Of a stretch of DNA of 64,000 nucleotides, positions 1-64,000 are shown piece by piece. Each line of letters begins with the position of its first letter. Positions within the stretch are counted from its first letter, which is position 1. Origin of the DNA: Flavobacterium sp. N502540 (GTDB lineage: Bacteria; Bacteroidota; Bacteroidia; Flavobacteriales; Flavobacteriaceae); assembly GCF_025947365.1 (NCBI RefSeq), contig NZ_CP110012.1, positions 1,178,001-1,242,000 on the forward strand, read 5' to 3'. The notes beneath the pieces are model-generated. The model did no database searches. It was not told where the DNA came from and was given only the letters and a program-made list of their open reading frames with translations. The position numbers and the translations under genes are program-made.

Positions 1-775
1 CTCTTGCCACCACATTCAAATCTCTGTTTCCATCTAATCTATTCGCGATCTGCCCATTGTAAACTCCAAAAGCGAAAACGCCATAATCACCTGATCCTTT
101 ATAACCGTCTTTTACCAACATTTCAAAACGTTCTCTGATTTTAGCCGGAGCCCAGTAAAAAAACATTCCTAAATCACGTTCGTTTAATATTGCACTGTTC
201 AACGCATCGTTTCGATCTAAAGTTAAACGCTGTCCACTTGACTGCATATTCTCGAAACCGTATGGTATTTTACTCTGCCCGACACGTAATCTGTACTCTC
301 TCTTCTTATCAAAAGAAAGGTCAAAATATAAATCCCGAACCTGAACAAAATTCTGAACTCCGGTTACCGGAGAACTCGCAAAATCAGGTTGAAAATAGAA
401 AAATACATTTGGATGAACCTGACCGGAAAACACTAAACGTGCACGTCTGATAAATAAACCATTGTTTGCTTTTGCATCCGGGGCAGTAGAAGTTGTCCCC
501 CATGATCTGTCGCACTGATCACACGATACTTTATCATTTGTAGAAAACAAACCATTGTATCGTATTTGTGCATAACCTCTTAAAGAAATCTTATCGTACC
601 AACGATCTTTATCCGTTTCATCATCATTCTTTTCGGATGGAGTGTCTGGCAGTTTTGCTTTGTTGATTGAATCAAGAAGACGTACTACTTCTTTTTTTAC
701 CTCTTCTTTACTTAAATCCTGTGCGTTTGATACACAAGCAATTAGCAATAGAATTGCTATTAGTCTTATTTTCAT
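1..775 (-). CDS. Phosphate-selective porin O/P family protein (3' part outside window)
   Basis: The 258 visible codons begin with a signal peptide (residues 1-18, cut near SNA/QD), a short charged linker, and then a beta-barrel start typical of the OprO/OprP family (SLRGYAQIRYNGLF, then NGLFIRRARLVFSG). The family forms outer-membrane channels, often for phosphate or polyphosphate; this function is inferred from the family. Cys85 and Cys88 form an unusual CDQC pair in the first strands. The gene runs off the left edge. The ATG at 775 is chosen because it gives a clean signal peptide and lies just downstream of a -7 box at 811-818. Three 11-bp-spaced hexamers upstream (828-855) resemble a Pho box, and a PhoR/PhoB-like pair lies next door, which supports a role in phosphate uptake. 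Confidence 0.85.
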   Translation of the reverse strand, partial: MKIRLIAILLLIACVSNAQDLSKEEVKKEVVRLLDSINKAKLPDTPSEKNDDETDKDRWYDKISLRGYAQIRYNGLFSTNDKVSCDQCDRSWGTTSTAPDAKANNGLFIRRARLVFSGQVHPNVFFYFQPDFASSPVTGVQNFVQVRDLYFDLSFDKKREYRLRVGQSKIPYGFENMQSSGQRLTLDRNDALNSAILNERDLGMFFYWAPAKIRERFEMLVKDGYKGSGDYGVFAFGVYNGQIANRLDGNRDLNVVAR

Positions 776-810
776 TCTTTTTGTTTTCTGATCCCTTAAT
801 TTTTCGAATG

Positions 811-818
811 CAAAGATC
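811..818 (-). promoter_or_regulatory. -7 promoter box of the porin gene
   Basis: GATCTTTG on the minus strand differs at one position from the Bacteroidota -7 consensus TAnnTTTG. No good TTG -33 box is present, which fits dependence on an activator bound at 828-855. The gap between its TTTG and the nearest hexamer is 13 nt, the same as in front of the TonB receptor gene. Confidence 0.55.
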
Positions 819-827
819 TGCCACCTA

Positions 828-855
828 TGTTAAGATATCATTAACAAGGTGTTAC
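828..855 (-). promoter_or_regulatory. Candidate Pho box (11-bp repeats) upstream of the porin gene
   Basis: Read on the minus strand, hexamers GTAACA (850-855), TTAATG (839-844) and TTAACA (828-833) recur at exactly 11-bp steps. This resembles the TTnACA-N5 direct repeats bound by PhoB/PhoP-type OmpR-family regulators. The same arrangement lies upstream of the TonB receptor at 3182. The binding regulator is inferred to be the product of the 2268-2951 gene. Confidence 0.5.
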
Positions 856-949
856 TATAACAAAAAGGAATTGTTGCGAAATGGTTACGTAAATTTCATT
901 AGTGTTAAAACACTAGATTTCACGGCACTTCACTTCAACAAGCTTACAA

Positions 950-2029
950 TTATTTAACTTCAGCTTTTACGGTTTTATTTGCTTTTTCAAGCGTAAAAGA
1001 AAATTCAGAACCAATTCCGAACTCACTTTCTACATATACTTTCTCTTTATGTGCTTCAATAATGTGCTTTACAATAGCCAATCCTAATCCGGAACCACCC
1101 TCTGAACGGGTTCCACTTTTATCAACTCTGTAAAAGCGTTCGAAAAGTCTCGGTATATTTTGTTTCTCAACACCTTCACCATTATCACTAATACGAATCA
1201 GTACTTTTTTCTTGGTTAGGTTAACCACTCCCACCTCAGTCAAACCACCTTCTTTACCGTACTTAATAGAGTTCACGATCAGGTTTTCCAGAACTTGCTG
1301 AATTCTGTCCTTATCTCCGCGAATGATTACTGACTTAATATTCTTGCTTTCAAAAGCCAGTTTAATTTTCTTTTTGTCGGCTTTCATCTCCAATAAATCG
1401 AAAACGTTCTGAATCAGTTCTACAATATCAAAATCACTCATGATTAAATCCAGGTCTCCTGATTCTAATTTGGTGATCATGTCCAGATCTTCAACGATAT
1501 AAATCAATCGCTCAACCCCTTTCTCAGCTCTCTTTAAATATTTTTTTCGAATGTTCTTATCTTCCATAGCACCATCCAGCAAAGTCGAAACATAACCCTG
1601 AACCGTAAACAAAGGCGTTTTCAGCTCATGCGAAACATTTCCAAGAAACTCACGTCGGTATTGCTCCCTAATCTCCAGCATTTCAATTTCCAGCTTTTTA
1701 TCGGTGGCAAACTTTTTCACCTCGCGTGAAAGCGTTTCCATATCAGTAGTTATAGGCTGATTGATAAGCGTTGTGGTCTCTAATAACGAAACCTCATCGT
1801 ATATCTTCTTGACTCTTCTGTAAATAAAACGCTCCACTCGATATTGCAAAACCAAAAATGAAAAAGCATAAATAGATATTATAAAGATTATTCCGAATGC
1901 AAATTGATACTTTAATTGATTTTTATAAAATAAAGACATCAATATCATCACAAATCCTGTTGCAAAAAGACTTATGTATAATGCTGACTTTACAGCAAAT
2001 TTGTATGTTTTTTTAAAATTAATTTTCAT
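950..2029 (-). CDS. PhoR-like membrane sensor histidine kinase
   Basis: This 359-residue kinase has two N-terminal membrane segments (about residues 13-35 and 41-61) with almost no periplasmic loop. A linker leads to a HisKA dimerisation domain with the phosphorylated His134 in the H-box (FLGNVSHELKTPL), followed by a HATPase_c domain with N-box (NLIVNSIKYG), G1 (DNGEGV) and G2 (GSGLGLAIV). The length and layout match PhoR-type kinases with little extracytoplasmic sensor. It lies downstream of, and in line with, the response regulator at 2268-2951, separated by 238 bp holding two stem-loops. The partner is therefore clear. The signal is inferred to be phosphate status from the nearby porin and the Pho-box-like repeats. 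Confidence 0.85.
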   Translation of the reverse strand: MKINFKKTYKFAVKSALYISLFATGFVMILMSLFYKNQLKYQFAFGIIFIISIYAFSFLVLQYRVERFIYRRVKKIYDEVSLLETTTLINQPITTDMETLSREVKKFATDKKLEIEMLEIREQYRREFLGNVSHELKTPLFTVQGYVSTLLDGAMEDKNIRKKYLKRAEKGVERLIYIVEDLDMITKLESGDLDLIMSDFDIVELIQNVFDLLEMKADKKKIKLAFESKNIKSVIIRGDKDRIQQVLENLIVNSIKYGKEGGLTEVGVVNLTKKKVLIRISDNGEGVEKQNIPRLFERFYRVDKSGTRSEGGSGLGLAIVKHIIEAHKEKVYVESEFGIGSEFSFTLEKANKTVKAEVK

Positions 2030-2072
2030 TGAAATTATTGAGCCATTTAGAGATTAAGAAAATTAAGTTCTG

Positions 2073-2123
2073 TTTTTGAGTTCTATTCTTGCGGGCAAAA
2101 GCAAGAAAGGAATAACTCAAAAA
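2073..2123. other. Stem-loop 1 in the regulator-kinase intergenic region
   Basis: TTTTTGAGTT (2073-2082) pairs perfectly with AACTCAAAAA (2114-2123), and TTCTTGC (2086-2092) pairs with GCAAGAA (2101-2107). There is no T-tail after the stem on the minus strand, so this is not a typical terminator of the upstream regulator gene. Confidence 0.6.
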
Positions 2124-2168
2124 CCATATAAGAAAATGAAGATTACACAAACTTCAATTCTTATATGG
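2124..2168. other. Stem-loop 2 in the regulator-kinase intergenic region
   Basis: CCATATAAGAA (2124-2134) pairs perfectly with TTCTTATATGG (2158-2168), extended by TGAAG/CTTCA inside. It directly abuts stem-loop 1, so a transcript crossing from the regulator gene to the kinase gene would carry two stacked hairpins, possibly processing or stability elements. Confidence 0.6.
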
Positions 2169-2267
2169 TTTAAATGTATTGAATATTTTAAGACAATTTG
2201 AACGATTTTAGATCCTGACTAAAGTTCTTAGCAACTTAACTTCTCAGAACCTCAGTACCTTAAAAAC

Positions 2268-2951
2268 CTAAACTTCAAATTTATAACCTACTCCTTTTAT
2301 TGTTTTAAAAAGGTCTTCTCCAATTTTTTCGCGAAGTTTTCGAATATGAACATCAATCGTTCTTCCTCCTACTACCACTTCATTTCCCCAGACTTTATCG
2401 AGAATTTCGTCTCTTTTAAAAACTTTCCCCGGTTTTGAGGCTAACAGGTAAAACAATTCAAACTCTTTTCTTGGCAAGGCAATCTCAACGTTACCTTTAA
2501 TGATCTTGTATTCTTCACGGTTAATCTCTATTCCGCCTACATTTAAAGTATCACTTACGACTTCTTGTTCTTTTAACCTTCTTAACAGAGCCTTTACTTT
2601 AGAGACCAATAATTTCGGTTTTATTGGCTTGGTAATATAATCATCTGCACCTGCATCAAAACCAGCTACTTGTGAATAATCTTCACTTCTTGCTGTAAGG
2701 AATGTTATGATAACATTATTTAATTCGGGAATTTTTCTGATGTGTTCGCAAGCTTCCATTCCATCCATTTCTGCCATCATTACATCCATAATAATCAATT
2801 CCGGCAATTCTTTCTGAGCCTTTGCAATTGCTTCTTTTCCGTTAGAGGCAGTTACAATCTGGTAGCCTTCCTGAGCAAGGTTATAGCCAACGATTTCTAA
2901 GATATCTGGTTCATCGTCAACTAGTAAAATCTTGGTTTGTGTTTTTTTCAT
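2268..2951 (-). CDS. PhoB/OmpR-family response regulator
   Basis: This 227-residue regulator has an N-terminal receiver domain (acidic pair in LLVDDEPD, phosphoacceptor Asp in IIMDVMM, conserved Lys in YITKPIK) and a C-terminal winged-helix DNA-binding domain (RTIDVHIRKLREKIG, ending TIKGVGYKFEV). The ATG at 2951 gives a normal N-terminus; the longer frame would need a TTG at 2960. The cognate kinase lies downstream on the same strand. OmpR-family regulators of this type bind direct repeats at 11-bp spacing, which is exactly what is seen at 828-855 and 3100-3138. It is transcribed divergently from the TonB receptor gene at 3182. Confidence 0.88.
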   Translation of the reverse strand: MKKTQTKILLVDDEPDILEIVGYNLAQEGYQIVTASNGKEAIAKAQKELPELIIMDVMMAEMDGMEACEHIRKIPELNNVIITFLTARSEDYSQVAGFDAGADDYITKPIKPKLLVSKVKALLRRLKEQEVVSDTLNVGGIEINREEYKIIKGNVEIALPRKEFELFYLLASKPGKVFKRDEILDKVWGNEVVVGGRTIDVHIRKLREKIGEDLFKTIKGVGYKFEV

Positions 2952-3099
2952 AAATAGCAAAAATTGAGATTTTTACATCAAATTTTCTTTATTATACATT
3001 CGATGATTTTCATTTGAGATGGTAAATATACTAATAAAACGACCGTTAAAAATTGCGGTTAACGGTAATTTAATCTGGTAACAATTTGATAATCTAAGC

Positions 3100-3138
3100 G
3101 ACACAAAAACATAACAAGTGGCTAACATGAACTTTACA
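3100..3138 (+). promoter_or_regulatory. Candidate Pho box (four 11-bp repeats) upstream of the TonB receptor
   Basis: Hexamers GACACA (3100), ATAACA (3111), CTAACA (3122) and TTTACA (3133) start at exactly 11-bp steps, all ending in ACA. They lie just upstream of a near-consensus -7 box at 3148-3155, with 13 nt between the last hexamer and the TTTG. This looks like an activator-dependent promoter bound by an OmpR/PhoB-family regulator. Confidence 0.6.
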
Positions 3139-3147
3139 CAGCGTCTT

Positions 3148-3155
3148 TTTCTTTG
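3148..3155 (+). promoter_or_regulatory. -7 promoter box of the TonB receptor gene
   Basis: TTTCTTTG, followed by CAC, is one base from the TAnnTTTG consensus and lies 26 bp before the ATG at 3182. It would give a short leader, as is usual in this group. Confidence 0.5.
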
Positions 3156-3181
3156 CACAAAAATTTAAACACAACACTGAA

Positions 3182-5956
3182 ATGAAATTCAATTTAAAAT
3201 TTCTATTTATCACATTATTCATCTGTACGATTTCGATCGCACAAAACAAAGGTACGATTTCTGGTGTATTAACCGACAAAGAAACCAACAATGAAGCCCT
3301 ACCTTTTGCAAATGTTTTATTAAAGGGAACAAACATTAGCGCAAACACTGACATTGAGGGAAAATATTCCTTAAATGTAAATCCGGGAAATTACATCATT
3401 ATTTTTAGTTTCGTTGGATATGAATCTGTAGAAAAGCCAGTTACTGTAAAAGCAAATGAAACAATCACTGTAAATCAGGTACTTTCTTCAGGAAGTTTTA
3501 CACTTAAAGATGTTGTTGTAAAATCGACAGGTGCAAGCAAGCAAAAAGAATCGGCATTACTTTTAGATCAGAAAAATGCAGTTTCCTTTAAAGCAGCTAT
3601 TGGAGCAGAGGAAATTTCAAGAAAAGGAGTTAACGACGTTGCAAATGCTGTTGCTAAAGTAAGTGGTGTTTCGAAACAGGATGACTCCGGAAATGTTTTC
3701 GTAAGAGGATTAGGAGATCGTTATAATGTAACAACTTTAAACGGACTTCCTTTACCATCAAACAATCCGGCAAACAAAAATATTTTATTGGAAATTTTCT
3801 CTACAAATATTGTAGACAATATCGGAATTAGTAAAACTTTTGAATCTCAAAATTATGCAGATTTCGGAGGAGCAAATATTGATATCAGCGCAAAAAAATT
3901 CAATGGAAAACCATTCGTTACTTTTTCAATTGGAACAGGAGCTAACACAAACGTATTAGGTCAGGATCATTTTTATTTGCAAGACGGACCTACTTATACC
4001 GGATTTAAAAAAGTTGGCGTTCCTAATGCTCCACTTCAGCCATATAGCTATGCGACAAGCTGGGACAGAAAAGAAAACAAGAATATATTAAATGCTTTCT
4101 ATACGTTATCTGCCGGTAAAAGATTTACCATAAATGACGAAAGCTCAATCGGTACTTTTGTTACTGGTTCCTTCAGCGCAAAAAATAAATATACCGAAGG
4201 ATACAGCAGAGGAGGAATTACTTCTGATGGAGATATCTTTTCTGACTTTATGAGAACGTCATACAAACATAGCACCACTACAACTGTTATGGGTACTGCT
4301 GATTATAAAATCAACAACAAAAATTCAATCTTTTTTACTTCTTTATTCTTAAATTCAAGTGATCAGGATTACAGTGAGTACGAAGGAACAAACCAGAATT
4401 TTGACGGTGGCGGAGATGCTCTTCAACAAATTTCAGGTTTTATCAAACGTGGAACTTTTGAAAGAACTCAATTAATTGTAAATCAATTAACAGGAAAAAA
4501 CAAATTCAACGATCAGTGGAATTTAAACTGGGGAGTAGGATACAGTATGTCTAACAGTTCAATTCCGGATCGTATGCAAAACTCATTTGTATACGCCCCT
4601 AATGCTAAAGATTATACATTTTTCACCAACTCTAACATCAACAATCACCGATTCTTTCAAGACTTAAAGGAAAATGAAATCGCTGCAAATATTGCATTAT
4701 CATATAATTTCAACAAAAAAAGCGATGATACGTACAAAGGAAAAATAACTGTTGGTTATTCAGGAAAGTTCAAAGATGTCGATTACAACATGGAACAATA
4801 TTCATTCTTCCCGAACAGAACTAGCATTTCTTTCCCTAAAGAAGATATTCATCACGTAGACAAGTATTTAAATCAAGCAAATTGGGGTTCCTCTTATTCA
4901 AACAGAATTAACCAAGTGTACAATGGAAATTTAGATATTAATGCTGCATTTGCAAATGTTCAGTATTCGTTAACAGATAGATTAAGTGTAATATTGGGAG
5001 CAAGATTAGAGCAATTAACTCAAAATGTTTTCTATATCACCACTACAGTTCCAAATGGTGATAATTCTAATGATTCAAAGTTTAACATTTTACCAAGTTT
5101 AATCTCGAAATACACCTTGACAGATAAGCAAAATTTAAAATTCTCTGCAAGTAAAACCTATACACTTCCTCAGTTTAAAGAAAAAGTACCAATTATTTAC
5201 GAAGATGTTGCACAGGCATACGAAGGAAACCCAAGATTATATGCTTCAACAAATTACAACTTCGATTTAGGATGGGAATTTTTCCCAAAAAGTTCAGAAT
5301 TAATCTCTGTAACTGCTTTTGGAAAAATTATTCAAAACCCAATCAACGAAATGTTTCTAAACTCTTCTTCAAATGATATTTCTTATGCAAATACAGGTGA
5401 TAAAGCTACAGTAGCCGGAGTTGAAGTAGAATTTAGAAAAGAGATTTTCGAAATTGAAAAAGACAACAACTTAAAAACAAAACTTAGTTTTGACGCAAAC
5501 GGGTCTTATTTATACACCAACCAAGACCTAAGCAATGATAAAGTAAACAACGAAAATAATTTTGGAGCAAACTTTACTTTTACTGAAAGTAAATTAACAG
5601 GAGCTTCTAATTTTTTAGCAAATGCTAACTTATCATTTTTAAATGAATACAGAGAAGGAAAGGATTTCAGCGCAACAATATCTTATTCTTATTTTTCAGA
5701 TAAATTGGCTGTTATTGGAACTTCAAGAGTAGGTAACCTGGTTGACAAAGCTGTAAACAAATTAGACTTTATCGCTAATGCAAGTTTAACTAAAAACTTA
5801 AAATTAGGTCTTATTTACAATAACATCCTGAACCCAACTTTCAAACGTGTACAAGAGCAAGGAAAAGTACCGGGAAAAGAATCTATTGGTGATATTACAG
5901 CAGTTTCATACAAAGCAGGTTCAGATTTCAGACTTACTTTAAACTACACATTCTAA
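3182..5956 (+). CDS. TonB-dependent outer-membrane receptor with N-terminal CarboxypepD-reg domain
   Basis: The 924-residue protein starts with a signal peptide (residues 1-20, before QNKGTISG). A CarboxypepD-reg-like domain follows (about 21-110; GTISGVLTDKET, FSFVGYESVEKPV). Next come a plug domain (about 130-240; VFVRGLGDRYNVTTLNGLPL) and a long barrel ending in an aromatic residue (FRLTLNYTF). It would import a ligand across the outer membrane using TonB energy. No SusD partner lies next to it. The gene is monocistronic: a strong terminator follows at 5981-6016. The Pho-box-like repeats upstream suggest induction on phosphate starvation, so an organophosphate or phosphate-complex substrate is likely but unproven. 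Confidence 0.88.
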   Translation: MKFNLKFLFITLFICTISIAQNKGTISGVLTDKETNNEALPFANVLLKGTNISANTDIEGKYSLNVNPGNYIIIFSFVGYESVEKPVTVKANETITVNQVLSSGSFTLKDVVVKSTGASKQKESALLLDQKNAVSFKAAIGAEEISRKGVNDVANAVAKVSGVSKQDDSGNVFVRGLGDRYNVTTLNGLPLPSNNPANKNILLEIFSTNIVDNIGISKTFESQNYADFGGANIDISAKKFNGKPFVTFSIGTGANTNVLGQDHFYLQDGPTYTGFKKVGVPNAPLQPYSYATSWDRKENKNILNAFYTLSAGKRFTINDESSIGTFVTGSFSAKNKYTEGYSRGGITSDGDIFSDFMRTSYKHSTTTTVMGTADYKINNKNSIFFTSLFLNSSDQDYSEYEGTNQNFDGGGDALQQISGFIKRGTFERTQLIVNQLTGKNKFNDQWNLNWGVGYSMSNSSIPDRMQNSFVYAPNAKDYTFFTNSNINNHRFFQDLKENEIAANIALSYNFNKKSDDTYKGKITVGYSGKFKDVDYNMEQYSFFPNRTSISFPKEDIHHVDKYLNQANWGSSYSNRINQVYNGNLDINAAFANVQYSLTDRLSVILGARLEQLTQNVFYITTTVPNGDNSNDSKFNILPSLISKYTLTDKQNLKFSASKTYTLPQFKEKVPIIYEDVAQAYEGNPRLYASTNYNFDLGWEFFPKSSELISVTAFGKIIQNPINEMFLNSSSNDISYANTGDKATVAGVEVEFRKEIFEIEKDNNLKTKLSFDANGSYLYTNQDLSNDKVNNENNFGANFTFTESKLTGASNFLANANLSFLNEYREGKDFSATISYSYFSDKLAVIGTSRVGNLVDKAVNKLDFIANASLTKNLKLGLIYNNILNPTFKRVQEQGKVPGKESIGDITAVSYKAGSDFRLTLNYTF

Positions 5957-5980
5957 AAGAAAGTAAACCCATAAATACTC

Positions 5981-6016
5981 AAAAGGTGATTAGCTACTAC
6001 TAATCACCTTTTTTTT
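5981..6016 (+). terminator. Rho-independent terminator after the TonB receptor gene
   Basis: AAGGTGATTAG (5983-5993) pairs with CTAATCACCTT (6000-6010), followed by a T run. Confidence 0.9.
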
Positions 6017-6029
6017 ATTAACCAGACCC

Positions 6030-6046
6030 AATGTAAACTTTACATT
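6030..6046. promoter_or_regulatory. 17-bp palindrome upstream of the lipoprotein gene
   Basis: AATGTAAACTTTACATT is a perfect inverted repeat centred on C6038. Its right half (AACTTTACA) and the following AGCGTCTTT match the sequence at 3131-3149 upstream of the TonB receptor. It may be an operator or a Pho-type half-site; the 11-bp periodicity is weak here. Confidence 0.45.
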
Positions 6047-6164
6047 AAGCGTCTTTGTTTTTTGCCTAGTATCCTTAATATATTATTAATAAGGCCTTAA
6101 CTCAACAAACACATCTGTTCATTTACTTTGCCATGAATAATTAAAACAATAAAACACAACAACA

Positions 6165-7298
6165 ATGAAAAAATCATTATTTGCAATGGCTGCAATATTA
6201 GGACTTGCTTTAACAAGCTGTAGTTCTGACGACAACAATAAAAAGAACGAAAACACAAGTACTTTTGTATTGAAAGTTGACGATTTACAAGGAAACATTA
6301 ATGATGGTACTGTAACTTTAGACCCAACTAAAACTTACACTTTAACTGGAGGTTTAGTTGTTAAAGGTGGAGCTACTTTGATTATTCCTGCTGGAACTAC
6401 AATTAAAAGTTCTGCTACTGCACCAGCTACATCTTTATTTATTGCTGTAGAAAGAAACGCTAAAATCAACATCAACGGTACTGCCGCTAAACCAGTAATT
6501 ATGACATCTGGAAAAGCTACACCTGCTCAAAGTGACTGGGGTGGATTAATTATCGCTGGTAATGGTAAAGTAAACACTGGAGATAACGGTACAACTGAAG
6601 TTGGTGGTTTAAGCTACGGAGGTAATGATAATGCAGATTCTTCTGGAAATATCAACTTCTTAAAAATATCTTATACAGGTTCTAAATATACTGCTGAAAA
6701 AGAATACAATGGAGTTTCTTTCTTCGGAGTAGGTTCTGGAACTGTAGTATCTGACATCTACACTTTTGAAAGTGGTGATGACGGTATCGAGTTTTTTGGT
6801 GGAGCTGTAAACGCTACTAACCTTACAATCATTAACTCTTATGATGATTCATTAGATTTTGCTGACGGATGGGTAGGTACTGCTACAAACGTTTACATTA
6901 AAGGTGTTACTAAAGCTGGTGTTGAAGGATCTACAAACGCAAAAGATCCAAGTGGAGCTGTTCCAATGACTAACGCTAAAATCGTTAATATCTCTATCGT
7001 TAAAGGTGACGCTGCTTTCTTAGCAGACGAAAAAGCAATCAACTACAAAGAAGGTGGTGGAAAACAAGCTTACACAAACTTATATGTTGCTAACGGAATG
7101 CCTGCAGACCTTGCTAAATTGTCTACTGATGCTGGTGCAACTGCAAACATTGCTGCTGGTAACTTTACGATCGCAAACTATACTTTTGGAGCTTCTGTAA
7201 CTAATTTAGCTGGTCCTAAATTATCAGGAACTACAACAGGTGCAGTTGGTGCTGGTGCTGGTGCTGACTTACCAAGTTGGGCTAACTGGACTAAGTAA
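6165..7298 (+). CDS. Surface lipoprotein with probable right-handed beta-helix fold
   Basis: The 377-residue protein has a lipoprotein signal (MKKSLFAMAAILGLALTSC, lipid-anchored Cys19) followed by SSDD, a flavobacterial export-type sequence. The rest is rich in Gly, Ala, Thr and Val with repeated short strands (GGLVVKGGATLIIPAGTTIK, WGGLIIAGNGKVN), typical of parallel beta-helix or polymer-forming repeats. Some flavobacterial homologues are labelled multidrug transporter, which the sequence does not support. It has no catalytic motif that I recognise and no T9SS C-terminal domain. Codon choice (GCT, GGT, GTT) looks like that of a highly expressed gene. It has its own promoter region and a terminator on each side. 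Its place after the TonB receptor, with a shared upstream block, suggests joint induction. Confidence 0.7.
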   Translation: MKKSLFAMAAILGLALTSCSSDDNNKKNENTSTFVLKVDDLQGNINDGTVTLDPTKTYTLTGGLVVKGGATLIIPAGTTIKSSATAPATSLFIAVERNAKININGTAAKPVIMTSGKATPAQSDWGGLIIAGNGKVNTGDNGTTEVGGLSYGGNDNADSSGNINFLKISYTGSKYTAEKEYNGVSFFGVGSGTVVSDIYTFESGDDGIEFFGGAVNATNLTIINSYDDSLDFADGWVGTATNVYIKGVTKAGVEGSTNAKDPSGAVPMTNAKIVNISIVKGDAAFLADEKAINYKEGGGKQAYTNLYVANGMPADLAKLSTDAGATANIAAGNFTIANYTFGASVTNLAGPKLSGTTTGAVGAGAGADLPSWANWTK

Positions 7299-7320
7299 TT
7301 AAATACAAAAATTAAAAATG

Positions 7321-7355
7321 AAGCTGCCTGAATTTAATTTCAGGCAGCTTTTTTT
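7321..7355 (+). terminator. Terminator after the beta-helix lipoprotein gene
   Basis: AAGCTGCCTGAA pairs with TTCAGGCAGCTT, followed by seven T. Confidence 0.9.
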
Positions 7356-7450
7356 ATCGCATTAAATTCCTAAATATTTACGACACACTTCTATAATCGA
7401 TAATTAATCAGTAGTAGCTGATTTTTAATTACTTCGAGCATAAACTGTTA

Positions 7451-7483
7451 AAAACATCCTAAAATTTTAGGATGTTTTTTTTT
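7451..7483 (+). terminator. Second hairpin with T-run before the T9SS protein gene
   Basis: AAACATCCTAAAATTTTAGG forms the left part of a near-perfect palindrome ending in GATGTTTTTTTTT. It lies 95 bp after the previous terminator with no ORF between, so it is either a backup terminator or the end of a short non-coding transcript. Confidence 0.6.
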
Positions 7484-7535
7484 GGTGCAATTTTTGTACT
7501 TTTTTTTGTATATTTACAGTAACCAAAATAACGCG

Positions 7536-7874
7536 ATGGCAAAAAATTACTTTTATATTACTTTCTTATTGGCTTTTTTCTTTACTGTAAGTGCCTCAGC
7601 ACAAGACAGTAAGCAATTACCAAAACCTCAACAGGTAGCAACCATTGAGGGTCTAAGCTTGTACCCTAACCCCGTAACCGGTGGAAAAGTAACCATCTCC
7701 TCTAAAAATGATTTAGAAAAAGAGATTATCATCTTTGATGTTCTGGGTAAAAAGGTACTTCAAACACATTTAAGTTCTCGAGAATTAAACGTTTCTGATC
7801 TGGTTCCAGGCGTTTACATCATCAAAATAAGCGAAGAAAATGCTTCGGCAACACGAAAACTCATTATTCGATAA
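7536..7874 (+). CDS. Short T9SS type A sorting-domain protein
   Basis: This 112-residue protein has a signal peptide (residues 1-20; FFFTVSASAQDS) and then almost at once a type A T9SS C-terminal domain (LYPNPVTGGKVTI, IIIFDVLGKKVL, LVPGVYIIKI, ending TRKLIIR). It is essentially a signal peptide joined to a secretion tag with about 20 residues of cargo. Such minimal proteins occur in flavobacteria and their function is unknown. The ATG at 7536 is chosen over an upstream in-frame codon at 7482 because it starts a proper signal peptide. A terminator follows directly. Confidence 0.8.
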   Translation: MAKNYFYITFLLAFFFTVSASAQDSKQLPKPQQVATIEGLSLYPNPVTGGKVTISSKNDLEKEIIIFDVLGKKVLQTHLSSRELNVSDLVPGVYIIKISEENASATRKLIIR

Positions 7875-7879
7875 AACAC

Positions 7880-7909
7880 AAAAGCTCTAATGAAAATTGG
7901 AGCTTTTTT
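7880..7909 (+). terminator. Terminator after the T9SS-domain gene
   Basis: AAAGCTC-T-AAT pairs with ATT-G-GAGCTTT around a GAAA loop, followed by T residues. Confidence 0.8.
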
Positions 7910-7923
7910 AGTTTTCAGTCGCG

Positions 7924-7976
7924 GTCACAGTTTTCAGTTTCTGCGAAACCCTAAAATGATAACTGAAAACTGTGAC
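7924..7976. repeat. 16-bp perfect inverted repeat
   Basis: GTCACAGTTTTCAGTT (7924-7939) and AACTGAAAACTGTGAC (7961-7976) are exact complements around a 21-nt loop. There is no T-tail. It sits between the T9SS gene terminator and the promoter at 7993, and looks like dispersed intergenic repeat DNA. Confidence 0.75.
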
Positions 7977-7992
7977 TGAATACTAAAAACAA

Positions 7993-8000
7993 TATCTTTG
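7993..8000 (+). promoter_or_regulatory. -7 promoter box of the acyl-protein synthetase gene
   Basis: TATCTTTG is a perfect TAnnTTTG match only 14 nt before the TTG start at 8014. It supports that start and a very short leader. Confidence 0.7.
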
Positions 8001-8013
8001 CACAAAAAAAGTT

Positions 8014-8994
8014 TTGATCACAGCCAACGATATATTCACGATTTCGAGTCAGAAACAATTTGAGAAAATAGCACTAAAAGTGTTTCGTTTTCAACATGAG
8101 AATAACGTTGTCTATCGTGATTTTTGCGATTTTTTAAAAGTAAATCCACAACAGGTAAAATCATTGGAACAAATTCCTTTTTTACCCATTCAGTTTTTCA
8201 AAAGTCATAATGTAGTTTCTAATAACGATCCTGCTCAGGTAACTTTTACCAGCAGCGGAACTACAGGCATGATTACCAGCAGACATATTGTGACCGATGT
8301 AAGTCTTTACGAAGAAAGTTATCGCAACGGATTTTCACAATTCTATGGCAATATCGAAGATTATGTTGTTTTAGCCCTTTTGCCGTCTTATCTCGAGCGC
8401 GATGGATCTTCGTTAATCTATATGGTCGAGGATCTAATAAAGCTCTCCAATCAGCCTGAAAGTGGGTTTTACCTGCACAATCATGACGACCTGATTAAAA
8501 AACTAACCGCTTTAGACGAATCCGGTCAAAATGTAATCCTGATAGGTGTTACTTACGCCTTACTCGATTTAATTGAAAAACATCAGTTCAATCTTCAGAA
8601 TACTATCATTATGGAGACAGGCGGCATGAAAGGTAAACGAAAAGAAATGATTCGTGAGGAATTACACGAGCAGCTTTGTGCAGGTTTCGGTGTTTCGGCT
8701 ATTCACTCAGAATACGGCATGACCGAACTTCTGGGACAAGCTTATTCTCTGGGTGAAGGTGTATTTGAATGCCCTTCGTGGATGCACATTTTGGTTCGCG
8801 ATCCCGAAGATGCCTTAACATATCTAAAAGACGGAAAAACTGGCGGAATCAATGTGATTGATTTGGCCAATATCAATTCCTGTTCCTTTATCGCCACTCA
8901 GGATTTAGGTAAAAAAAATCCCAACAACTCTTTCGAGGTATTGGGACGTTTTGATAATTCTGATATTCGTGGCTGTAACCTAATGGTACTTTAG
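8014..8994 (+). CDS. LuxE-like acyl-protein synthetase / AMP-forming acyltransferase
   Basis: This 326-residue protein resembles LuxE-family enzymes, which activate a fatty acid with ATP and pass it to a cysteine or another acceptor. The P-loop-like adenylation motif TFTSSGTTGM is near residue 85, and an acyl-adenylate site (SEYGMTELLGQA) is near 235. The start is a TTG at 8014, because no ATG precedes the conserved N-terminus and a perfect -7 box sits 14 nt upstream. No other lux or polyketide genes are nearby, so the physiological acceptor is unknown; lipid or surface polysaccharide acylation is possible. The last 81 bp of the gene and the following 29 bp are duplicated at 9469-9578. Confidence 0.75.
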   Translation: MITANDIFTISSQKQFEKIALKVFRFQHENNVVYRDFCDFLKVNPQQVKSLEQIPFLPIQFFKSHNVVSNNDPAQVTFTSSGTTGMITSRHIVTDVSLYEESYRNGFSQFYGNIEDYVVLALLPSYLERDGSSLIYMVEDLIKLSNQPESGFYLHNHDDLIKKLTALDESGQNVILIGVTYALLDLIEKHQFNLQNTIIMETGGMKGKRKEMIREELHEQLCAGFGVSAIHSEYGMTELLGQAYSLGEGVFECPSWMHILVRDPEDALTYLKDGKTGGINVIDLANINSCSFIATQDLGKKNPNNSFEVLGRFDNSDIRGCNLMVL

Positions 8995-9023
8995 ATGTTG
9001 AATCGTTAATTTGTTAAATCGTT
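8914..9023 (+). repeat. 110-bp direct repeat, copy 1 (3' end of the acyl synthetase gene)
   Basis: The repeat starts inside the acyl synthetase gene and runs past its stop. It matches 9469-9578 with only two visible mismatches (GAGGTA/GAGCTA and GTGGCTG/GTGACTG), offset by 555 bp. The two copies bracket the small membrane-protein gene at 9051-9395. Confidence 0.9.
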
Positions 9024-9050
9024 GAATTGAATTTCGATTAAACAAAAAGC

Positions 9051-9395
9051 CTAATTCTCTTCCGTTACGCCAATGCTGTCAATGCTTTCAATTTTCTTAA
9101 GGGCTTTTTCTTTCTCTCCTTTACTTTCTAATAATTTATAAACACCGTAGCAGGCCAAACCTCCACAAAGTACAAAAAGTATTTTCCACCCTGAATTAAT
9201 AAAAACTTCATCGTCAACACTGTCAAGACCACCAATAAAAATATTCAAAAAACCAGCGACAAACCCTGAAACAAGAGCCCCGCCATAATACGATACTATT
9301 CCAATAGCAAAATAGCCCCATTTATTCTTATCATATTTAAGAGCTAAGCCTGTAAATGCTTTCCAAATCCAGTAAATAAATAAAATTCCGATCAT
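9051..9395 (-). CDS. Small membrane protein of unknown function
   Basis: This protein of about 114 residues starts MIGILFIYWIWKAFTG and has three likely membrane segments, the first including WGYFAIGIVSYYGGALVSGF, followed by a charged C-terminal tail. I recognise a loose similarity to small flavobacterial proteins that begin with an IYWI(Y/W)K motif, but no function. An ATG at 9440 would add 15 hydrophobic residues. It is the only gene between the two copies of the 110-bp repeat and points against the upstream gene. It therefore appears to have arrived together with a duplication of the acyl synthetase 3' end. Confidence 0.6.
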   Translation of the reverse strand: MIGILFIYWIWKAFTGLALKYDKNKWGYFAIGIVSYYGGALVSGFVAGFLNIFIGGLDSVDDEVFINSGWKILFVLCGGLACYGVYKLLESKGEKEKALKKIESIDSIGVTEEN

Positions 9396-9468
9396 ATCTG
9401 TAAGGTTAGTTTTAGGAAATAAACTTAATAAAAAAAACATCACTTTTTTAATATCAGAACTTTAAAAT

Positions 9469-9578
9469 AAAAATCCCAACAACTCTTTCGAGCTATTGGG
9501 ACGTTTTGATAATTCTGATATTCGTGACTGTAACCTAATGGTACTTTAGATGTTGAATCGTTAATTTGTTAAATCGTT
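9469..9578 (+). repeat. 110-bp direct repeat, copy 2 (orphan 3' end of acyl synthetase)
   Basis: This is a near-identical duplicate of 8914-9023, including 26 codons and the stop of the acyl synthetase gene but lacking the rest of the gene. It is a non-coding relic. Confidence 0.9.
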
Positions 9579-9648
9579 TAATCGCTCTCTAAAAAATGGT
9601 TAAACAATTAACCAAATCAACCGTTAACCAATTAAACAGTTAAACCAT

Positions 9649-10944
9649 CTAAACCACTCTAATCACAAAATAATTCTTCTTTCCGCTTTGTAATAACACA
9701 AACTGATCGTTGATTAAATCACTTGCTGTTAGAACAAAATCTTCTTTTATTTTTTCTCTGTTCACCGAGATCGAATTTGCGGTTAAGGCACGTCTCGCTT
9801 CTCCGTTTGATTTAAAAAAACCTGTTTTTTCGTTTAAAACTGTAATAATCTCCAAACCGTTTTCTAAATCGGCTTTTGCGATTTCAGCCTGAGGAACACC
9901 GTCAAAAACTTCTAAAAAAGTAGCTTCATCCAGTTTCTTCAAATCTTCGGCTGTAGAATTTCCAAACAAAATATTCGAGGCCTGAATTGCTTTTTCCAAT
10001 TCTTCTTCAGAGTGAACAAAAATGGTAATTACTTCTGCCAATTTCTTTTGTAAAACTCTTAAATGCGGAGCCGTTCTGTGCTCTTCGATTAAAGCTTCAA
10101 TTGTTTCTTTATCTAAAAACGTAAAGATTTTGATGTATTTCTCTGCATCAACATCAGTTGAATTCACCCAAAACTGGTAAAATTTATACACTGAAGTTTT
10201 ATCAGCATCCAGCCAAACATTTCCACCTTCAGATTTTCCAAATTTAGATCCGTCTGCTTTTGTAATCAATGGCGTTGTCAATGCAAAAGCTTTTGCACTT
10301 TCTCCTCCCATTCTGCGTACCAATTCCGTTCCCGTGGTGATATTTCCCCATTGGTCCGAACCTCCCATTTGAAGCACGCAATTGTTATTCTTATATAAAT
10401 GATAAAAATCGTAACCCTGAATTAACTGATAGGTAAACTCTGTAAAAGACATTCCTACACCGTCTCCGGCAAATCTCTTTTTAACGGAATCCTTCGCCAT
10501 CATATAATTTACCGTGATACGTTTTCCAACTTCACGTGCAAAATCAATAAATGAGAATTCCTTCATCCAGTCATAGTTGTTTACCATAACAGGAGCATTT
10601 GCTTCTTTTGAATTAAAGTCAAGAAAACGCGACAAAACACTTTTGATACCGGCAACGTTCTTAGCCAAAGTTTCTTCATTCAACAGATTTCTTTCGTCAG
10701 ATTTCCCCGACGGATCACCAATCATACCGGTTGCACCTCCCACCAAAGCAATAGGCTGATGTCCAAAATTCTTTAAGTGAACCAATAAAATAATCTGAAC
10801 CATGCTGCCAATGTGCAGCGAATCTGCTGTTGGGTCGAAACCTATATAAGCAGCAGTTACCTCTTTTAGCAATTGTTCTTCCGTTCCTGGCATGCTATCA
10901 TGATATAACCCGCGCCACTTTAATTCTTCAACTAGATTCTTCAT
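9649..10944 (-). CDS. tyrS: Tyrosyl-tRNA synthetase
   Basis: This 431-residue class I synthetase charges tRNA-Tyr. It carries the HIGH-type motif (DSLHIGSM), the tyrosine-binding core ([24 protein letters not shown]), the KMSKS-type loop (KFGKSEGG) and a C-terminal S4 RNA-binding domain ([16 protein letters not shown]). The length is normal for the bacterial TyrRS type. The ATG at 10944 is chosen because a perfect -7 box lies at 10962-10969; the frame is open to 10992 but the added residues are not family-like. It is transcribed alone, convergent with the acyl synthetase region. Confidence 0.97.
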
Positions 10945-10961
10945 TTTTAAAATAATTTGTG

Positions 10962-10969
10962 CAAATATA
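10962..10969 (-). promoter_or_regulatory. -7 promoter box of tyrS
   Basis: TATATTTG on the minus strand is a perfect consensus match 18 nt before the tyrS ATG. It fixes the start at 10944. Confidence 0.75.
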
Positions 10970-11139
10970 ATCAATGACAATGGCAATGACAAAAAGCAGT
11001 TTCAATATCAATGGTAAAAAGCAATTTCAACATCAAAATTCTTAGTAACAAAGAGAAGATCATAATTGCTGATAGCAAAATCAGACCTTGGCACCTTTGA
11101 GCCTTTGCACCTTAAAAACAAAAAAGTTATCTTTACAAA

Positions 11140-12141
11140 ATGGTATTAATAACAGGAGGTACAGGTTTAGTTGGCGCACATTTATTACTTCATCTGATTG
11201 AGAACGGAGAAAACGTTCGGGCTATTTACAGAACTCAAAATAACATTCAAAAAACCAAATCGGTTTTTGAGCTGTACAAAAAAGTGGATCTGTTTGAAAA
11301 AATAGAATGGCTTGAAGCCGATATCCTGGATGTTCCCTCTTTAGAAACTGCGTTCTCAGGTATTGATTACGTCTACCATTGCGCTGCTTTGATTTCATTT
11401 GATCCAAAAGACGAAGAATTGCTTCGAAAAACCAATATCGAAGGAACCGCCAATATGGTTAATTTTTCTATTGCCAAAGACGTAAAAAAGTTCTGTTTTA
11501 TAAGTTCTATTGCTGCTTTAGGTGATTTAGCAGCTCACGAAACTTATATCACTGAAGAAACAGACTGGAATCCCGAAAAACCTCATAGTGATTACGCGAT
11601 TTCTAAATACGGAGCCGAAATGGAAGTCTGGCGCGGTTTACAGGAAGGTTTAGATGTAATCATCCTAAATCCGGGTGTTATTTTAGGACCAATCCCAAAA
11701 AACAAAACCCACATACAAGGAAGCGCAGAACTTTATGCAAAAGTTGCAAACGGTCTTTCTTTTTACACTCTTGGAAGTACCGGATTTATCACCATAACGG
11801 ATGTCGTAAAAATAGCTTCTACGTTAATGAAGAGTGACATTAAAAACGAACGCTTTACTTTAATTGCCGACAATATTGTCTTTAAGAACATCCTGAATAC
11901 TATTGCCGATGCTTTAAAAGTAAAAAGACCAACCATTCATGCCACACCTTTATTCATGAATTTCCTTTGGATTGCCGACGGAATTTTTTCGACTCTGTTT
12001 TTTCAGAAAAGACGCCTGACAAAAGCAACTGCAAAAGCTTCTTATTCCAGTAATTTATATTCTAATGAAAAAATAAAAACCGCTCTGGGAACGGTTTTTC
12101 AGGATGTACATGCGTACATAAAAGATGTTTCGAGACTTTAA
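11140..12141 (+). CDS. NAD(P)-dependent epimerase/dehydratase (extended SDR)
   Basis: This 333-residue extended short-chain dehydrogenase has an N-terminal Rossmann motif (MVLITGGTGLVGAHLLLHL, TGxxGxxG) and the catalytic YxxxK as YAISK near residue 150, with an upstream Ser in CFISSIAAL. It probably acts on a nucleotide sugar or a dihydroflavonol/steroid-like substrate, but the substrate cannot be read from the sequence. The gene starts almost leaderless behind a TTATCTTTAC -7-like box. Its stop abuts the stop of the convergent DUF4296 gene (12142), so the two genes share the same 3' DNA. Confidence 0.85.
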   Translation: MVLITGGTGLVGAHLLLHLIENGENVRAIYRTQNNIQKTKSVFELYKKVDLFEKIEWLEADILDVPSLETAFSGIDYVYHCAALISFDPKDEELLRKTNIEGTANMVNFSIAKDVKKFCFISSIAALGDLAAHETYITEETDWNPEKPHSDYAISKYGAEMEVWRGLQEGLDVIILNPGVILGPIPKNKTHIQGSAELYAKVANGLSFYTLGSTGFITITDVVKIASTLMKSDIKNERFTLIADNIVFKNILNTIADALKVKRPTIHATPLFMNFLWIADGIFSTLFFQKRRLTKATAKASYSSNLYSNEKIKTALGTVFQDVHAYIKDVSRL

Positions 12142-12603
12142 CTATCTCTTTAATCGTGTTGTTTTTCGGATAGAGTCCAGACTCGCCTTACTCAGCTTGT
12201 TCTTGATCGTATCTTTAACTATAGGTTTCTTCTTTTCTTTTGCTGCTTTCTTTTCTTCAATTTTCACAATTGAATCTGTAGCTCTTTGGTTGACAGCCAA
12301 ACGCTTTCCTACTTCGTCGAATATACTTTTATAATTCTCATAATCGGCAGCGTAGTAACGGTTGCTTTGTGAAAATTGCACACTATCCACTTTATATTTT
12401 TTCAAAATAAAAGCAGTAGGATTGGTTTCAACTGAATCTGCCGAAACCGGATGCTGGTATTTCATAGCTTCAAGGATTGACAAATCATACATAATATCAA
12501 TCATTTGATCTTTCCCGATAAGTTTTGCAGGCTGCTTTACCAGCTCTTTTTTACAACTTACAGAAAGAAACAACACCAATATTATTACTATAAAATTTTT
12601 CAT
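12142..12603 (-). CDS. DUF4296 lipoprotein
   Basis: This 153-residue protein has a lipoprotein signal (MKNFIVIILVLFLSVSC, Cys17) and a short helical domain (LIGKDQMIDIMYDLSILEAM) typical of DUF4296, followed by a basic Lys-rich tail. The function is unknown. It lies 9 nt after pyrC on the same strand, in the arrangement polyprenol mannosyltransferase - pyrC - DUF4296 that is common in flavobacteria, so the three are probably one operon. Confidence 0.8.
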   Translation of the reverse strand: MKNFIVIILVLFLSVSCKKELVKQPAKLIGKDQMIDIMYDLSILEAMKYQHPVSADSVETNPTAFILKKYKVDSVQFSQSNRYYAADYENYKSIFDEVGKRLAVNQRATDSIVKIEEKKAAKEKKKPIVKDTIKNKLSKASLDSIRKTTRLKR

Positions 12604-12612
12604 TTCAGCTTT

Positions 12613-13953
12613 TTATCTGTCAAACAATAGACGTTTTCCTGCGCGAATGTCTTTTACTTTAAAGTTATTGTAAACCATTTCACCGTTTACAAAAGTATGT
12701 GTAATTCTCGACTTAAAAGTAAAATTTTCAAAAGGCGACCATCCGCATTTCGCCAGAATATTTTCAGGTTTCACACTCCACGGCAAACTTGGGTTTACAA
12801 TCACTAAGTCGGCAAAATAACCTTCTTTGATAAAACCTCTTTTTTCTATTTTGAAAAGTTTAGCCGGATTATGGCACATTTTCTCCACAATTTTCTCCAC
12901 ACTGATTTTTCCCTGATGATGCGCTTCAAACATCGCTACAACCGCATGCTGCACAAGCGGACCGCCAGATGGAGCATTCACATAAGGCTGCATTTTTTCT
13001 TCTTTAGTATGTGGGGCATGATCGGTTGCAATTACATCAATACGTCCGTCATTTAAAGCTTCCCATAATGCTTTTCTATCGTCTGCTGTTTTTACCGCAG
13101 GGTTCCATTTAATAAAATTCCCTTTGGTTTTATAATCTTCGTCTGTAAACCATAAGTGATGCACACAAACTTCGGCAGTAATTTTCTTTTCTTCTAGTGG
13201 AATTTTATTGGTAAACAACTCCATTTCTTTCGCAGTTGAAAGATGGAAAATATGCAAACGAGCTCCCGTTTTCTTCGCTAGTGCTACCGCTTTTGAAGAA
13301 GAAATATAACAAGCCTCTTCACTGCGAATTAAATGATGCGCCGTTACCGGAATATCATCACCATATTGTTCTTTGTACAGCTGTAAATTATTTTTAATCG
13401 TCGTTTCGTCTTCACAGTGTACCGCGATTAAAAGCGGAGTACTTGAAAAAATCTTTTCTAAAACTGCCTCATTATCTACCAGCATATTTCCGGTTGACGA
13501 TCCTAAAAAGATCTTTATTCCGGCAACATTCTTTGGGTTAGTTTTTAGAACTTCCTCCAGATTATCGTTAGTTGCCCCCATCATAAACGAATAATTCGCA
13601 AATGATTTCACTGCCGCCACCTGATATTTATCTTCTAATATTTCCTGAGTTACAGCATTCGGAACTGTGTTAGGTTGCTCTATGAAAGATGTAATTCCTC
13701 CTGCCACCGCAGCTCTTGACTCTGACTCGATATCTCCTTTGTGTGTTAGTCCCGGTTCTCTAAAATGAACCTGATCATCAATTGCTCCCGGAATTAAATA
13801 ATTCCCTTCAGCATCGATTACTTTACAATCGGATGTTTTTAAACTGATGCTGTCCGCCACTTCAACAATCAGATCGTTTTCGATTAAAACATCTCCTTCA
13901 AAAATAGATCCTTCGTTTACAATTTTGGCATTTTTTATTAGAACCCTATTCAT
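12613..13953 (-). CDS. pyrC: Dihydroorotase
   Basis: This 446-residue amidohydrolase is in the class that converts carbamoyl-aspartate to dihydroorotate in pyrimidine synthesis. It has the metal-site start DDQVHFREPGLTHKGD, the Asn-containing loop EQPNTVPN, later metal-site His residues (AVHCEDE, ARLHIFHLS) and the catalytic Asp in DVIATDHAPHTKEE. The first His of the usual HxH is Gln here; I believe this is shared by Bacteroidota relatives. The start at 13953 gives MNRVLIKNAK; an ATG two codons earlier is possible. It is 10 nt downstream of the mannosyltransferase gene, probably co-transcribed. Confidence 0.9.
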   Translation of the reverse strand: MNRVLIKNAKIVNEGSIFEGDVLIENDLIVEVADSISLKTSDCKVIDAEGNYLIPGAIDDQVHFREPGLTHKGDIESESRAAVAGGITSFIEQPNTVPNAVTQEILEDKYQVAAVKSFANYSFMMGATNDNLEEVLKTNPKNVAGIKIFLGSSTGNMLVDNEAVLEKIFSSTPLLIAVHCEDETTIKNNLQLYKEQYGDDIPVTAHHLIRSEEACYISSSKAVALAKKTGARLHIFHLSTAKEMELFTNKIPLEEKKITAEVCVHHLWFTDEDYKTKGNFIKWNPAVKTADDRKALWEALNDGRIDVIATDHAPHTKEEKMQPYVNAPSGGPLVQHAVVAMFEAHHQGKISVEKIVEKMCHNPAKLFKIEKRGFIKEGYFADLVIVNPSLPWSVKPENILAKCGWSPFENFTFKSRITHTFVNGEMVYNNFKVKDIRAGKRLLFDR

Positions 13954-13963
13954 TTTCATAGCT

Positions 13964-14689
13964 TTATAAAGTATTGACTAGTTTTTTCAATCGAAGTGAA
14001 ATTACTCCCAGTATAGCTTCTTTGATAATGGCATTGCTCATTTTAGAAACTCCTTTTGTTCTGTCAGTAAAGATAATCGGAACCTCTTTAATTTCAAATT
14101 TAGCACAGTATGTCCTGTACTTCATTTCAATCTGAAACGCATAACCCACGAATTTAATTTTGTTGAGATTGATATTTTCCAGCACTTCTCGTTTGTAACA
14201 AACGAAACCTGCTGTTGCGTCGTGAATTTTCATTCCTGTAATAAATTTCACATACACCGAAGCGAAATACGACATCAGAACACGGCTTAAGGGCCAGTTC
14301 ACCACATTTACTCCTGTTACATATCGGGAACCAATCGCTAAATCTGCTCCACCAAAATGGCAGGCATCGAATAATTTCTCAAGATCATTTGGATTATGAG
14401 AGAAATCAGCATCCATTTCAAAAATGAAATTATACTGACGTTCTAATGCCCATTTAAAACCATGGACATAGGCCGTTCCTAAACCGGATTTTTTAGCTCT
14501 TTTTTCTAAAAATAACCGTCCCGGAAATTCTTCCTGTAATGCAACTACTTTATTGGCAGTGTGGTCAGGCGAATTATCATCGATAATTAAAAGATGAAAA
14601 GGTTTGTGTTGCGAAAGTACAGCTCTAACTATGCTTTCAATATTTTCGATTTCGTTGTAGGTGGGGATTATGACAATACAATCATTCAT
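13964..14689 (-). CDS. Polyprenol monophosphomannose synthase (GT2)
   Basis: This 241-residue GT-A glycosyltransferase has the Asp-rich nucleotide site DDNSPDHT near residue 38 and the metal-binding EMDADFSHNP near residue 95. It also has the characteristic ATAGFVCYKREVL segment. It would transfer mannose (or a related sugar) from GDP-sugar to a polyprenyl phosphate. It lacks C-terminal membrane helices, as bacterial DPM1-type enzymes do. The ATG at 14689 is preferred over 14707 because it gives MNDCIVIIPTYNE. It heads the operon with pyrC and DUF4296, behind a perfect -7 box at 14710-14717. Confidence 0.88.
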   Translation of the reverse strand: MNDCIVIIPTYNEIENIESIVRAVLSQHKPFHLLIIDDNSPDHTANKVVALQEEFPGRLFLEKRAKKSGLGTAYVHGFKWALERQYNFIFEMDADFSHNPNDLEKLFDACHFGGADLAIGSRYVTGVNVVNWPLSRVLMSYFASVYVKFITGMKIHDATAGFVCYKREVLENINLNKIKFVGYAFQIEMKYRTYCAKFEIKEVPIIFTDRTKGVSKMSNAIIKEAILGVISLRLKKLVNTL

Positions 14690-14709
14690 TTTTCTGAGTA
14701 ATTTCACCG

Positions 14710-14717
14710 CAAAAGTA
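14710..14717 (-). promoter_or_regulatory. -7 promoter box of the GT2-pyrC-DUF4296 operon
   Basis: TACTTTTG on the minus strand is a perfect TAnnTTTG match about 20 nt before the GT2 start. Confidence 0.65.
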
Positions 14718-14779
14718 AACTTTTTATAGCATTTGATTCATAATAAATATATAATAAAACTATTGATACAAAAAATTAC

Positions 14780-14787
14780 TAATTTTG
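14780..14787 (+). promoter_or_regulatory. -7 promoter box of the DUF4271-hemD operon
   Basis: TAATTTTG lies 7 nt before the ATG at 14795, implying an essentially leaderless mRNA. Confidence 0.65.
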
Positions 14788-14794
14788 CATCGCT

Positions 14795-15463
14795 ATGATT
14801 GAACAACTTCACCCCCGAATTCTGGAAAACAAAGACTGGGCAACACTTTTATTCGTGTTGACCTTTGCTGTTGTTGCCATGACTAAATCAGCTTACGAAA
14901 CCCGATTTAGCGAATTCAGTAAGCTTATTTTTTCTGACAAGTATGCTAAAATCTATCGCGACAACAATCATTTAAGAAGCAGTTTTACGGTTGGTTTGTT
15001 TTTTGTACAAGTTGTTTCGTATGCTTTTTTCATCCAGCTTACCATGCACATTTTTGGATATGCGTCGAAAACGGACTGGATTTTATTCATTCAGCTTGCT
15101 ACTTTTTTACTTTACTTTATTCTGGGAAAATTTTTAATTGAAAAAATTGTAGCCACTTCATTCAACATTGACGAATTTGCAGAACTTTTTAACTTACAAA
15201 AAGTAACCTACAGGACTTATATAGGCGTTTTAATCCTTCCTGTTAATGCTGTTTTGTTTTATTATGACAATATTCCTAAGATTGTACCCCTTGCAATAAT
15301 CGCCATTTCGCTGTGTATTAGCCTGTACTCTTATTTTATTTCAATAAAAACGTATCAAAATGCAATAATCAGCAAGTTATTTTATTTTATTTTATATCTT
15401 TGCGCTCTTGAAATAGCCCCTTATTATTTCCTGTATTATTGGATTACAAAACAGGCGGCTTAG
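14795..15463 (+). CDS. DUF4271 integral membrane protein
   Basis: This 222-residue protein has about five or six hydrophobic helices (the first is WATLLFVLTFAVVAM, the last FYFILYLCALEIAPYYFLY) and a cytoplasmic segment YRTYIGVLILPVNAVLFYY. It matches my knowledge of DUF4271, which occurs upstream of hemD in flavobacteria. No function is known. The hemD start lies 14 nt after its stop, so the two genes are co-transcribed. Confidence 0.8.
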   Translation: MIEQLHPRILENKDWATLLFVLTFAVVAMTKSAYETRFSEFSKLIFSDKYAKIYRDNNHLRSSFTVGLFFVQVVSYAFFIQLTMHIFGYASKTDWILFIQLATFLLYFILGKFLIEKIVATSFNIDEFAELFNLQKVTYRTYIGVLILPVNAVLFYYDNIPKIVPLAIIAISLCISLYSYFISIKTYQNAIISKLFYFILYLCALEIAPYYFLYYWITKQAA

Positions 15464-15477
15464 TAAATGTTTATAAT

Positions 15478-16227
15478 ATGAAAGTGAAAACAATTTTGGT
15501 GTCACAGCCTGAACCTAAAGTGGAAAATTCTCCTTACTTTGAGCTCCAACAAAAACACAAAATAAAAATTGATTTCAGACCATTTATTCATGTGGAAGGG
15601 GTTAATGCAAAAGAGATCCGATTACAGAAAATCGATCTTAATCATTATACTGCAATCATTTTGACGAGCCGTAATGCGGTAGATCATTTTTTCAGAGTAG
15701 CAGATGAGATGCGTTATAAAGTTCCTGAAGGATTGAAATATTTCTGCCAATCTGAAGCTGTTGCATTTTACCTGCAAAAGTATGTTGTGTATAGAAAGCG
15801 TAAAATTTACGTGGGAGCAAAAGACTTTGCAGATTTATCACCGCTTATCAAAAAATACAAAGACGAAAAATTCCTTTTACCGGCGTCTGATCAGTTAAAC
15901 GCTGATGCACCTGTAACATTAAACAATCTGAAAGTAGATTGGGCACAAGCTGTTTTTTACAAAACAGTAATGAGCGATCTATCTGATCTGGCTGATGTTT
16001 ACTATGATGTTTTGGCTTTTTTCAGTCCAACCGGAATCAAATCATTGTTTAAAAACTTTCCTGATTTTAAACAAAACGATACCAGAATTGCTGTTTTTGG
16101 AAGCACAACTCAAAAAGAAGCGCTTGATCATGGTTTAAGAATTGATATTCTTGCTCCAACTCCTGAAACACCTTCAATGACGATGGCTTTAGAGAAATAT
16201 ATTGCAGAAGCAAACAAAGGAAAATAA
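15478..16227 (+). CDS. hemD: Uroporphyrinogen-III synthase
   Basis: This 249-residue HemD-family enzyme closes hydroxymethylbilane to uroporphyrinogen III in haem synthesis. Family signs are the start KTILVSQPEP, IILTSRNAVDHFF in the first domain and LAFFSPTGIKSLF then IAVFGSTTQKEAL in the second. Sequence conservation in this family is low, so the call also rests on the DUF4271-hemD gene order. The ATG at 15478 is chosen; the frame is open upstream to 15439 but overlaps the previous gene. Confidence 0.85.
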   Translation: MKVKTILVSQPEPKVENSPYFELQQKHKIKIDFRPFIHVEGVNAKEIRLQKIDLNHYTAIILTSRNAVDHFFRVADEMRYKVPEGLKYFCQSEAVAFYLQKYVVYRKRKIYVGAKDFADLSPLIKKYKDEKFLLPASDQLNADAPVTLNNLKVDWAQAVFYKTVMSDLSDLADVYYDVLAFFSPTGIKSLFKNFPDFKQNDTRIAVFGSTTQKEALDHGLRIDILAPTPETPSMTMALEKYIAEANKGK

Positions 16228-16249
16228 TCCTTTTAGCATAACAATTTTT

Positions 16250-16298
16250 AAAATTCCAAATTCCAACCATAGAGTTGAAATTTGGAATTTTTCTTTTT
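16250..16298 (+). terminator. Terminator after hemD (CCAAATTCCAA-type)
   Basis: AAATTCCAAATTCCAAC pairs with GTTGAAATTTGGAATTT with one mismatch (17-bp stem), followed by TTCTTTTT. The same words recur after leuS and the antiporter gene. Confidence 0.75.
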
Positions 16299-16481
16299 AA
16301 AAACAATCCTCTCCCCAATCTTTGTTAAATCCCTCAAAACTCTAACAAAGAAAAACAAGCAACATTTTCAGTTTCCATTTGGAATTTCAAAGATTGGAAT
16401 TTTATTTTTAAAATCATTTTGAGTACATTTGATTTACAACTACAACCAAATAACTAAATTTAGTTTCAAATCACAACTCCA

Positions 16482-16952
16482 ATGAAAATCAACTCCCTTA
16501 TTATTGAAATTGACGGTATCGACAAAGAAATCCTACGCTACCTGATGGACGATGCGCGAAAACCCATTTTGCAAATTGCTAATAAAATAGGTATTTCCGG
16601 AGCTGCAATTCATCAGCGGTTGAAAAAACTGGAACAATCGGGTGTTATTTCGGGCTCTAAATTTACCGTTAATCCAAAAGTATTGGGATACAACACCATG
16701 GCCTTTGTTGGTGTTTATCTGGACAAAGCCTCCAGAAACTCTGAGGCTGTGAAAGATTTAAAAAAAATCCCCGAAGTTTTAGAATGCCACTACACCACAG
16801 GAAACTGGTCGGTTTTGATCAAAATCATCTGTCGAGATAACGAACACTTAATGCAACTTTTAAACACTAAAATTCAGGCAATAGAAGGCGTTTCAAGAAC
16901 GGAAACTTTTATTTCCCTAGATCAGCAGATTGACAGGCAAATTCAACTTTAG
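16482..16952 (+). CDS. Lrp/AsnC-family transcriptional regulator
   Basis: This 156-residue regulator has an N-terminal helix-turn-helix (LDDxD-like IDKEILRYLMDDARKPILQIANKIG, then AAIHQRLKKLEQSGVI) and a C-terminal RAM/AsnC ligand domain (MAFVGVYLDKAS, VLECHYTTGNWSVLIKI). Members sense amino acids and regulate amino-acid metabolism; the ligand cannot be read here. It stands alone, with a convergent protease gene downstream. Confidence 0.9.
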   Translation: MKINSLIIEIDGIDKEILRYLMDDARKPILQIANKIGISGAAIHQRLKKLEQSGVISGSKFTVNPKVLGYNTMAFVGVYLDKASRNSEAVKDLKKIPEVLECHYTTGNWSVLIKIICRDNEHLMQLLNTKIQAIEGVSRTETFISLDQQIDRQIQL

Positions 16953-17019
16953 AAGCTCTTTAATGTGTCAATTAGAGAATGAGATAATTAGATAATTCTT
17001 CTACCCTTATAAACAATTA

Positions 17020-17050
17020 GACCCGACAGGTTTTAAAAACCTGTCGGGTC
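17020..17050. terminator. CCCGACAGG palindrome, bidirectional terminator
   Basis: GACCCGACAGGTTTT (17020-17034) and AAAACCTGTCGGGTC (17036-17050) are perfect complements around one base. It lies between two convergent genes. The core recurs at 45380-45406 in the same convergent context. Confidence 0.75.
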
Positions 17051-17100
17051 TTGTCTTAAATTATCTAATTGACAAATTATCTAATTCTCTAATTATCAAA

Positions 17101-17787
17101 TTAATTCCTTCTGCTTCCGGAATAAACCGAGATATAGTACAACAAGGTTGCGATTGATCCGATAGCGGCAACAACATAGGTTCTCGCAGCCCATTTCAAC
17201 GCATCCTTAGCTCCGGCTTGCTCTTGCTGCGTCAGCATATTTTTATTTTCCAGCCAAGCCAATGCTCTGTTACTTGCATCATACTCTACCGGCAATGTAA
17301 TAATTGTAAATAAAGTTGTTGCCGCAAAAATGATAATCCCGATCAGCAATAGCCCTGGAAAGGTTCTGATCATTAAAATTCCGGCTAACAAAATCCATTG
17401 TACATAATTGGATGCAATACTTACAATCGGCACCAGTCTGGAACGCATTGTCAACCACTCATAACCAACAGCGTGCTGTACCGCATGACCACATTCGTGT
17501 GCAGCCACCGCAGCCGCAGCCGCATTACGTTCGTTGTAAACCACCTCACTTAAATTTACGGTTTTATCTGCAGGATTGTAGTGATCTGTTAACTGACCAG
17601 GTGTCGAAATAACACGAACATCTCTAATACCATTATCAGCCAGCATCTTTTCGGCGATTTCAGCACCACTCATTCCATTTCTTAATTGCAGTTTAGAATA
17701 CTGCTCAAATTTACTCTTGAGCCTTGAACTCACTATCCAGCTGAACAACATAATTGCTCCGGCAAGAATCAAATATCCACTTCCCAT
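17101..17787 (-). CDS. YugP-like membrane zinc metallopeptidase
   Basis: This 228-residue protein has an N-terminal membrane helix (residues 5-20), a soluble part with the zinc-binding HECGH at His97-His101 (AVAAHECGHAVQHA), and further membrane helices (ILLAGILMIRTFPGLLLIGI and a C-terminal one). It belongs to the putative neutral zinc metallopeptidase family (COG2738, YugP). The natural substrate is unknown, though a membrane quality-control role is plausible. It is monocistronic. Confidence 0.85.
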   Translation of the reverse strand: MGSGYLILAGAIMLFSWIVSSRLKSKFEQYSKLQLRNGMSGAEIAEKMLADNGIRDVRVISTPGQLTDHYNPADKTVNLSEVVYNERNAAAAAVAAHECGHAVQHAVGYEWLTMRSRLVPIVSIASNYVQWILLAGILMIRTFPGLLLIGIIIFAATTLFTIITLPVEYDASNRALAWLENKNMLTQQEQAGAKDALKWAARTYVVAAIGSIATLLYYISVYSGSRRN

Positions 17788-17922
17788 ATCTTTATTTTTT
17801 TTGATTGATTACTAAATTTACAGAACAAACCGCAAATTCTGAACCAAATTCAAAAAATGTCATTTTGACATTCTAGCGTCAAGGTATTCCTAAGGTAACT
17901 CTACAAAAGCTAAAAAACTTCT

Positions 17923-18519
17923 CTACAACTCCAGTTGTTTATTGACTTCTTCAAATTTCCCGATCAGATCGTTGATTTTTTCCTGTTGTTTTTTAATTTG
18001 TTTCGGACGAATGTAAAACCAGTTCACTCCTATCCAAAGCAATACCACTCCATAAATTAGCAATGCATTAACAAGCGTCATTCTCAAAGTATACTCATAC
18101 ATATACAAACCTATTCCGGCACCGAGTAAAATGAAGTACAGATTCAGAATTGTCGACTGCATAAACTGCTGTTTTTTTCGGATTAGAATCAATCGCTGCA
18201 GGTATTCCTGATTGGATTGTGTGGTATCGATATTTTTATAACCAACCAATAATCCATTATAAACACCAACATACATTATCATCGCTATAATCACCAGTAC
18301 AATTCCAATTTTGGTAGAAATAAATTCCGGCTGATAGTAATACCAGACAAAAGCAATAAATGCAGTAGTTGCCAAAAGCAAAATATTAGTAATCCACAGA
18401 TGGCGAAGGCCGGCTGCTTTAAATTCTTTCAATCTTCCCAATAAATCTTTCATATCAGGCTGACTTACGGATTGTTTTTTCCACAAATCTTTGAAATCTA
18501 TATTGTTATTTTGGTCCAT
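17923..18519 (-). CDS. Membrane protein partnered with a sigma factor (possible anti-sigma)
   Basis: This 198-residue protein has a cytoplasmic N-terminus of about 38 residues (IDFKDLWKKQSVSQPDMKDLL), four hydrophobic helices (WITNILLLATTAFIAFVWYY, IGIVLVIIAMIMYVGVYNGL, and two near the C-terminus) and a coiled basic tail. Its start overlaps the end of the sigma factor gene by 14 nt, so translation is coupled. The position and the soluble N-terminus suggest a membrane anti-sigma factor, but it shows no recognised anti-sigma domain, so this is an inference. Confidence 0.6.
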   Translation of the reverse strand: MDQNNNIDFKDLWKKQSVSQPDMKDLLGRLKEFKAAGLRHLWITNILLLATTAFIAFVWYYYQPEFISTKIGIVLVIIAMIMYVGVYNGLLVGYKNIDTTQSNQEYLQRLILIRKKQQFMQSTILNLYFILLGAGIGLYMYEYTLRMTLVNALLIYGVVLLWIGVNWFYIRPKQIKKQQEKINDLIGKFEEVNKQLEL

Positions 18520-18979
18520 TTTCCTTAAATTTTTGAGTCAGTTTTTCCTTTATCCTGTGAATTTTCACTCTTGTATTTGCTTCCGAAAGCCCCACAATTT
18601 TGGCAATTTCAGCCTGCTTTACCTCTTCAAGTTCGAGCGAAATAATAATACGTTCCGTTTCAGGCAATTCAGCAATACACTGGTACAAAAACTGGATCTG
18701 AGGTTCTAACGATTGCTGTTTCTCTTCCTGTAAATTCACCGGAAGATCTGATTTAAGAAAACGCTTTTCTTTTTCAATTTGCCGCAAACAGTTATTAGAA
18801 GCTATCCTAAAAATCCAGGTTCCTATGCCCGACTCGCTTCTAAAGGTGTCCAGTTTTTGCCAGACAATAACAAAAGTCTCCTGAGCCAGATCCTGAGCAA
18901 TATCATAATCGTTGACAAAACCCATGCAAAGTCTGAAAATTCTATCCCAATACGTTTTATAGATAACTTCAAATTCCAT
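18506..18979 (-). CDS. ECF-type RNA polymerase sigma factor
   Basis: This 157-residue protein has a sigma-70 region 2 (FRLCMGFVNDYDIAQDLAQE, TFVIVWQKLDTF, then GTWIFRIASNNCLRQ) and a region 4 helix-turn-helix (LPETERIIISLELEEVKQAE, IVGLSEANTRVKIHRIKEKL). It would direct polymerase to a small regulon. It sits between an exported alpha/beta hydrolase (5 nt upstream) and a membrane protein whose start it overlaps, so all three probably form one operon. Confidence 0.88.
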   Translation of the reverse strand: MEFEVIYKTYWDRIFRLCMGFVNDYDIAQDLAQETFVIVWQKLDTFRSESGIGTWIFRIASNNCLRQIEKEKRFLKSDLPVNLQEEKQQSLEPQIQFLYQCIAELPETERIIISLELEEVKQAEIAKIVGLSEANTRVKIHRIKEKLTQKFKENGPK

Positions 18980-18984
18980 TAGTA

Positions 18985-19830
18985 CTATTTTACGAAATTA
19001 TTCACCTGATTTAAATACCATGCTGCATCATCATACATAATAAAGTGTAACCCTTTACCGGCATATTGAAAATTAGCATTTTTTAAATTTTGATACTGTC
19101 CTTCAATAGCAGGTTTTAAATTTACAAAATAAGATTCCAGTAAAATCAATGATGGGCATTTTACTTGTGCGATTTTTTCTCTTAAATCGGTATTAGAAAA
19201 ATCGCAATACATTTCGGCAAATGTTTTTCGGTCTGATTTTACACTCCAGTCTACTATCATATCAATTTTTGAAGCATCCTGAACCAGTCTTGGCATTGTT
19301 TTTTTCTGCATGTCCAAAAACTGAGTCTCGGTCATAGCCGTCATCTGATTCACCATTGACGAGCAGTCGTTATCTTCTTTTGATTTAAAATTAGGATCCA
19401 TCAGAGCAGCCATACATGGAAGCGCGTCAACTACAACAATTTTACCAACCAATTCCGGATAATCTGCTGCCAAAGCCAGTGCAAATCCTCCGCCCATACT
19501 GTGACCAATTACGATTGGCTTTTCGATTTTATTTGTTTTGATGAAGTCTGCAATTTCAGCTTCCCAATTTTTGAAGCTTGCATTCGGCTGTGGTTTCACT
19601 CCGGCAAAACCTGCCATGGTAAGTGTATAACAAGTGTGATCTTTTTCTAAATTGGCTCTGGTATCCTTCCACACATCTCCGGAAGAGGCAAATCCGGGAA
19701 TAAATACTACGGCTTGTTTTCCTTTTCCGGTTTTAAGAACTTCGAACGGATACGATTTTGTTTGTGCAAATACATTTAAACATACTGCTGAAAATAATAA
19801 GGCGATAACTAAGATGATATACTTTTTCAT
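18985..19830 (-). CDS. Exported alpha/beta hydrolase
   Basis: This 281-residue protein has a signal peptide (residues 1-22; LLFSAVCLNVFAQ). The fold is a typical alpha/beta hydrolase: oxyanion strand VFIPGFASSGDVW, nucleophile elbow GHSMGGGFAL with the catalytic Ser near residue 110, and a late His in GKGLHFIMYDD. The substrate is unknown, with esterase or lactonase activity likely. It is the first gene of a probable operon with the sigma factor and the membrane protein, an odd partner for a sigma factor. Confidence 0.85.
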   Translation of the reverse strand: MKKYIILVIALLFSAVCLNVFAQTKSYPFEVLKTGKGKQAVVFIPGFASSGDVWKDTRANLEKDHTCYTLTMAGFAGVKPQPNASFKNWEAEIADFIKTNKIEKPIVIGHSMGGGFALALAADYPELVGKIVVVDALPCMAALMDPNFKSKEDNDCSSMVNQMTAMTETQFLDMQKKTMPRLVQDASKIDMIVDWSVKSDRKTFAEMYCDFSNTDLREKIAQVKCPSLILLESYFVNLKPAIEGQYQNLKNANFQYAGKGLHFIMYDDAAWYLNQVNNFVK

Positions 19831-20485
19831 TTTTAATAGATTTAAGTTGTTAAATGGTTTATTAGTTAAATTCGCCTTTTGGATACGAGATGTTTTAAAA
19901 TGTTACAAATTATTTTAAAAAAAACAATTTTCAACCTCAAAAACCCAGATCCCAATCTCCACCTATAAGCCCGAATCCTCAGTTTTCACAAGGGTTCAGA
20001 CACTTCAAAAAATTAATTATTTTTTTTCATAAAAAATATCTTTTCACACGACAATATCAATTCCGGTCAATACAAAAAACTACAAAACGAGGCTCTCTCA
20101 AATATTTATATTCCGCTCCGCCGGAGCTTCTTGAAACCGTAAAATTACATTTGCTATAAATATTTTGCTCCGCTGGAGCTGTTTCAAAAAAAACTCACCT
20201 CTAGCTTTTCATCCTTACGACGAAGGATACTCGAGCGATAGCGACTGACGAAGTAAATCACACAAGAAACTCCGCAAACCAAGTCGACAATCTTTGTCGA
20301 TTAACTAGTGTGATTTCTCCCGTTGGTCGAAATGACAAAAAAATCCCAAATCCCAACAAAAAATGAAATTTGAAATTTCTATATTCAAAATTTGTATAAT
20401 TCCTGGCTGAAAAATAAGTGCAAAAAAAATTCCAAACCCCAATCGTAAAATTGGAATTTGGAATTTATAGTATTGAAAAATTTAT
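19831..20485. other. 655-bp intergenic region with REP-like hairpins
   Basis: I see no gene here. It holds two short perfect hairpins of one design (GCTCCGCCGGAGC at 20115-20127 and GCTCCGCTGGAGC at 20167-20179). A GACTTCG/GTCGA-type repeat block lies at about 20205-20340, with AAATCACAC pairing with GTGTGATTT. Two CCAAATTCC-type inverted repeats follow, of which the one at 20422-20467 is the likely leuS terminator. Confidence 0.7.
20422..20467 (-). terminator. leuS terminator (CCAAATTCCAA-type)
   Basis: On the minus strand AAATTCCAAATTCCAAT pairs with ATTGGGGTTTGGAATTT, followed by a T run (TTTTTTTG). It begins 19 nt after the leuS stop and shares its words with the hemD and antiporter terminators. 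Confidence 0.75.
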
Positions 20486-23401
20486 TTATCCTACAAGATT
20501 GATAATCTTACCAGGAACAATAATCACTTTATTTGGTGTTTTCCCATCTAATTGACGTAAAGTTCTTTCGTCTTTCATGACAATTTCTTCAATTTGCTCT
20601 TTGGTTAAATCCAAAGGCAATTCGATGGTGAAACGCATTTTTCCGTTGAAAGAAACCGGATATTCTTTATTGGTCTCTATTAAATGTTTGGGTTCGAAAA
20701 CAGGGAAATCAACTGCCGCGATTGATTCTTTATTTCCTAATTGCAGCCATAATTCCTCTGCAATATGTGGTGCATAAGGAGAAACTAAAATTGCTAGCGG
20801 TTCTAAAATGGCTCTTGAATGGCAATTTTGAGCAGACAATTCATTTACACAAATCATAAACTGAGAAACAGAGGTATTGAAAGAAAAACTCTCGATGTCA
20901 TCTGCTACTTTTTTAATGGTTTTATGCAATGATTTTAAATTGTCTTTTGTTGGTTCGTCGTTGTTTACGATTAAACCATTATCATCAAAGTACAATCTCC
21001 ATAACTTTTTAAGAAAACCAAATACTCCCGAAATACCAGCCGTATTCCAAGGTTTTGCCTGCTCTAATGGGCCTAAAAACATTTCATACAAACGCAGGGT
21101 ATCGGCTCCGTATTCGTTACAAATATCATCCGGAGTTACTACATTGTAATATGATTTCGACATTTTCTCGACTTCACGTCCGACGATATATTTTCCGTTT
21201 TCGTCAAAAACAAATTCTGCCGTATTGAAATCTTCTCTCCAGTTTTTAAATCTTTCTACATCCAATTCATCTGAAGAATTTACAAAATTAACATCCACAC
21301 GAAGCGGTTGTACATTCTGATCTCCAATTTTATTCTTAGACACAAAAGTGTTCGTTCCTTCTAATCTATAAACATAAGCTGTCGTCCCCAAAATCATTCC
21401 CTGATTGATCAGTTTTTTGAATGGTTCTTCGGTTGGCGCAAAACCTTTGTCTTTTAAAAATTTGTTCCAGAAACGGGAATACAATAAGTGTCCGGTTGCG
21501 TGCTCGCTTCCTCCAATATACAAATCAACACTTTCCCAGTACGCTAATGCTTCTTTGCCTGCAAACTCGGTTTCATTGTGTGCATCCATATAACGCATCC
21601 AGTACCAGGAACTTCCTGCCCAACCCGGCATAGTATTCAATTCTAAAGGAAAAATCGTTGCATGATCTACTAAATCGGTATTGACAACTTTATTATTTGT
21701 GGTGTCCCAAGCCCAAACTGCTGCATTTCCCAATGGAGGCAAACCATCTTCGGTTGGTAAATATTTCTCTACTTCAGGTAAAATAATCGGTAAATGCTGT
21801 GCATCAATCATTTTTGGAAGACCATTCACATAATAAACCGGGAATGGCTCACCCCAATATCGTTGACGGGAGAAAACCGCATCACGCAAACGGTAATTGG
21901 TTTTTCCAATTCCCTGCCCTAATTTTTCTAAGGCCGTAATAGCGGCCTGAGTAGCTTCTTTATAATTTAATCCGTTTAGGAAATCAGAATTTGCGATCTC
22001 CACATTGTCTTTCGAACCATAAGCGGCCTCAGAAATATCAACGTTGGCAAAAATATTTTTGATTTCCTGCATTCCGTTCTGACCTTTAAAGAAATTTGCA
22101 AAAGCATAATCTCTCTCATCTCCGCAAGGAACTGCCATCACTGCACCTGTTCCGTATCCGGCCAAAACATAGTCCCCAATCCAAACCGGAATTGGTTCTT
22201 TCGTAAATGGATGCTCTGCATAAGCTCCTGTAAATACTCCCGAAATGGTTTTTACATCAGCCATACGCTCGCGCTCGGAACGTTTTGCTGTTTTTTCGAT
22301 ATACGCTTCAACTGCCTCTTTTTGTTCCGGAGTTGTAATTTTAGCCACCAAATCATGTTCCGGTGCCAAAGTCATAAAAGTCACTCCAAAGATGGTATCA
22401 GGGCGGGTTGTAAATACTTCAATAAAATTTGTTTCAGGTTTCACGTTTAAAGTTTCATCACTTTGCGCATCAATCTGAGACTTGAAACCTAAAACTTGAA
22501 ACTTTACTAACGCTCCAACTGATTTTCCAATCCAGTTTCTTTGTGATTCTTTAATAGACTCGCTCCAGTCGATTTCATTTAAACCTTGAAGCAAGCGCTC
22601 TGCATAAGCTGAAATACGCATACTCCATTGGGTCATTTTTTTACGAATTACCGGAAATCCTCCACGTTCTGAAACACCGTTTACGATTTCATCATTAGCC
22701 AAAACCGTTCCTAAACCGGGACACCAGTTTACTTCTGTTTCTGCCAAATAAGTCAATCTGTACTGCAAAAGGATTTTCTCCTGCTGGTCAGACGATAAAG
22801 CATTCCACTCCTCAGCTGAGAAAGTTCCGATGTTATCATCCGAAACTGCATTTACAGTTGCATTTCCTTCTTTTTCAAAAAGAGCAATTAAAGTTGCTAT
22901 ATCTTCTGCTTGGTCAGTATTCTTGTTGTACCATGAATTAAACAACTGGATAAAAATCCATTGTGTATGTTTATAATAGTCCGGATTTGAAGTTCGCACT
23001 TCACGGCTCCAGTCAAATGAAAATCCAATTTTATCCAACTGTTTTCTATATCCTGCTATTTGTTTTCCTTCTTTATCTACTCCACCATCAATATTGACAC
23101 GTGTAGTATCTTCCGGACGCTGTCCGGTTTGAATCGCATACTGTTCTGCCGGCAATCCAAAACTGTCGTACCCCATTGGATGCAAGACATTGAAACCCTG
23201 ATGCCTTTTGAAACGAGAATAAACATCTGAAGCAATATAACCCAGCGGATGTCCTACGTGTAATCCTGCCCCGGATGGGTAAGGAAACATGTCCAACACA
23301 TAATGTTTGGGTTTTTCAGAATTATTCTTTGCGGCAAAAGTTTGATTCTCGGCCCAATATTTTTGCCATTTGGCTTCTATTTCGTTTGGATTGTATTTCA
23401 T
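20486..23401 (-). CDS. leuS: Leucyl-tRNA synthetase
   Basis: This 971-residue class I synthetase charges tRNA-Leu and edits mischarged products. The HIGH motif is GLHVGHPLGY near residue 45, the editing (CP1) domain includes TTRPDTIFGVTFMTLAPEHD, and the KMSKS loop is VEKMSKSYYN. It is longer than the usual 860-880 residues. One cause is residues about 299-324 (QVLGFKSQIDAQSD and following), encoded by a copy of a dispersed inverted repeat (22431-22505). Acidic insertions near 165-200 and 690-740 also contribute. The start at 23401 is supported by a perfect -7 box at 23465-23472. Confidence 0.97.
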   Translation of the reverse strand: MKYNPNEIEAKWQKYWAENQTFAAKNNSEKPKHYVLDMFPYPSGAGLHVGHPLGYIASDVYSRFKRHQGFNVLHPMGYDSFGLPAEQYAIQTGQRPEDTTRVNIDGGVDKEGKQIAGYRKQLDKIGFSFDWSREVRTSNPDYYKHTQWIFIQLFNSWYNKNTDQAEDIATLIALFEKEGNATVNAVSDDNIGTFSAEEWNALSSDQQEKILLQYRLTYLAETEVNWCPGLGTVLANDEIVNGVSERGGFPVIRKKMTQWSMRISAYAERLLQGLNEIDWSESIKESQRNWIGKSVGALVKFQVLGFKSQIDAQSDETLNVKPETNFIEVFTTRPDTIFGVTFMTLAPEHDLVAKITTPEQKEAVEAYIEKTAKRSERERMADVKTISGVFTGAYAEHPFTKEPIPVWIGDYVLAGYGTGAVMAVPCGDERDYAFANFFKGQNGMQEIKNIFANVDISEAAYGSKDNVEIANSDFLNGLNYKEATQAAITALEKLGQGIGKTNYRLRDAVFSRQRYWGEPFPVYYVNGLPKMIDAQHLPIILPEVEKYLPTEDGLPPLGNAAVWAWDTTNNKVVNTDLVDHATIFPLELNTMPGWAGSSWYWMRYMDAHNETEFAGKEALAYWESVDLYIGGSEHATGHLLYSRFWNKFLKDKGFAPTEEPFKKLINQGMILGTTAYVYRLEGTNTFVSKNKIGDQNVQPLRVDVNFVNSSDELDVERFKNWREDFNTAEFVFDENGKYIVGREVEKMSKSYYNVVTPDDICNEYGADTLRLYEMFLGPLEQAKPWNTAGISGVFGFLKKLWRLYFDDNGLIVNNDEPTKDNLKSLHKTIKKVADDIESFSFNTSVSQFMICVNELSAQNCHSRAILEPLAILVSPYAPHIAEELWLQLGNKESIAAVDFPVFEPKHLIETNKEYPVSFNGKMRFTIELPLDLTKEQIEEIVMKDERTLRQLDGKTPNKVIIVPGKIINLVG
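22431..22505 (-). repeat. Dispersed inverted-repeat element inside leuS
   Basis: Bases 22480-22505 match 43781-43806 in the asnS-rpoN intergenic region at 25 of 26 positions. The left arm GTTTCAGGTTTCA (22431-22443) is its near complement. It is in frame, free of stops, and lies at the start of the editing domain. Confidence 0.65.
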
Positions 23402-23464
23402 TTCTAAGTGACTAAGATTCTAAGTTACTAAGGTTCTAAGCTTTTCACTAAATTAATTAAGCCG

Positions 23465-23472
23465 CAAATTTA
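23465..23472 (-). promoter_or_regulatory. -7 promoter box of leuS
   Basis: TAAATTTG on the minus strand is a perfect consensus match, 64 nt before the ATG. Confidence 0.6.
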
Positions 23473-23656
23473 CATTTATTACAGATTGTAACAAAAGTAT
23501 TTTAATACATAAAAATAAATTACAAATTCTTCATTTTTATCAAGATAAAATACAAGTCTAAAATTGCTTATATTGTACGAAAGTTAAAACTTTGGCCGTT
23601 ATTAACTTCATATAAAGAAATTCTTTATTATTTTTACCCCATAATTTAAGCAAACT

Positions 23657-24532
23657 ATGAGTTCTAACTTTGATAAATTTCAAAAGCGCAGGTTAATTTC
23701 CTCTTATTTTTCGGTTGTATTAAGTGTATTTCTGGTTTTATTCCTACTAGGAGTACTGGGATTATTCATTATCAATTCTAAAAAACTGGCTAATGATTTT
23801 AAAGAAAAAATTGCCATGACGGTTTTCTTTAAAAACGAGGCTAATGACAGCGTGATAAAAGCTTTCAATACTGAACTAAAAAGAGCGCCTTTTGCCAGAT
23901 CATTCGTTTATGTAACAAAAGAAAAAGCGGCAAAAGAACACACTGACATTATCGGAGAAGATTTTCTGACTTTCTTAGGTGAAAACCCTTTATTGAATTC
24001 GTACGACATTCACTTAAAAGCGGATTATGTTGAAAGAGACAGCATCCTGAAAATAGAAAGCAAACTACGTCAAAATACCATGATTGAAGATATTGTTTAT
24101 GATAAACAATTGGTTAATCTGGTAAATGACAATATCAAAAAAGTAAGTATGTGGATTTTGATTATCAGCGGTTTCCTTGCGGTTATTGCTGTTCTACTAA
24201 TCAACAGTTCGTTACGTTTATCTATTCATTCGAATCGTTTTATCATCAAAACGATGCAAATGGTTGGTGCAACAAAATCGTTTATCCGTAAGCCATTTGT
24301 AATGCGCAGTGTAAAATTAGGAATGTTAGGTGCCGGTCTGGCTATTATTGCCCTTATCGGACTTTTGTTCTATGTCGAAACTAATTTCCCGGGCTTGGGC
24401 ATTTTAGAAGATAAAGCCTTAATTGGACTGGTATTGTTAGCCGTATTCGGATTAGGAGTTTTGATTACCTGGGTAAGTACTCACTTTGCCACACAACGTT
24501 TCCTAAATTTAAGAACTGACGATCTTTATTAA
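23657..24532 (+). CDS. ftsX: Cell-division ABC permease FtsX
   Basis: This 291-residue protein has the FtsX layout: an N-terminal helix (SVVLSVFLVLFLLGVLGLFI), a periplasmic domain of about 130 residues (IAMTVFFKNEAND to IEDIVYDKQLVNLVNDN), and three C-terminal helices with the conserved cytoplasmic MQMVGATKSFIRKPF. With the ATPase FtsE (not in the window) it transmits conformational change to peptidoglycan hydrolases at the septum. It starts the flavobacterial cluster ftsX-DUF3098-uppP-truB. Confidence 0.93.
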   Translation: MSSNFDKFQKRRLISSYFSVVLSVFLVLFLLGVLGLFIINSKKLANDFKEKIAMTVFFKNEANDSVIKAFNTELKRAPFARSFVYVTKEKAAKEHTDIIGEDFLTFLGENPLLNSYDIHLKADYVERDSILKIESKLRQNTMIEDIVYDKQLVNLVNDNIKKVSMWILIISGFLAVIAVLLINSSLRLSIHSNRFIIKTMQMVGATKSFIRKPFVMRSVKLGMLGAGLAIIALIGLLFYVETNFPGLGILEDKALIGLVLLAVFGLGVLITWVSTHFATQRFLNLRTDDLY

Positions 24533-24613
24533 TTTTAGATTGCAGATTATAGATTTTAGATTGCAGATTTTTAAAAAGCCTTTCGCTACACGCGAAGGCA
24601 CAAAAGAAATAAA

Positions 24614-24865
24614 ATGAAAAACAACAATAAAGAAGAACAGACATCAAAACAAGAATTCCTTTTTGACGGAATTAACTATAAAATTCTATTAATCGGAATT
24701 GGAGTTATTGCCTTAGGTTTTATCCTAATGTCTGGCGGAGGAAGCAATGATCCAAATGTTTTTAATGAAGATGTGTTTAATTTCAGACGTATTCGTTTGG
24801 CTCCAACCACGGTTTTAATCGGTTTTGGAATCACGATTTATTCTATTTTCAAAAAATCCAAATAG
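24614..24865 (+). CDS. DUF3098 small membrane protein
   Basis: This 83-residue protein has a charged start (KNNNKEEQTSKQEFLFDGIN), two membrane helices (ILLIGIGVIALGFILMSGGG and PTTVLIGFGITIYSIF) and a Lys tail. The two helices with GGGSNDPNVFNEDVFNFRRI between them define DUF3098. Its function is unknown, but its fixed place between ftsX and uppP suggests an envelope role. A small hairpin (GCCTTTCGC/GCGAAGGC) lies just before its start. Confidence 0.85.
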   Translation: MKNNNKEEQTSKQEFLFDGINYKILLIGIGVIALGFILMSGGGSNDPNVFNEDVFNFRRIRLAPTTVLIGFGITIYSIFKKSK

Positions 24866-24871
24866 ACTTTA

Positions 24872-24951
24872 TTTAGACTCCTTAGACTTCTTAGCTCTTT
24901 AGATTATTCAGATAATCTTTTATAAAATCTAAGAAGTCTAAGGAGTCTAAA
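24872..24951. repeat. Perfect 23-bp inverted repeat between DUF3098 and uppP
   Basis: Bases 24872-24894 (starting TTTAGACTCCTTAGACTT) are the exact complement of 24929-24951, with a 34-nt loop. There is no T-tail, so a terminator is uncertain. A very stable stem would form between two genes thought to be co-transcribed. Confidence 0.75.
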
Positions 24952-24969
24952 ATCTAACAATCTTATTAA

Positions 24970-25767
24970 ATGAATACATTACAAGCTATCGTTCTTGCTA
25001 TTATTGAAGGTATCACTGAATTTCTGCCTGTTTCTTCAACTGGTCACATGATTATTGCCTCTTCCTTTTTCGGAATTGCTCATGAAGATTTCACTAAACT
25101 TTTCACCATTGTCATTCAGCTTGGCGCGATACTTTCGGTAGTGGTTTTGTATTTCAAACGATTCTTTCAAACACTTGATTTTTATTTTAAACTTTTAGTT
25201 GCCTTTGTTCCGGCTGTCGTATTAGGTTTATTGCTAAGTGATTTTATCGATGGCTTATTAGAAAATCCTGTTACAGTTGCTATTTCTCTTTTGATAGGAG
25301 GTTTAATTTTACTAAAAGTTGACGAATGGTTCAACCATCCAAATACAACTGAAAGCTCTTCTGAAATCACCTATTTACAAGCTTTTAAAATTGGTTTATT
25401 CCAGTGTATTGCTATGATTCCGGGAGTTTCAAGAAGCGGGGCCAGTATTGTAGGCGGAATGTCTCAAAAATTATCCCGTACCACAGCAGCAGAATTCTCT
25501 TTCTTTTTGGCCGTTCCAACCATGTTGGGTGCGACAGTAAAAAAATGTTATGATTATTACAAAGCGGGATTCGAACTGTCTCACGATCAGATTAACATAC
25601 TGATAATTGGAAATGTCGTTGCTTTTATTGTAGCGCTTCTGGCAATCAAATCCTTTATTGGATTTTTGACTAAAAACGGGTTTAAGGTTTTTGGTTACTA
25701 TAGAATCATTGCAGGAATCATTCTGTTGCTGATTCACTTTTTCATTCATCCTCTTACGATTATATAA
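24970..25767 (+). CDS. uppP: Undecaprenyl-diphosphatase
   Basis: This 265-residue membrane enzyme recycles the lipid carrier undecaprenyl pyrophosphate for peptidoglycan synthesis (BacA/UppP family). It has the catalytic motif [14 protein letters not shown] near residue 15 and [13 protein letters not shown] near residue 155, with about eight membrane helices. Its stop overlaps the truB start by one base (TAATG), so the two are translationally coupled. Confidence 0.96.
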
Positions 25768-26462
25768 TGACTCCTGAAGAATATTTAAACGGACAGGTTT
25801 TACTGATTGACAAACCTTTAAAATGGAGTTCGTTTCAAGCTGTCAACAAATTAAAATACCTTTTAATCAATAAAGTCGGACTTCCTAAAAAGTTCAAAAT
25901 TGGTCATGCCGGAACTTTAGATCCTTTGGCAACTGGCCTATTGCTAATCTGTACAGGAAAGTTTACCAAGAGAATTTCTGAACTACAGGGTCAGGCAAAA
26001 GAATATACCGGAACTTTTTATATTGGAGCTACTACTCCATCTTACGATTTAGAAACCGAAATCGATCAGACTTTTCCAACCGATCATATTGACGAAACAC
26101 TGATTCATGAAACGGTGAAACAATTTTTAGGTGAAATTGACCAAAAACCACCTATTTTCTCTGCGATAAAAAAAGACGGTATTCGTTTGTACGAGCATGC
26201 CCGTGCAGGAGAAACGGTAGAAATTGCCAGCAGAAAAACGACCATTCATGAATTCGAAATTACCCGAATCGCTTTACCTGAAGTAGATTTCAGAGTGGTT
26301 TGCAGTAAAGGGACTTATATTCGCTCTCTGGCTTTTGATTTTGGAAAAGCTATGAATTCCGGATCCCATTTAACGGTTTTACGCCGAACTAAAATTGGCG
26401 ATTACGATGTGAAAAATGCTATTGACATTACACTTTTTGAAGAAAGTCTTCAGCAGGAATAA
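25767..26462 (+). CDS. truB: tRNA pseudouridine(55) synthase
   Basis: This 231-residue enzyme makes pseudouridine 55 in the T-loop of tRNAs. The catalytic Asp is Asp52 in GHAGTLDPLATGLL, and KGTYIRSLAFDFG is the second family motif. It lacks the C-terminal PUA domain of longer TruB proteins, as in other Bacteroidota. It overlaps uppP by one base. Confidence 0.96.
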   Translation: MTPEEYLNGQVLLIDKPLKWSSFQAVNKLKYLLINKVGLPKKFKIGHAGTLDPLATGLLLICTGKFTKRISELQGQAKEYTGTFYIGATTPSYDLETEIDQTFPTDHIDETLIHETVKQFLGEIDQKPPIFSAIKKDGIRLYEHARAGETVEIASRKTTIHEFEITRIALPEVDFRVVCSKGTYIRSLAFDFGKAMNSGSHLTVLRRTKIGDYDVKNAIDITLFEESLQQE

Positions 26463-26548
26463 AGCATAACTTTTTTTTCAAGCCCCTTTAAGTAAGGTCG
26501 TGTCTTTTTCTTTTTTTGTACTTTAGTCACAAGATTAAAAACCAAAAC

Positions 26549-27847
26549 ATGAAAAACCACTTTTTACTACTATTGTTTGTCTTCACAATCTCATCAAACG
26601 GCCAAACCGTGAATCAAAAAATGGTTTCCACTGATATTGATAACTTCTGGAAGGCTTACGATAAAATTGTCGCCGAAAAAGACAGCATCAAACAATACTC
26701 TTTTTTAAAAGAACTCTACCTGGATAAAGCTACTCCGGGCTTAAAAAGCTTACTCGAGGTTCGAAATTATACTGCAAAAGACTACATCAATGCCATAAAT
26801 AAATATCCTAAATTCTGGAATTCATTAAAACCAAACACTTTAAATTCTGCCGGACTTTATCCGGAAATTGATGCCGACATCAGTAAACTAAAACAAGCTT
26901 ATCCCGATTTAAAACCATCCACTATTTATTTTTCTATTGGTGCGTTTCGAACAAACGGAACCATTCAGGAAGATCGGATTTTAATTGGAAGCGAACTGAG
27001 TCTGGCAGATGAAACTACCGTTATAGATGAACTTCCAGTCTGGAGACAACCCTTTTATAAAGAATACGAGCCAAGAAAAAACATTGCCCTGCTCTGCACG
27101 CACGAATATGTGCATACTCAGCAAAAAGAACTGGTCGAAGATTTGCTTTTGATGTGCCTTTACGAAGGTGTTGCCGAATTTGTTTCCTGTAAAGTAACCC
27201 ATAAAAAATCAAGCTCTCCTGCAATTGAATTCGGGAAAAGCAATCAGCAAAAAGTAATTGATCAGTTCATCGCAGATTTGTACATCAAAAGCAACAATTA
27301 CAACTGGATCTGGGGAGAAAACAGAAACCTTTTAAAAGTTAGAGATCTGGGATATTATGTAGGTTATGAAATCTGCGAACGTTACTACAATGCATCCAAA
27401 GACAAAGCAAAAGCAATAAAGACCTTAATTGAACTAGATTACCACAATGAAAAAGAAGTGGCACGCATAGTAGATGGTACCAAATTGTTTCCGCAAAGTC
27501 TAAAAAAATTACGTCAGAATTACGAAAAACAAAGACCTAGCGTTGTCTCTATCTCTGCATTTAAAAATGGAAGTCAAAAAGTAAAATCGGGAGAAACCGA
27601 AATCACGATTACTTTTTCGGAACCGCTAAACGGGCGCAGTACAGGTATTGATTTTGGTCCGCTTGGAGAGCGCTTTTTCCCAAAAGTGAACACGAACAGA
27701 ATCTGGTCTGCCGATATGAAATCCTGGACTATTAAGATGGATTTAAAACCCGGCCAACATTATCAAATTTTAATTTCGGATAATTTCAGAAAACAAAACG
27801 GAGTAAGACTAAAACCTTTTTTAATCGATTTTAAAACTGCGGAGTAA
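26549..27847 (+). CDS. Exported DUF2268-like putative zinc protease with C-terminal Ig-like domain
   Basis: This 432-residue protein has a signal peptide (LLLLFVFTISSNGQ), a mostly helical domain with the zinc motif HEYVHTQ, and the downstream Glu of a gluzincin-like site in LYEGVAEFVS. This matches DUF2268 putative proteases. The last 100 residues (VVSISAFKNGSQKV to HYQILISDNF) look like a bacterial Ig-like domain. The ATG at 26549 is chosen because it starts the signal peptide; the frame is open to 26516. Metal binding is likely; the substrate is unknown. Confidence 0.7.
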   Translation: MKNHFLLLLFVFTISSNGQTVNQKMVSTDIDNFWKAYDKIVAEKDSIKQYSFLKELYLDKATPGLKSLLEVRNYTAKDYINAINKYPKFWNSLKPNTLNSAGLYPEIDADISKLKQAYPDLKPSTIYFSIGAFRTNGTIQEDRILIGSELSLADETTVIDELPVWRQPFYKEYEPRKNIALLCTHEYVHTQQKELVEDLLLMCLYEGVAEFVSCKVTHKKSSSPAIEFGKSNQQKVIDQFIADLYIKSNNYNWIWGENRNLLKVRDLGYYVGYEICERYYNASKDKAKAIKTLIELDYHNEKEVARIVDGTKLFPQSLKKLRQNYEKQRPSVVSISAFKNGSQKVKSGETEITITFSEPLNGRSTGIDFGPLGERFFPKVNTNRIWSADMKSWTIKMDLKPGQHYQILISDNFRKQNGVRLKPFLIDFKTAE

Positions 27848-27871
27848 AATTTTAAACCATTTTAGAAAATA

Positions 27872-27949
27872 CTGAAAGCCCAAAAGCATCAGTATGGTGC
27901 AACACACTATAAAACAAATTTAAAAATAAGTAACGCCCTAAAAGAACAA
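27872..27949 (+). repeat. REP-like paired-hairpin repeat, copy A
   Basis: It matches copy B (offset 107 bp) at most positions. Its second hairpin is degenerate (GCCCTAAAAGAAC). Confidence 0.75.
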
Positions 27950-27978
27950 AGAATTTCAAACCTATTTTATAAAAAAGG

Positions 27979-28056
27979 CTGAAAGCCTAAAAGCATCAGT
28001 ATGGTGCAACGCACTATAAAACAGATTTAACAACAAGTAACGCCCTGAAAGGGCAA
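27979..28056 (+). repeat. REP-like paired-hairpin repeat, copy B
   Basis: It contains GTATGGTGC-AAC-GCACTAT and GCCCT-GAA-AGGGC hairpins, 33 bp apart. Confidence 0.75.
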
Positions 28057-28147
28057 AAGCAAACAAAGAAACCTGTAGATCAATAAATTTTACCAGAAAA
28101 CATAACACAAAAGACTGGATGAGTACTTTTTTTCTTTGTCTGTAGTC

Positions 28148-28232
28148 TTTTGCCCTTACAGGGCACAAATAATCATTATCTTCATTCATAGTGCAAAGCA
28201 CTATGCTATGGCTGGAGCTCTTTCAGAGCAAC
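28148..28232 (-). repeat. REP-like paired-hairpin repeat, copy C (inverted)
   Basis: On the minus strand it has CATAGTGC-TTT-GCACTATG and GCCCTGTAAGGGC in the same order as copies A and B, with diverged sequence between. Confidence 0.65.
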
Positions 28233-28420
28233 CTGCTTAAATAACCTTACATGGTGAAGATTCTAAGCTATATTCTAAATCTCTTGTCAGATGCTATTTT
28301 TCATTATTTTTTACAGCACAGATTTACATATTGATCAATAAATTCAACATATACAAAAAAGAGTCTTGATTATTTTGTTTTGATCTCAAAGTCCAAATCT
28401 GCTGAATTCAAAAACAAAAA

Positions 28421-28454
28421 GCACATTACTTCAGGAATCCCCATAGCAATGTGC
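28421..28454 (-). terminator. Terminator-like hairpin downstream of the small ORF
   Basis: On the minus strand GCACATTGCT pairs with AGTAATGTGC (one mismatch), followed by TTTTTGTTTTTG. It suggests that something is transcribed leftwards through 28580-28503. Confidence 0.6.
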
Positions 28455-28502
28455 CGACTTCTTACAAAGTAGTTCTATTTCATAAGCTCTGTTTTTTTGA
28501 AG

Positions 28503-28580
28503 TTAGTAATGAGATATACTCTTTCCTCCAAACAACAAGCCCGAAACAAAATCGTAAAATCTTTCGAATAACTTTTTCAT
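28503..28580 (-). CDS. Possible 25-residue small protein
   Basis: An ATG ORF encodes a 25-residue peptide starting MKKLFERFYDFVSGLLFGG, amphipathic with a basic start and an aromatic end. Its stop is 48 bp before a minus-strand terminator-like hairpin, the only reason to take so short an ORF seriously. No clear -7 box is seen upstream. It could equally be part of a non-coding RNA. I do not recognise the peptide. Confidence 0.3.
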   Translation of the reverse strand: MKKLFERFYDFVSGLLFGGKSISHY

Positions 28581-28830
28581 GATAGTGTAATTTTTAGTTG
28601 TTAAACATTAAATAAACACCAATAAAAAGAGTAAATAAGAAAATGAATAATAGAAGTGGGATGACTCCTGCAAGTTACAAAAAATTGAAGCAACACAAAA
28701 TATTTTAGCATCTTTTTTATTACTAAAATTCTTATTTACAGCGGAATACCCGAAAAATAAGGCTATTCAACGATTTATTTCTTAAAAACTTAAGGAATCT
28801 ATTTCAACACTCTTAATCACCATTATCGAC

Positions 28831-29571
28831 TTACTGAATATCAAAAAGCTGTTTGTTTGTAAGCTTCTCCAAGATTTTTGCTGATGGCAAATTATCTTTA
28901 TCAATAAAAGTTTTCATTACAGGAATATTATCGCAAAAAATGATATCCAGAGAGAATCTATCCTTTCCATAAATACCACGATGAATCATATTGGCAGAAA
29001 AAATCAGTAAATCTCCACGATTCAATCTTACAATTTCTCCGCGTTCTAAATCGTCACTTTGGAGACGGCCGTTCAAAGAATTTCTAACCTCAAACTCTTC
29101 CGGTAGATCCCATTCGCGATGTGTTTTTGGAATCAATTCAATTCCTCGTTCCCTTTTCAGGGGAATCCTGAAATGAACTACATTTTGAGTTTTGATGGCC
29201 TTCTTTTGATCTTCAACGGACATTCCTGTATATTGTATGTCGCGATGCCAATAATTCTTCTGGGCTTCATCTTTTGGATCAAAAAAAAGCTGGGTATTCA
29301 AAAAAACAGGCGGTTTAGGAAAGATAACACTTCGTATTTCTTCAAATTTGACTTGAGTCATAAATTCAAAAAGACGTGTTTTTTCTTCCTCCTTTAAACA
29401 ATCTCCCTTGGTCAGACTGTGACTGTTTAAAGCTCCTTTTTCATAACTTGTTTCATTATCACGCAACCAGATTTCGTGGAATTTAAGGAGTACTTTTTCA
29501 ATAGCTGCCAGTTCATTTTCAGAAAAAAAACTCTCCAGAAACACATATCCGTTTTGCTCAAAATTATTCAT
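28831..29571 (-). CDS. Phytanoyl-CoA dioxygenase-family protein
   Basis: This 246-residue Fe(II)/2-oxoglutarate oxygenase-like protein has the facial-triad HxD in YWHRDIQYTG and the distal His in ANMIHRGIYGKDRFSLDI, with the 2-OG-binding Arg nearby. The N-terminus (FEQNGYVFLESFFSENELAA) is typical of the family. The substrate is unknown. The ATG at 29571 is chosen, one base after the stop of the thioredoxin-like gene, so the two form a coupled pair. Confidence 0.85.
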   Translation of the reverse strand: MNNFEQNGYVFLESFFSENELAAIEKVLLKFHEIWLRDNETSYEKGALNSHSLTKGDCLKEEEKTRLFEFMTQVKFEEIRSVIFPKPPVFLNTQLFFDPKDEAQKNYWHRDIQYTGMSVEDQKKAIKTQNVVHFRIPLKRERGIELIPKTHREWDLPEEFEVRNSLNGRLQSDDLERGEIVRLNRGDLLIFSANMIHRGIYGKDRFSLDIIFCDNIPVMKTFIDKDNLPSAKILEKLTNKQLFDIQ

Positions 29572-29572
29572 A

Positions 29573-30187
29573 TTACTCTCTAATTTCCAGCACACGCATG
29601 ATATCCATAAGTTCGTTTTGAGTACTCAACCCTTTGTCGGCCAAATACCACAATTGCAAATCAGTTTTGATTTTTTCATCAATTACGCCAAACTCTTTTT
29701 TATAGTTTGCCATTAATTCAGCAGCACCTTTGGGTCTTGGTCCCCAGTCCCCTCGGGCTATTCCGGTTTCTTTACAAATCACAATCACTTTTGGAATGGC
29801 CCTCCCGCCATTTGTCAGGTATTGATTCATTAATGCGTCATTTTCATCACGAAAAACGATTCGGAGATCTATCTTTTTATGTGAAGCCAGAGCCATCTTA
29901 TTAATAATAGGAAGTATTTGTGCCGCATCACCACACCAGCCTTCAGAAATCACCAACCAGATATAATTGTGCTTTAAATTTTCTAATTCAGAAACTACCT
30001 CATCCGAAACTTTCATGGTTTTCTCTAATCGGTTCATTCTGGCTTCATTCAGCCTACTGTAATTGGTTAAGCTTTCGGATTGCTCATTGCCTGTTGATTT
30101 CCCTTCCAGTAATAAATCGGTAACTATTTTTCGATATTCGATATACGAATGACTATTGAATAATGCTTTGGCTATACTACTTTTCAT
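29573..30187 (-). CDS. Thioredoxin-fold family protein (single-Cys WCGDA)
   Basis: This 204-residue protein has a helical N-terminus and a thioredoxin fold with the active-site-like segment ISEGWCGDAAQILP, where only the first Cys of CxxC remains. RAIPKVIVI is the cis-Pro loop. It resembles flavobacterial thioredoxin family proteins with one Cys, so a disulfide exchange role is doubtful and a peroxidatic or binding role is possible. It is co-transcribed with the dioxygenase gene downstream. Confidence 0.8.
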   Translation of the reverse strand: MKSSIAKALFNSHSYIEYRKIVTDLLLEGKSTGNEQSESLTNYSRLNEARMNRLEKTMKVSDEVVSELENLKHNYIWLVISEGWCGDAAQILPIINKMALASHKKIDLRIVFRDENDALMNQYLTNGGRAIPKVIVICKETGIARGDWGPRPKGAAELMANYKKEFGVIDEKIKTDLQLWYLADKGLSTQNELMDIMRVLEIRE

Positions 30188-30344
30188 ATTTAGTTTTTTT
30201 GAGTTGTATAAAATTACAACTTTTAAGAGGACTTAAAGAATGACTTTTGTCACATTCGAAGAAATCCGAAAAAACGTTATAAATTCAAAACGAAAAGAAC
30301 TATTATTTTTTTTAAAACATTATTTCTAAAAATCAGAATATGTC

Positions 30345-30352
30345 TATATTTG
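30345..30352 (+). promoter_or_regulatory. -7 promoter box of pyrH
   Basis: TATATTTG, followed by CACAAA, is a perfect consensus match 22 nt before the pyrH ATG. Confidence 0.75.
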
Positions 30353-30374
30353 CACAAATTAACGCAACACAGAA

Positions 30375-31082
30375 ATGAAATATAAAAGAATTCTTCTAAA
30401 ACTTAGCGGCGAAGCCTTAATGGGTGATTTACAATACGGTATTGACCCTAAAAGATTAGCCGAATATGCTGAAGAGATTAAGCAAATTCACAGTAAAGGA
30501 GTAGAAATTGCTATTGTAATTGGAGGAGGAAATATTTTTAGAGGCGTTGCAGGTGCAAGTGCCGGTATGGATAGAGTACAAGGCGATTATATGGGAATGC
30601 TTGCTACCGTAATTAACGGAATGGCTTTGCAGGGGGCACTTGAAGACAAAGGAATGAAAACGCGTTTGCAGACTGCTTTGAAAATGGAATCTATTGCAGA
30701 ACCTTACATTAAAAGAAGAGCAGACCGTCATCTTGAGAAAGGAAGAATTGTAATTTTTGGTGCCGGAACCGGAAATCCTTATTTTACAACTGATACAGCG
30801 GCCGTTTTAAGAGGAATTGAAATCAATGCAGATGTGATCTTAAAAGGAACTCGTGTAGATGGTGTTTATGATTCTGATCCGGAAAAAAATGCCTCGGCTG
30901 TGAAATTTGATTTTATTTCGTTTGATGATGTTCTTAAAAAAGGACTAAACGTTATGGATACTACAGCTTTTACTTTAAGCCAGGAGAACAAATTGCCAAT
31001 CGTTGTTTTTGATATGAACAAAATTGGTAATCTTTTGAAAATCTGTGAAGGTGAAAACGTCGGGACGGTAGTTAACATTTAG
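30375..31082 (+). CDS. pyrH: UMP kinase
   Basis: This 235-residue amino-acid-kinase-fold enzyme phosphorylates UMP to UDP. Family signs are [14 protein letters not shown] at the start, [11 protein letters not shown], the Asp-containing [26 protein letters not shown] for nucleotide binding and [16 protein letters not shown]. The gene order pyrH-frr is widely conserved. A 239-bp spacer with inverted repeats (GATTTTTAGA/TCTAAAAATC and TTAGAGGA/TCCTCTAA) separates it from frr. Confidence 0.97.
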
Positions 31083-31321
31083 ACTACTTAGATTGTTCGA
31101 TCGTTGGATTATTCGATTTTTAGAAGTTGTAATAGTTCTAATTTGTCAAAAAACACAGATTGATTAAAGTTTTGAATGCCGTTTTTTTGGAGAATTTCCA
31201 ATAATCTAAAAATCCAGCCATCTTAAAATCAAAAAAAAGAAATATATTAGTTAGTAAATTAGAGGAGTATTTTTTTTAAAACATGAAAACCCAATCCTCT
31301 AAAATCTAAAAATCTAAAAAA

Positions 31322-31885
31322 ATGACGGAAGAAATAGAATTTATATTAGACAGTACGGAGGAATCTATGAACGGTTCGATTGCGCACTTAGAGAAAGAAT
31401 TTCTTAACATTCGTGCAGGAAAAGCTTCTCCGGCAATGTTGGGAAGTGTTTTTGTAGATTACTACGGAGCTGCAACACCACTTTCTCAAGTGTCAAAAAT
31501 CAGTGTTCCTGATGCCAGAACAATTACATTACAACCTTTTGAAAAAAACATGTTGACTGTAATTGAAAAAGCGATCATGGTTGCCAATATTGGTTTCAAT
31601 CCGATGAACAACGGAGACGTTATTATCATTAGTGTTCCGCCTTTAACAGAGGAACGTCGTAAAGAACTGGCTAAACAAGCAAAAGCTGAAGCAGAAGATG
31701 CTAAAATTGGTGTTCGTAACGTACGTAAAGATGCCAATACGGATATCAAAAAATTAGAAAAAGAAGGAACTTCTGAAGACATTTGCAAATCAGCTGAGGA
31801 GCAGGTTCAGAATCTAACCAATACTTACATCAAAAAAATCGATGAGTTACTGGCTGCCAAAGAAGCCGAAATCATGAAGGTGTAA
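31322..31885 (+). CDS. frr: Ribosome recycling factor
   Basis: This 187-residue protein splits the post-termination ribosome together with EF-G. It has the family start (NGSIAHLEKEFLNIRAGKAS), the middle domain (TITLQPFEKNM, GDVIIISVPPLTEERRKEL) and the long C-terminal helix (VRNVRKDANTDIKKLEK). Length and content are normal. A terminator follows. Confidence 0.97.
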   Translation: MTEEIEFILDSTEESMNGSIAHLEKEFLNIRAGKASPAMLGSVFVDYYGAATPLSQVSKISVPDARTITLQPFEKNMLTVIEKAIMVANIGFNPMNNGDVIIISVPPLTEERRKELAKQAKAEAEDAKIGVRNVRKDANTDIKKLEKEGTSEDICKSAEEQVQNLTNTYIKKIDELLAAKEAEIMKV

Positions 31886-31903
31886 TCCTATTCAACACAA
31901 AAT

Positions 31904-31943
31904 AAAAATCCGTTTAGTTAAATTATACTGAACGGATTTTTTT
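31904..31943 (+). terminator. Terminator after frr
   Basis: AAAATCCGTT-T-AG pairs with CT-G-AACGGATTTT, followed by T residues. Confidence 0.85.
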
Positions 31944-32003
31944 ATTGTTATTTTTGCATACCAAAAGTACAAGTTGTCCGTTTTTGAAACTATAACATTC
32001 TCT

Positions 32004-34499
32004 ATGAAGCTATTCTGTTTGTTGACTTTGTTTTTCACGCTTACCATTCAGGCACAATTTCAAATAAACGGAATTGTAACGGACTCTAATAACAAACCGC
32101 TTCCTTTTGCTACCATTACAACTTCCGACAGTAATAACACAATTACGGATGTTGACGGGAAGTTTATTCTGAAAGCACTTTCAAAACCGGAGACTTTTAC
32201 CGTTTCATACATTGGTTTTCAAACAAAGACAATTGTAATTATCGACCACAAAACTTTTTACCCCGTTTTTCTTTTTCAAAAAACCGACGATTTAAAGGAG
32301 GTCGTGGTTTCAAACGAAAATCCGGCCCTTACGATAATTAAGAAGGTCATTGCGAATAAAAACAAAAACAATCCACAAAAAAAACTAAACAGTTTCGAAT
32401 ACAAAAGCTATAATAAACTTATTGTAACAGCGAATCCTGATTCTATTGACGGCAGAATTGACTCTACCGCCACGTACAAAAATTTCGACAAAAAGCGCAT
32501 TAACATTGATTCTTCGGATTATAAATTCAAAGAAATAATTAGCAAGCAGCACTTGTTTCAAACCGAGAAAGTTTCACAATACCAGTTTGGCAACAACAAA
32601 CTGAAAGAAACGATACTGGGAACCAAAATGTCCGGGTTTAAACAACCGATTTATGAGGTTATTGCTTTTAATCTCCAATCGATTTCGATTTACGATCCGA
32701 AATACGAACTGTTTGAAACGAAATACGAAAATCCGATTTCGAGTAGCGCTCCTCAAAGTTACAACTACAAAATTCTGGACACGGTAACTATAAAAGGGCG
32801 TGAAACGTACATGATTTACTTCAAAAACAAACAAAGAAGAAAGTCATCCGGTTTAGAAGGGGTTTTGTATATCGATCAGGAGAATTTTGCCATAGCTAAA
32901 GCGGTAATGCGTATCAAAGGGGTTCTGGACATTAGCGGGATTCATGAATTTGAATACGTGCCTAGTGAAAAAATATGGTTCCAAAGCAACACTACTTTTA
33001 AAATTGTAAAAGGGAAAAACGATGATGATATTAAGATTTTAGGAGGAACAATTCAGTTTGACGGAGATGTTGAGGAGAATTTTGACCCCCGGAAAAAATC
33101 GGCTTCCGATTTTACTTATCTGCTATCTGAGAGTAACAATTTTGACATTCACTATAACACTACTGCCCCTATAAAAGATCCGGCACTTTACATTGAAATT
33201 AAAGATGATGCCAACAAAAAACCGGAAGCCTTCTGGGAAGAATACAGAAAAGAAGATCTGGACTTAAAAAGTCAGAGGACCTATCAGTTAATTGACAGTC
33301 TTTCGATAAAGAAAAGAATCGAAAATCGTTTGGGACTTGGACGAAAAATCATCAATGGCTATTTCCCGATTGGACCTGTTGATCTGGATTTAAAAAAGAT
33401 TATCAGTTTCAACAATTACGAAGGTTTCAGACTGGGGCTTGGCGGTATTACCAATGACCGTTTTTCTAAAAACTTCAGAATCGAGGGATACTCGGCTTAC
33501 GGTACAAAAGACGGTCAGCACAAATACAGTCTGGGAGCAGGATTTTTATTGGACAAAAACACCAATACCTGGGTAAACGGATATTATACCGATGATGTTC
33601 GGGAAATTGCGAGTACCGTTTTTGCCGTTGACAAACGTGTTTTCAAAATTTACGATCCGCGTCCGATCAACATTAGTACTTTTTATCAATATGTGGGCTG
33701 GAAAGCCAATATACAGACCAAAATTATTCCTAAAACGGAAGCCGTACTGGAATTTTCGAGAACTTATGTCGAGCCTAAATTTGATTATCTGTTTAATTAC
33801 AATGGAAAGCTGTATTCGGATTATATTATGACCATGGCAATGGTTTCAATCGTATGGGCTCCTTTTAGTGGTTTTATGCAAACTCCAACCGGAAGAACTG
33901 AAACCGATAAAAGATTTCCAAGGTTTACTTTTCAGTACACACAATCATTACCTAATGTGATGGAAAACGATTTTACTTTTGGAAAAATAGATTTCAAAGC
34001 TGAATACGAGAAGAAATACCTAAACGGTCAAAAAACGAGTTTGCTTCTGCAGGGAGGTTATGCTACGGGCGATGTTCCCATAACCCACCTTTACAATACC
34101 ATGCCCAACAACTTAACAAAGGAAACCATTATCCAGCGTATTACCTTTGCCGGACGAAACAGTTTTGAAACGATGTTTTTTAATGAGTTTTTCTCCAGTC
34201 AGTATGTCTTCTTTCAACTTAAACATGGTTTTGACCGAATCAGAATCCTCAAAAAAGTGCGTCCTTCTTTGGTACTGGTAACGAGAATGGCATGGGGAAA
34301 TATGGAAAATCCGCAACAGCATGTAGGTCCAATCTATAAAACTTTAGACAAGGGCTTTTTTGAATCCGGAATCGAACTAAACAAAATTTACAAAGGCATT
34401 GGTTTAGGCGGCTTTTATCGATATGGCCCGAACCAGTTAATGAAATTTGAGGATAACATTGCCGTTAAAATTTCTTATGTGCTGGATTTAGGTCTTTAA
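32004..34499 (+). CDS. DUF5686 outer-membrane protein with CarboxypepD-reg domain
   Basis: This 831-residue protein has a signal peptide (LFCLLTLFFTLTIQAQ), an N-terminal CarboxypepD-reg domain (FQINGIVTDSNNKPLPFATI, ending in VSYIGFQTKTI), and then a long region with a strand-rich C-terminal barrel ending KISYVLDLGL. This matches the Bacteroidota DUF5686 family of outer-membrane proteins without a TonB plug. The function is unknown. The ATG at 32004 is chosen because it starts the signal peptide. It is monocistronic. Confidence 0.82.
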   Translation: MKLFCLLTLFFTLTIQAQFQINGIVTDSNNKPLPFATITTSDSNNTITDVDGKFILKALSKPETFTVSYIGFQTKTIVIIDHKTFYPVFLFQKTDDLKEVVVSNENPALTIIKKVIANKNKNNPQKKLNSFEYKSYNKLIVTANPDSIDGRIDSTATYKNFDKKRINIDSSDYKFKEIISKQHLFQTEKVSQYQFGNNKLKETILGTKMSGFKQPIYEVIAFNLQSISIYDPKYELFETKYENPISSSAPQSYNYKILDTVTIKGRETYMIYFKNKQRRKSSGLEGVLYIDQENFAIAKAVMRIKGVLDISGIHEFEYVPSEKIWFQSNTTFKIVKGKNDDDIKILGGTIQFDGDVEENFDPRKKSASDFTYLLSESNNFDIHYNTTAPIKDPALYIEIKDDANKKPEAFWEEYRKEDLDLKSQRTYQLIDSLSIKKRIENRLGLGRKIINGYFPIGPVDLDLKKIISFNNYEGFRLGLGGITNDRFSKNFRIEGYSAYGTKDGQHKYSLGAGFLLDKNTNTWVNGYYTDDVREIASTVFAVDKRVFKIYDPRPINISTFYQYVGWKANIQTKIIPKTEAVLEFSRTYVEPKFDYLFNYNGKLYSDYIMTMAMVSIVWAPFSGFMQTPTGRTETDKRFPRFTFQYTQSLPNVMENDFTFGKIDFKAEYEKKYLNGQKTSLLLQGGYATGDVPITHLYNTMPNNLTKETIIQRITFAGRNSFETMFFNEFFSSQYVFFQLKHGFDRIRILKKVRPSLVLVTRMAWGNMENPQQHVGPIYKTLDKGFFESGIELNKIYKGIGLGGFYRYGPNQLMKFEDNIAVKISYVLDLGL

Positions 34500-34535
34500 G
34501 TCTAAAGGTACCTTTTTTTAAAAATCCCAAATTCC

Positions 34536-34600
34536 AATTGAAGGTTTAGTTTCGTTTCAACAGAAAGAGAAACCTCAAAGAAATAAGGAAACAAAAATCC
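34536..34600 (+). repeat. 65-bp direct repeat, copy 1
   Basis: It matches 34681-34746 with a few substitutions and one inserted A; the core TTTCGTTTCAACAGAAAGAG is identical. It is not coding. Confidence 0.85.
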
Positions 34601-34680
34601 GTGCAAATCAGCGTTTTCGCAAAGCGAATCTGTGTCATCCGCATGTCAAACTACAATCTAAATTGCAATCTCTCGAATTC

Positions 34681-34746
34681 AATTGGAGGCTTAGTTTCGT
34701 TTCAACAGAAAGAGAAACCACAAAGAAATAAGAAAACAAAAAATCC
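34681..34746 (+). repeat. 65-bp direct repeat, copy 2
   Basis: This is the second copy, 145 bp downstream of the first. Between the two is a piece of the dispersed AATCCGTGCAAATC-type repeat. The whole 34500-34798 gap is repeat DNA with no gene. Confidence 0.85.
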
Positions 34747-34779
34747 CAAACTCCAGCAAAATTGGAATTTGGGATTTGA
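34730..34779 (-). terminator. Terminator of the antiporter gene (CCAAATTCCAA-type)
   Basis: On the minus strand AAATCCCAAATTCCA pairs with TGGAGTTTGGGATTT, followed by TTTTGTTTTC. It uses the same words as the leuS and hemD terminators. Confidence 0.7.
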
Positions 34780-34798
34780 GATTTAGAATTTAATTTCT

Positions 34799-37069
34799 CT
34801 ATGGTTTTAAAATCAAAACCGAAGGTGTATTGTTCAACCAGGTACTCTGAGATTCTATTAATTTCTTCCAGCTTTCTAAACTGATAATCATTAAATTTTG
34901 AGCCTCTAAGAATTCTTTTTTAATCGTTCGGTCGTGCATGATCATAATGTGATTCGGCGCGATCTGTTCGATAGAACGAATCGTTTCCTGAATATCTCTG
35001 GTACTTTTTACTTCCCCGCTGGCATCCAGAACGGTAATCTGAGACCCGTTGTTGTTGATTAATTTTTTGGCATAATCAATTAAGAAAGCATCTTCCTTAC
35101 TAAAAACCGGCATGAAAACCTGATTGATTTCTTCCAGGTTTTTATCGATAAAGATTCCTACCGGCATCTTGCTTTTCGCAATAATATGACGTGTTCTCTC
35201 GTCAAAAGGAGAATTTTCAAACAACCCTTCTTTTCCGGTAAACTTATCGATTAAGCGGTCCGGGTTTACGATTCTGGTCGTAAATCCAAGAATTTTCCCC
35301 AACAAGGTTCCTTCAAAAATAGACTGTCCTAATCCAACTAATAATAAATCATATTCTCCCTGATTCGCTGTATCAATAATATCAGTATCAATATCATTTG
35401 TTACTTTAAAAACGCTAACCATATTCTGATTCAGACGTTCTGATTCTTCGACGACCGGCAACAACATTTTGCGCTCATGGTCTTTTATATCAAACGAATG
35501 TATTTCGGTACTTAATGACAAATGCATGGCTGTTACAATCGAATTATCGGCTTGTTTTTTAACCAGACTGTTGGCCAGTTTAAGCAGTTTTTTTCCTTTT
35601 TCAGGTGTTGCAAAAGAAAGCAGGATTTTATACTTGCTTTTATTTCCTATTTCCTGCGGAATGGCGGTTACCTTATCTTTAAATATAAAATCTATTAAAT
35701 CCAGTGCCGGACCAGTCATAAACGTAGTTACCAAAGCCATAATAACCATCATGGTAAAAATTTCTGTCGACAGAACCCCTAAGTCGTACCCAATGTTTAG
35801 AACTACAAGCTCCATCAAACCACGGGTGTTCATTAATGCTCCGATCGCTAAACTGTCTTTCCAGCTTTGTCCGACAAATTTCGCCGCAAAGGCACTTCCG
35901 AAGAACTTTCCTGCTACGGCTACCCCAATAATTACGGCAGTTACCTTCCATAAATACGGATCGTTCAACAAACCAATCTGTGTACGTAAACCGGTAAACA
36001 CAAAGAACAATGGCAGTAAAACGATGATCGCGACATCTTCTACTTTCTCAATAAAAATATTTCTGAAGGTATTGTTTTCAGGCATAATTGCTCCGGCTAA
36101 AAAAGCGCCAAACAAAGCGTGAATTCCGATAAGTTCAGCAGCATATGCAGAGAACAACAATGTTAGAAAAAAGATGGCAACCACAGGTTTATTCAAGCTC
36201 TCACGTGTTGAATTTAAATCCCCTACACGTTTTAAAAACGGACGAACTATTTTCAGCATGACAATTACATACAATAATGCCAGACCAATTACATACAAAG
36301 CACTTGTAAACGAACCTGCTTTTACAATAGCAATTACTACTGCCAAAATACACCATGCCGTAATATCATCGGCAGCGGCACACGTAATTGCGATAGTTCC
36401 GAGTTTTGTTTTTTGCATTCCGCGCTCCTGCACAATACGTGCAAGAACCGGAAATGCCGTAATACTCATCGCAATTCCCATAAACAGTCCGAAAGAGGCA
36501 AACTCCACCCCAACCGGAGCAAAAGTATGGTAGATAAAATAAGCTAATGAAAGACCCAGGGCAAAAGGGATTACAATACTTGCGTGACTTATAACTACAG
36601 CATCATGTGCTTTGTTTTTCAAAACCTTCAAATCCAATTCCATTCCAATCACAAACATGAAAAGAATCAAACCGATTTGACTTAAAAATTGCAGATTCCC
36701 TAAAGATTCTTTTGGAAATAAAGCGGCAGAAAATTCAGGAAAATACATTCCGACCAAAGAAGGTCCTAAAACAATTCCGGCAATCATTTCTCCAATTACG
36801 GAAGGCTGTCCTATTTTTCTAAAAAACCACCCAAACAAACGGGCTACTAAAATAATAGTCACGATCTGTGCTAATAAAATAGCCAAAGGATGCTGTAGGT
36901 TTTCTATCATCGAGTGAAGAAAATCATTCCAGTGGTTGCTTTCTATTTTTTTATGAACGACTCCGCGTCCGGCCTCAAGTGAAACCCCTTTTGAAATTAC
37001 CCAATAGATCAGGCCCGTAAAACCGCCAATAACCGTAATGTAAAACAAGGAGTTTTTAAGATTATTCAT
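34799..37069 (-). CDS. CPA2-family cation:proton antiporter with UspA-like C-terminal domain
   Basis: This 756-residue protein has an N-terminal helix (about 5-25) and a Na+/H+ exchanger domain of about 12 helices (starting HPLAILLAQIVTIILVARLF; ion-site-like ITCAAADDITAWC). The soluble C-terminal half starts near residue 480 (YKILLSFATPEKGKKLL) and resembles tandem universal-stress domains. It would exchange Na+ or K+ for protons under nucleotide or stress control. The ATG at 37069 is chosen; the frame is open to 37123 but the added residues are not family-like. Confidence 0.88.
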   Translation of the reverse strand: MNNLKNSLFYITVIGGFTGLIYWVISKGVSLEAGRGVVHKKIESNHWNDFLHSMIENLQHPLAILLAQIVTIILVARLFGWFFRKIGQPSVIGEMIAGIVLGPSLVGMYFPEFSAALFPKESLGNLQFLSQIGLILFMFVIGMELDLKVLKNKAHDAVVISHASIVIPFALGLSLAYFIYHTFAPVGVEFASFGLFMGIAMSITAFPVLARIVQERGMQKTKLGTIAITCAAADDITAWCILAVVIAIVKAGSFTSALYVIGLALLYVIVMLKIVRPFLKRVGDLNSTRESLNKPVVAIFFLTLLFSAYAAELIGIHALFGAFLAGAIMPENNTFRNIFIEKVEDVAIIVLLPLFFVFTGLRTQIGLLNDPYLWKVTAVIIGVAVAGKFFGSAFAAKFVGQSWKDSLAIGALMNTRGLMELVVLNIGYDLGVLSTEIFTMMVIMALVTTFMTGPALDLIDFIFKDKVTAIPQEIGNKSKYKILLSFATPEKGKKLLKLANSLVKKQADNSIVTAMHLSLSTEIHSFDIKDHERKMLLPVVEESERLNQNMVSVFKVTNDIDTDIIDTANQGEYDLLLVGLGQSIFEGTLLGKILGFTTRIVNPDRLIDKFTGKEGLFENSPFDERTRHIIAKSKMPVGIFIDKNLEEINQVFMPVFSKEDAFLIDYAKKLINNNGSQITVLDASGEVKSTRDIQETIRSIEQIAPNHIMIMHDRTIKKEFLEAQNLMIISLESWKKLIESQSTWLNNTPSVLILKP

Positions 37070-37120
37070 AACTCGTTTTTTAGATTTATTGCTGCAAATA
37101 TCAACACTCCAACTGTAGTG

Positions 37121-37128
37121 CAAAAGTA
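37121..37128 (-). promoter_or_regulatory. -7 promoter box of the antiporter gene
   Basis: TACTTTTG on the minus strand is a perfect consensus match about 52 nt before the chosen ATG. Confidence 0.55.
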
Positions 37129-37197
37129 AATTTACAGCTAATTTTCAATCCATGTAACAAGTCCGAAAAACTTTGTAATAAGTTAATAACGACAGCT

Positions 37198-37318
37198 AAA
37201 ACGATTGTGATTCTGAGCGAAGTCGAAAGCTTTTCTAACTAAAAAGGGAGGGGGGCTTCGACTTCGCTCAGCCTGACATGACTTCGCTCAGCTGGATAGG
37301 GCTTCGGACTTCGTCCTT
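37198..37318. repeat. GACTTCGCTCAG-type degenerate repeat block
   Basis: GACTTCGCTCAGCCTGACAT and GACTTCGCTCAGCTGGATAG follow one another, with the inverse CTGAGCGAAGTCGAAAGC at 37213-37230. Related words occur at 20205-20340, 41941-42030 and 48705-48792. It lies downstream of the response regulator gene. Confidence 0.65.
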
Positions 37319-37329
37319 AGCTGATCATC

Positions 37330-38049
37330 TTATAGTTTGACTCTTTTCAGAAAATCGGCACGATAGGTTTCACTTAGAATCAAGGCACTGTTTTTACTGT
37401 CTTTTTCCTGATGATGCAAAACGATTTCATTGTGATTAAAAAACTTTATCGCCTTTACTGCCACAATTTCTTTTTTGTTGACACGGCAAAAATCGGCTTC
37501 GGGAAGTTCCTGTAAAAGGGTATCGAATTTCACATTTTTTAAGTTCAGAAAACTGCCGTCAGTAAGAAGTACGGTTTTATCACGACTGTCACTAACTGCC
37601 GTTTTGATGTATAGAATCTGATTGAAGTAAAGCAATGTTTTGCCTTTATCTGTATTTAACTGAATGAACTTCTTTGCTGCATCAGGCTTATCAAAACGCT
37701 CGAGGGCTTTCGAAATCGCTTTTTGCAAACGTTCGAGTTTTACCGGTTTGGTAATGTAATCTACCGCGTCAATATTAAAAGCTTCGGCAGCATACTCCTT
37801 GTAAGCAGTGCAAAAGATAACCAGCTTATTGTCCAGCATGTCTGCCAGATGTAAACCATCGATCCCTGGCATTTCGATATCTGAGATCAACAAATCAAAA
37901 TCGAGATTCGGTATTTCGGCAAGGAGTTTTTCGGGATTGTTAAATGTTTTTACAATTTCCAATTCAGGAATCTGTTCACAAAGCATTTTCAGATACGTTA
38001 AGCCCGGCAGCTCATCGTCCAGCAGCAAGCATTTCAGTTTTGTATTCAA
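37330..38049 (-). CDS. LytTR-family response regulator
   Basis: This 239-residue regulator has a receiver domain (LLLDDELPGL, phosphoacceptor Asp in LDFDLLISDIEMPG, Lys in YITKPVKLERL) and a C-terminal LytTR DNA-binding domain (LPEADFCRVNKKEIVAVKAI). Its start overlaps the end of the kinase gene upstream by 38 nt, so the pair is tightly coupled. LytTR regulators control envelope, adhesion or transport genes; the target here is unknown. Confidence 0.9.
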   Translation of the reverse strand: MNTKLKCLLLDDELPGLTYLKMLCEQIPELEIVKTFNNPEKLLAEIPNLDFDLLISDIEMPGIDGLHLADMLDNKLVIFCTAYKEYAAEAFNIDAVDYITKPVKLERLQKAISKALERFDKPDAAKKFIQLNTDKGKTLLYFNQILYIKTAVSDSRDKTVLLTDGSFLNLKNVKFDTLLQELPEADFCRVNKKEIVAVKAIKFFNHNEIVLHHQEKDSKNSALILSETYRADFLKRVKL

Positions 38050-38773
38050 GTAGATCTATTTTTAGATGAGCAATATAAACGTCATTTTCAACAAACCTTT
38101 CGAGTTTGAAGTTGTTTTTATAAATAATTCTTAATCGGTGTTCTAAAGTAGCGTGACCAAAACCGCTTCGTTCTTTTTTTAAGACTTTTTTATTTGATAT
38201 CTTATTCGAAACCGTCATAAAAAAAGCATTGTCTCTGAACTCAAAAACTACCGAGATAAAGGCATCGGCACTCTGAAGATCGGCATGTTTAAACGCATTT
38301 TCAATTAAATCAATAGAAATTAACGGTGCTAATAAAGGCTGTTCGTACAATTTGTCTTCTTTATTGATATTGGTTTTGATTTTCAATTCAAAAAGCGGAC
38401 TGATTTTAATTTTATTGATTTCGATTAAATTGAGTGCAAAGTCAATTTCCTCCCGGGCGGTAACAAATTTCTTTTTGCTCTCATAAAGAATATAGTCCAA
38501 TACGTTGGCCAGTTTATCTAAAGCAAAATACGTTTGGTAGGCATGAGATTGTATCGAATTTAAAATATTTTTAAACAAATGCGGGTTCAGTTTAGACTCC
38601 AGAGTCTCTAACTGCAAGTCATTAACCTTCATTTCGAGTGCATAGAAACTTTTCTCAGCATCGTCCTTTGCCTTTTTGAACTGCATCAATTGATACATCA
38701 AAAAACAGATGATAATGATAAGCAATAAAAGAATCGCCAGAAAAATAAAAGTGATTGTATTGTTTTCTTGCAT
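38012..38773 (-). CDS. LytS-type sensor histidine kinase without a periplasmic sensor
   Basis: This 253-residue kinase has one N-terminal membrane helix (TFIFLAILLLLIIIICFLMY), a coiled linker and a His_kinase domain with the phosphorylated His in LESKLNPHLFKNILNSIQSH, followed by an ATPase domain (DLIENAFKHADL, RSGFGHATLEHRL). There is no periplasmic domain, so the signal must be sensed in the membrane or cytoplasm or through a partner. It is paired with the LytTR regulator that overlaps its 3' end. Confidence 0.88.
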   Translation of the reverse strand: MQENNTITFIFLAILLLLIIIICFLMYQLMQFKKAKDDAEKSFYALEMKVNDLQLETLESKLNPHLFKNILNSIQSHAYQTYFALDKLANVLDYILYESKKKFVTAREEIDFALNLIEINKIKISPLFELKIKTNINKEDKLYEQPLLAPLISIDLIENAFKHADLQSADAFISVVFEFRDNAFFMTVSNKISNKKVLKKERSGFGHATLEHRLRIIYKNNFKLERFVENDVYIAHLKIDLLEYKTEMLAAGR

Positions 38774-38810
38774 TGTTTATGTAAAGTTTAAAAGTTTTTT
38801 TCGCCCACGG

Positions 38811-39027
38811 GTTTTACGGATTAAATTTGGTTGTCACAGATTTCTTAAGATTGGATTGGGTTTTAAATCACATAAGAAATAAACCAATCCGTATAAATTT
38901 GCAAAATCTGTGTGCTATTTTTTCGCCACGAATTTACTTCGTCTGTTCACTGTCGCTCGAGTCACAAATTAATATCAAATCAATCCGCGTAAATCTGTTT
39001 AATCTGTAAAATCCGCGTGCCAACATT
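38811..39027. repeat. Intergenic block of AATCCG/AATCTG-type dispersed repeats
   Basis: Words such as CCAATCCGTATAAATTTGCA and CAATCCGCGTAAATCTGTTT alternate, in direct and inverted form, around CACGAATTTACTTCG. Similar text lies at 34586-34640, 41903-41940, 47856-47945 and 61027-61098. No gene is seen. Confidence 0.6.
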
Positions 39028-39029
39028 CA

Positions 39030-39359
39030 TTAATGACTGGAAACAAATTTCAACCCAATAATCGAAGCGATTAAAGTAGAAAGAAAAAATATTCGCCAAA
39101 AAGTAGCGGGTTCTTTAAAAATTAAGATTCCAACCAGGACGGTTCCAACGGCTCCAATTCCTGTCCAAACGGCATAGGCTGTTCCAATAGGCAGTACCTG
39201 TGTGGCCTTATACAGCAAAAACATGCTGATAGAAAGACAAACGAAGAAACCAATCATCCAATAAGTCGAAACCATTCCTGTTGTTTCTTTGGCTTTGCCC
39301 AGACAAGAGGCAAATGCAACTTCAAAAAGTCCTGCGATTACTAATAAAATCCAATTCAT
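39030..39359 (-). CDS. SMR-family multidrug/guanidinium exporter
   Basis: This 109-residue protein has four membrane helices and the essential Glu13 in VIAGLFEVAFASCLGKA. The SMR signatures LPIGTAYAVWTGIGAVGTVL and the last helix FLSTLIASIIGLKFVS are present. The sequence near Glu13 (LFEVAFASCLGKAK) is closer to the SugE/Gdx guanidinium exporters than to EmrE. It acts as an antiparallel dimer exchanging substrate for protons. Confidence 0.9.
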   Translation of the reverse strand: MNWILLVIAGLFEVAFASCLGKAKETTGMVSTYWMIGFFVCLSISMFLLYKATQVLPIGTAYAVWTGIGAVGTVLVGILIFKEPATFWRIFFLSTLIASIIGLKFVSSH

Positions 39360-39510
39360 TTTCTACGCCTTTTTAAATGAGATACAAATATGAGAAAACC
39401 TAGCGTAGAATGCTACAAAATATCCCATTTTTAGATTACGGGAGCAGTCCAATTGTGTTAACAAACCGTAAAAACCAGGCCGAATATTTATGATTTCGAG
39501 CACTTTTCAC

Positions 39511-39518
39511 TACATTTG
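39511..39518 (+). promoter_or_regulatory. -7 promoter box of the MMPL transporter gene
   Basis: TACATTTG lies 20 nt before the ATG at 39538 and excludes the longer frame from 39490. Confidence 0.75.
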
Positions 39519-39537
39519 CATCCATTTTACAAATTTT

Positions 39538-41904
39538 ATGAAAAACGCCGTACAAGTTGGATTTTGGGAAAAATTAGCCCGAATCATACTTAAAAATAGA
39601 ATTTCTATACTCGTTGGGGTCGCTGCCCTGACAATTTTCCTTGGTTACCAATGGAAAAACCTTTCCATGACTTATACCGAAGCAAACTTGCTTCCGAAAA
39701 ATCATATTGCAAATAAAGACTATCAAAAATTTCTGGATAAATTTGGCGAAGAAGGAAACCTGGTTGTAATTGGTTTTCAGGATAAAAAATTCTTCACACC
39801 AAAAAATTATGCTGCCTGGAATGAATTAATGACGGGTCTTAAAAAATCGAAAGAAGTAGATCTAGTAGTTTCCTTAAACGATTTAAAGAAACTGGAAAAA
39901 GATACCGTTAACGAAAAATTTGTTCTCGCTCCGTTCATCGATCAAAGCAAAGCAACAGATCCGGAATATTTAAAAAAGATACAATATGACTTGTTTCATA
40001 ATTTACCTTTTTACGAAGGATTGCTTTACAACAAAGAAAGCGGCAGTATCCGTTCAGCAATTTACATCAACAAAGCACTTGTAAACACTGCTGAAAGAAA
40101 AACATTTATTCTGGAAAATCTGGTTCCAAAAATTGATAAGTTCGAGAGAACCACAGGAATCGATTTGCGTGTTTCGGGAATGCCTTACATCAGAACGATC
40201 AATGCTGACAATATGAAAGGTGAAATCGGGCTTTTTATTGGCGCGGCATTATTAACAGTTTCTTTGATTTTCTTTTTCTTCTTCCGTTCGTACAGAGCTA
40301 CCTTTATCTCCATCTGTATTTTGATTGTTGGAGTAATCTGGTCTTTCGGAACTTTAGGATTATTTCATTATAAAATTACAATTCTAACTGCGATCATTCC
40401 GCCATTAATTATTGTAATCGGAATTACGAACTGTATTTTCCTGATCAATAAATACCAACAGGAAATCAAACTTCATAATAATCAGGCAAAGGCTTTACAG
40501 CGTATCATTTCGAAAATTGGAGTTTCGACTCTAATGACAAATTTAACGACAGCAATAGGTTTTGCAACGTTTATGATTACCGGAAACGATTTGCTTTTTG
40601 AATTTGGTTTGGTTACCTCTATCAATGTCATTTCTGTATACCTCCTGACGCTTTTAATTGTACCGATCATCTACAGTTTTATGTCGGTTCCGGGCGAAAA
40701 ACATTTGTACCATCTCACCAAAACATACATTTCAACCTTATTGGATTTTGTTGAAAATGTGGTAAAAAATAAACGAAAAGTAATCTATATCATTTATGGT
40801 TTATTATTAGCCTTCAGTGTTATTGGAGTTACACAAATGAAAGTTTCGGGAAGTTTAATTGGTGAAATGCCAAAAAGCGCCTCTTTCTTTAAGGATATCA
40901 TCTTCTACGAAAAAGAATTCAATGGTGTAATGCCCCTTGAGATTATGATTGATACCAAAAAGAAAAAGGGTGTCATGAAAGCCTCTACCATTCGCAAAAT
41001 GGATGAATTGCAGAACACCATCACAGAAATGCCTGAATTAGCGAAACCGGTTTCTATTGTAAATCTGGTGAAATATTCGAAACAGGCTTTCTATAACGGA
41101 AATCCGGAATATTATCAATTACCAACATCACAGGAACAGACTTTTATTTTGTCGTATGCTAAAAATGCTACCAAAAACAGCAAAGAAAATCTGATGAAAG
41201 CTTACGTAGATTCAACCGGACAATATGCCCGAATCACTACTTTCATGAAAGATATTGGTACGGATGAAATGGCTAAAGTGGAGAAAAAACTTCACAGCAA
41301 GATCGATGAAATTTTCCCGAAAGACCGTTATGAAGTTACTGTAACCGGAAAAGCATTAGTGTTTCAAAAAGGAACCTCTTATCTGGTTGATAATTTAATT
41401 GAATCTTTAATCTTTGCAATACTAGTAATTGCTGTATTGATGCTTTACTTGTTCCGATCGTTCAAAATGGTTTTTGCATCGGTAATTACGAATATTTTAC
41501 CGCTTTGTATTACTTCAGGACTCATGGGGTATTTTGGAATTCCGTTAAAACCTTCAACGATACTGGTATTTAGTATCGCTTTCGGAATCTCAGTTGATAA
41601 TGCGATTCAGTTTATGGCGAAGTACCATCATGATTTGTTGCAGAATAACGGAAAGGTAAAAAAATCAGTTTTTAGTGCTTTAAGAGAAACTGGAATCAGT
41701 ACTTTTTATACATCGGTAGTTTTGATCTTAGGATTTGCGACTTTCACGCTTTCCAGCTTCAGTGGAACCATCGCATTGGGAGGATTAATTTCCTGTACAT
41801 TGGCCTTCGCAATGTTTGCGAATCTATTGGTTTTACCTGCTTTGGTATTGACTTTTGAGAAAAAGAAAGCTAAGAAAGAGGATTTGGAGAATTTGCAAGG
41901 ATAA
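39538..41904 (+). CDS. MMPL/RND-superfamily transporter
   Basis: This 788-residue protein has two similar halves, each with a first helix, a large periplasmic loop and five more helices (first half LFIGAALLTVSLIFFFFFRS, second half LIFAILVIAVLMLYLFRS). GISVDNAIQFMAKYHHDL carries the conserved charged residues of proton relay in helix 4. The MMPL-like group exports lipids, hydrophobic compounds or hopanoids; the cargo is unknown. No membrane fusion protein or TolC lies nearby. Confidence 0.85.
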   Translation: MKNAVQVGFWEKLARIILKNRISILVGVAALTIFLGYQWKNLSMTYTEANLLPKNHIANKDYQKFLDKFGEEGNLVVIGFQDKKFFTPKNYAAWNELMTGLKKSKEVDLVVSLNDLKKLEKDTVNEKFVLAPFIDQSKATDPEYLKKIQYDLFHNLPFYEGLLYNKESGSIRSAIYINKALVNTAERKTFILENLVPKIDKFERTTGIDLRVSGMPYIRTINADNMKGEIGLFIGAALLTVSLIFFFFFRSYRATFISICILIVGVIWSFGTLGLFHYKITILTAIIPPLIIVIGITNCIFLINKYQQEIKLHNNQAKALQRIISKIGVSTLMTNLTTAIGFATFMITGNDLLFEFGLVTSINVISVYLLTLLIVPIIYSFMSVPGEKHLYHLTKTYISTLLDFVENVVKNKRKVIYIIYGLLLAFSVIGVTQMKVSGSLIGEMPKSASFFKDIIFYEKEFNGVMPLEIMIDTKKKKGVMKASTIRKMDELQNTITEMPELAKPVSIVNLVKYSKQAFYNGNPEYYQLPTSQEQTFILSYAKNATKNSKENLMKAYVDSTGQYARITTFMKDIGTDEMAKVEKKLHSKIDEIFPKDRYEVTVTGKALVFQKGTSYLVDNLIESLIFAILVIAVLMLYLFRSFKMVFASVITNILPLCITSGLMGYFGIPLKPSTILVFSIAFGISVDNAIQFMAKYHHDLLQNNGKVKKSVFSALRETGISTFYTSVVLILGFATFTLSSFSGTIALGGLISCTLAFAMFANLLVLPALVLTFEKKKAKKEDLENLQG

Positions 41905-42078
41905 ACACGAATTGCACGAATTAACACAGATTAAAACACAACTGAGGAACAAGGAATCGCAGTCGAAACTCGACAAAGATTGACAAATTTCTTTACGGAA
42001 TCACTAGTGCAATTCCTCGTTCCTCGGAATGATAAAATGCAAAACAAAAAAATTGCTTCTCCTGAAACCGAGAGCACT

Positions 42079-42152
42079 AGCCCCGATCGAAGCGGCATCC
42101 TTTCTGTTTTTGCTGCCAAAAATAGAAAGATACAGCGAAGAGCGGGAAACAG
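42079..42152. repeat. Hairpin element CCCCGATCGAAGCGGCATCC
   Basis: The left arm (CCCCGATCGAAGCGGCATCC, then TTT) and the right arm (AAAGATACAGCGAAGAGCGG, then G) pair imperfectly around a loop at about 42104-42125. I believe very similar elements recur in flavobacterial genomes. It may be a terminator or a repeat. Confidence 0.6.
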
Positions 42153-42176
42153 CTTCAAAAATTAATTATTATCGAT

Positions 42177-42184
42177 TATATTTG
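42177..42184 (+). promoter_or_regulatory. -7 promoter box of asnS
   Basis: TATATTTG, followed by CAGTTG, is a perfect match 46 nt before the asnS ATG. Confidence 0.65.
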
Positions 42185-42229
42185 CAGTTGTTCAAAATGA
42201 ATATTACTTAATATCAATTATATATAAAA

Positions 42230-43678
42230 ATGAAACACACAAAAGTTAGAGACTTATTAAACAGTACGACGACGTTACAGGAAGTGAATGCAAAAGGATG
42301 GGTGAGAGCTTTTAGAAATAATCAGTTCATCGCGCTTAATGACGGTTCTACCATTAATAATATACAATGTGTTGTTGATTTTGAAAATACACCTGATGAA
42401 ACTTTAAAAAGAATCACTACCGGTGCTGCTATTTCTGTAATCGGTACTTTGATCGAAAGTAAAGGTGCGGGGCAGAAATACGAAATTCAGGTAAACAAGC
42501 TGGAAATCTTAGGAGATTCGGATGCGGAGAAATTCCCAATACAGCCAAAAAACAAACCTAGCTTAGACTTCTTGCGCGAAAATGCACATTTACGCGTACG
42601 TACCAATATGTTTGGTGCTATTATGCGTGTGCGCTCGGTATTGTCTTATGCTGTTCATAAATATTTTCAGGACAAAGGTTTTGTTTATGTAAATACTCCA
42701 ATTATTACCGGTTCTGATGCTGAAGGTGCAGGAGAAATGTTTAAAGTTACAGCTTTACCTTTTGACAATACCCCAAGAACAGAAGACGGAAAAGTAAACT
42801 ACAAAGAAGATTTTTTCGAAAAAGAAACGAACTTAACGGTTTCCGGACAATTAGAAGGTGAAACCTACGCAATGGCTTTAGGTCAGATTTATACGTTTGG
42901 ACCAACTTTTAGAGCCGAAAATTCAAATACTTCTCGTCACCTGGCAGAATTTTGGATGATCGAGCCGGAAGTTGCTTTCAACAATCTGGATGACAACATG
43001 GATTTGGCTGAAGATTTTATTCAGTATGTAATTAAATATGCTTTAGACCACTGCCAGGATGATTTGAAATTTTTAGAAGGAAGACTTTTAGACGAAGAGA
43101 AATCAAAACCTCAGGCAGAAAGAAGCGAAATGGCTTTGTTAGAAAAACTGAACTTTGTTTTAGAGAACAACTTCAAACGTGTTTCTTATACTGAAGCAAT
43201 TGACATTTTGAGAGATTCAACTCCAAATAAAAAGAAAAAATTCCAATATATCATCAACGAATGGGGAGCTGATTTACAGTCAGAACACGAGCGTTACTTA
43301 GTGGAGAAACACTTTAAATGTCCGGTAATTTTATTTGATTATCCGGCAAACATTAAAGCGTTTTACATGCGTCTGAACGACAACACTGAACCTGGAAAAG
43401 AAACAGTACGTGCCATGGATATTCTTTTCCCTGGAATTGGAGAAATCGTTGGTGGTTCAGAAAGAGAAGAGCGTTACGACGTTTTGATTGAAAAAATGAA
43501 AGCCTTAGAAATTGACGAAGAAGAATTATCATGGTATTTAGACACCAGAAGATTTGGATCGGCAACTCACGCAGGTTTCGGACTTGGATTTGAACGTTTG
43601 GTATTGTTTGTAACCGGAATGACAAACATCCGTGATGTAATTCCTTTCCCGAGAACTCCCGGGAATGCAGAGTTTTAA
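42230..43678 (+). CDS. asnS: Asparaginyl-tRNA synthetase
   Basis: This 482-residue class IIb synthetase charges tRNA-Asn. The N-terminal OB-fold binds the anticodon ([20 protein letters not shown]). Class II motif 1 ([20 protein letters not shown]), motif 2 ([20 protein letters not shown]) and motif 3 ([16 protein letters not shown]) are all present. Length is normal. Confidence 0.97.
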
Positions 43679-43740
43679 AAAAAGGCTCTAAGGTACTGAG
43701 ATACTGAGGTTCTAAGTTTTTTTAATATCATAAAATTTGT

Positions 43741-43806
43741 TTTCAAGTTTCAGGCTTCAGGTTGTACTCATTTAGGAGAAACTTGAAACCTGAAACTTGA
43801 AACTTT
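43741..43806. repeat. CTTGAAACCTGAAACTTGAAAC inverted-repeat element
   Basis: The arms (TTTCAAGTTTCAGGCTTCAG and 43781-43806) form an imperfect hairpin just upstream of rpoN. A 26-nt arm matches leuS positions 22480-22505 with one mismatch. Confidence 0.75.
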
Positions 43807-43818
43807 TAACAAAAACAA

Positions 43819-45279
43819 ATGCTAAAGCAATTTTTAAATCTAAAATTATCCCAAAAATTATCTCCACAGCAAATTCAGCTGATGAAGTTAATTCAATTGC
43901 CTACGCAAGCTTTTGAGCAACGTTTATTGGAAGAAATGAACGAAAATCCGGCACTCGAAGCCGGTAAAGAAGACGAATACGAAGCCGATGAATTTGCCAA
44001 TGAAGACTACGATGATTACGATGATGCTGAATCAGACAGAATCGAAGCAGACGACATTAACATTGACGAATATCTAAGCGACGACGACACACCCGATTAC
44101 AAAACTCAGGTTAACAATTACAGCGAAGACGAGGAGCGCGAAACTCCTTTTGCCTCGCCAATTAGTTTCCATCAGGATTTAATCAATCAGTTGAATACTT
44201 TTATTTTAAATGATGAAGAACGCGAAATCGCTGAATTCCTTGTTGGAAGTATTGATGATATGGGTTACATCCGCAGAACTGTTCCGGATATTGTAGACGA
44301 TATGGCTTTTACTCAGGGAATTTACACCGATGAGAAAATGGTCGACAAAATGCTTCATGTCATTCATGAGCTCGAACCTTCGGGAGTCGGAGCACGTGAT
44401 TTACAAGAATGCCTGCTACTGCAATTAAAACACAAAACTCCAACCGAATATATTGATTTAGCGATTGATATTATCGAGAATCAGTTTGATGCTTTTACCA
44501 AGAAACATTACGACAAACTTTTACAGAAATACGGTGTTTCGAACGAACAGCTTAAAAAAGCCATTCACGAAATCGAAAGACTGAATCCAAAGCCGGGAGG
44601 TTCTTACACCGGAAACAATAAAGTAACAGAGAACGTTGTTCCCGATTTTGCCATTAGAATAGTTGACGGAGAACTGGAACTTACCTTAAACGGACGAAAT
44701 GCTCCTTCCCTGCACGTTTCTAAAGATTATCAGGAAATGATGCAGACGTATAAAGATTCTCGTGATAAATCATCGGCACAAAAAGATGCTGTTCAGTTTA
44801 TCAAACAGAAACTGGATTCGGCCAAATGGTTTATCGATGCTATCAGACAGCGTCAGGAAACTCTTTTTGTTACCATGAACGCTATCATGCATTATCAGGA
44901 AGAATACTTTCTGGATGGTGACGAAACCAAACTAAAACCAATGATCTTAAAAGACATTGCGGATATGGTTGGTCTTGACATTTCGACAATCTCACGTGTA
45001 GCCAACAGTAAGTATGTTGAAACGCCATACGGCACAAAACTGATCAAAGAGTTTTTCTCTGAAGCCATGAAAAATGATCAGGGAGAAGATGTCTCTACTT
45101 TAGAAATTAAAAAAATTCTTCAAAATACCATTGAAGAGGAAGATAAAAAGAAACCTTTACCGGACGATCAACTGGCAGAAATCCTGAAAGAAAAAGGATA
45201 CCCAATTGCCCGAAGAACTATTGCAAAATACCGAGAACAATTAGACATTCCGGTAGCAAGAATGAGGAAGAAAATTTAA
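43819..45279 (+). CDS. rpoN: RNA polymerase sigma-54 factor
   Basis: This 486-residue protein has the Gln/Leu-rich activator-interaction region (KLSPQQIQLMKLIQLPTQAF), an acidic region (about 50-100), the core-binding domain, the helix-turn-helix (MVGLDISTISRVANSKYVET) and the C-terminal RpoN box (IARRTIAKYREQLDIPVARM). It would direct transcription from -24/-12 promoters activated by enhancer-binding proteins. It follows asnS, separated by a repeat block. Confidence 0.96.
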   Translation: MLKQFLNLKLSQKLSPQQIQLMKLIQLPTQAFEQRLLEEMNENPALEAGKEDEYEADEFANEDYDDYDDAESDRIEADDINIDEYLSDDDTPDYKTQVNNYSEDEERETPFASPISFHQDLINQLNTFILNDEEREIAEFLVGSIDDMGYIRRTVPDIVDDMAFTQGIYTDEKMVDKMLHVIHELEPSGVGARDLQECLLLQLKHKTPTEYIDLAIDIIENQFDAFTKKHYDKLLQKYGVSNEQLKKAIHEIERLNPKPGGSYTGNNKVTENVVPDFAIRIVDGELELTLNGRNAPSLHVSKDYQEMMQTYKDSRDKSSAQKDAVQFIKQKLDSAKWFIDAIRQRQETLFVTMNAIMHYQEEYFLDGDETKLKPMILKDIADMVGLDISTISRVANSKYVETPYGTKLIKEFFSEAMKNDQGEDVSTLEIKKILQNTIEEEDKKKPLPDDQLAEILKEKGYPIARRTIAKYREQLDIPVARMRKKI

Positions 45280-45323
45280 GTTTCTACTCTTCTACAATAC
45301 AAAAGATTCATCCTATAAACAAT

Positions 45324-45360
45324 AAACCTAACAGCTTTTAAAACACTGTTAGGTTTTTTT
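45324..45360 (+). terminator. rpoN terminator
   Basis: AAACCTAACAG (45324-45334) pairs with CTGTTAGGTTT (45346-45356), followed by T residues. Confidence 0.85.
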
Positions 45361-45379
45361 ATACCTCAAAAACAACAAA

Positions 45380-45406
45380 CCCGACAGGTTTCAAAAACCT
45401 GTCGGG
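45380..45406. terminator. CCCGACAGG palindrome between convergent genes
   Basis: CCCGACAGGTTT pairs with AACCTGTCGGG around CAAA. It has the same core as 17020-17050 and again lies between convergent genes. Confidence 0.7.
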
Positions 45407-45428
45407 CTTACTTGTTAAAGTCGTTAAA

Positions 45429-45857
45429 TTATTTGTACTGACTAGGCGTTATCGTAATCTGAAACAGATAATTTTCTTTTTTGTCATCATAATTATAGAT
45501 CAGAGTAAAATCATTATCCCGAAAAGCTTTAAGCCCCGGATTTGCTTTAACCGTACTTAGGAGACTTTCTTCTATATTTTGCTTAATTACTTCAATTTCG
45601 GCAGTTTCTTTTTCAACATTTAACAAAGTCAGATTGTACTGAACCACTTTATCTTTAGGCAGTGTAACATTATCCAGACGAATTCCTTCCTGAATGGTTA
45701 AAGGGCAATTTTCGTTGTATTTTTCAACCAACTCAATCATTTCCTTATCTGTTACAGGCTCTTTAAAAGAACAATATGCAATCAAAGCCAGTAATAATGC
45801 CGCAATTGCACACACTATTAAAATGGTTGAATTCTTTTTTTTAGTTGGTTGTTGCAT
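45429..45857 (-). CDS. Membrane-anchored protein of unknown function
   Basis: This 142-residue protein has a Lys-rich start (QQPTKKKNSTI), one membrane helix (LIVCAIAALLLALIAYCSF) and a periplasmic domain of about 110 residues (MIELVEKYNENCPLTIQEGI to LFQITITPSQYK). I do not recognise a family. It lies 31 bp downstream of tdk on the same strand and may be co-transcribed with it. Confidence 0.7.
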   Translation of the reverse strand: MQQPTKKKNSTILIVCAIAALLLALIAYCSFKEPVTDKEMIELVEKYNENCPLTIQEGIRLDNVTLPKDKVVQYNLTLLNVEKETAEIEVIKQNIEESLLSTVKANPGLKAFRDNDFTLIYNYDDKKENYLFQITITPSQYK

Positions 45858-45888
45858 CTGTTCGTTTGTTTGTTAAGAAAAGAAAAAT

Positions 45889-46479
45889 TTATTTATCCTG
45901 AATCTTTTTCATGGCATTAAAATAGGCTGCACGGCTTAGTGGCTCATACTCTTCCGTTTCGCCAAGCATCACTAACTTATCATTATCGGTTTTACGAAAA
46001 CTGTAGTTGGCAAGATTTCCTGTTCGGGTGCAAACCGCATGAACTTTAGTGACATATTCGGCGGTTGCCATAAGTCCCGGCATGGGTCCAAAAGGATTTC
46101 CTTTAAAATCCATATCAAGTCCTGCAACTATCACACGAATTCCCTGATTGGCCAGATCATTACATACTGTCACTATCTCATCATCAAAAAATTGTGCTTC
46201 ATCAATACCGATAACATCACAACCTTGTGCTAAAATAGAGATATTGGCCGCCGCCGGAACCGGAGTAGAACGAATTTCATTGGCATCGTGAGACACCACC
46301 ATTTCGTCATGATAGCGGGTATCAATAGCGGGTTTAAAGATTTCGACTCTTTGTTTGGCAAATTGGGCGCGCTTTAATCTGCGGATTAATTCCTCGGTTT
46401 TACCCGAAAACATTGATCCACAAATAACTTCAATCCAACCAAATTGTTCTTTGTGATTTACTGTATTTTCGAGAAACAT
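45889..46479 (-). CDS. tdk: Thymidine kinase
   Basis: This 196-residue type II thymidine kinase has the P-loop [14 protein letters not shown] near residue 19, the DExQ-like [14 protein letters not shown] and the substrate lasso region ([16 protein letters not shown]). Three of the four usual zinc-binding Cys/His positions are changed (CTRT in place of CxxC, and PLSRAAY in place of CRxCH). It phosphorylates thymidine for salvage. The ATG at 46479 is chosen as MFLENTVNH; the frame is open to 46572. Confidence 0.93.
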
Positions 46480-46715
46480 TTTGTATTTTTCTACCTTTAA
46501 AAATGAATAGTTTTTATTACTTTGTACTGGTAATAAATCGACGTGAAAAATTGCGTTTTTACACTTTTTCAAAAGTAGAAAATTTTTATCAAATCGAAGA
46601 TTCGCAAACGCGTATTAACAGAAATAAAAAAATATCTCTCAGATTTCGGCGACGAATAAAGACATTCAAATACAAAATATACTAAAATACCCTATTCACT
46701 ATAATTTCAACAGTT

Positions 46716-47849
46716 ATGAAAAAAAAATTGGAAGCCGATTTAATCAGCATTGCTCATCGAATTTTAAAGCTTAAAAATAAATCCGATATCAATCAATTGT
46801 ATCTTGAAACGCAGAAATTATATGAAAAACTAGCGGTTTTAAAATTTGTAGATGAAAATTTCGACACTCTGAAGCCAACAATTGGCCACAGCGAAATCCA
46901 TTCTGAAATTGAAGCTATCTTTGAAAAAGAAGAAATAATTCCAACAGAAGTTCAGACTGAAACTCCAATAATTACAGCAGAAATAACTACTGAAGAAACT
47001 TTAGAGCCGGTAATTGCTGAAGAAATTACTGCTGAGTCTGCAGAAGAAACAGATCCGGATCCTGAAACTCCTGAAGAAGCAATTGGTGAACCCTTGGAAG
47101 ATATAAATCCGGAACCTGAGATTTTTGAAGAGATAGCAACAGAAATTCCTGAAGAAACAGCTGCTGAACCAATTGTAGAAACCATTGCCGAACCGGTTGC
47201 CGAAATCGCAGAGGAGCCAATTGTAGAAAAAATGGAAGAACCAATTTCAGAAACGGCAAAAGAACCGGAAACTATAGCAGAACTTTCGTTTACAACTGTT
47301 AGTGATTTCAAACCTATTCCTGATTTTATTCCAGCTTTTGAATTGGATAAATCGGAAGAGGTACAAGAAGAAAAGAAACCGAAAAAAGAGGAACCAAAAG
47401 CAGAAAACCCATCAAAACCGGAACCTGTTCACATTTCTTTTGAAGAAATATTAGGTGTAAACTATGCCGATGCGCATTTTGTAAAAGTAGACAGTTTTGA
47501 AGCTGTTTCTCCTGCTCCAACACCGTCAATCAATGAGTTCAAAGAGCAAAAAGCAGTTGAAACAACTGTATTAGAAACTCCTGCTGAACCAAAAGCTGCT
47601 ACTCTAAATGAAAAACTGGCAAAAGGTTTTCACATTGATCTAAACGACCGAATTGCCTTCACTAAAAATCTTTTTGGAAACAGTTCAGAAGATTACAGCC
47701 GTGTTTTAAATCAGTTGCTGACTTTTGACACTTACGGTGAAGCAAAAGAATTTATTGAGGATATGGTAAAACCGGATTACAACAACTGGGATGGAAAAGA
47801 TGATTATGCAGAACGTTTCTTAGGAATTGTAGAAAAGAAATTTTCATAA
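46716..47849 (+). CDS. Acidic repeat-rich cytoplasmic protein of unknown function
   Basis: This 377-residue protein has three parts. There is a conserved-looking helical N-terminus (about 1-65; LISIAHRILKLKNKSDINQL), a long acidic region (about 70-290) of irregular EEPIVEKMEEP/EEITAE repeats with no likely fold, and a C-terminal helical domain (about 295-377; KGFHIDLNDRIAFTKNLFGN to ERFLGIVEKKFS). There is no signal peptide or membrane helix. The function is unknown. The Pro/Glu-rich linker may vary in length between strains. It diverges from tdk and precedes rsmI. Confidence 0.75.
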   Translation: MKKKLEADLISIAHRILKLKNKSDINQLYLETQKLYEKLAVLKFVDENFDTLKPTIGHSEIHSEIEAIFEKEEIIPTEVQTETPIITAEITTEETLEPVIAEEITAESAEETDPDPETPEEAIGEPLEDINPEPEIFEEIATEIPEETAAEPIVETIAEPVAEIAEEPIVEKMEEPISETAKEPETIAELSFTTVSDFKPIPDFIPAFELDKSEEVQEEKKPKKEEPKAENPSKPEPVHISFEEILGVNYADAHFVKVDSFEAVSPAPTPSINEFKEQKAVETTVLETPAEPKAATLNEKLAKGFHIDLNDRIAFTKNLFGNSSEDYSRVLNQLLTFDTYGEAKEFIEDMVKPDYNNWDGKDDYAERFLGIVEKKFS

Positions 47850-47975
47850 AAACTAAAACACAAATTACACGAATTAGCACGAACCTTTTGTTTGTAAAAT
47901 TCCTAAAGACACTTAAAATTTGTGTCAATTAGTGAAATTCGTGTCCAATAAATCCATTTAGAATTCAGAAAAATT

Positions 47976-48695
47976 ATGTCTAAACTATATATCGTTCCCA
48001 CGCCAATTGGCAATCTTGAAGACATGACTTTTCGTGCCATCCGGATTCTGAAAGAAGTCGATTTGATTTTGGCGGAAGACACCAGAACCAGCGGCAAACT
48101 GTTGAAGCATTTTGAGATTGGCACGCACATGCACAGTCATCACATGCACAACGAGCATAAAACAACCGAAAATTTAATTGCACGTCTGAAGGCGGGGGAA
48201 AATATCGCCCTGATTTCAGACGCAGGAACTCCTGCTATTTCAGATCCCGGTTTTTTACTCACGCGTGCCTGTGTCGAGAATAAAATTGAAGTGGAGTGCC
48301 TTCCCGGAGCTACAGCTTTTGTTCCGGCCTTAGTCAATAGCGGATTACCCAATGACAAATTTGTCTTCGAAGGTTTTTTACCTGACAAAAAAGGACGTCA
48401 AACTCGTTTTCTGACTTTAGCCGAGGAGACCCGAACCATGATTTTATATGTTTCGCCACATAAATTGGTTAAAACTTTAGCCGAATTCATTCAATATTTC
48501 GGAGAAGACAGACAAGTTTGCGTCTCCAGAGAATTATCGAAACTGCACGAGGAAAATGTACGTGGAACGGCTAAGGAAGTTTTAGCACATTTTGAAAAAA
48601 CAGCACCACGCGGCGAAATTGTCGTAGTCGTTGCCGGAAAAACAGTAGAAAAAGAAACGAAGAAAAGTAAATATTCGAAAAACGAAGAAGAATAA
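47976..48695 (+). CDS. rsmI: 16S rRNA (cytidine(1402)-2'-O)-methyltransferase
   Basis: This 239-residue SAM-dependent methyltransferase of the tetrapyrrole-methylase fold modifies C1402 in the decoding site. Family signs are VPTPIGNLEDMTFRAI, LAEDTRTSGKLLKHF, ALISDAGTPAISDPGF and LPGATAFVPALVNSG. A short Lys-rich tail ends the protein. It is followed 9 bp later by a 22-bp tandem array. Confidence 0.95.
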   Translation: MSKLYIVPTPIGNLEDMTFRAIRILKEVDLILAEDTRTSGKLLKHFEIGTHMHSHHMHNEHKTTENLIARLKAGENIALISDAGTPAISDPGFLLTRACVENKIEVECLPGATAFVPALVNSGLPNDKFVFEGFLPDKKGRQTRFLTLAEETRTMILYVSPHKLVKTLAEFIQYFGEDRQVCVSRELSKLHEENVRGTAKEVLAHFEKTAPRGEIVVVVAGKTVEKETKKSKYSKNEEE

Positions 48696-48704
48696 AAACC
48701 CGTT

Positions 48705-48792
48705 CTCGACTCCGCTCGAACTGACACTCGACTTCGCACGAACTGATGCTTGACTTCGATCGAACGGACACTTGACTCCGATCGAACAGACA
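48705..48792 (+). repeat. Four tandem 22-bp repeats after rsmI
   Basis: The units start at 48705, 48727, 48749 and 48771. The consensus is CTYGACTYCG-nn-CGAACnGAYR. Units 3 and 4 contain the palindromic TCGATCGA-like or CGATCG core. There are no spacers. It fills most of the gap between rsmI and the hopJ-like gene. Confidence 0.9.
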
Positions 48793-48829
48793 ACAAAATT
48801 ATACATAATAGTAGCAAAGCATAAACATC

Positions 48830-49174
48830 ATGAACATACAAGCCTTTTTAGAAAAAGTAAAACAAACTCCAAACGAAATAACATTCCCGGAAACTATTGC
48901 AATAATTGAAGAAAACTACAACTTCACTCCAACTGCTTTCCAAAACGGAACACAACATAATGCTGCCGGAGAAAATTCCGGTTCCTGCAAATTATTCTCT
49001 TTCGCAAAACTGCAAAACTTAACTAAAGACGAAACTTTGGCCTGTTTTGGAGCTTTCTATTTTGATGAAGTTTTGGGCGATCCCAACGGAACTAACCATC
49101 AAAACATTAGAAACTTCATCAATTTAGGCTGGGACGGAATTCAATTTGAAGGAAATGCTTTAGAGCAAAAATAA
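48830..49174 (+). CDS. HopJ type III effector-family protein
   Basis: This 114-residue protein matches the HopJ family (ITFPETIAIIEENYNFTPTA, then FQNGTQHNAAGENSGSCKLF, and FGAFYFDEVLGDPNGTNHQN). Despite the name, the family is widespread in free-living bacteria without type III secretion, so an effector role is not implied. Its real function is unknown. Confidence 0.85.
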   Translation: MNIQAFLEKVKQTPNEITFPETIAIIEENYNFTPTAFQNGTQHNAAGENSGSCKLFSFAKLQNLTKDETLACFGAFYFDEVLGDPNGTNHQNIRNFINLGWDGIQFEGNALEQK

Positions 49175-49255
49175 CTATCTAAGATTTTTGATTAACGATT
49201 TTTGATTTCAGAAATCAGCAATCTAAAATCATTAATCTAAAATCTAAAATCAACC

Positions 49256-50950
49256 ATGCGTTGGACCATAAAACCAAAACCTTCTGAAGAAAAAATCAAA
49301 CATTTAGCGCAAGCTTTAAATGTAGAAGATTTTGTCGCAACACTTTTGATTCAGCGTGGCATAGAGACTTTTGAGGAGGCAAAGGATTTCTTTCGCCCAC
49401 AATTAGACCAGCTTCACGATCCATTTTTAATGAAAGACATGGATAAAGCGGTTTCAAGAATAGAACTCGCCATTAAAAATCAGGAAAACATTTTGGTTTT
49501 TGGTGATTATGATGTCGACGGAACAACGGCCGTTTCTTTGGTTTCTTCCTATTTGAAATCACATTATCCCAATATTGCGACTTACATTCCGGATCGTTAC
49601 GATGAGGGTTATGGAATTTCTTTTAAAGGAATTGACTTTGCCGATGATAATGGATTTTCATTAATCATTGCTCTCGACTGTGGCATTAAATCGATTGATC
49701 ATATCGCTTACGCAAAAGAAAGAAACATTGATTTTATCATCTGCGATCACCACAGACCCGGAGATTCTCTTCCGGACGCTGTCGCCATTTTAGACCCAAA
49801 AAGAGACGACTGCTCTTATCCTTATGATGAGCTGTGCGGCTGTGGTGTTGGTTTTAAACTAATTCAGGCTTTAGGGACAAACAGAAACGAAACCATTCAT
49901 GATCTCGTTCCTTATCTTGATTTAGTTGCCACGGCAATTGCTGCAGATATTGTACCTATAACGGGTGAAAACAGAATCCTGGCTTTTTATGGCTTACAGG
50001 TTATCAATTCTGACCCAAGACCCGGAATCAGGGCTTTGGTACATCAGGTAAAAAAGAAAACATTAGACATAACCGATGTTGTTTTTATCATCTCTCCGCG
50101 AATAAATGCAGCGGGAAGAATCAAACATGGCAATCATGCTGTGGAACTACTCACAGAGTTTAATTTTGAACAAGCACAGCAATTTGCTTCAGAAATTGAG
50201 CAATACAATGCAGACCGAAAAGATCTGGATAAAAAAATTACAAAAGAAGCTTTTCAGCAAATTGCAGCAAACAACGAACAAGATCGATTTTCGACGGTCG
50301 TTTTTCAGGAAGACTGGCACAAAGGTGTCATCGGAATTGTGGCTTCAAGATTAATCGAGACTTACTATCGCCCTACTTTAGTTTTTACCAAAAGCGGAGA
50401 CAAATATGCTGCATCGGCAAGATCCGTAAAAGGATTTGACGTTTATAATGCGCTTGATGCCTGCTCTGAACATCTGGAACAATTTGGAGGGCACATGTAC
50501 GCCGCAGGAATGACTCTGAAAGCCGAAAATTATAAAACCTTTAAAGAAGCCTTTGAAACACAAGTTTCTGCAACCATACTTCCGGAAATGCGAACTCCGG
50601 AAATAGAAATTGACGCTGAAATAAATTTCAGCGACATCACTCCAAAACTAATCCGTATCCTAAAACAATTCGAACCCTTTGGCCCTCAGAACATGACACC
50701 GGTTTTTATGACTTCGGATATAAAAGACACGGGATATGCTAAAACTTTAGGTGCTGAAGAGGAACATTTGAGGCTTTTTGTAAAGCAAAATAATTCAGAT
50801 GGAATCGCCGCAATAGGCTTTGGTCTTGGAAAAAAATTAGACCTCGCAAAAAATCAAAATTCATTTCAACTGGCTTATTCTCTGGCTGAAAATGAATGGA
50901 ACGGAACCGTTTCGAACCAACTTATGCTTAAAGATATCAGAACAAAATGA
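49256..50950 (+). CDS. recJ: Single-stranded-DNA-specific exonuclease RecJ
   Basis: This 564-residue DHH-family 5'-3' exonuclease acts in recombination and mismatch repair. Metal-site motifs are FGDYDVDGTTAVSL (motif I), ALDCGIK (II), ICDHHRPGDSLPDA (III, DHH) and the later INAAGRIKHG. The DHHA1 domain has SARSVKGFDVYNAL and EQFGGHMYAAGMTL, and an OB-fold follows. The ATG of the MFS gene overlaps its stop (ATGA). Confidence 0.96.
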   Translation: MRWTIKPKPSEEKIKHLAQALNVEDFVATLLIQRGIETFEEAKDFFRPQLDQLHDPFLMKDMDKAVSRIELAIKNQENILVFGDYDVDGTTAVSLVSSYLKSHYPNIATYIPDRYDEGYGISFKGIDFADDNGFSLIIALDCGIKSIDHIAYAKERNIDFIICDHHRPGDSLPDAVAILDPKRDDCSYPYDELCGCGVGFKLIQALGTNRNETIHDLVPYLDLVATAIAADIVPITGENRILAFYGLQVINSDPRPGIRALVHQVKKKTLDITDVVFIISPRINAAGRIKHGNHAVELLTEFNFEQAQQFASEIEQYNADRKDLDKKITKEAFQQIAANNEQDRFSTVVFQEDWHKGVIGIVASRLIETYYRPTLVFTKSGDKYAASARSVKGFDVYNALDACSEHLEQFGGHMYAAGMTLKAENYKTFKEAFETQVSATILPEMRTPEIEIDAEINFSDITPKLIRILKQFEPFGPQNMTPVFMTSDIKDTGYAKTLGAEEEHLRLFVKQNNSDGIAAIGFGLGKKLDLAKNQNSFQLAYSLAENEWNGTVSNQLMLKDIRTK

Positions 50951-52230
50951 AAGAGAACAAATCAAACAAACCTGATCCGTATCAGGCATTACGTTATAGA
51001 GAATTCAACGTATTTTTAATATTGCGCTTTGCAATGGTTTTTGCCTGGGCAATGCAGTTTATCGTAATTGAGTGGGAAGTTTATAGCATCACTAAAAATC
51101 CGCTATCGCTTGGAATTATTGGTTTAATGGAAGTTATTCCGGCTGTTTCAATGGCACTATTTGCCGGACACATTGTCGATCAAAGAGAAAAGAAAGGATT
51201 ATTGGCAAAATGTATTCTGGGCTTTTCGGTAATCAGTTTTGGATTATTTCTGGTAACCTGGCCAAGAGTTGTTGGCGGTTTATCTTCAAATGTAATTTTA
51301 TACTCCATTTATATCTTAGTCTTTTTGGGTGGATTAGTCAGAGCTTTCCTTGGGCCGACTATTTTTTCTCTTTTATCCTTGATAATTCCTAAAAAAGCAT
51401 ATCCCAATGCCGCAACCTGGAGTAGTACGGTTTGGCAAATTGGTGCTGTATTAGGCCCTGCTGTTGCCGGTTTTTCAATCAATTGGATTGGGGTTCACTG
51501 GTCGATGTGTCTTGTTTTCGGATTCTCTGTGCTTTCCTTAATTGCCTTATCGCAAATCAGCAAAAAGCCTATTATAAATCCAAAGATTGGAGAATCAATA
51601 AAAGATAGTCTTACCGAAGGTTTAACGTTTGTATTTAGAAACCAAATTGTATTAGGAGCTTTATCACTGGATATGATTGCAGTCCTTTTTGGAGGTGCCG
51701 TAGCTTTATTGCCTATTTTTGCTCAGGATATTCTAAAAGTCGGTTCAGAAGGATTTGGCATTTTAAGAGCCGCTCCTGCAGTGGGTTCTTTTATAACAAT
51801 GCTGGTTTCGGCTTACGTACCTCTCTATAAAAATGCAGGAAAAAAACTTTTGATTGCCATATTCGTTTTCGGATTATCGATCATCTTATTTGGCTTTTCT
51901 ACCTATTTCTGGCTTTCTGTTTTTGCTTTATTTTTAAGCGGACTTGCCGATGGAATTTCAGTTGTAATCCGTCAAACTATTTTACAGCTTAAAACTCCGG
52001 ATCATATGCGCGGACGCGTGGGTGCAGTAAACTCTATTTTTGTTGGATCTTCTAACGAGCTGGGAGCCTTTGAGAGTGGCGCAACTGCCAAATTAATGGG
52101 AACTGTTACTTCGGTCATTTTTGGAGGTAGTGTCACACTTCTAACTGTTTTAGGTTTTGGACTAATCTCTCCTACTTTTAGAAATCTGGATCTTCAAAAA
52201 GACATGGACGATCATCATAATATGGAGTAA
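50947..52230 (+). CDS. MFS exporter
   Basis: This 427-residue protein has 12 membrane helices and the MFS loop motif (AGHIVDQREKKGLLAK between helices 2 and 3). It resembles the EntS-like group of drug or siderophore exporters. The substrate is unknown. It overlaps recJ by 4 bases and is followed without any gap by the gene at 52231. Confidence 0.88.
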   Translation: MKENKSNKPDPYQALRYREFNVFLILRFAMVFAWAMQFIVIEWEVYSITKNPLSLGIIGLMEVIPAVSMALFAGHIVDQREKKGLLAKCILGFSVISFGLFLVTWPRVVGGLSSNVILYSIYILVFLGGLVRAFLGPTIFSLLSLIIPKKAYPNAATWSSTVWQIGAVLGPAVAGFSINWIGVHWSMCLVFGFSVLSLIALSQISKKPIINPKIGESIKDSLTEGLTFVFRNQIVLGALSLDMIAVLFGGAVALLPIFAQDILKVGSEGFGILRAAPAVGSFITMLVSAYVPLYKNAGKKLLIAIFVFGLSIILFGFSTYFWLSVFALFLSGLADGISVVIRQTILQLKTPDHMRGRVGAVNSIFVGSSNELGAFESGATAKLMGTVTSVIFGGSVTLLTVLGFGLISPTFRNLDLQKDMDDHHNME

Positions 52231-52812
52231 ATGAGCAAATTTGAAAGGATCTTTTTAAGAATTCATGTAACAACATTAATCATACTTATAATAAATGTAT
52301 TAATTAATTTTATATTTGAATTTAGCTTAATTAACAATTTACGTCTAGTTCTTAAAGTTCTGTTCTATACTTCGGCTTGCCCCCTATTCTTTTATTATGC
52401 TAAGCCATTTAAAAAAAGAGCTTTATATTTTTCATTCTATGTCTTTTCGCCCATTTTTATTTTTATAAGCTGGTTAATCGATGGAATTTTTGGTGCTATG
52501 TTAGCATCCATTTTTCTTCTTTTCTTTCTTCCAAATGATACTCGATTTGAAAATGATCAAATACAAATCAATAAAAAAATTGAAGGTTTACTAGGTTCAT
52601 GCTGCAAATATGAAGTAATTGAAAAAAAGTTTTTTGTCTTCGAAAGGAATGTTGCTGAATTTCAATTTGAAAAAAATCTTTATTTTAGAAAAAATGACAT
52701 CATAATTCAAGATAACATTTTACAAATGCATCTAATGTTAAAAGATTATGACTCTCGGAAAGATCAATACATCGCAAAGGACACTGTTATCTATACTACT
52801 TTAAAAAAGTAA
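52231..52812 (+). CDS. Membrane protein of unknown function
   Basis: This 193-residue protein has three or four hydrophobic segments in the first half (TTLIILIINVLINFIFEFSL and ALYFSFYVFSPIFIFISWLI) and a soluble C-terminal part of about 85 residues (IEGLLGSCCKYEVIEKKFFV to DTVIYTTLKK). Its ATG directly follows the MFS stop, so it is probably translated from the same mRNA. It is more AT-rich than its neighbours, which may indicate later arrival. I do not recognise a family. Confidence 0.65.
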   Translation: MSKFERIFLRIHVTTLIILIINVLINFIFEFSLINNLRLVLKVLFYTSACPLFFYYAKPFKKRALYFSFYVFSPIFIFISWLIDGIFGAMLASIFLLFFLPNDTRFENDQIQINKKIEGLLGSCCKYEVIEKKFFVFERNVAEFQFEKNLYFRKNDIIIQDNILQMHLMLKDYDSRKDQYIAKDTVIYTTLKK

Positions 52813-52927
52813 ATTTAGATTTAATGAAACAACAGACTAGCTAAAACTTCAAACGCATATAAACTTACGACAATTATTTTTTTCAAATTTTAAGACTTTT
52901 TTATTTAGAACAAATATAAATAATATC

Positions 52928-52935
52928 TATATTTG
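52928..52935 (+). promoter_or_regulatory. -7 promoter box of the Cys-rich protein gene
   Basis: TATATTTG is a perfect consensus match about 20 nt before the ATG at 52956. Confidence 0.7.
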
Positions 52936-52955
52936 TTGAAATAAAAGAATCTGTA

Positions 52956-53312
52956 ATGAGAGAAATAGAACAATTATATCATAATAATTTTGGAATTGCC
53001 TTTTACTGGAAAAAGGAAAACGAAACCATCACTGACAAGGTACAATTGGTTTTTAAAGAAACCGGATTTTACTTCACGGTTCAGGAACTGAATTATTTTT
53101 GTGATTTAATTGAGGACAGTATGATTGAAAATGCTTGTTGTGAAGCTTGCGAACTGAAAAACTCCTGTCATAAATTCTTGCTCAAAACTCCATGCGCTGC
53201 AATAGATTTGGCGGTTTCTATCAAAGAATTAAAATCAATCAAAGATTTAGTTGAAGGTTCTTTATTCCGAATCGAACTGGATGAATATGTTTACGGAGTT
53301 GGTTTAAACTAA
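52956..53312 (+). CDS. Small Cys-cluster protein of unknown function
   Basis: This 118-residue soluble protein has a Cys cluster near the middle (ENACCEACELKNSCHKF, then TPCAA) that could bind zinc or an iron-sulfur centre. The flanking parts (VQLVFKETGFYFTVQELNYF and IKDLVEGSLFRIELDEYVYG) resemble small flavobacterial proteins of unknown role. It has its own promoter and stands alone, convergent with the LpxH gene. Confidence 0.7.
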   Translation: MREIEQLYHNNFGIAFYWKKENETITDKVQLVFKETGFYFTVQELNYFCDLIEDSMIENACCEACELKNSCHKFLLKTPCAAIDLAVSIKELKSIKDLVEGSLFRIELDEYVYGVGLN

Positions 53313-53354
53313 AAAAACACTAAAAATCATTCGTTTATAACAAAAACAAAGTGG

Positions 53355-54098
53355 TTATTTCTCGAATTTTTTAAGTTCAAAGTTTTCTCCGTCAAATACT
53401 CCATAGGTAAAATAGCCAATCCAGTCGCCTAAATTCACATAATTGGAATCTTCTCCAACCGGAAGAATCATTGGTAAATGGCGATGACCAAAAATAAAAT
53501 AATTGTAGTGTTTGGTCTCCAGTTTACGTTTGGCGTATAAAACCAGCCATTCGTTTTCTTCTCCCAGAAATTTTACATCTTCATCCCCTGAAATCAATTT
53601 GTTTTTAACGGATAAATACTGCGCCAGACTTACCCCTACATCGGGATGAAGCCAACGAAAGAGCCATTTTGAAAACGGGTTCGTAAAGACCTTTTTCATA
53701 CGTTTATAGCCTTTATCACCCGGTCCTTTTCCGTCACCGTGACCAATTAAAAAGGTCTTTCCGTTAAAAGTAAACTCCTTGTTATCATGATAAACCGGAA
53801 TATTTAATTCGGTTTCAAAATAATCATCCATCCATAAATCATGATTTCCCACGAAAAAATAAACAGGAATACCGCTATCACGAATTTCAGCCAGCTTACC
53901 TAAAATACGAACAAATCCTTTTGGTACAACGGTTTTATATTCGAACCAAAAATCAAACAAATCCCCCAGTAAAAAAATAGCTTCTGCATCTTCCTTCACC
54001 TCATCCAGCCAGGCCACAAATTTCTTTTCACGTGGCAAACTCAACTCAGGCGTTGGTGCTCCGAAGTGCTGATCTGAAGCAAAATATACTTTTTTCAT
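53355..54098 (-). CDS. lpxH: UDP-2,3-diacylglucosamine diphosphatase (LpxH-like)
   Basis: This 247-residue calcineurin-like phosphoesterase has metal-site motifs ASDQHFGAP, LGDLFDFWFEY, VGNHDLWMDDY, IGHGDGKGPGD and FGHRHLPM. It removes UMP in the fourth step of lipid A synthesis in the inner-membrane periphery. The Bacteroidota type has the QHFG start. It lies about 75 bp downstream of queD on the same strand. Confidence 0.9.
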   Translation of the reverse strand: MKKVYFASDQHFGAPTPELSLPREKKFVAWLDEVKEDAEAIFLLGDLFDFWFEYKTVVPKGFVRILGKLAEIRDSGIPVYFFVGNHDLWMDDYFETELNIPVYHDNKEFTFNGKTFLIGHGDGKGPGDKGYKRMKKVFTNPFSKWLFRWLHPDVGVSLAQYLSVKNKLISGDEDVKFLGEENEWLVLYAKRKLETKHYNYFIFGHRHLPMILPVGEDSNYVNLGDWIGYFTYGVFDGENFELKKFEK

Positions 54099-54172
54099 TT
54101 AGATTATTAGATTGTTGGACTTCTTAGATGTTTTAAATTGTCAGATCGCTTGACTTTTGACTTTCGACTAAA

Positions 54173-54622
54173 TTAATTATCAGAAGCATACCATTCGGCA
54201 AACGAAGATTCGGTTTCCTGAAGTTTAAGCGAAAAAAGGGAAATCTCTTTAGGCAAACGCGCTATAATTCTGTCTGCAAAATCAACTACCATATTTTCAC
54301 TTGTGGGCTGATAATCTACCAGAATTACATGGTGACCGCGATTCTTCAATTCATTTGCCAATTCGATATGTGGTGTTGTTTGATTAAAAACCGTCGCATG
54401 ATCAAACTGATCGACGATTTCTTCCTTTACAATTTTCTTTAGATCCGAAAAATCAATTACCATCCCGAATTTCACATTCGATCGGTCTGTAATTGGCGAA
54501 CCAATAACCGTTACCGATAATTTATAACTGTGTCCGTGAACGTTCTTGCATTTTCCGTCGTAACCGTATAAAGCATGTCCGGTTTCGAAACTAAATTGTT
54601 TTGTAATTCTGATATTACTCAT
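54173..54622 (-). CDS. queD: 6-carboxytetrahydropterin synthase
   Basis: This 149-residue enzyme of the 6-pyruvoyl-tetrahydropterin synthase family acts in queuosine synthesis. The zinc-site His residues are in FETGHALYGYDG and NVHGHSYKLSV, the catalytic Cys is in GKCKNVHGH, and the late Glu is in LQETESSFAEWY. It is preceded by a perfect -7 box at 54642-54649. Confidence 0.92.
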   Translation of the reverse strand: MSNIRITKQFSFETGHALYGYDGKCKNVHGHSYKLSVTVIGSPITDRSNVKFGMVIDFSDLKKIVKEEIVDQFDHATVFNQTTPHIELANELKNRGHHVILVDYQPTSENMVVDFADRIIARLPKEISLFSLKLQETESSFAEWYASDN

Positions 54623-54641
54623 CGATTTGAATTTTAGGTTG

Positions 54642-54649
54642 CAAATTTA
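54642..54649 (-). promoter_or_regulatory. -7 promoter box of queD
   Basis: TAAATTTG on the minus strand is a perfect match 20 nt before the queD ATG. It overlaps the last codons region of the small gene at 54654-54830. Confidence 0.7.
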
Positions 54650-54653
54650 CAAA

Positions 54654-54830
54654 TTAATAACCGTTCTCGTCTCTTTTTTTGGCTCTGTTATACATCCAAT
54701 ATGCAATTCCGACTAAAACAACGAAAGGAATAAAGGATCCTATCACCACTCCTATCTGATAACTGCTATCCGGAGCAGCCTTAATTTTCTCTGCAACATC
54801 AACTTGCTGTAACAACGAAATAATCCTCAT
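54654..54830 (-). CDS. 58-residue membrane protein
   Basis: The ORF encodes a 58-residue protein: a helical start (MRIISLLQQVDVAEKIKAAP), one membrane helix (IGVVIGSFIPFVVLVGIAYW) and a basic tail (MYNRAKKRDENGY). Its hydrophobic helix with positive residues after it fits a real single-pass protein. No function is known. It is read upstream of queD on the same strand. Confidence 0.65.
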   Translation of the reverse strand: MRIISLLQQVDVAEKIKAAPDSSYQIGVVIGSFIPFVVLVGIAYWMYNRAKKRDENGY

Positions 54831-54957
54831 CTTGATTTATTTTTTTATGTTCCACTTCAAAAACATTTCAAATTTATGCCTGTTTGATGCTGCATCCAAT
54901 GACAAATATCATAATCCAAAATCTCTGAAAGGAATCCGATAAAAATTAGACTCTCCG

Positions 54958-55722
54958 CTATTTCTTAAACTGCTCTAAAGCATTTCTGCTAAAATCCGAC
55001 AAAACTAATTTTCCCGTTATAGAGGCACGCTCGACAAGTAAAGATCCCCAGTGTTCGGTTCCTTCCCAAATAATTTTCTTCATTTCGTATAAAGCTTCAG
55101 GATTATACAAACTTAACTGTTGAGCAAAATCCGCTACCGCTACATCTAAATTTTCAGCATTATGAATCTCTGTGAACAGTTTATTTTCTAATGCCCATGC
55201 CGCCGATTTCCATGCATGTGCTGCCAGGGTCATTTCGGCCATTGCAGCTTTTCCAATCTTACGCGAGACCGCGGGTTCAATCACAAACGGACCAATTCCG
55301 ATGGCCAGTTCCGACAATTTCACAGCACTTTCAGGAGTCGCAAAAACATAATCACAAGCCGAAATAATTCCGACACCACCACCAACTGCTTTTCCCTGAA
55401 CACGAGCCACAATAATTTTAGAACAATTTCGCATCGCGTTCAGCAAATGAGCAAAACCGGAGAAAAAGTGTGCTCCCTGTTGTTCATTTTTAACTGCTAA
55501 CAACTCGTCAAAAGAAGCACCTGAACAAAAAACTTTCGTCCCTAAACTTTGTAAAACAATAACCGAAACGGCTTTATTCTGACTTAGAGTATTAATTTCG
55601 GAAGTTAAACGATCTAATAATTGTCTTGGAAAAGAATTGCTGGCCGGATGCCCAAATTCAACTGTTGCAACAGCATTATGGTAAGTAGTCTGTAAAGAAC
55701 CTTCAAGTTTTTCTGCACTCAT
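54958..55722 (-). CDS. Enoyl-CoA hydratase/isomerase-family protein
   Basis: This 254-residue crotonase-fold protein has the oxyanion-hole strands (TKVFCSGASFDELLAVK and VQGKAVGGGVGIISACDYVF). The position of the catalytic Glu is not clear from the motif, so the reaction cannot be fixed; hydratase, isomerase and methylglutaconyl-CoA-like activities are possible. It is monocistronic, next to the tRNA array. Confidence 0.85.
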   Translation of the reverse strand: MSAEKLEGSLQTTYHNAVATVEFGHPASNSFPRQLLDRLTSEINTLSQNKAVSVIVLQSLGTKVFCSGASFDELLAVKNEQQGAHFFSGFAHLLNAMRNCSKIIVARVQGKAVGGGVGIISACDYVFATPESAVKLSELAIGIGPFVIEPAVSRKIGKAAMAEMTLAAHAWKSAAWALENKLFTEIHNAENLDVAVADFAQQLSLYNPEALYEMKKIIWEGTEHWGSLLVERASITGKLVLSDFSRNALEQFKK

Positions 55723-55827
55723 AAAAATAAATTTGATCGTAAAGTTACGGTTTTGAAAAATATTTTCATCGGAAGTGTTTTGAAATTTGCTTTTTGAAAA
55801 TTAATTAGCTTTATTTGCAATCACTTT

Positions 55828-55901
55828 GGGGGATTAGCTCATTTGGCTAGAGTATCCCGATGAAAAATCGGGAAAGTGATAGTTCGAATTTACATTCCCT
55901 A
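55828..55901 (+). pseudogene. Decayed tRNA-like copy (tRNA-Ala pseudogene)
   Basis: The first 27 nt (starting GGGGGATTAGCTCATTTGGC) are identical to the functional tRNA at 55916. The anticodon arm is replaced by TCCCGA-TGAAAAA-TCGGGA (6-bp stem, 7-nt loop). The T-loop TTCGAAT is kept but its stem (ATAG/TTACA) no longer pairs. The acceptor stem can still pair (GGGGGAT/ATTCCCT). Base 33 of a normal loop would be G rather than U. It is not a functional tRNA but may be transcribed in front of the real one, 14 nt away. Confidence 0.75.
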
Positions 55902-55915
55902 CAAACGAAATACAC

Positions 55916-55989
55916 GGGGGATTAGCTCATTTGGCTAGAGTACTTGCCTGGCAGGCAAGGGGTGACCGGTTCGAATCCGGTATTCTCCA
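55916..55989 (+). tRNA. tRNA-Ala (anticodon GGC)
   Basis: A full 74-nt cloverleaf is seen. The acceptor pairs GGGGGAT/ATTCTCC with discriminator A, including the G3-U70 wobble that identifies alanine tRNA. The D-arm is GCTC/GAGT, the anticodon arm CTTGC-CTGGCAG-GCAAG with anticodon GGC, and the T-arm ACCGG-TTCGAAT-CCGGT. CCA is not encoded. It is followed by a hairpin terminator and then by three tandem GIY-YIG units that repeat its 3' part. Confidence 0.95.
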
Positions 55990-56003
55990 CTAAAGTTTTC
56001 ATA

Positions 56004-56036
56004 AAAAATACCCAAACGTACGTTTGGGTATTTTTT
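56004..56036 (+). terminator. tRNA-Ala terminator (array copy 1)
   Basis: AAATACCCAAACGTACGTTT is the left part of a perfect palindrome ending GGGTATTTTTT. It lies 15 nt after the tRNA 3' end. The final TATTTTTTG resembles a -7 box for the nuclease gene. Confidence 0.85.
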
Positions 56037-56049
56037 GTTTATAGCCATT

Positions 56050-56298
56050 ATGTTCTACACTTATATCATATACTCAAAAGCGCTTAACAAATATTATATC
56101 GGTTCCTGTCAGGATGTTGAAAAACGACTTCAGGATCATTTAAACAGCAGAAGTAATTACACAAAAGTTGCCAAAGATTGGGTACTAAAATATTATGAAA
56201 CTTTTCCAACCAGAAGTGAAGCCTGCAAAAGAGAATTACAAATTAAGAAAATGAAAAGCCGAAAATATATCGAAACCCTAATTGAAACAAAAGGCTAG
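56050..56298 (+). CDS. GIY-YIG nuclease, array copy 1
   Basis: This 82-residue protein is a stand-alone GIY-YIG domain (YhbQ/COG2827 type). Catalytic residues visible are Tyr5 (TYIIYSK), Tyr16 in YYIGSC, Arg26 (EKRLQDH), His30 and Glu62 (KRELQIKK). These enzymes nick or cut DNA with one metal ion; this copy has all key residues. The ATG is 13 nt after the terminator, so it may use its own promoter. The last codons AAA GGC TAG run into the following tRNA 3' piece, so its final Gly and stop come from the tRNA D-loop. It differs from copies 2 and 3 at a few sites (for example Trp-Val-Leu, where they have Trp-Glu-Leu). Confidence 0.88.
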   Translation: MFYTYIIYSKALNKYYIGSCQDVEKRLQDHLNSRSNYTKVAKDWVLKYYETFPTRSEACKRELQIKKMKSRKYIETLIETKG

Positions 56299-56348
56299 AG
56301 TATCCCGATGCATCGGGAAGGTGATCGGTTCGAATCCGATATTCTCCA
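56293..56348 (+). pseudogene. tRNA 3' piece A with palindromic anticodon arm
   Basis: It runs from the D-loop GGCTAGAG to the acceptor ATTCTCCA. The anticodon arm is the 16-bp perfect palindrome TCCCGATGCATCGGGA. The T-stem is ATCGG/CCGAT, fully paired but different from the functional tRNA. The 5' acceptor half and D-stem are absent. Confidence 0.85.
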
Positions 56349-56361
56349 CTAAAGTTTTCAT

Positions 56362-56394
56362 AAAAAATACCCAAACGTACGTTTGGGTATTTTT
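56362..56394 (+). terminator. Array terminator copy 2
   Basis: The hairpin is the same as at 56004, but the tail reads TATTTTTG, a perfect TAnnTTTG -7 match, 14 nt before the second nuclease ATG. Confidence 0.8.
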
Positions 56395-56407
56395 GTTTAT
56401 AGCCATT

Positions 56408-56656
56408 ATGTTCTACACTTATATCATATACTCAAAAGCGCTTGACAAATATTATATCGGTTCCTGTCAGAATGTTGAAAAACGACTTCAGGATCATTTA
56501 AACAGCAGAAGTAATTACACAAAAGTTGCCAAAGATTGGGAACTAAAATATTATGAAACTTTTCCAACCAGAAGTGAAGCCTGCAAAAGAGAATTACAAA
56601 TTAAGAAAATGAAAAGCCGAAAATATATCGAAACCCTAATTGAAACAAAAGGCTAG
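56408..56656 (+). CDS. GIY-YIG nuclease, array copy 2
   Basis: This 82-residue copy is almost identical to copy 1, with ALDKYY in place of ALNKYY, CQNVEK in place of CQDVEK, and DWELK. All five catalytic-type residues remain. The reading frame is open upstream through the terminator and tRNA piece A to 56282. That longer frame is not credible because it would translate tRNA and terminator sequence. The stop again lies in GGCTAG of the next tRNA piece. Confidence 0.88.
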   Translation: MFYTYIIYSKALDKYYIGSCQNVEKRLQDHLNSRSNYTKVAKDWELKYYETFPTRSEACKRELQIKKMKSRKYIETLIETKG

Positions 56657-56706
56657 AGTATCCCGATGCATCGGGAAGGTGATCGGTTCGAATCCGATAT
56701 TCTCCA
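56651..56706 (+). pseudogene. tRNA 3' piece B with palindromic anticodon arm
   Basis: It is identical to piece A, including TCCCGATGCATCGGGA and the ATCGG/CCGAT T-stem. Confidence 0.85.
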
Positions 56707-56718
56707 CTAAAGTTTTTA

Positions 56719-56753
56719 TAAAAAATACCCAAACGTATGTTTGGGTATTTTTT
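56719..56753 (+). terminator. Array terminator copy 3
   Basis: The hairpin has one change in the loop (ACGTATGT), otherwise as copies 1 and 2, followed by TTTTTTG. Confidence 0.8.
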
Positions 56754-56766
56754 GTTTATAGCCATT

Positions 56767-57015
56767 ATGTTCTACACTTATATCATATACTCAAAAGCGC
56801 TTAACAAATATTATATCGGTTCCTGTCAGGATGTTGAAAAACGACTTCAGGATCATTTAAACAGCAGAAGCAATTACACAAAAGTTGCCAAAGATTGGGA
56901 ACTAAAATATTATGAAACTTTTCCAACCAGAAGTGAAGCCAGCAAAAGAGAATTACAAATTAAGAAAATGAAAAGCCGAAAATATATCGAAACCCTAATT
57001 GAAACAAAAGGCTAG
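56767..57015 (+). CDS. GIY-YIG nuclease, array copy 3
   Basis: This 82-residue copy has EASKRE in place of EACKRE, which keeps the catalytic Glu and removes a non-catalytic Cys. All active-site residues are present. All three copies being intact argues that protein function is selected or that the amplification is very recent. Its stop is in GGCTAG of piece C. Confidence 0.88.
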   Translation: MFYTYIIYSKALNKYYIGSCQDVEKRLQDHLNSRSNYTKVAKDWELKYYETFPTRSEASKRELQIKKMKSRKYIETLIETKG

Positions 57016-57065
57016 AGTATCCCGATGCATCGGGAAGGTGACCGGTTCGAATCCGGTATTCTCCA
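57010..57065 (+). pseudogene. tRNA 3' piece C with palindromic anticodon arm
   Basis: It has the palindromic anticodon arm of pieces A and B, but the T-stem ACCGG/CCGGT of the functional tRNA. It closes the array and is followed by a different terminator. Confidence 0.85.
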
Positions 57066-57072
57066 CAAAAAA

Positions 57073-57107
57073 AAAACCGTATTACTTCATTGGAATACGG
57101 TTTTTTT
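57073..57107 (+). terminator. Terminator closing the tRNA/GIY-YIG array
   Basis: AAAACCGTATT pairs with AATACGGTTTT around ACTTCATTGG, with T-runs on the plus strand and A-rich sequence on the other side. It could also end the minus-strand small gene at 57124. Confidence 0.8.
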
Positions 57108-57123
57108 ATTTTGAAAGATTTTT

Positions 57124-57300
57124 TTAGTGTTCATTAGCAGAGTCTTCGGCATCTACTCTTTCTTTCTCGGCTTTCTTAAAATCATTATTTAATAAATCCG
57201 TTAGTTTCTTTTTCTCTTTCTGATTTTTTTTGATTGTAAATACGATTACAACGATTACAACGACCGCTACAATTCCAATCACTACCCAATTGATTTCCAT
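57124..57300 (-). CDS. 58-residue single-pass membrane protein
   Basis: The small protein has an N-terminal helix (INWVVIGIVAVVVIVVIVFT) followed by a highly charged cytoplasmic tail (KKNQKEKKKLTDLLNNDFKK to EDSANEH). A stop directly follows. The clean hydrophobic start and charged tail suggest a real gene. It is convergent with the array; a shared terminator lies between. The function is unknown. Confidence 0.65.
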   Translation of the reverse strand: MEINWVVIGIVAVVVIVVIVFTIKKNQKEKKKLTDLLNNDFKKAEKERVDAEDSANEH

Positions 57301-57575
57301 AACTTTAATTTTGAGTTAAAAATAAAAATTTAGAAGTTTTGCAACATTACCAAAAGGTTAAACCTTAGCCTTATAAAAATGCAGAGAGGAGAAATTTGCT
57401 GACAAAGAACAATCTCTCTTGCCTAATATTACATTCTTTATCAAAAAGATTGCAGTCTGCTACTTTCATGAAATACAGAAACCAGACCTATAAATAAAAG
57501 TTAAATGTATCAGAAGGAGAGAGTTCGGAATTGTTTTTGTTAGGTTTAGGCAGTACTACTTTTAAACACCAAAAA

Positions 57576-57956
57576 ATGAAAAATTTAATTTTACTCCTGA
57601 GCTTAGTTTTAATTACCTCTTGTTCGTCAAGCGACGAAGACACCCAAGGTGTTTTCTATTCTCCTTCCTGGATACAAGGAAGCTGGAAAGATAATACAAC
57701 CGGAGCGATCCTTACTTTTACCAAAAATGACATCAAGTACAATTCTAACGGAAATACCTATTCTTTCAGTAAAAATCAAATTAGGACATCTTCCAACCGA
57801 ATCATTCCACAGCAAATAGCTAAAACTGATAATCTGTATATTGTAGACTTTGGTCAGGGACTTGAAGGGTCATTCATCCGATTTAACTTTTTCAAAAAGA
57901 GTGACAACACAATAGAGTCAAAAGGACATTTACCCGGAAATTATACCAGATTATAG
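57576..57956 (+). CDS. Small lipoprotein
   Basis: This 126-residue protein has a lipoprotein signal (LILLLSLVLITSC, Cys16) followed by SSSDEDTQ, an acidic stretch common in surface-exported flavobacterial lipoproteins. The body is a small beta-rich domain (WIQGSWKDNTTGAILTFTKN), lipocalin-like in appearance. The ATG at 57576 is chosen because it starts the signal; the frame is open to 57531. The function is unknown. Confidence 0.75.
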   Translation: MKNLILLLSLVLITSCSSSDEDTQGVFYSPSWIQGSWKDNTTGAILTFTKNDIKYNSNGNTYSFSKNQIRTSSNRIIPQQIAKTDNLYIVDFGQGLEGSFIRFNFFKKSDNTIESKGHLPGNYTRL

Positions 57957-58088
57957 TTAACCCCACTTTTATCGCGTATTTTTTATAACTGTCAGAATAA
58001 AAATCATCATTCCAATCCAGACATTATACAGAGATCCATGAAGTCATGAAGACATATTTACACCCCTAGAAACCCAAATTACAAGAGC

Positions 58089-59045
58089 TTACTTCAACAA
58101 ATACCCAAATCGAATCGACCCGTAAAAATATCCCGAATTGGTGTTGGTATTCGGATCGTTTAATTCTCTGCCCCGATACATAAACGAATACGACATGTTG
58201 AAGTTATTGTGTCGGTATTTTAGTCCTGCCTCGGCATTGAACCGGAGTGGCTCCAAGTCAAACGTTAGTGGGCTGGTGTTGCTAAACATACTGCCTTCGA
58301 TGGTAGCATCGTAAAACTGGTAATTGACACTTGGCATTGCGTAAAAGTAAAACTCACGGATATTGTATTGAGCAGTATTGCTTACCGAGGCATCGTGTAA
58401 ATTGGAATCATAAACCGGGAGTAGTTTTTTGAAACCAACTCTGGCTAAGAAACCTGTTGAAACACCCGTAAAGATTGTTCCTACATTGGCTTCCGACTGA
58501 AAGTGAAGATCGACAAAATCATTGTGCTTTGCAGGAAATAATTTCTTCGAATACATTACATGTGCCTGAATCGCGAATGCGTTGTGCAGCTGGTTTTCCC
58601 AACCATACACCGTTTTGTACCCAATAAGATGATGGAAACTTTCCTGAGTTTCTCTTCCAAGGGCATTAGGCCCCATAAAACCCAACTGAAAATCGGTCTT
58701 TAAAACCGATTCGCTTTTATAGAAAAAACTTCGTCCCGCTTCGGCAAAAAGATAACCTGTAAAAGGACGGTCGTTGATCGTAACGGCCGCTTCATTTATA
58801 AATCTCGGATTATAGATATACTGCCCAATACGAAATTCGGTGATTTTCTTGCTGATTTTTTCGTTATTGTTCTTCGACAAAAAACGATAAAAAAGCTCCA
58901 GGCCATTGGTATAATACATATCGTTTTTAGACGAAGTATATAAATCGTTATCTGTAATTAAACCTATTTCTGTAGTTTTTGCCTGTCCAAAAGTCAAAAC
59001 CGTCGTCAATAACAGGAATCCGAGAAAGCTTTTTTTATTCTGCAT
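58089..59045 (-). CDS. LpxR-family outer-membrane lipid A deacylase
   Basis: This 318-residue protein has a signal peptide (SFLGFLLLTTVLTFGQ) and the LpxR-family start (TEIGLITDNDLYTSSKND, MYYTNGLELFYRF), then a 12-strand-like barrel (MSYSFMYRGRELNDP, GSIRFGYLLK). LpxR removes the 3'-acyloxyacyl chain of lipid A. Calcium and active-site Asn/Asp residues are likely in DNDLY. The gene overlaps mtgA by 11 nt on the same strand. Confidence 0.82.
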   Translation of the reverse strand: MQNKKSFLGFLLLTTVLTFGQAKTTEIGLITDNDLYTSSKNDMYYTNGLELFYRFLSKNNNEKISKKITEFRIGQYIYNPRFINEAAVTINDRPFTGYLFAEAGRSFFYKSESVLKTDFQLGFMGPNALGRETQESFHHLIGYKTVYGWENQLHNAFAIQAHVMYSKKLFPAKHNDFVDLHFQSEANVGTIFTGVSTGFLARVGFKKLLPVYDSNLHDASVSNTAQYNIREFYFYAMPSVNYQFYDATIEGSMFSNTSPLTFDLEPLRFNAEAGLKYRHNNFNMSYSFMYRGRELNDPNTNTNSGYFYGSIRFGYLLK

Positions 59046-59805
59046 TGTAATTTATTTTCCCAACCGATCGCATTTCACGAACAATTCGTTCTTTTCTGCG
59101 GTTGATATAACTGGAAGATCCTGTTGCTTTAAATTTTCTTGGGTTTGGCAAAATGGCTGCAATTCCGGCTGCCTGCATTGGCGTTAGACTTGAAGCATCA
59201 CGACGGTACCAATGTTCGGTAGCGGCATAAGCTCCGTACACTCCATCACCCATTTCGATGCTATTCAGATAGACTTCCATAATACGTTCTTTGCCCCAAA
59301 TGAGTTCAATTAAAACGGTGAAATAAGCTTCTAAACCTTTACGGAAATAACTTTTCCCCTGCCATAAAAAAACATTCTTAGCGGTTTGCTGCGAGATGGT
59401 ACTTCCGCCACGAATACGGCGTCCGCGCTCGTTGCTTTTATAGGCTTTTTGAAGTGCTTTAAAATCGAAACCGTTATGTTTCAGAAAAGTTCCGTCTTCA
59501 CTGGCAATAACCGCTTTTTGCAAATTCATTGAGATCTTATCGATAGGTTCCCAGTCATGATCAAAATAGACTTCTTTACCGGCCGTTTTGTTTTCGATTG
59601 CCCGAATGATCATTAAAGGGGTAAAAGGCACAGGCACATATTTAAAAAACACGACAGACGCAATCGAGATTCCGAAGAACCATAAAAATAATTTGATGAA
59701 AAACCACTTTACTTTTTCGCCAAAGGAGCGATTGCTTTTCTTTGGTGTTGGTTTTGGTTTACTGGCGGTTGTTTTTTTGGGTGCCGGTTTTTTGGGTGCT
59801 GCCAT
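59035..59805 (-). CDS. mtgA: Monofunctional peptidoglycan glycosyltransferase
   Basis: This 256-residue protein has a Lys/Pro-rich cytoplasmic start (AAPKKPAPKKTT), one membrane helix (WFFIKLFLWFFGISIASVVF) and a GT51 domain. The catalytic Glu is in VIASEDGTFLKHNGFD and the second motif is RGGSTISQQTAKNVFLW. It polymerises lipid II. The ATG at 59805 is chosen because it overlaps the upstream stop in TAATG; the frame is open to 59880. It overlaps the LpxR-like gene downstream, so three envelope or redox genes form an operon. Confidence 0.93.
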   Translation of the reverse strand: MAAPKKPAPKKTTASKPKPTPKKSNRSFGEKVKWFFIKLFLWFFGISIASVVFFKYVPVPFTPLMIIRAIENKTAGKEVYFDHDWEPIDKISMNLQKAVIASEDGTFLKHNGFDFKALQKAYKSNERGRRIRGGSTISQQTAKNVFLWQGKSYFRKGLEAYFTVLIELIWGKERIMEVYLNSIEMGDGVYGAYAATEHWYRRDASSLTPMQAAGIAAILPNPRKFKATGSSSYINRRKERIVREMRSVGKINYNAE

Positions 59806-60920
59806 TATATTAAATCTGCTAATTCTGTTCCTATTAAACTCCCGATTGCTACTCCCATTCCACCTAAACGCACTCCACAAAACACGTTTTCAGACAATTG
59901 AGTAACAACAGGATTTTTACTGTTTCCTATTCCCATGATACCGCTCCAGCGATGGGCGATTCGGAAATCCTGATTCGGTAAAATTACATTTTTAAGTAAA
60001 TCCTCCAATTTATTTTGTACAATTTTCGTTTGTCCAAATTCCGTTGTTGTTTCGGTCTCAAAATCAAGATTTCTGCCACCGCCAAGTAAAATTCTATCGT
60101 TTATATTTCTAAAATAATAATACCCGCGATCCAAATGAAAAGTTCCTTTGATGGCTAAATTTGCAATAGGTTCTGTAATTAAAACCTGCGCTCTGGCAGG
60201 CTTTACCGCTCCCTTTGTCAGCTGAGCTGCAAAACCGTTAGTCGCAAAAAGTACTTTCCCCGATTTAAAACTAAAATCACCCAACACCAGTTCGACTTCA
60301 CTCCCCAAATCAGAATAAGCAGTAAGAGTCTGCTGATTTAGAATCAAAATATTCTCAGCAACAGCCTGTCTCAGCAATTCCTGCATCATATTTCCGGTAT
60401 CAATTTGTGCCTCAAAAGGATTAAAAATTAAATAATCGTGACTGTTTCCAAAGCCAAACCGATCTGATTCTTTGGCAAAAACATCCGCTTTGAAAAGTGG
60501 TCTTAAAATTTCATTGACAAAAGGCAGTCTCGAAATACACTCCTCAAAACTTAAGTCATCTTCTCTTAAAAACAATTCATAACCGCCATACGGTTTGAAA
60601 TCTATGGCAGTATCACCCAGTCGCTTTCTCAGCAGCTGCAAGCCCTTCCATCTCTTTTCTACAAGCCGGATTACTTCCTCTTCTGAGTGCGTTTTAAGAT
60701 CTTCCATAATTTCAGAAAGGCTTCCAAAACATGCAAAGCCGGCATTTTTAGTACTGGCCCCTTGCGGCAGCATTCCTTTTTCCAGAACCAGAATTTTTGC
60801 GGTCGGAAATCTTTCGCGTAAGCGTAGTGCCGCATGCAGTCCTACAATTCCGCTGCCAACAATAGTATAATCAACATTTGTAAACCAGTTTTTGAGCTCC
60901 CAGTAGCTTAGTTCCATCAT
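59805..60920 (-). CDS. FAD-dependent oxidoreductase (DAO family)
   Basis: This 371-residue protein has an FAD-binding dinucleotide fold (TIVGSGIVGLHAALRLRE) and a DAO-family layout with STKNAGFACFG near the flavin. A C-terminal dinucleotide segment (FCGVRLGGMGVAIGSLIG) closes it. The substrate is unknown; an amino acid or N-methylated compound is plausible. The start is the ATG at 60920 or the adjacent one at 60917. It leads the mtgA/LpxR operon. Confidence 0.82.
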   Translation of the reverse strand: MMELSYWELKNWFTNVDYTIVGSGIVGLHAALRLRERFPTAKILVLEKGMLPQGASTKNAGFACFGSLSEIMEDLKTHSEEEVIRLVEKRWKGLQLLRKRLGDTAIDFKPYGGYELFLREDDLSFEECISRLPFVNEILRPLFKADVFAKESDRFGFGNSHDYLIFNPFEAQIDTGNMMQELLRQAVAENILILNQQTLTAYSDLGSEVELVLGDFSFKSGKVLFATNGFAAQLTKGAVKPARAQVLITEPIANLAIKGTFHLDRGYYYFRNINDRILLGGGRNLDFETETTTEFGQTKIVQNKLEDLLKNVILPNQDFRIAHRWSGIMGIGNSKNPVVTQLSENVFCGVRLGGMGVAIGSLIGTELADLI

Positions 60921-61194
60921 AAAATAATAAATTCCAATTAGTTAAAATCCAAATCACAATTTAGGAAATAAATTTAAGCCAGAACTTTCATTTTTTAAAA
61001 TTCCAAAACGCGTACTATTTTTTTTCAGCCACGAATTCACAAATTATTTTCGCTGATCCTTAAGAATAAAAATTCGGGAATTCGTGGCTGAAAAAACTTA
61101 GCCCATAAACTTTAACAATTTTTGGAATTTGGAATTTAGCTAATTTGGAATTTAATTGTTGTATTTTTAGTCCCACGAAAATTAGAATTTTATT

Positions 61195-63096
61195 ATGAAA
61201 AAAGTATTATTTACAACCTTAATAATGATGAGTTTAAACGCTATCGGACAGAATGTAATGTCCCCAGAATTGTTATGGAAATTAGGAAGAGTGAGTGCAC
61301 TCGGCCTTTCAAAAGATGCAAAAAATGTTGTTTTTAAGGTTTCGACCCCTTCGGTTGAAGAAAACAAATCGTCTTCTAAATTTTACATCATTCCTGTAGG
61401 TGGTGGAACTGCAACTGAAATTAAAGACACTAAAGAAGTTTTGGCAGACAAAAACGTTTCGCCTGACGGAAAATTTTTAGTGTACAACGAAGAGGTGAAA
61501 CTGGAAAAAGTTCTAGGTAAAGATTTTTATCCAAAACTGGATAAATCAGATGCTCAGATTTATGACGGATTGGATTATCGTCATTGGGATACCTGGAATG
61601 AAGGTAAATTCAATCATGTTTTTTACAAAGAAAACAAAGAAGGGGCTGCCGGAATTGACATCCTGAAAGGTGAAAATTTTGATTCTCCACAAAAACCTTT
61701 TGGTGGTGACGAAGATTACATCTGGTCTCCTGACGGAAAAAGCATTTTATATGTATGCAAGAAAAAAGCAGGAACTCAATACGCGATTTCTACTAATACT
61801 GATATTTACGAGTATAATTTAGAAACTCAGAAAACGACAAACAGAACCGAAAGTAATTTAGGTTACGATACAGCGCCACAATTTTCTCCAACAGGAAACT
61901 TAACCTGGCTGCAAATGAAACGTGACGGTTATGAAGCGGATAAAAACGATCTTATTGTTGAATTTAAAGGCATCAAAACAAATTTAACGGCAAACTGGGA
62001 TGGAACTGTAGATAATTTTATCTGGAGTAAAGACGGTAAAAATGTATACTTTGTAGCTCCGGTTGATGGTACAAAACAGCTTTTTACAGTTAACTTTCCG
62101 GGATTGACCAAAATCGCTATTCAAGTCCGTCAATTAACTAATGGAGATTTTGATGTGAATGATTTAGTAGGTTTTGCCGGTGATGATATTATTGTCACCA
62201 GAAATGATATGAATCACGCTCCGGAAATTTATTCTTTTAATTTAAAGAAAAACACCTGGAAACAAATCTCAAATGTAAATACAGAAACCTACAAAACAGT
62301 AGCGCTTAGCAAAACAGAAAAGCGTTATGTAACTACTACAGACGGTAAAAAAATGTTGGTTTGGGTAATTTTACCTCCAAATTTTGATGCTTCTAAAAAA
62401 TATCCAACCTTATTATTCTGTCAAGGTGGGCCACAAAGTGCTTTAACACAATCGTATTCTTTCCGTTGGAATTTCTCATTAATGGCTGCAAAAGGCTATG
62501 TGGTGGTTGCACCAAACCGTCGCGGAATGCCGGGTCATGGTGTAGAATGGAACGAGCAGATTAGTAAAGATTGGGGCGGACAGGTTATGGACGATTACCT
62601 ATCAGCGATTGATGATGTTTCAAAAGAAAATTATGTAGACAAATCCCGTTTAGGATGTGTAGGCGCAAGCTACGGAGGATATTCTGTGTTTTATTTAGCA
62701 GGTATTCACAAAAACCGTTTCAAAACTTTTATCGCTCACGATGGTGTTTTCAATACTGTGAGTATGTTAGGAACTACTGAAGAAGTTTTCTTTAACAACT
62801 GGGATTTTGGAGGTCCGTACTGGGAAAAAGACAATGCAGCTGCTCAAAAATCGTATACTGTTTTTAACCCTGCAACAATGGTTCAAAACTGGAACAGACC
62901 CATCTTAATTTTCCAGGGAGGAAAAGATTTCCGTGTACCAATCGGACAGGGACAAGAAGCTTTTCAAGCAGCACAATTAAGAGGACTTAAAAGCAGATTT
63001 GTGTATTTCCCTGATGAAAACCACTGGGTTTTACACCCGCAAAACGCTCAGGTTTGGCAAGGTGAATTCTTCAAATGGCTGAACGAGACACTTTAA
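61195..63096 (+). CDS. S9-family prolyl-oligopeptidase-like serine peptidase
   Basis: This 633-residue protein has a signal peptide (residues 1-20; MMSLNAIGQN), an N-terminal beta-propeller of WD-like repeats (TPSVEENKSSSKFYIIP, WSPDGKSILYVCKKKAG) and a C-terminal alpha/beta hydrolase domain. Catalytic residues are Ser in GASYGGYSV, Asp in GGKDFRVP and His in ENHWVLHP. It is related to dipeptidyl/acylaminoacyl peptidases and likely acts on oligopeptides in the periplasm. It is monocistronic with a terminator downstream. Confidence 0.93.
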   Translation: MKKVLFTTLIMMSLNAIGQNVMSPELLWKLGRVSALGLSKDAKNVVFKVSTPSVEENKSSSKFYIIPVGGGTATEIKDTKEVLADKNVSPDGKFLVYNEEVKLEKVLGKDFYPKLDKSDAQIYDGLDYRHWDTWNEGKFNHVFYKENKEGAAGIDILKGENFDSPQKPFGGDEDYIWSPDGKSILYVCKKKAGTQYAISTNTDIYEYNLETQKTTNRTESNLGYDTAPQFSPTGNLTWLQMKRDGYEADKNDLIVEFKGIKTNLTANWDGTVDNFIWSKDGKNVYFVAPVDGTKQLFTVNFPGLTKIAIQVRQLTNGDFDVNDLVGFAGDDIIVTRNDMNHAPEIYSFNLKKNTWKQISNVNTETYKTVALSKTEKRYVTTTDGKKMLVWVILPPNFDASKKYPTLLFCQGGPQSALTQSYSFRWNFSLMAAKGYVVVAPNRRGMPGHGVEWNEQISKDWGGQVMDDYLSAIDDVSKENYVDKSRLGCVGASYGGYSVFYLAGIHKNRFKTFIAHDGVFNTVSMLGTTEEVFFNNWDFGGPYWEKDNAAAQKSYTVFNPATMVQNWNRPILIFQGGKDFRVPIGQGQEAFQAAQLRGLKSRFVYFPDENHWVLHPQNAQVWQGEFFKWLNETL

Positions 63097-63116
63097 GCCG
63101 AAATATATTAAATTAA

Positions 63117-63157
63117 AAAATAGCCACAGATTCTAAAAATCTGCGGCTATTTTATTT
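63117..63157 (+). terminator. Terminator after the S9 peptidase gene
   Basis: AATAGCC-A-CAGATT pairs with AATCTG-C-GGCTATT around CTAAA, followed by TTATTTT. Confidence 0.8.
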
Positions 63158-63274
63158 TCCGGGTCCTCTTAATTATGTAAAACATTAGCATTATTTTGTA
63201 TTTCAAAAACCGAAATTTTAAATAAATTGCACTGATTTCCAATATAAACATCCAAAAACCTATAACATTACCCC

Positions 63275-64000
63275 ATGGAGAGTAAAAAAAGTTACATGCC
63301 GATAAAAGTACTCTTCAGTTATATTGCTCTACTGGGATTAGTGGTTACCGTGGGGTGGTTTTTGTATTCAGAAAATGTGGTTTACAATAAACTCGAAAGT
63401 AAAATTGCTTTTGAAAAAACTAAAATCTTAAAAGTAAGCAAACTGTTTTCTAACGTTTACAAGACCGAAAGTTTAGCCAGAAAAACCATTCAGACCAATT
63501 CTGAAGCTGATTTTAAAAGTTACCTTATCGAAACCGATTCTTTGAAATGCAGAATTGATACTTTAAAACAAATTGTTACCACACAATATCAAAAGACCCT
63601 GCTGGACAGTGTTACATATCTGTTGTCGGAAAAGACAAAAAACATTAAACAGTTAAAAACCATAAAAAATAAAGCCGACGATGAAGTTTCGGTAAATACG
63701 GCAATTGATGAAATTACTAAAATGGAGTTTAAACTCCGAAAATTAGAACTTCAGGATTTCAACAAGAATCCGAATCAATTAGGGAGTTATCAGCGCAATG
63801 TACTTCAAAAATATGTGGATTATCTCAATCAGAATATCCCTGACGATAGTACGAACACCTTGAGCAAACAAGCCTCGGATTCAATTTTGGCCAATTCGAA
63901 GAAACTTTTAAGCAATGTAAAACTGAAAGCTGAAAAGAAAAAAGAATCCCTAAACTTCGAAGAAAACAAATTATTAAAAAATGAAATCGCGATTTCAGAA
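63275..64000 (+). CDS. Membrane protein, probable N-terminus of a hybrid sensor kinase (3' part outside window)
   Basis: The 242 visible codons begin with a membrane helix (VLFSYIALLGLVVTVGWFLY), then a periplasmic coiled helical domain rich in Lys, Leu and Ser (VYKTESLARKTIQTN, TQYQKTLLDSVTYL). This start resembles flavobacterial hybrid sensor histidine kinases, but the kinase and receiver domains are beyond the right edge, so this is an inference from the N-terminus. The ATG at 63275 is the first in frame after a stop. Confidence 0.55.
   Translation, partial: MESKKSYMPIKVLFSYIALLGLVVTVGWFLYSENVVYNKLESKIAFEKTKILKVSKLFSNVYKTESLARKTIQTNSEADFKSYLIETDSLKCRIDTLKQIVTTQYQKTLLDSVTYLLSEKTKNIKQLKTIKNKADDEVSVNTAIDEITKMEFKLRKLELQDFNKNPNQLGSYQRNVLQKYVDYLNQNIPDDSTNTLSKQASDSILANSKKLLSNVKLKAEKKKESLNFEENKLLKNEIAISE

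Follow-up and report, generated by a model that had tools for sequence, protein, structure and literature searches.

The GIY-YIG nuclease SegB of T-even phages is reported to cut in tRNA genes, with tandem amplification of the tRNA-segB pair by recombination, and the phage SegB/tRNA-Tyr amplification is described there as serving anti-defence (PMC13096335). RAYTs (TnpA-REP) are reported to be tyrosine (HUH) transposases, and REP palindromes to be high-copy sequences, located between genes in more than 100 copies. Integrase-borne elements at tRNA genes (prophages, ICEs, and islands) leave the tRNA intact and are flanked by a duplicate of its 3′ part. Sites in the anticodon region of tRNA genes are known intron places. 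The UPF0213 and SLX1 genes are, to our knowledge, ordinary chromosomal genes without tRNA units.

The locus considered here lies at a tRNA-Ala gene in a 64,000-nucleotide stretch (the window) of the genome of Flavobacterium sp. N502540. It resembles the SegB system in that a GIY-YIG enzyme adjoins tRNA genes and in that tRNA and nuclease are repeated in tandem. SegB differs in being encoded by a phage gene, and the available part of its report mentions neither palindrome-tagged tRNA copies nor a unit composed of tRNA fragment, terminator, and nuclease (PMC13096335). A phage origin is weakly disfavored, as two scans of viral contigs with Val- and Ala-type queries only returned no relative.

With the REP/RAYT systems the locus shares a small lone enzyme gene accompanied by palindromes, and palindrome copies that lack the enzyme; here, however, the enzyme is a GIY-YIG protein and the palindrome lies inside tRNA-derived sequence. 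An assignment to this class is rejected because PF01541, and not an HUH tyrosine transposase, is the only domain found in the three ORFs, and because the genome holds not more than 100 but 25 sites of TCCCGATN{0,14}ATCGGGA, a count of that arm type alone (17 of these sites belong to tRNA-derived copies, 3 resemble terminators by eye, and 5 are of other kinds). As in the integrase-borne elements, a second copy of the tRNA 3′ part lies at the far end and an intact tRNA remains, but the units measure only about 300–420 bp, each holding a single ORF of some 80 aa, and no integrase is present. In agreement with the sequence-only reading, the ORFs of at least 60 aa on 55916–57066 are the three GIY-YIG frames, with no integrase or recombinase gene among them, which eliminates an integrase element. 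The locus has the GIY-YIG enzyme in common with group I introns carrying GIY-YIG homing enzymes in tRNA genes. The intact tRNA is nevertheless uninterrupted, and a search of 55400–57500 against Rfam 15 (E ≤ 0.1) finds no intron, giving two tRNA matches above gathering and three sRNA matches far below it; a mobile group I intron is thereby ruled out at the window locus, as the absence of intron structure had already been read from the letters. The open-access literature, covered mostly at the level of abstracts, yielded no description of such tRNA-nesting GIY-YIG/palindrome elements.

Anatomy of the tRNA-Ala array

Downstream of the intact tRNA-Ala(GGC) lie three head-to-tail units, each with one intact GIY-YIG ORF, and a fourth tRNA 3′ piece that closes the array (Table 1). 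This arrangement, proposed from the sequence alone, is borne out by ARAGORN, by PF01541, and by the unit-to-unit spacings of 358 and 359 nt. The tRNA piece of every unit consists of 10 nt of the D-loop, a perfect 16-nt palindrome standing where the anticodon arm should be, and tRNA positions 45–75, and the TAG stop codon of the GIY-YIG ORF falls within the D-loop piece. The upstream tRNA-Ala copy carries its palindrome at the same site. The palindromes in the tRNA pieces and this tagged copy had been overlooked in the sequence-only reading. The stretch in front of the locus is presumably a promoter, given its likeness to a Bacteroidota motif. By analogy with the block ends in intragenomic copies, we place the element's right border at the end of the last tRNA-Ala 3′ part (57066).

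Table 1. Features of the tRNA-Ala array and its surroundings (window coordinates)
Feature	Position	Strand	Evidence or remark
Promoter-like stretch TTTATTTGCAATCACTTT, upstream of the tRNA-Ala locus	55810..55827	+	Same letters directly 5′ of intact tRNA-Ala in empty relative G004 (L087)
tRNA-Ala-derived copy: full 5′ half, palindrome replacing anticodon arm, decayed 3′ half	55828..55902	+	ARAGORN "tRNA-Phe(aaa)"; Rfam tRNA 30.8 bits (gathering 29)
Palindrome TCCCGATGAAAAATCGGGA of upstream tRNA-Ala copy	55855..55873	+	
Intact tRNA-Ala(GGC)	55916..55990	+	ARAGORN; Rfam RF00005 57.3 bits
Terminator-like inverted repeat, unit 1	56003..56036	+	
GIY-YIG ORF, unit 1, 82 aa	56050..56298	+	PF01541 E 6e-17
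tRNA-Ala D-loop piece GGCTAGAGTA, unit 1, overlapping stop codon	56293..56302	+	
Palindrome TCCCGATGCATCGGGA replacing anticodon arm, unit 1	56303..56318	+	
tRNA-Ala 3′ part (tRNA 45–75), unit 1	56319..56349	+	
Terminator-like inverted repeat, unit 2	56362..56394	+	
GIY-YIG ORF, unit 2	56408..56656	+	PF01541 E 4.8e-17
tRNA-Ala D-loop piece, unit 2	56651..56660	+	
Palindrome, unit 2	56661..56676	+	
tRNA-Ala 3′ part, unit 2	56677..56707	+	
Terminator-like inverted repeat, unit 3	56720..56753	+	
GIY-YIG ORF, unit 3	56767..57015	+	PF01541 E 2.1e-17
tRNA-Ala D-loop piece, unit 3	57010..57019	+	
Palindrome, unit 3	57020..57035	+	
Last tRNA-Ala 3′ part	57036..57066	+	
Host terminator-like repeat, differing from unit terminators	57067..57113	+	Similar sequence (by eye) directly 3′ of intact tRNA-Ala in empty relative G014 (L086)

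An assembly artefact, which the sequence-only reading had named as a refutation, is unlikely: the 246-nt coding parts of the three units differ pairwise by 3, 3, and 4 nt, the genome is assembled as one contig of 5.41 Mb, and like arrays are present in other assemblies.

The GIY-YIG nuclease

The three ORFs belong to the GIY-YIG family, PF01541 being their sole Pfam match with 62.1–63.6 bits against a curated cut-off of 22.6. The conserved Tyr, Arg, and Glu residues are in place, R26 and E62 being invariant in 23 aligned rows and Y5 and Y16 conserved to at least 90%; their catalytic roles are presumed from I-TevI. The top profile matches among solved structures are UPF0213 proteins (1zg2, E 1.4e-12; 1ywl, E 4.9e-11) and SLX1 (7wme, E 1.5e-5). 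The homing-enzyme model TIGR01453 scores three of six proteins, all below its cut-off of 56.05 (27.4, 21.2, and 20.9 bits). Among four proteins, the window's own alone matches a PADLOC HEase (E 9.7e-5) and three PHROG homing endonucleases (E 4.3e-6 to 8e-4).

The dN/dS medians of the nuclease, 0.09–0.18 for four tRNA types and 0.55 for the Pro group (6 pairs), indicate purifying selection in four of the five tRNA-type groups. Nuclease clade tracks tRNA type: the tree needs 21 changes of tRNA type, with a least possible number of 17 and a shuffled mean of 75, and 35 changes when the loci from other phyla are added (minimum 23; mean after shuffling 98.5). This concordance could stem from vertical inheritance at one locus.

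The palindrome within tRNA sequence

The survey set comprises 122 fetched loci in which ARAGORN places a tRNA upstream of a GIY-YIG nuclease of this type. A palindrome with the tRNA's own sequence on both sides is found at 97 of them, a few of which are likely false finds, and the search rule detects none at the other 25. After the last unit, a tRNA-context palindrome occurs at 88/117 loci, as against 6/115 stretches lying 300–580 nt downstream and 1/117 base-shuffled stretches.

The palindrome position is almost constant within each tRNA type. The tRNA-Ala sequence is broken from 27 to 45 at 12 of 13 loci (26 to 44 at the thirteenth, from Chloroflexi), tRNA-Val(TAC) from 28 to 45/46 at 45/49, tRNA-Pro(TGG) from 28 to 46 at 9/9, tRNA-Met from 37 to 48 at 7/8, and tRNA-Asp from 38 to 51 at 4/4. 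One tRNA can have several sites according to nuclease clade, namely 52→58, 45→51, and 57→61 for Asn, and 38→51, 50/51→59/60, and 27→43 for Asp. The sequence-only reading had the units begin precisely in the D-loop and offered a constant border there as a check. This does not hold across the family; what recurs there is the site of the palindrome, together with the end of the tRNA on its 3′ side.

Palindrome arms belonging to a single sequence family (TCCCG...) turn up again at other sites and in other phyla. Two Pro nuclease clades use one site with differing arms, TCCCGC/TCACGC and TCCCGAT, a co-variation consistent with recognition of the arm by the nuclease; since palindrome and nuclease are physically linked, we do not count it as proof.

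Distribution and signs of mobility

A unit generally runs from a tRNA 3′ part (B) through the terminator and the GIY-YIG gene to an internal tRNA piece (A″) and the palindrome. Arrays typically keep one intact tRNA at one end, with palindrome-tagged tRNA pieces between the units, and exist in mirror-image forms with the intact tRNA first (3′-type) or last (5′-type). In one 5′-type Pro array (L322) the palindrome follows tRNA base 28 and the tRNA sequence picks up again near 46 (by eye), as in the 3′-type Pro units, and the nuclease of this array belongs to the main Pro clade. The window genome contains three nuclease loci of the same anatomy, the further two at tRNA-Val and tRNA-Asp, as well as palindrome/tRNA arrays without a GIY-YIG gene. 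One array is associated with tmRNA, elements are also found in MAGs from other phyla, some decayed copies contain stops, and for some arrays (e.g., L040, L044, L049, L154, L155, L164, L176, and L231) ARAGORN reports no tRNA within the sequence fetched.

The family displays signs of mobility. The empty tRNA sites expected by the sequence-only reading do occur in relatives (same tRNA, no element), and in the one clean syntenic pair (L274 empty, L224 occupied) the difference is 379 nt. A single genome can also contain near-identical copies whose flanks are unrelated (for example, 738 bp at 99%), and in two of five intragenomic copy pairs the shared block stops exactly at the tRNA 3′ end.

Proposed mechanism and alternatives

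We interpret the element, with a probability of roughly 0.6, as an integrase-less, site-specific mobile or amplifying element resident at tRNA genes (in one case tmRNA), in which the nuclease would act at the palindrome/tRNA-arm site and the tRNA fragments would serve as recombination homology. The several tRNA types, empty sites, intragenomic copies, and purifying selection support the earlier suggestion of a new tRNA-linked selfish element with the GIY-YIG protein as its sole enzyme. SegB, with its reported tRNA-gene cutting and recombination-driven tandem amplification, provides a precedent (PMC13096335). That such elements are also found next to other tRNA genes in other bacteria points to a type of mobile DNA not yet described.

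In the proposed mechanism, read-through from the tRNA promoter would express the small UPF0213/SLX1-like nuclease, which would nick or cut at the palindrome, at the tRNA arm whose place the palindrome takes, or at both. The released unit may be linear, or a circle in which A″-palindrome-B forms a tRNA-like attachment site. It would pair through its tRNA-derived arms with a tRNA gene and be incorporated by the host's homologous recombination. If the crossover falls 3′ of the palindrome, the resulting order would be intact tRNA, GIY-YIG gene, tagged piece; if it falls 5′ of the palindrome, the order would be the mirror image. Repeated rounds or unequal crossing-over may produce the arrays, and loss of the nuclease gene the palindrome-only ones. 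The tRNA gene would provide promoter, homology, and an indispensable address.

A classical free-standing homing endonuclease would instead cleave an unoccupied tRNA gene at the position of the palindrome, repair templated by an occupied copy would insert the unit, and the palindrome would shield the element's own tRNA piece. The existence of empty sites, the reported SegB precedent (PMC13096335), and the different palindrome sites of nuclease clades within one tRNA (Asn, Asp) agree with such a scheme. We nevertheless consider it unlikely. In both occupied/empty comparisons made (G000 vs G019 and L224 vs L274) the occupied genome and its empty relative have an identical intact tRNA, and the uninterrupted target is still present in the occupied genome, an objection that counts only for a target inside the tRNA; nor do these two comparisons show the intact tRNA recoded for self-protection. 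Moreover, Val-linked nuclease genomes keep a second intact tRNA-Val in nuclease-free surroundings (G005: L042, L295; G068: L132, L270; G094: L121, L297; G109: L120, L283), so that an enzyme with strong cutting activity would cleave the genome of its own host. The 82-aa protein, with PF01541 over residues 1–73, also has no space for a separate DNA-binding domain.

Passive amplification, in which tRNA hairpins cause replication slippage that duplicates tRNA pieces and their neighbors, would make the GIY-YIG protein, a repair nuclease, a mere passenger and the palindromes products of template switching. Both the tRNA arms and the palindromes can form hairpins, the structure-specific SLX1 is among the nearest solved relatives by profile, and palindrome-only arrays occur. 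Such a process sits poorly with one nuclease type at many tRNA types, the recurrence of the TCCCG... arm family in other phyla and at other sites, and copies in unrelated flanks, and we find it quite improbable. In four of the five groups the nuclease is under purifying selection, which also argues against a passenger; such selection would suit a host-beneficial locus, whose nuclease or tagged tRNA pieces regulate or guard tRNA, e.g., against tRNA-cutting defence or phage, with the arrays as dosage variants. The conserved tRNA linkage points the same way, as does the reported anti-defence role of the phage SegB/tRNA-Tyr amplification (PMC13096335). Still, this would be a surprising outcome, given the patchy occurrence with the same tRNA empty in relatives, the many tRNA types, the decayed copies with stops, and the 3′-type tagged pieces, which cannot be tRNAs because the tRNA 5′ end is missing.

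Implications

Extending the reading as a site-specific mobile element, we tentatively propose, at just short of even odds, a multi-phylum class of tRNA/tmRNA-parasitic DNA. In it, a lone 80-residue GIY-YIG nuclease would take the role of a transposase, acting on a palindrome that it put in place of a tRNA arm; the tRNA gene would be promoter, homology, and address, and a working tRNA would remain. A sister branch using other interspersed repeats would comprise the repeat-linked GIY-YIG genes at other places in these genomes.

If the interpretation is correct, the element would be a very small autonomous mobile element, about 300–420 bp per unit, widespread in Bacteroidota and apparently undescribed, and GIY-YIG would join the enzymes able to move DNA by themselves. 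A defined palindrome would allow a direct test of where the nuclease cuts, unusual tRNA pseudogenes and erroneous tRNA calls such as the "tRNA-Gly(tcc)" arrays would find an explanation, and the family would be a source of tiny site-specific insertion parts. For the bacteria that carry it, essential tRNA genes would become addresses.

Anatomy of the Locus

In the window, the intact tRNA-Ala(GGC) gene is followed downstream by three units in head-to-tail order, at spacings of 358 and 359 nt. Each contains an inverted repeat resembling a terminator and an open reading frame of 82 aa that matches the GIY-YIG domain (PF01541, 62.1–63.6 bits against a cut-off of 22.6). The stop codon of the frame sits inside a 10-nt piece of the tRNA-Ala D-loop, GGCTAGAGTA, directly after which comes the perfect palindrome TCCCGATGCATCGGGA, at the place expected for the anticodon arm, and then the tRNA 3′ part. 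The 246-nt coding parts of the units differ pairwise by 3, 3, and 4 nt.

The genome of the window is a single contig of 5,409,051 bp with 11 PF01541 matches, three in frames of 462–622 aa and eight in short frames of 97–169 aa. Seven of these eight are tRNA-linked: three to tRNA-Ala; three to tRNA-Val(TAC), in units of 375–376 nt where the palindrome TTCCGATTCTCATCGGAA takes the place of the anticodon arm; and one to tRNA-Asp(GTC), where TCTCGTCTAGGGACGAGA stands in place of the 3′ anticodon stem and the variable loop. Pattern searches also give nuclease-less, palindrome-tagged copies, namely six tRNA-Pro-like ones next to an intact tRNA-Pro, and groups of four and three adjoining tRNA-Arg(tct) that look tRNA-Arg-derived by eye. 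ARAGORN calls six of the latter seven tRNA-Gly(tcc) (loci L105 and L106); these are probably spurious annotations to which the element gives rise. The sequence TCCCGATGCATCGGGA is also seen outside a tRNA context at loci L111, L113, and L114, its two such occurrences in L113 being flanked by CATAGAAACATAG and CTATGTTTCTATG.

Features, palindrome sites, duplicated copies, and mirror arrangements (sites are given as the tRNA base before the palindrome -> the tRNA base after it)
Feature	Locus or position	Description
Intact tRNA-Ala(GGC)	window 55916-55990	ARAGORN
tRNA-Ala-derived copy	window 55828-55902	upstream of intact tRNA; palindrome at same site as units, 3′ half decayed
Tagged copies by tRNA-Arg(tct)	L105, G000:C1:31000-33500	
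Tagged copies by tRNA-Arg(tct)	L106, G000:C1:39000-41000	
TCCCGATGCATCGGGA outside tRNA context	L113, G000:C1:4175600-4178400	
Second GIY-YIG clade	L008/L011, G000:C1:3213503-3213742	
Intact tmRNA	L352, 1136-1498	Rfam RF00023
Palindrome site, tRNA-Ala		27->45 in 12/13; Chloroflexi one 26->44
Palindrome site, tRNA-Val(TAC)		28->45 or 46 in 45/49
Palindrome site, tRNA-Pro(TGG)		28->46 in 9/9
Palindrome site, tRNA-Arg		27->45 in 3/3
Palindrome site, tRNA-Met		37->48 in 7/8
Palindrome site, tRNA-Asp		38->51 in 4/4
Palindrome site, tRNA-Phe		56->62 in 2/2
Palindrome site, tRNA-Asn		52->58 in 2, 45->51 in 2
Same-genome copies, unrelated flanks	L228/L231	738 bp at 99%; Flavobacterium sp. 11, same contig, ~42 kb apart
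Same-genome copies, unrelated flanks	L016/L038	522 bp at 96.6%
Same-genome copies, unrelated flanks	L174/L185	462 bp at 97.8%
Same-genome copies, unrelated flanks	L044/L045	~400 bp at 96%
Same-genome copies, unrelated flanks	L163/L164	~400 bp at 88-89%
Mirror array, tRNA-Arg(ACG)	L339	3 units
Mirror arrays, tRNA-Ser(TGA)	L341, L344	3 units each
Mirror arrangement, tRNA-Ser(GCT)	L356	
Mirror arrangement, tRNA-Pro	L322	

Palindrome Position and Arms

The palindrome census covers 172 units at 122 loci with an ARAGORN tRNA at most 260 nt upstream, one record (L226) being counted twice through a second ARAGORN call. The tRNA's own sequence flanks the palindrome on both sides in 131 units and at 97 loci, a few rows (L173, L214, L246, L260, and L266) being likely false finds of the palindrome rule, which gave none at 25 of the 122 loci. 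In the control comparison, last units have a palindrome in tRNA context in 88 of 117 cases, stretches located 300–580 nt downstream in 6 of 115, and base-shuffled ones in 1 of 117. Most arms are of a single sequence family (TCCCGAT, TTCCGAT, TCCCGC, TCACGC, TCCGCC, TCTCGTC), TGGCGC and CTCCGAC also being found, and, as read from the lists, both arms vary jointly, so that the dyad symmetry is preserved. The tRNA piece carries a second palindrome, in its T arm, at L017, L024, L040, L043, L044, L045, L250, and L262; in some of these loci it has a tail, for example CAGGCTAT or CAAGCTAT. Palindromes seem to replace tRNA arms repeatedly.

Distribution, Hosts, and Polarity

The 23-row nuclease profile is matched in 122 of 150 genomes of the genus at E ≤ 1e-8, a count that takes in a non-tRNA-linked clade, and the phylum survey gives matches at E ≤ 1e-18 in 119 of 296 genomes and 73 of 139 genera; both figures refer to protein matches, tRNA linkage having been checked on the fetched loci only. 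In one set of fetched loci, 119 of 233 distinct nuclease hits follow an ARAGORN tRNA at a distance of at most 150 bp (118 on the same strand), the remainder including later array units, contig ends, and the non-linked clade; because the loci were gathered by similarity to tRNA-linked nucleases, this share comes from a biased sample and is not an unbiased rate.

The phylum search added 27 new loci (five of the window's genus). An ARAGORN tRNA lies at most 260 nt upstream in 23, and 17 of these carry the palindrome in tRNA context. Among the remaining four, the intact tRNA-Pro of L322 and L333 lies downstream, at 15 and 12 nt, respectively, and no tagged piece is seen in the 46 nt of upstream sequence covered in L333. 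L319, an array, is truncated on the left; a longer stretch of it (L345) opens with tRNA-Met, and the fetched stretch of L312 shows no tRNA. In 19 further stretches, chosen mostly for arrays and with L353 excluded, the tRNA is upstream in 13 and downstream in four (L339, L341, L344, L356); L350 has a tRNA piece only, and L352 sits by a tmRNA.

The palindrome occurs in the sequence context of several tRNA hosts, among them tRNA-Ala, Val, Pro, Asp, Asn, Met, Arg, Phe, Leu, and Lys. At L352 the host is an intact tmRNA, with the nuclease ~15 nt downstream and then a second tmRNA 3′ piece that, by eye, has an insert in its T arm. In mirror arrays the unit runs from a tRNA 5′ part through the palindrome(s) and a short tRNA stretch to the GIY-YIG gene, the intact tRNA standing at the end. 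In the mirrored L322, tRNA bases 1–28 are shared exactly, the palindrome comes next, and the tRNA resumes near base 46 (by eye), which is the site of the Pro units that follow an intact tRNA; its nuclease groups within the Pro clade. Two arrays with a tRNA-Pro-like 3′ piece, L040 (three full nuclease copies plus fragments) and L049 (six copies), open with a cut tRNA-Pro-like 3′ end, preceded by a related stretch containing CCTATTC...GAATAGG; neither an intact tRNA nor a tmRNA was found on the fetched stretches.

Outside Bacteroidota, record titles place the same anatomy in Armatimonadetes (L255, two units), Acidobacteria (L262), and Chloroflexi (L265), and the mirrored one in Candidatus Giovannonibacteria (L263), these records being MAGs whose taxonomy depends on binning. 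At L253, L258, L260, and L266 a tRNA is nearby and its tagged copy is less clear. In the MAG contigs L258, L260, and L263, the last two titled as Patescibacteria-group, the tag is compound: a GGATCC- or CATCC-containing stretch links two palindromes, and tRNA 5′ halves lie beside it.

The Nuclease

The nuclease is under purifying selection, the Pro group standing apart: median dN/dS is 0.11 for Ala (19 pairs), 0.11 for Val (597), 0.09 for Met (39), and 0.18 for Asp (11), versus 0.55 for Pro (6), for pairs with dS of 0.15–1.5 and after removal of seven divergent rows (L016, L038, L246, L250, L259, L265, L268). The closest solved structures by profile are UPF0213 (1zg2, 1.4e-12) and then SLX1 (7wme, 1.5e-5), and no NCBIfam model scores above its cut-off for six representative nucleases.

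The nuclease clade tracks the tRNA type. On trees built on ~80 columns, with many forks unresolved, tRNA type changes 21 times (minimum possible 17, shuffled mean 75), and 35 times (minimum 23, shuffled mean 98.5) once the phylum loci are included and 36 random Val rows dropped. Separate clades correspond to separate palindrome sites for tRNA-Asn (52->58, 45->51, 57->61) and tRNA-Asp (38->51, 50/51->59/60, and, in one row, 27->43), and two Pro clades have different arms at one site. Since palindrome and nuclease share one unit, this match reflects co-inheritance, not recognition.

A second small GIY-YIG clade (L008/L011, L030, L032, L033, L034, L036, L054, L056, L057, L058, L059), with no tRNA on the fetched stretches, lies among interspersed repeats, TTTGTCATTTCGACGAAGGAGAAATC and GTCATGCTGAACTTGTTTCAGCATCT being examples, which are inverted on either side in several cases (by eye). 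The setting is somewhat similar to that of RAYT genes among REPs, and the clade is possibly a sister system.

Mobility and Proposed Mechanism

The element is very probably mobile and addressed to tRNA genes. The occupied locus L224 (Flavobacterium hibernum) and the empty L274 (genome G123) are syntenic, with 84% identity over 909 nt upstream and 93% over 895 nt downstream, and have identical tRNA-Val genes. Between the flanks there are 576 and 197 nt, respectively, and the extra 379 nt consist of terminator, nuclease, tRNA piece, palindrome, and tRNA 3′ part. This is the one clean pair; among 437 unequal pairs, most of those inspected are noise that stems from paralogous tRNA loci and from repeats. 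Among the loci listed, the tRNA-Ala site is empty in L077, L079, L080, L084, L086, L087, and L088, and in L078 the upstream tagged copy is present and the nuclease absent. Near-identical copies also occur within genomes between unrelated flanks; in L228/L231 and L044/L045 the common block stops precisely where the tRNA ends at its 3′ side, in L174/L185 it reaches two bases past this point, and in L016/L038 and L163/L164 it continues into a terminator.

We favor, at a probability of about 0.6 for the statement as a whole, a mechanism in which the nuclease would act at the palindrome/tRNA-arm site and host recombination would follow through the tRNA-derived arms. That the palindrome is the nuclease's own site is a more tentative proposal. 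Alternatively, the GIY-YIG enzyme could be a plain homing endonuclease at tRNA genes, and here SegB is a strong precedent: this GIY-YIG enzyme is reported (PMC13096335) to make cuts within tRNA genes of T6 and to drive tandem repeats of 718 bp, each [tRNA-Tyr + segB], phage recombination genes being required. However, the intact tRNA genes are unaltered in both comparisons made, and a Val-linked nuclease coexists with another intact tRNA-Val without nuclease in the four genomes checked (G005, G068, G094, G109).

With nuclease action followed by host recombination, the anatomy suggests that both polarities derive from one recombining unit: a unit with a palindrome-tagged tRNA attachment segment would recombine with the tRNA gene on either side of the palindrome, and the two array orders would result from the differing side of the crossover.

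Our search of open-access full texts gave no description of such elements. Because every known mobile-element family considered differs in at least one defining feature tested, we regard the tRNA-linked GIY-YIG palindrome elements as a probable new class, with a reserve on their putative chemistry.
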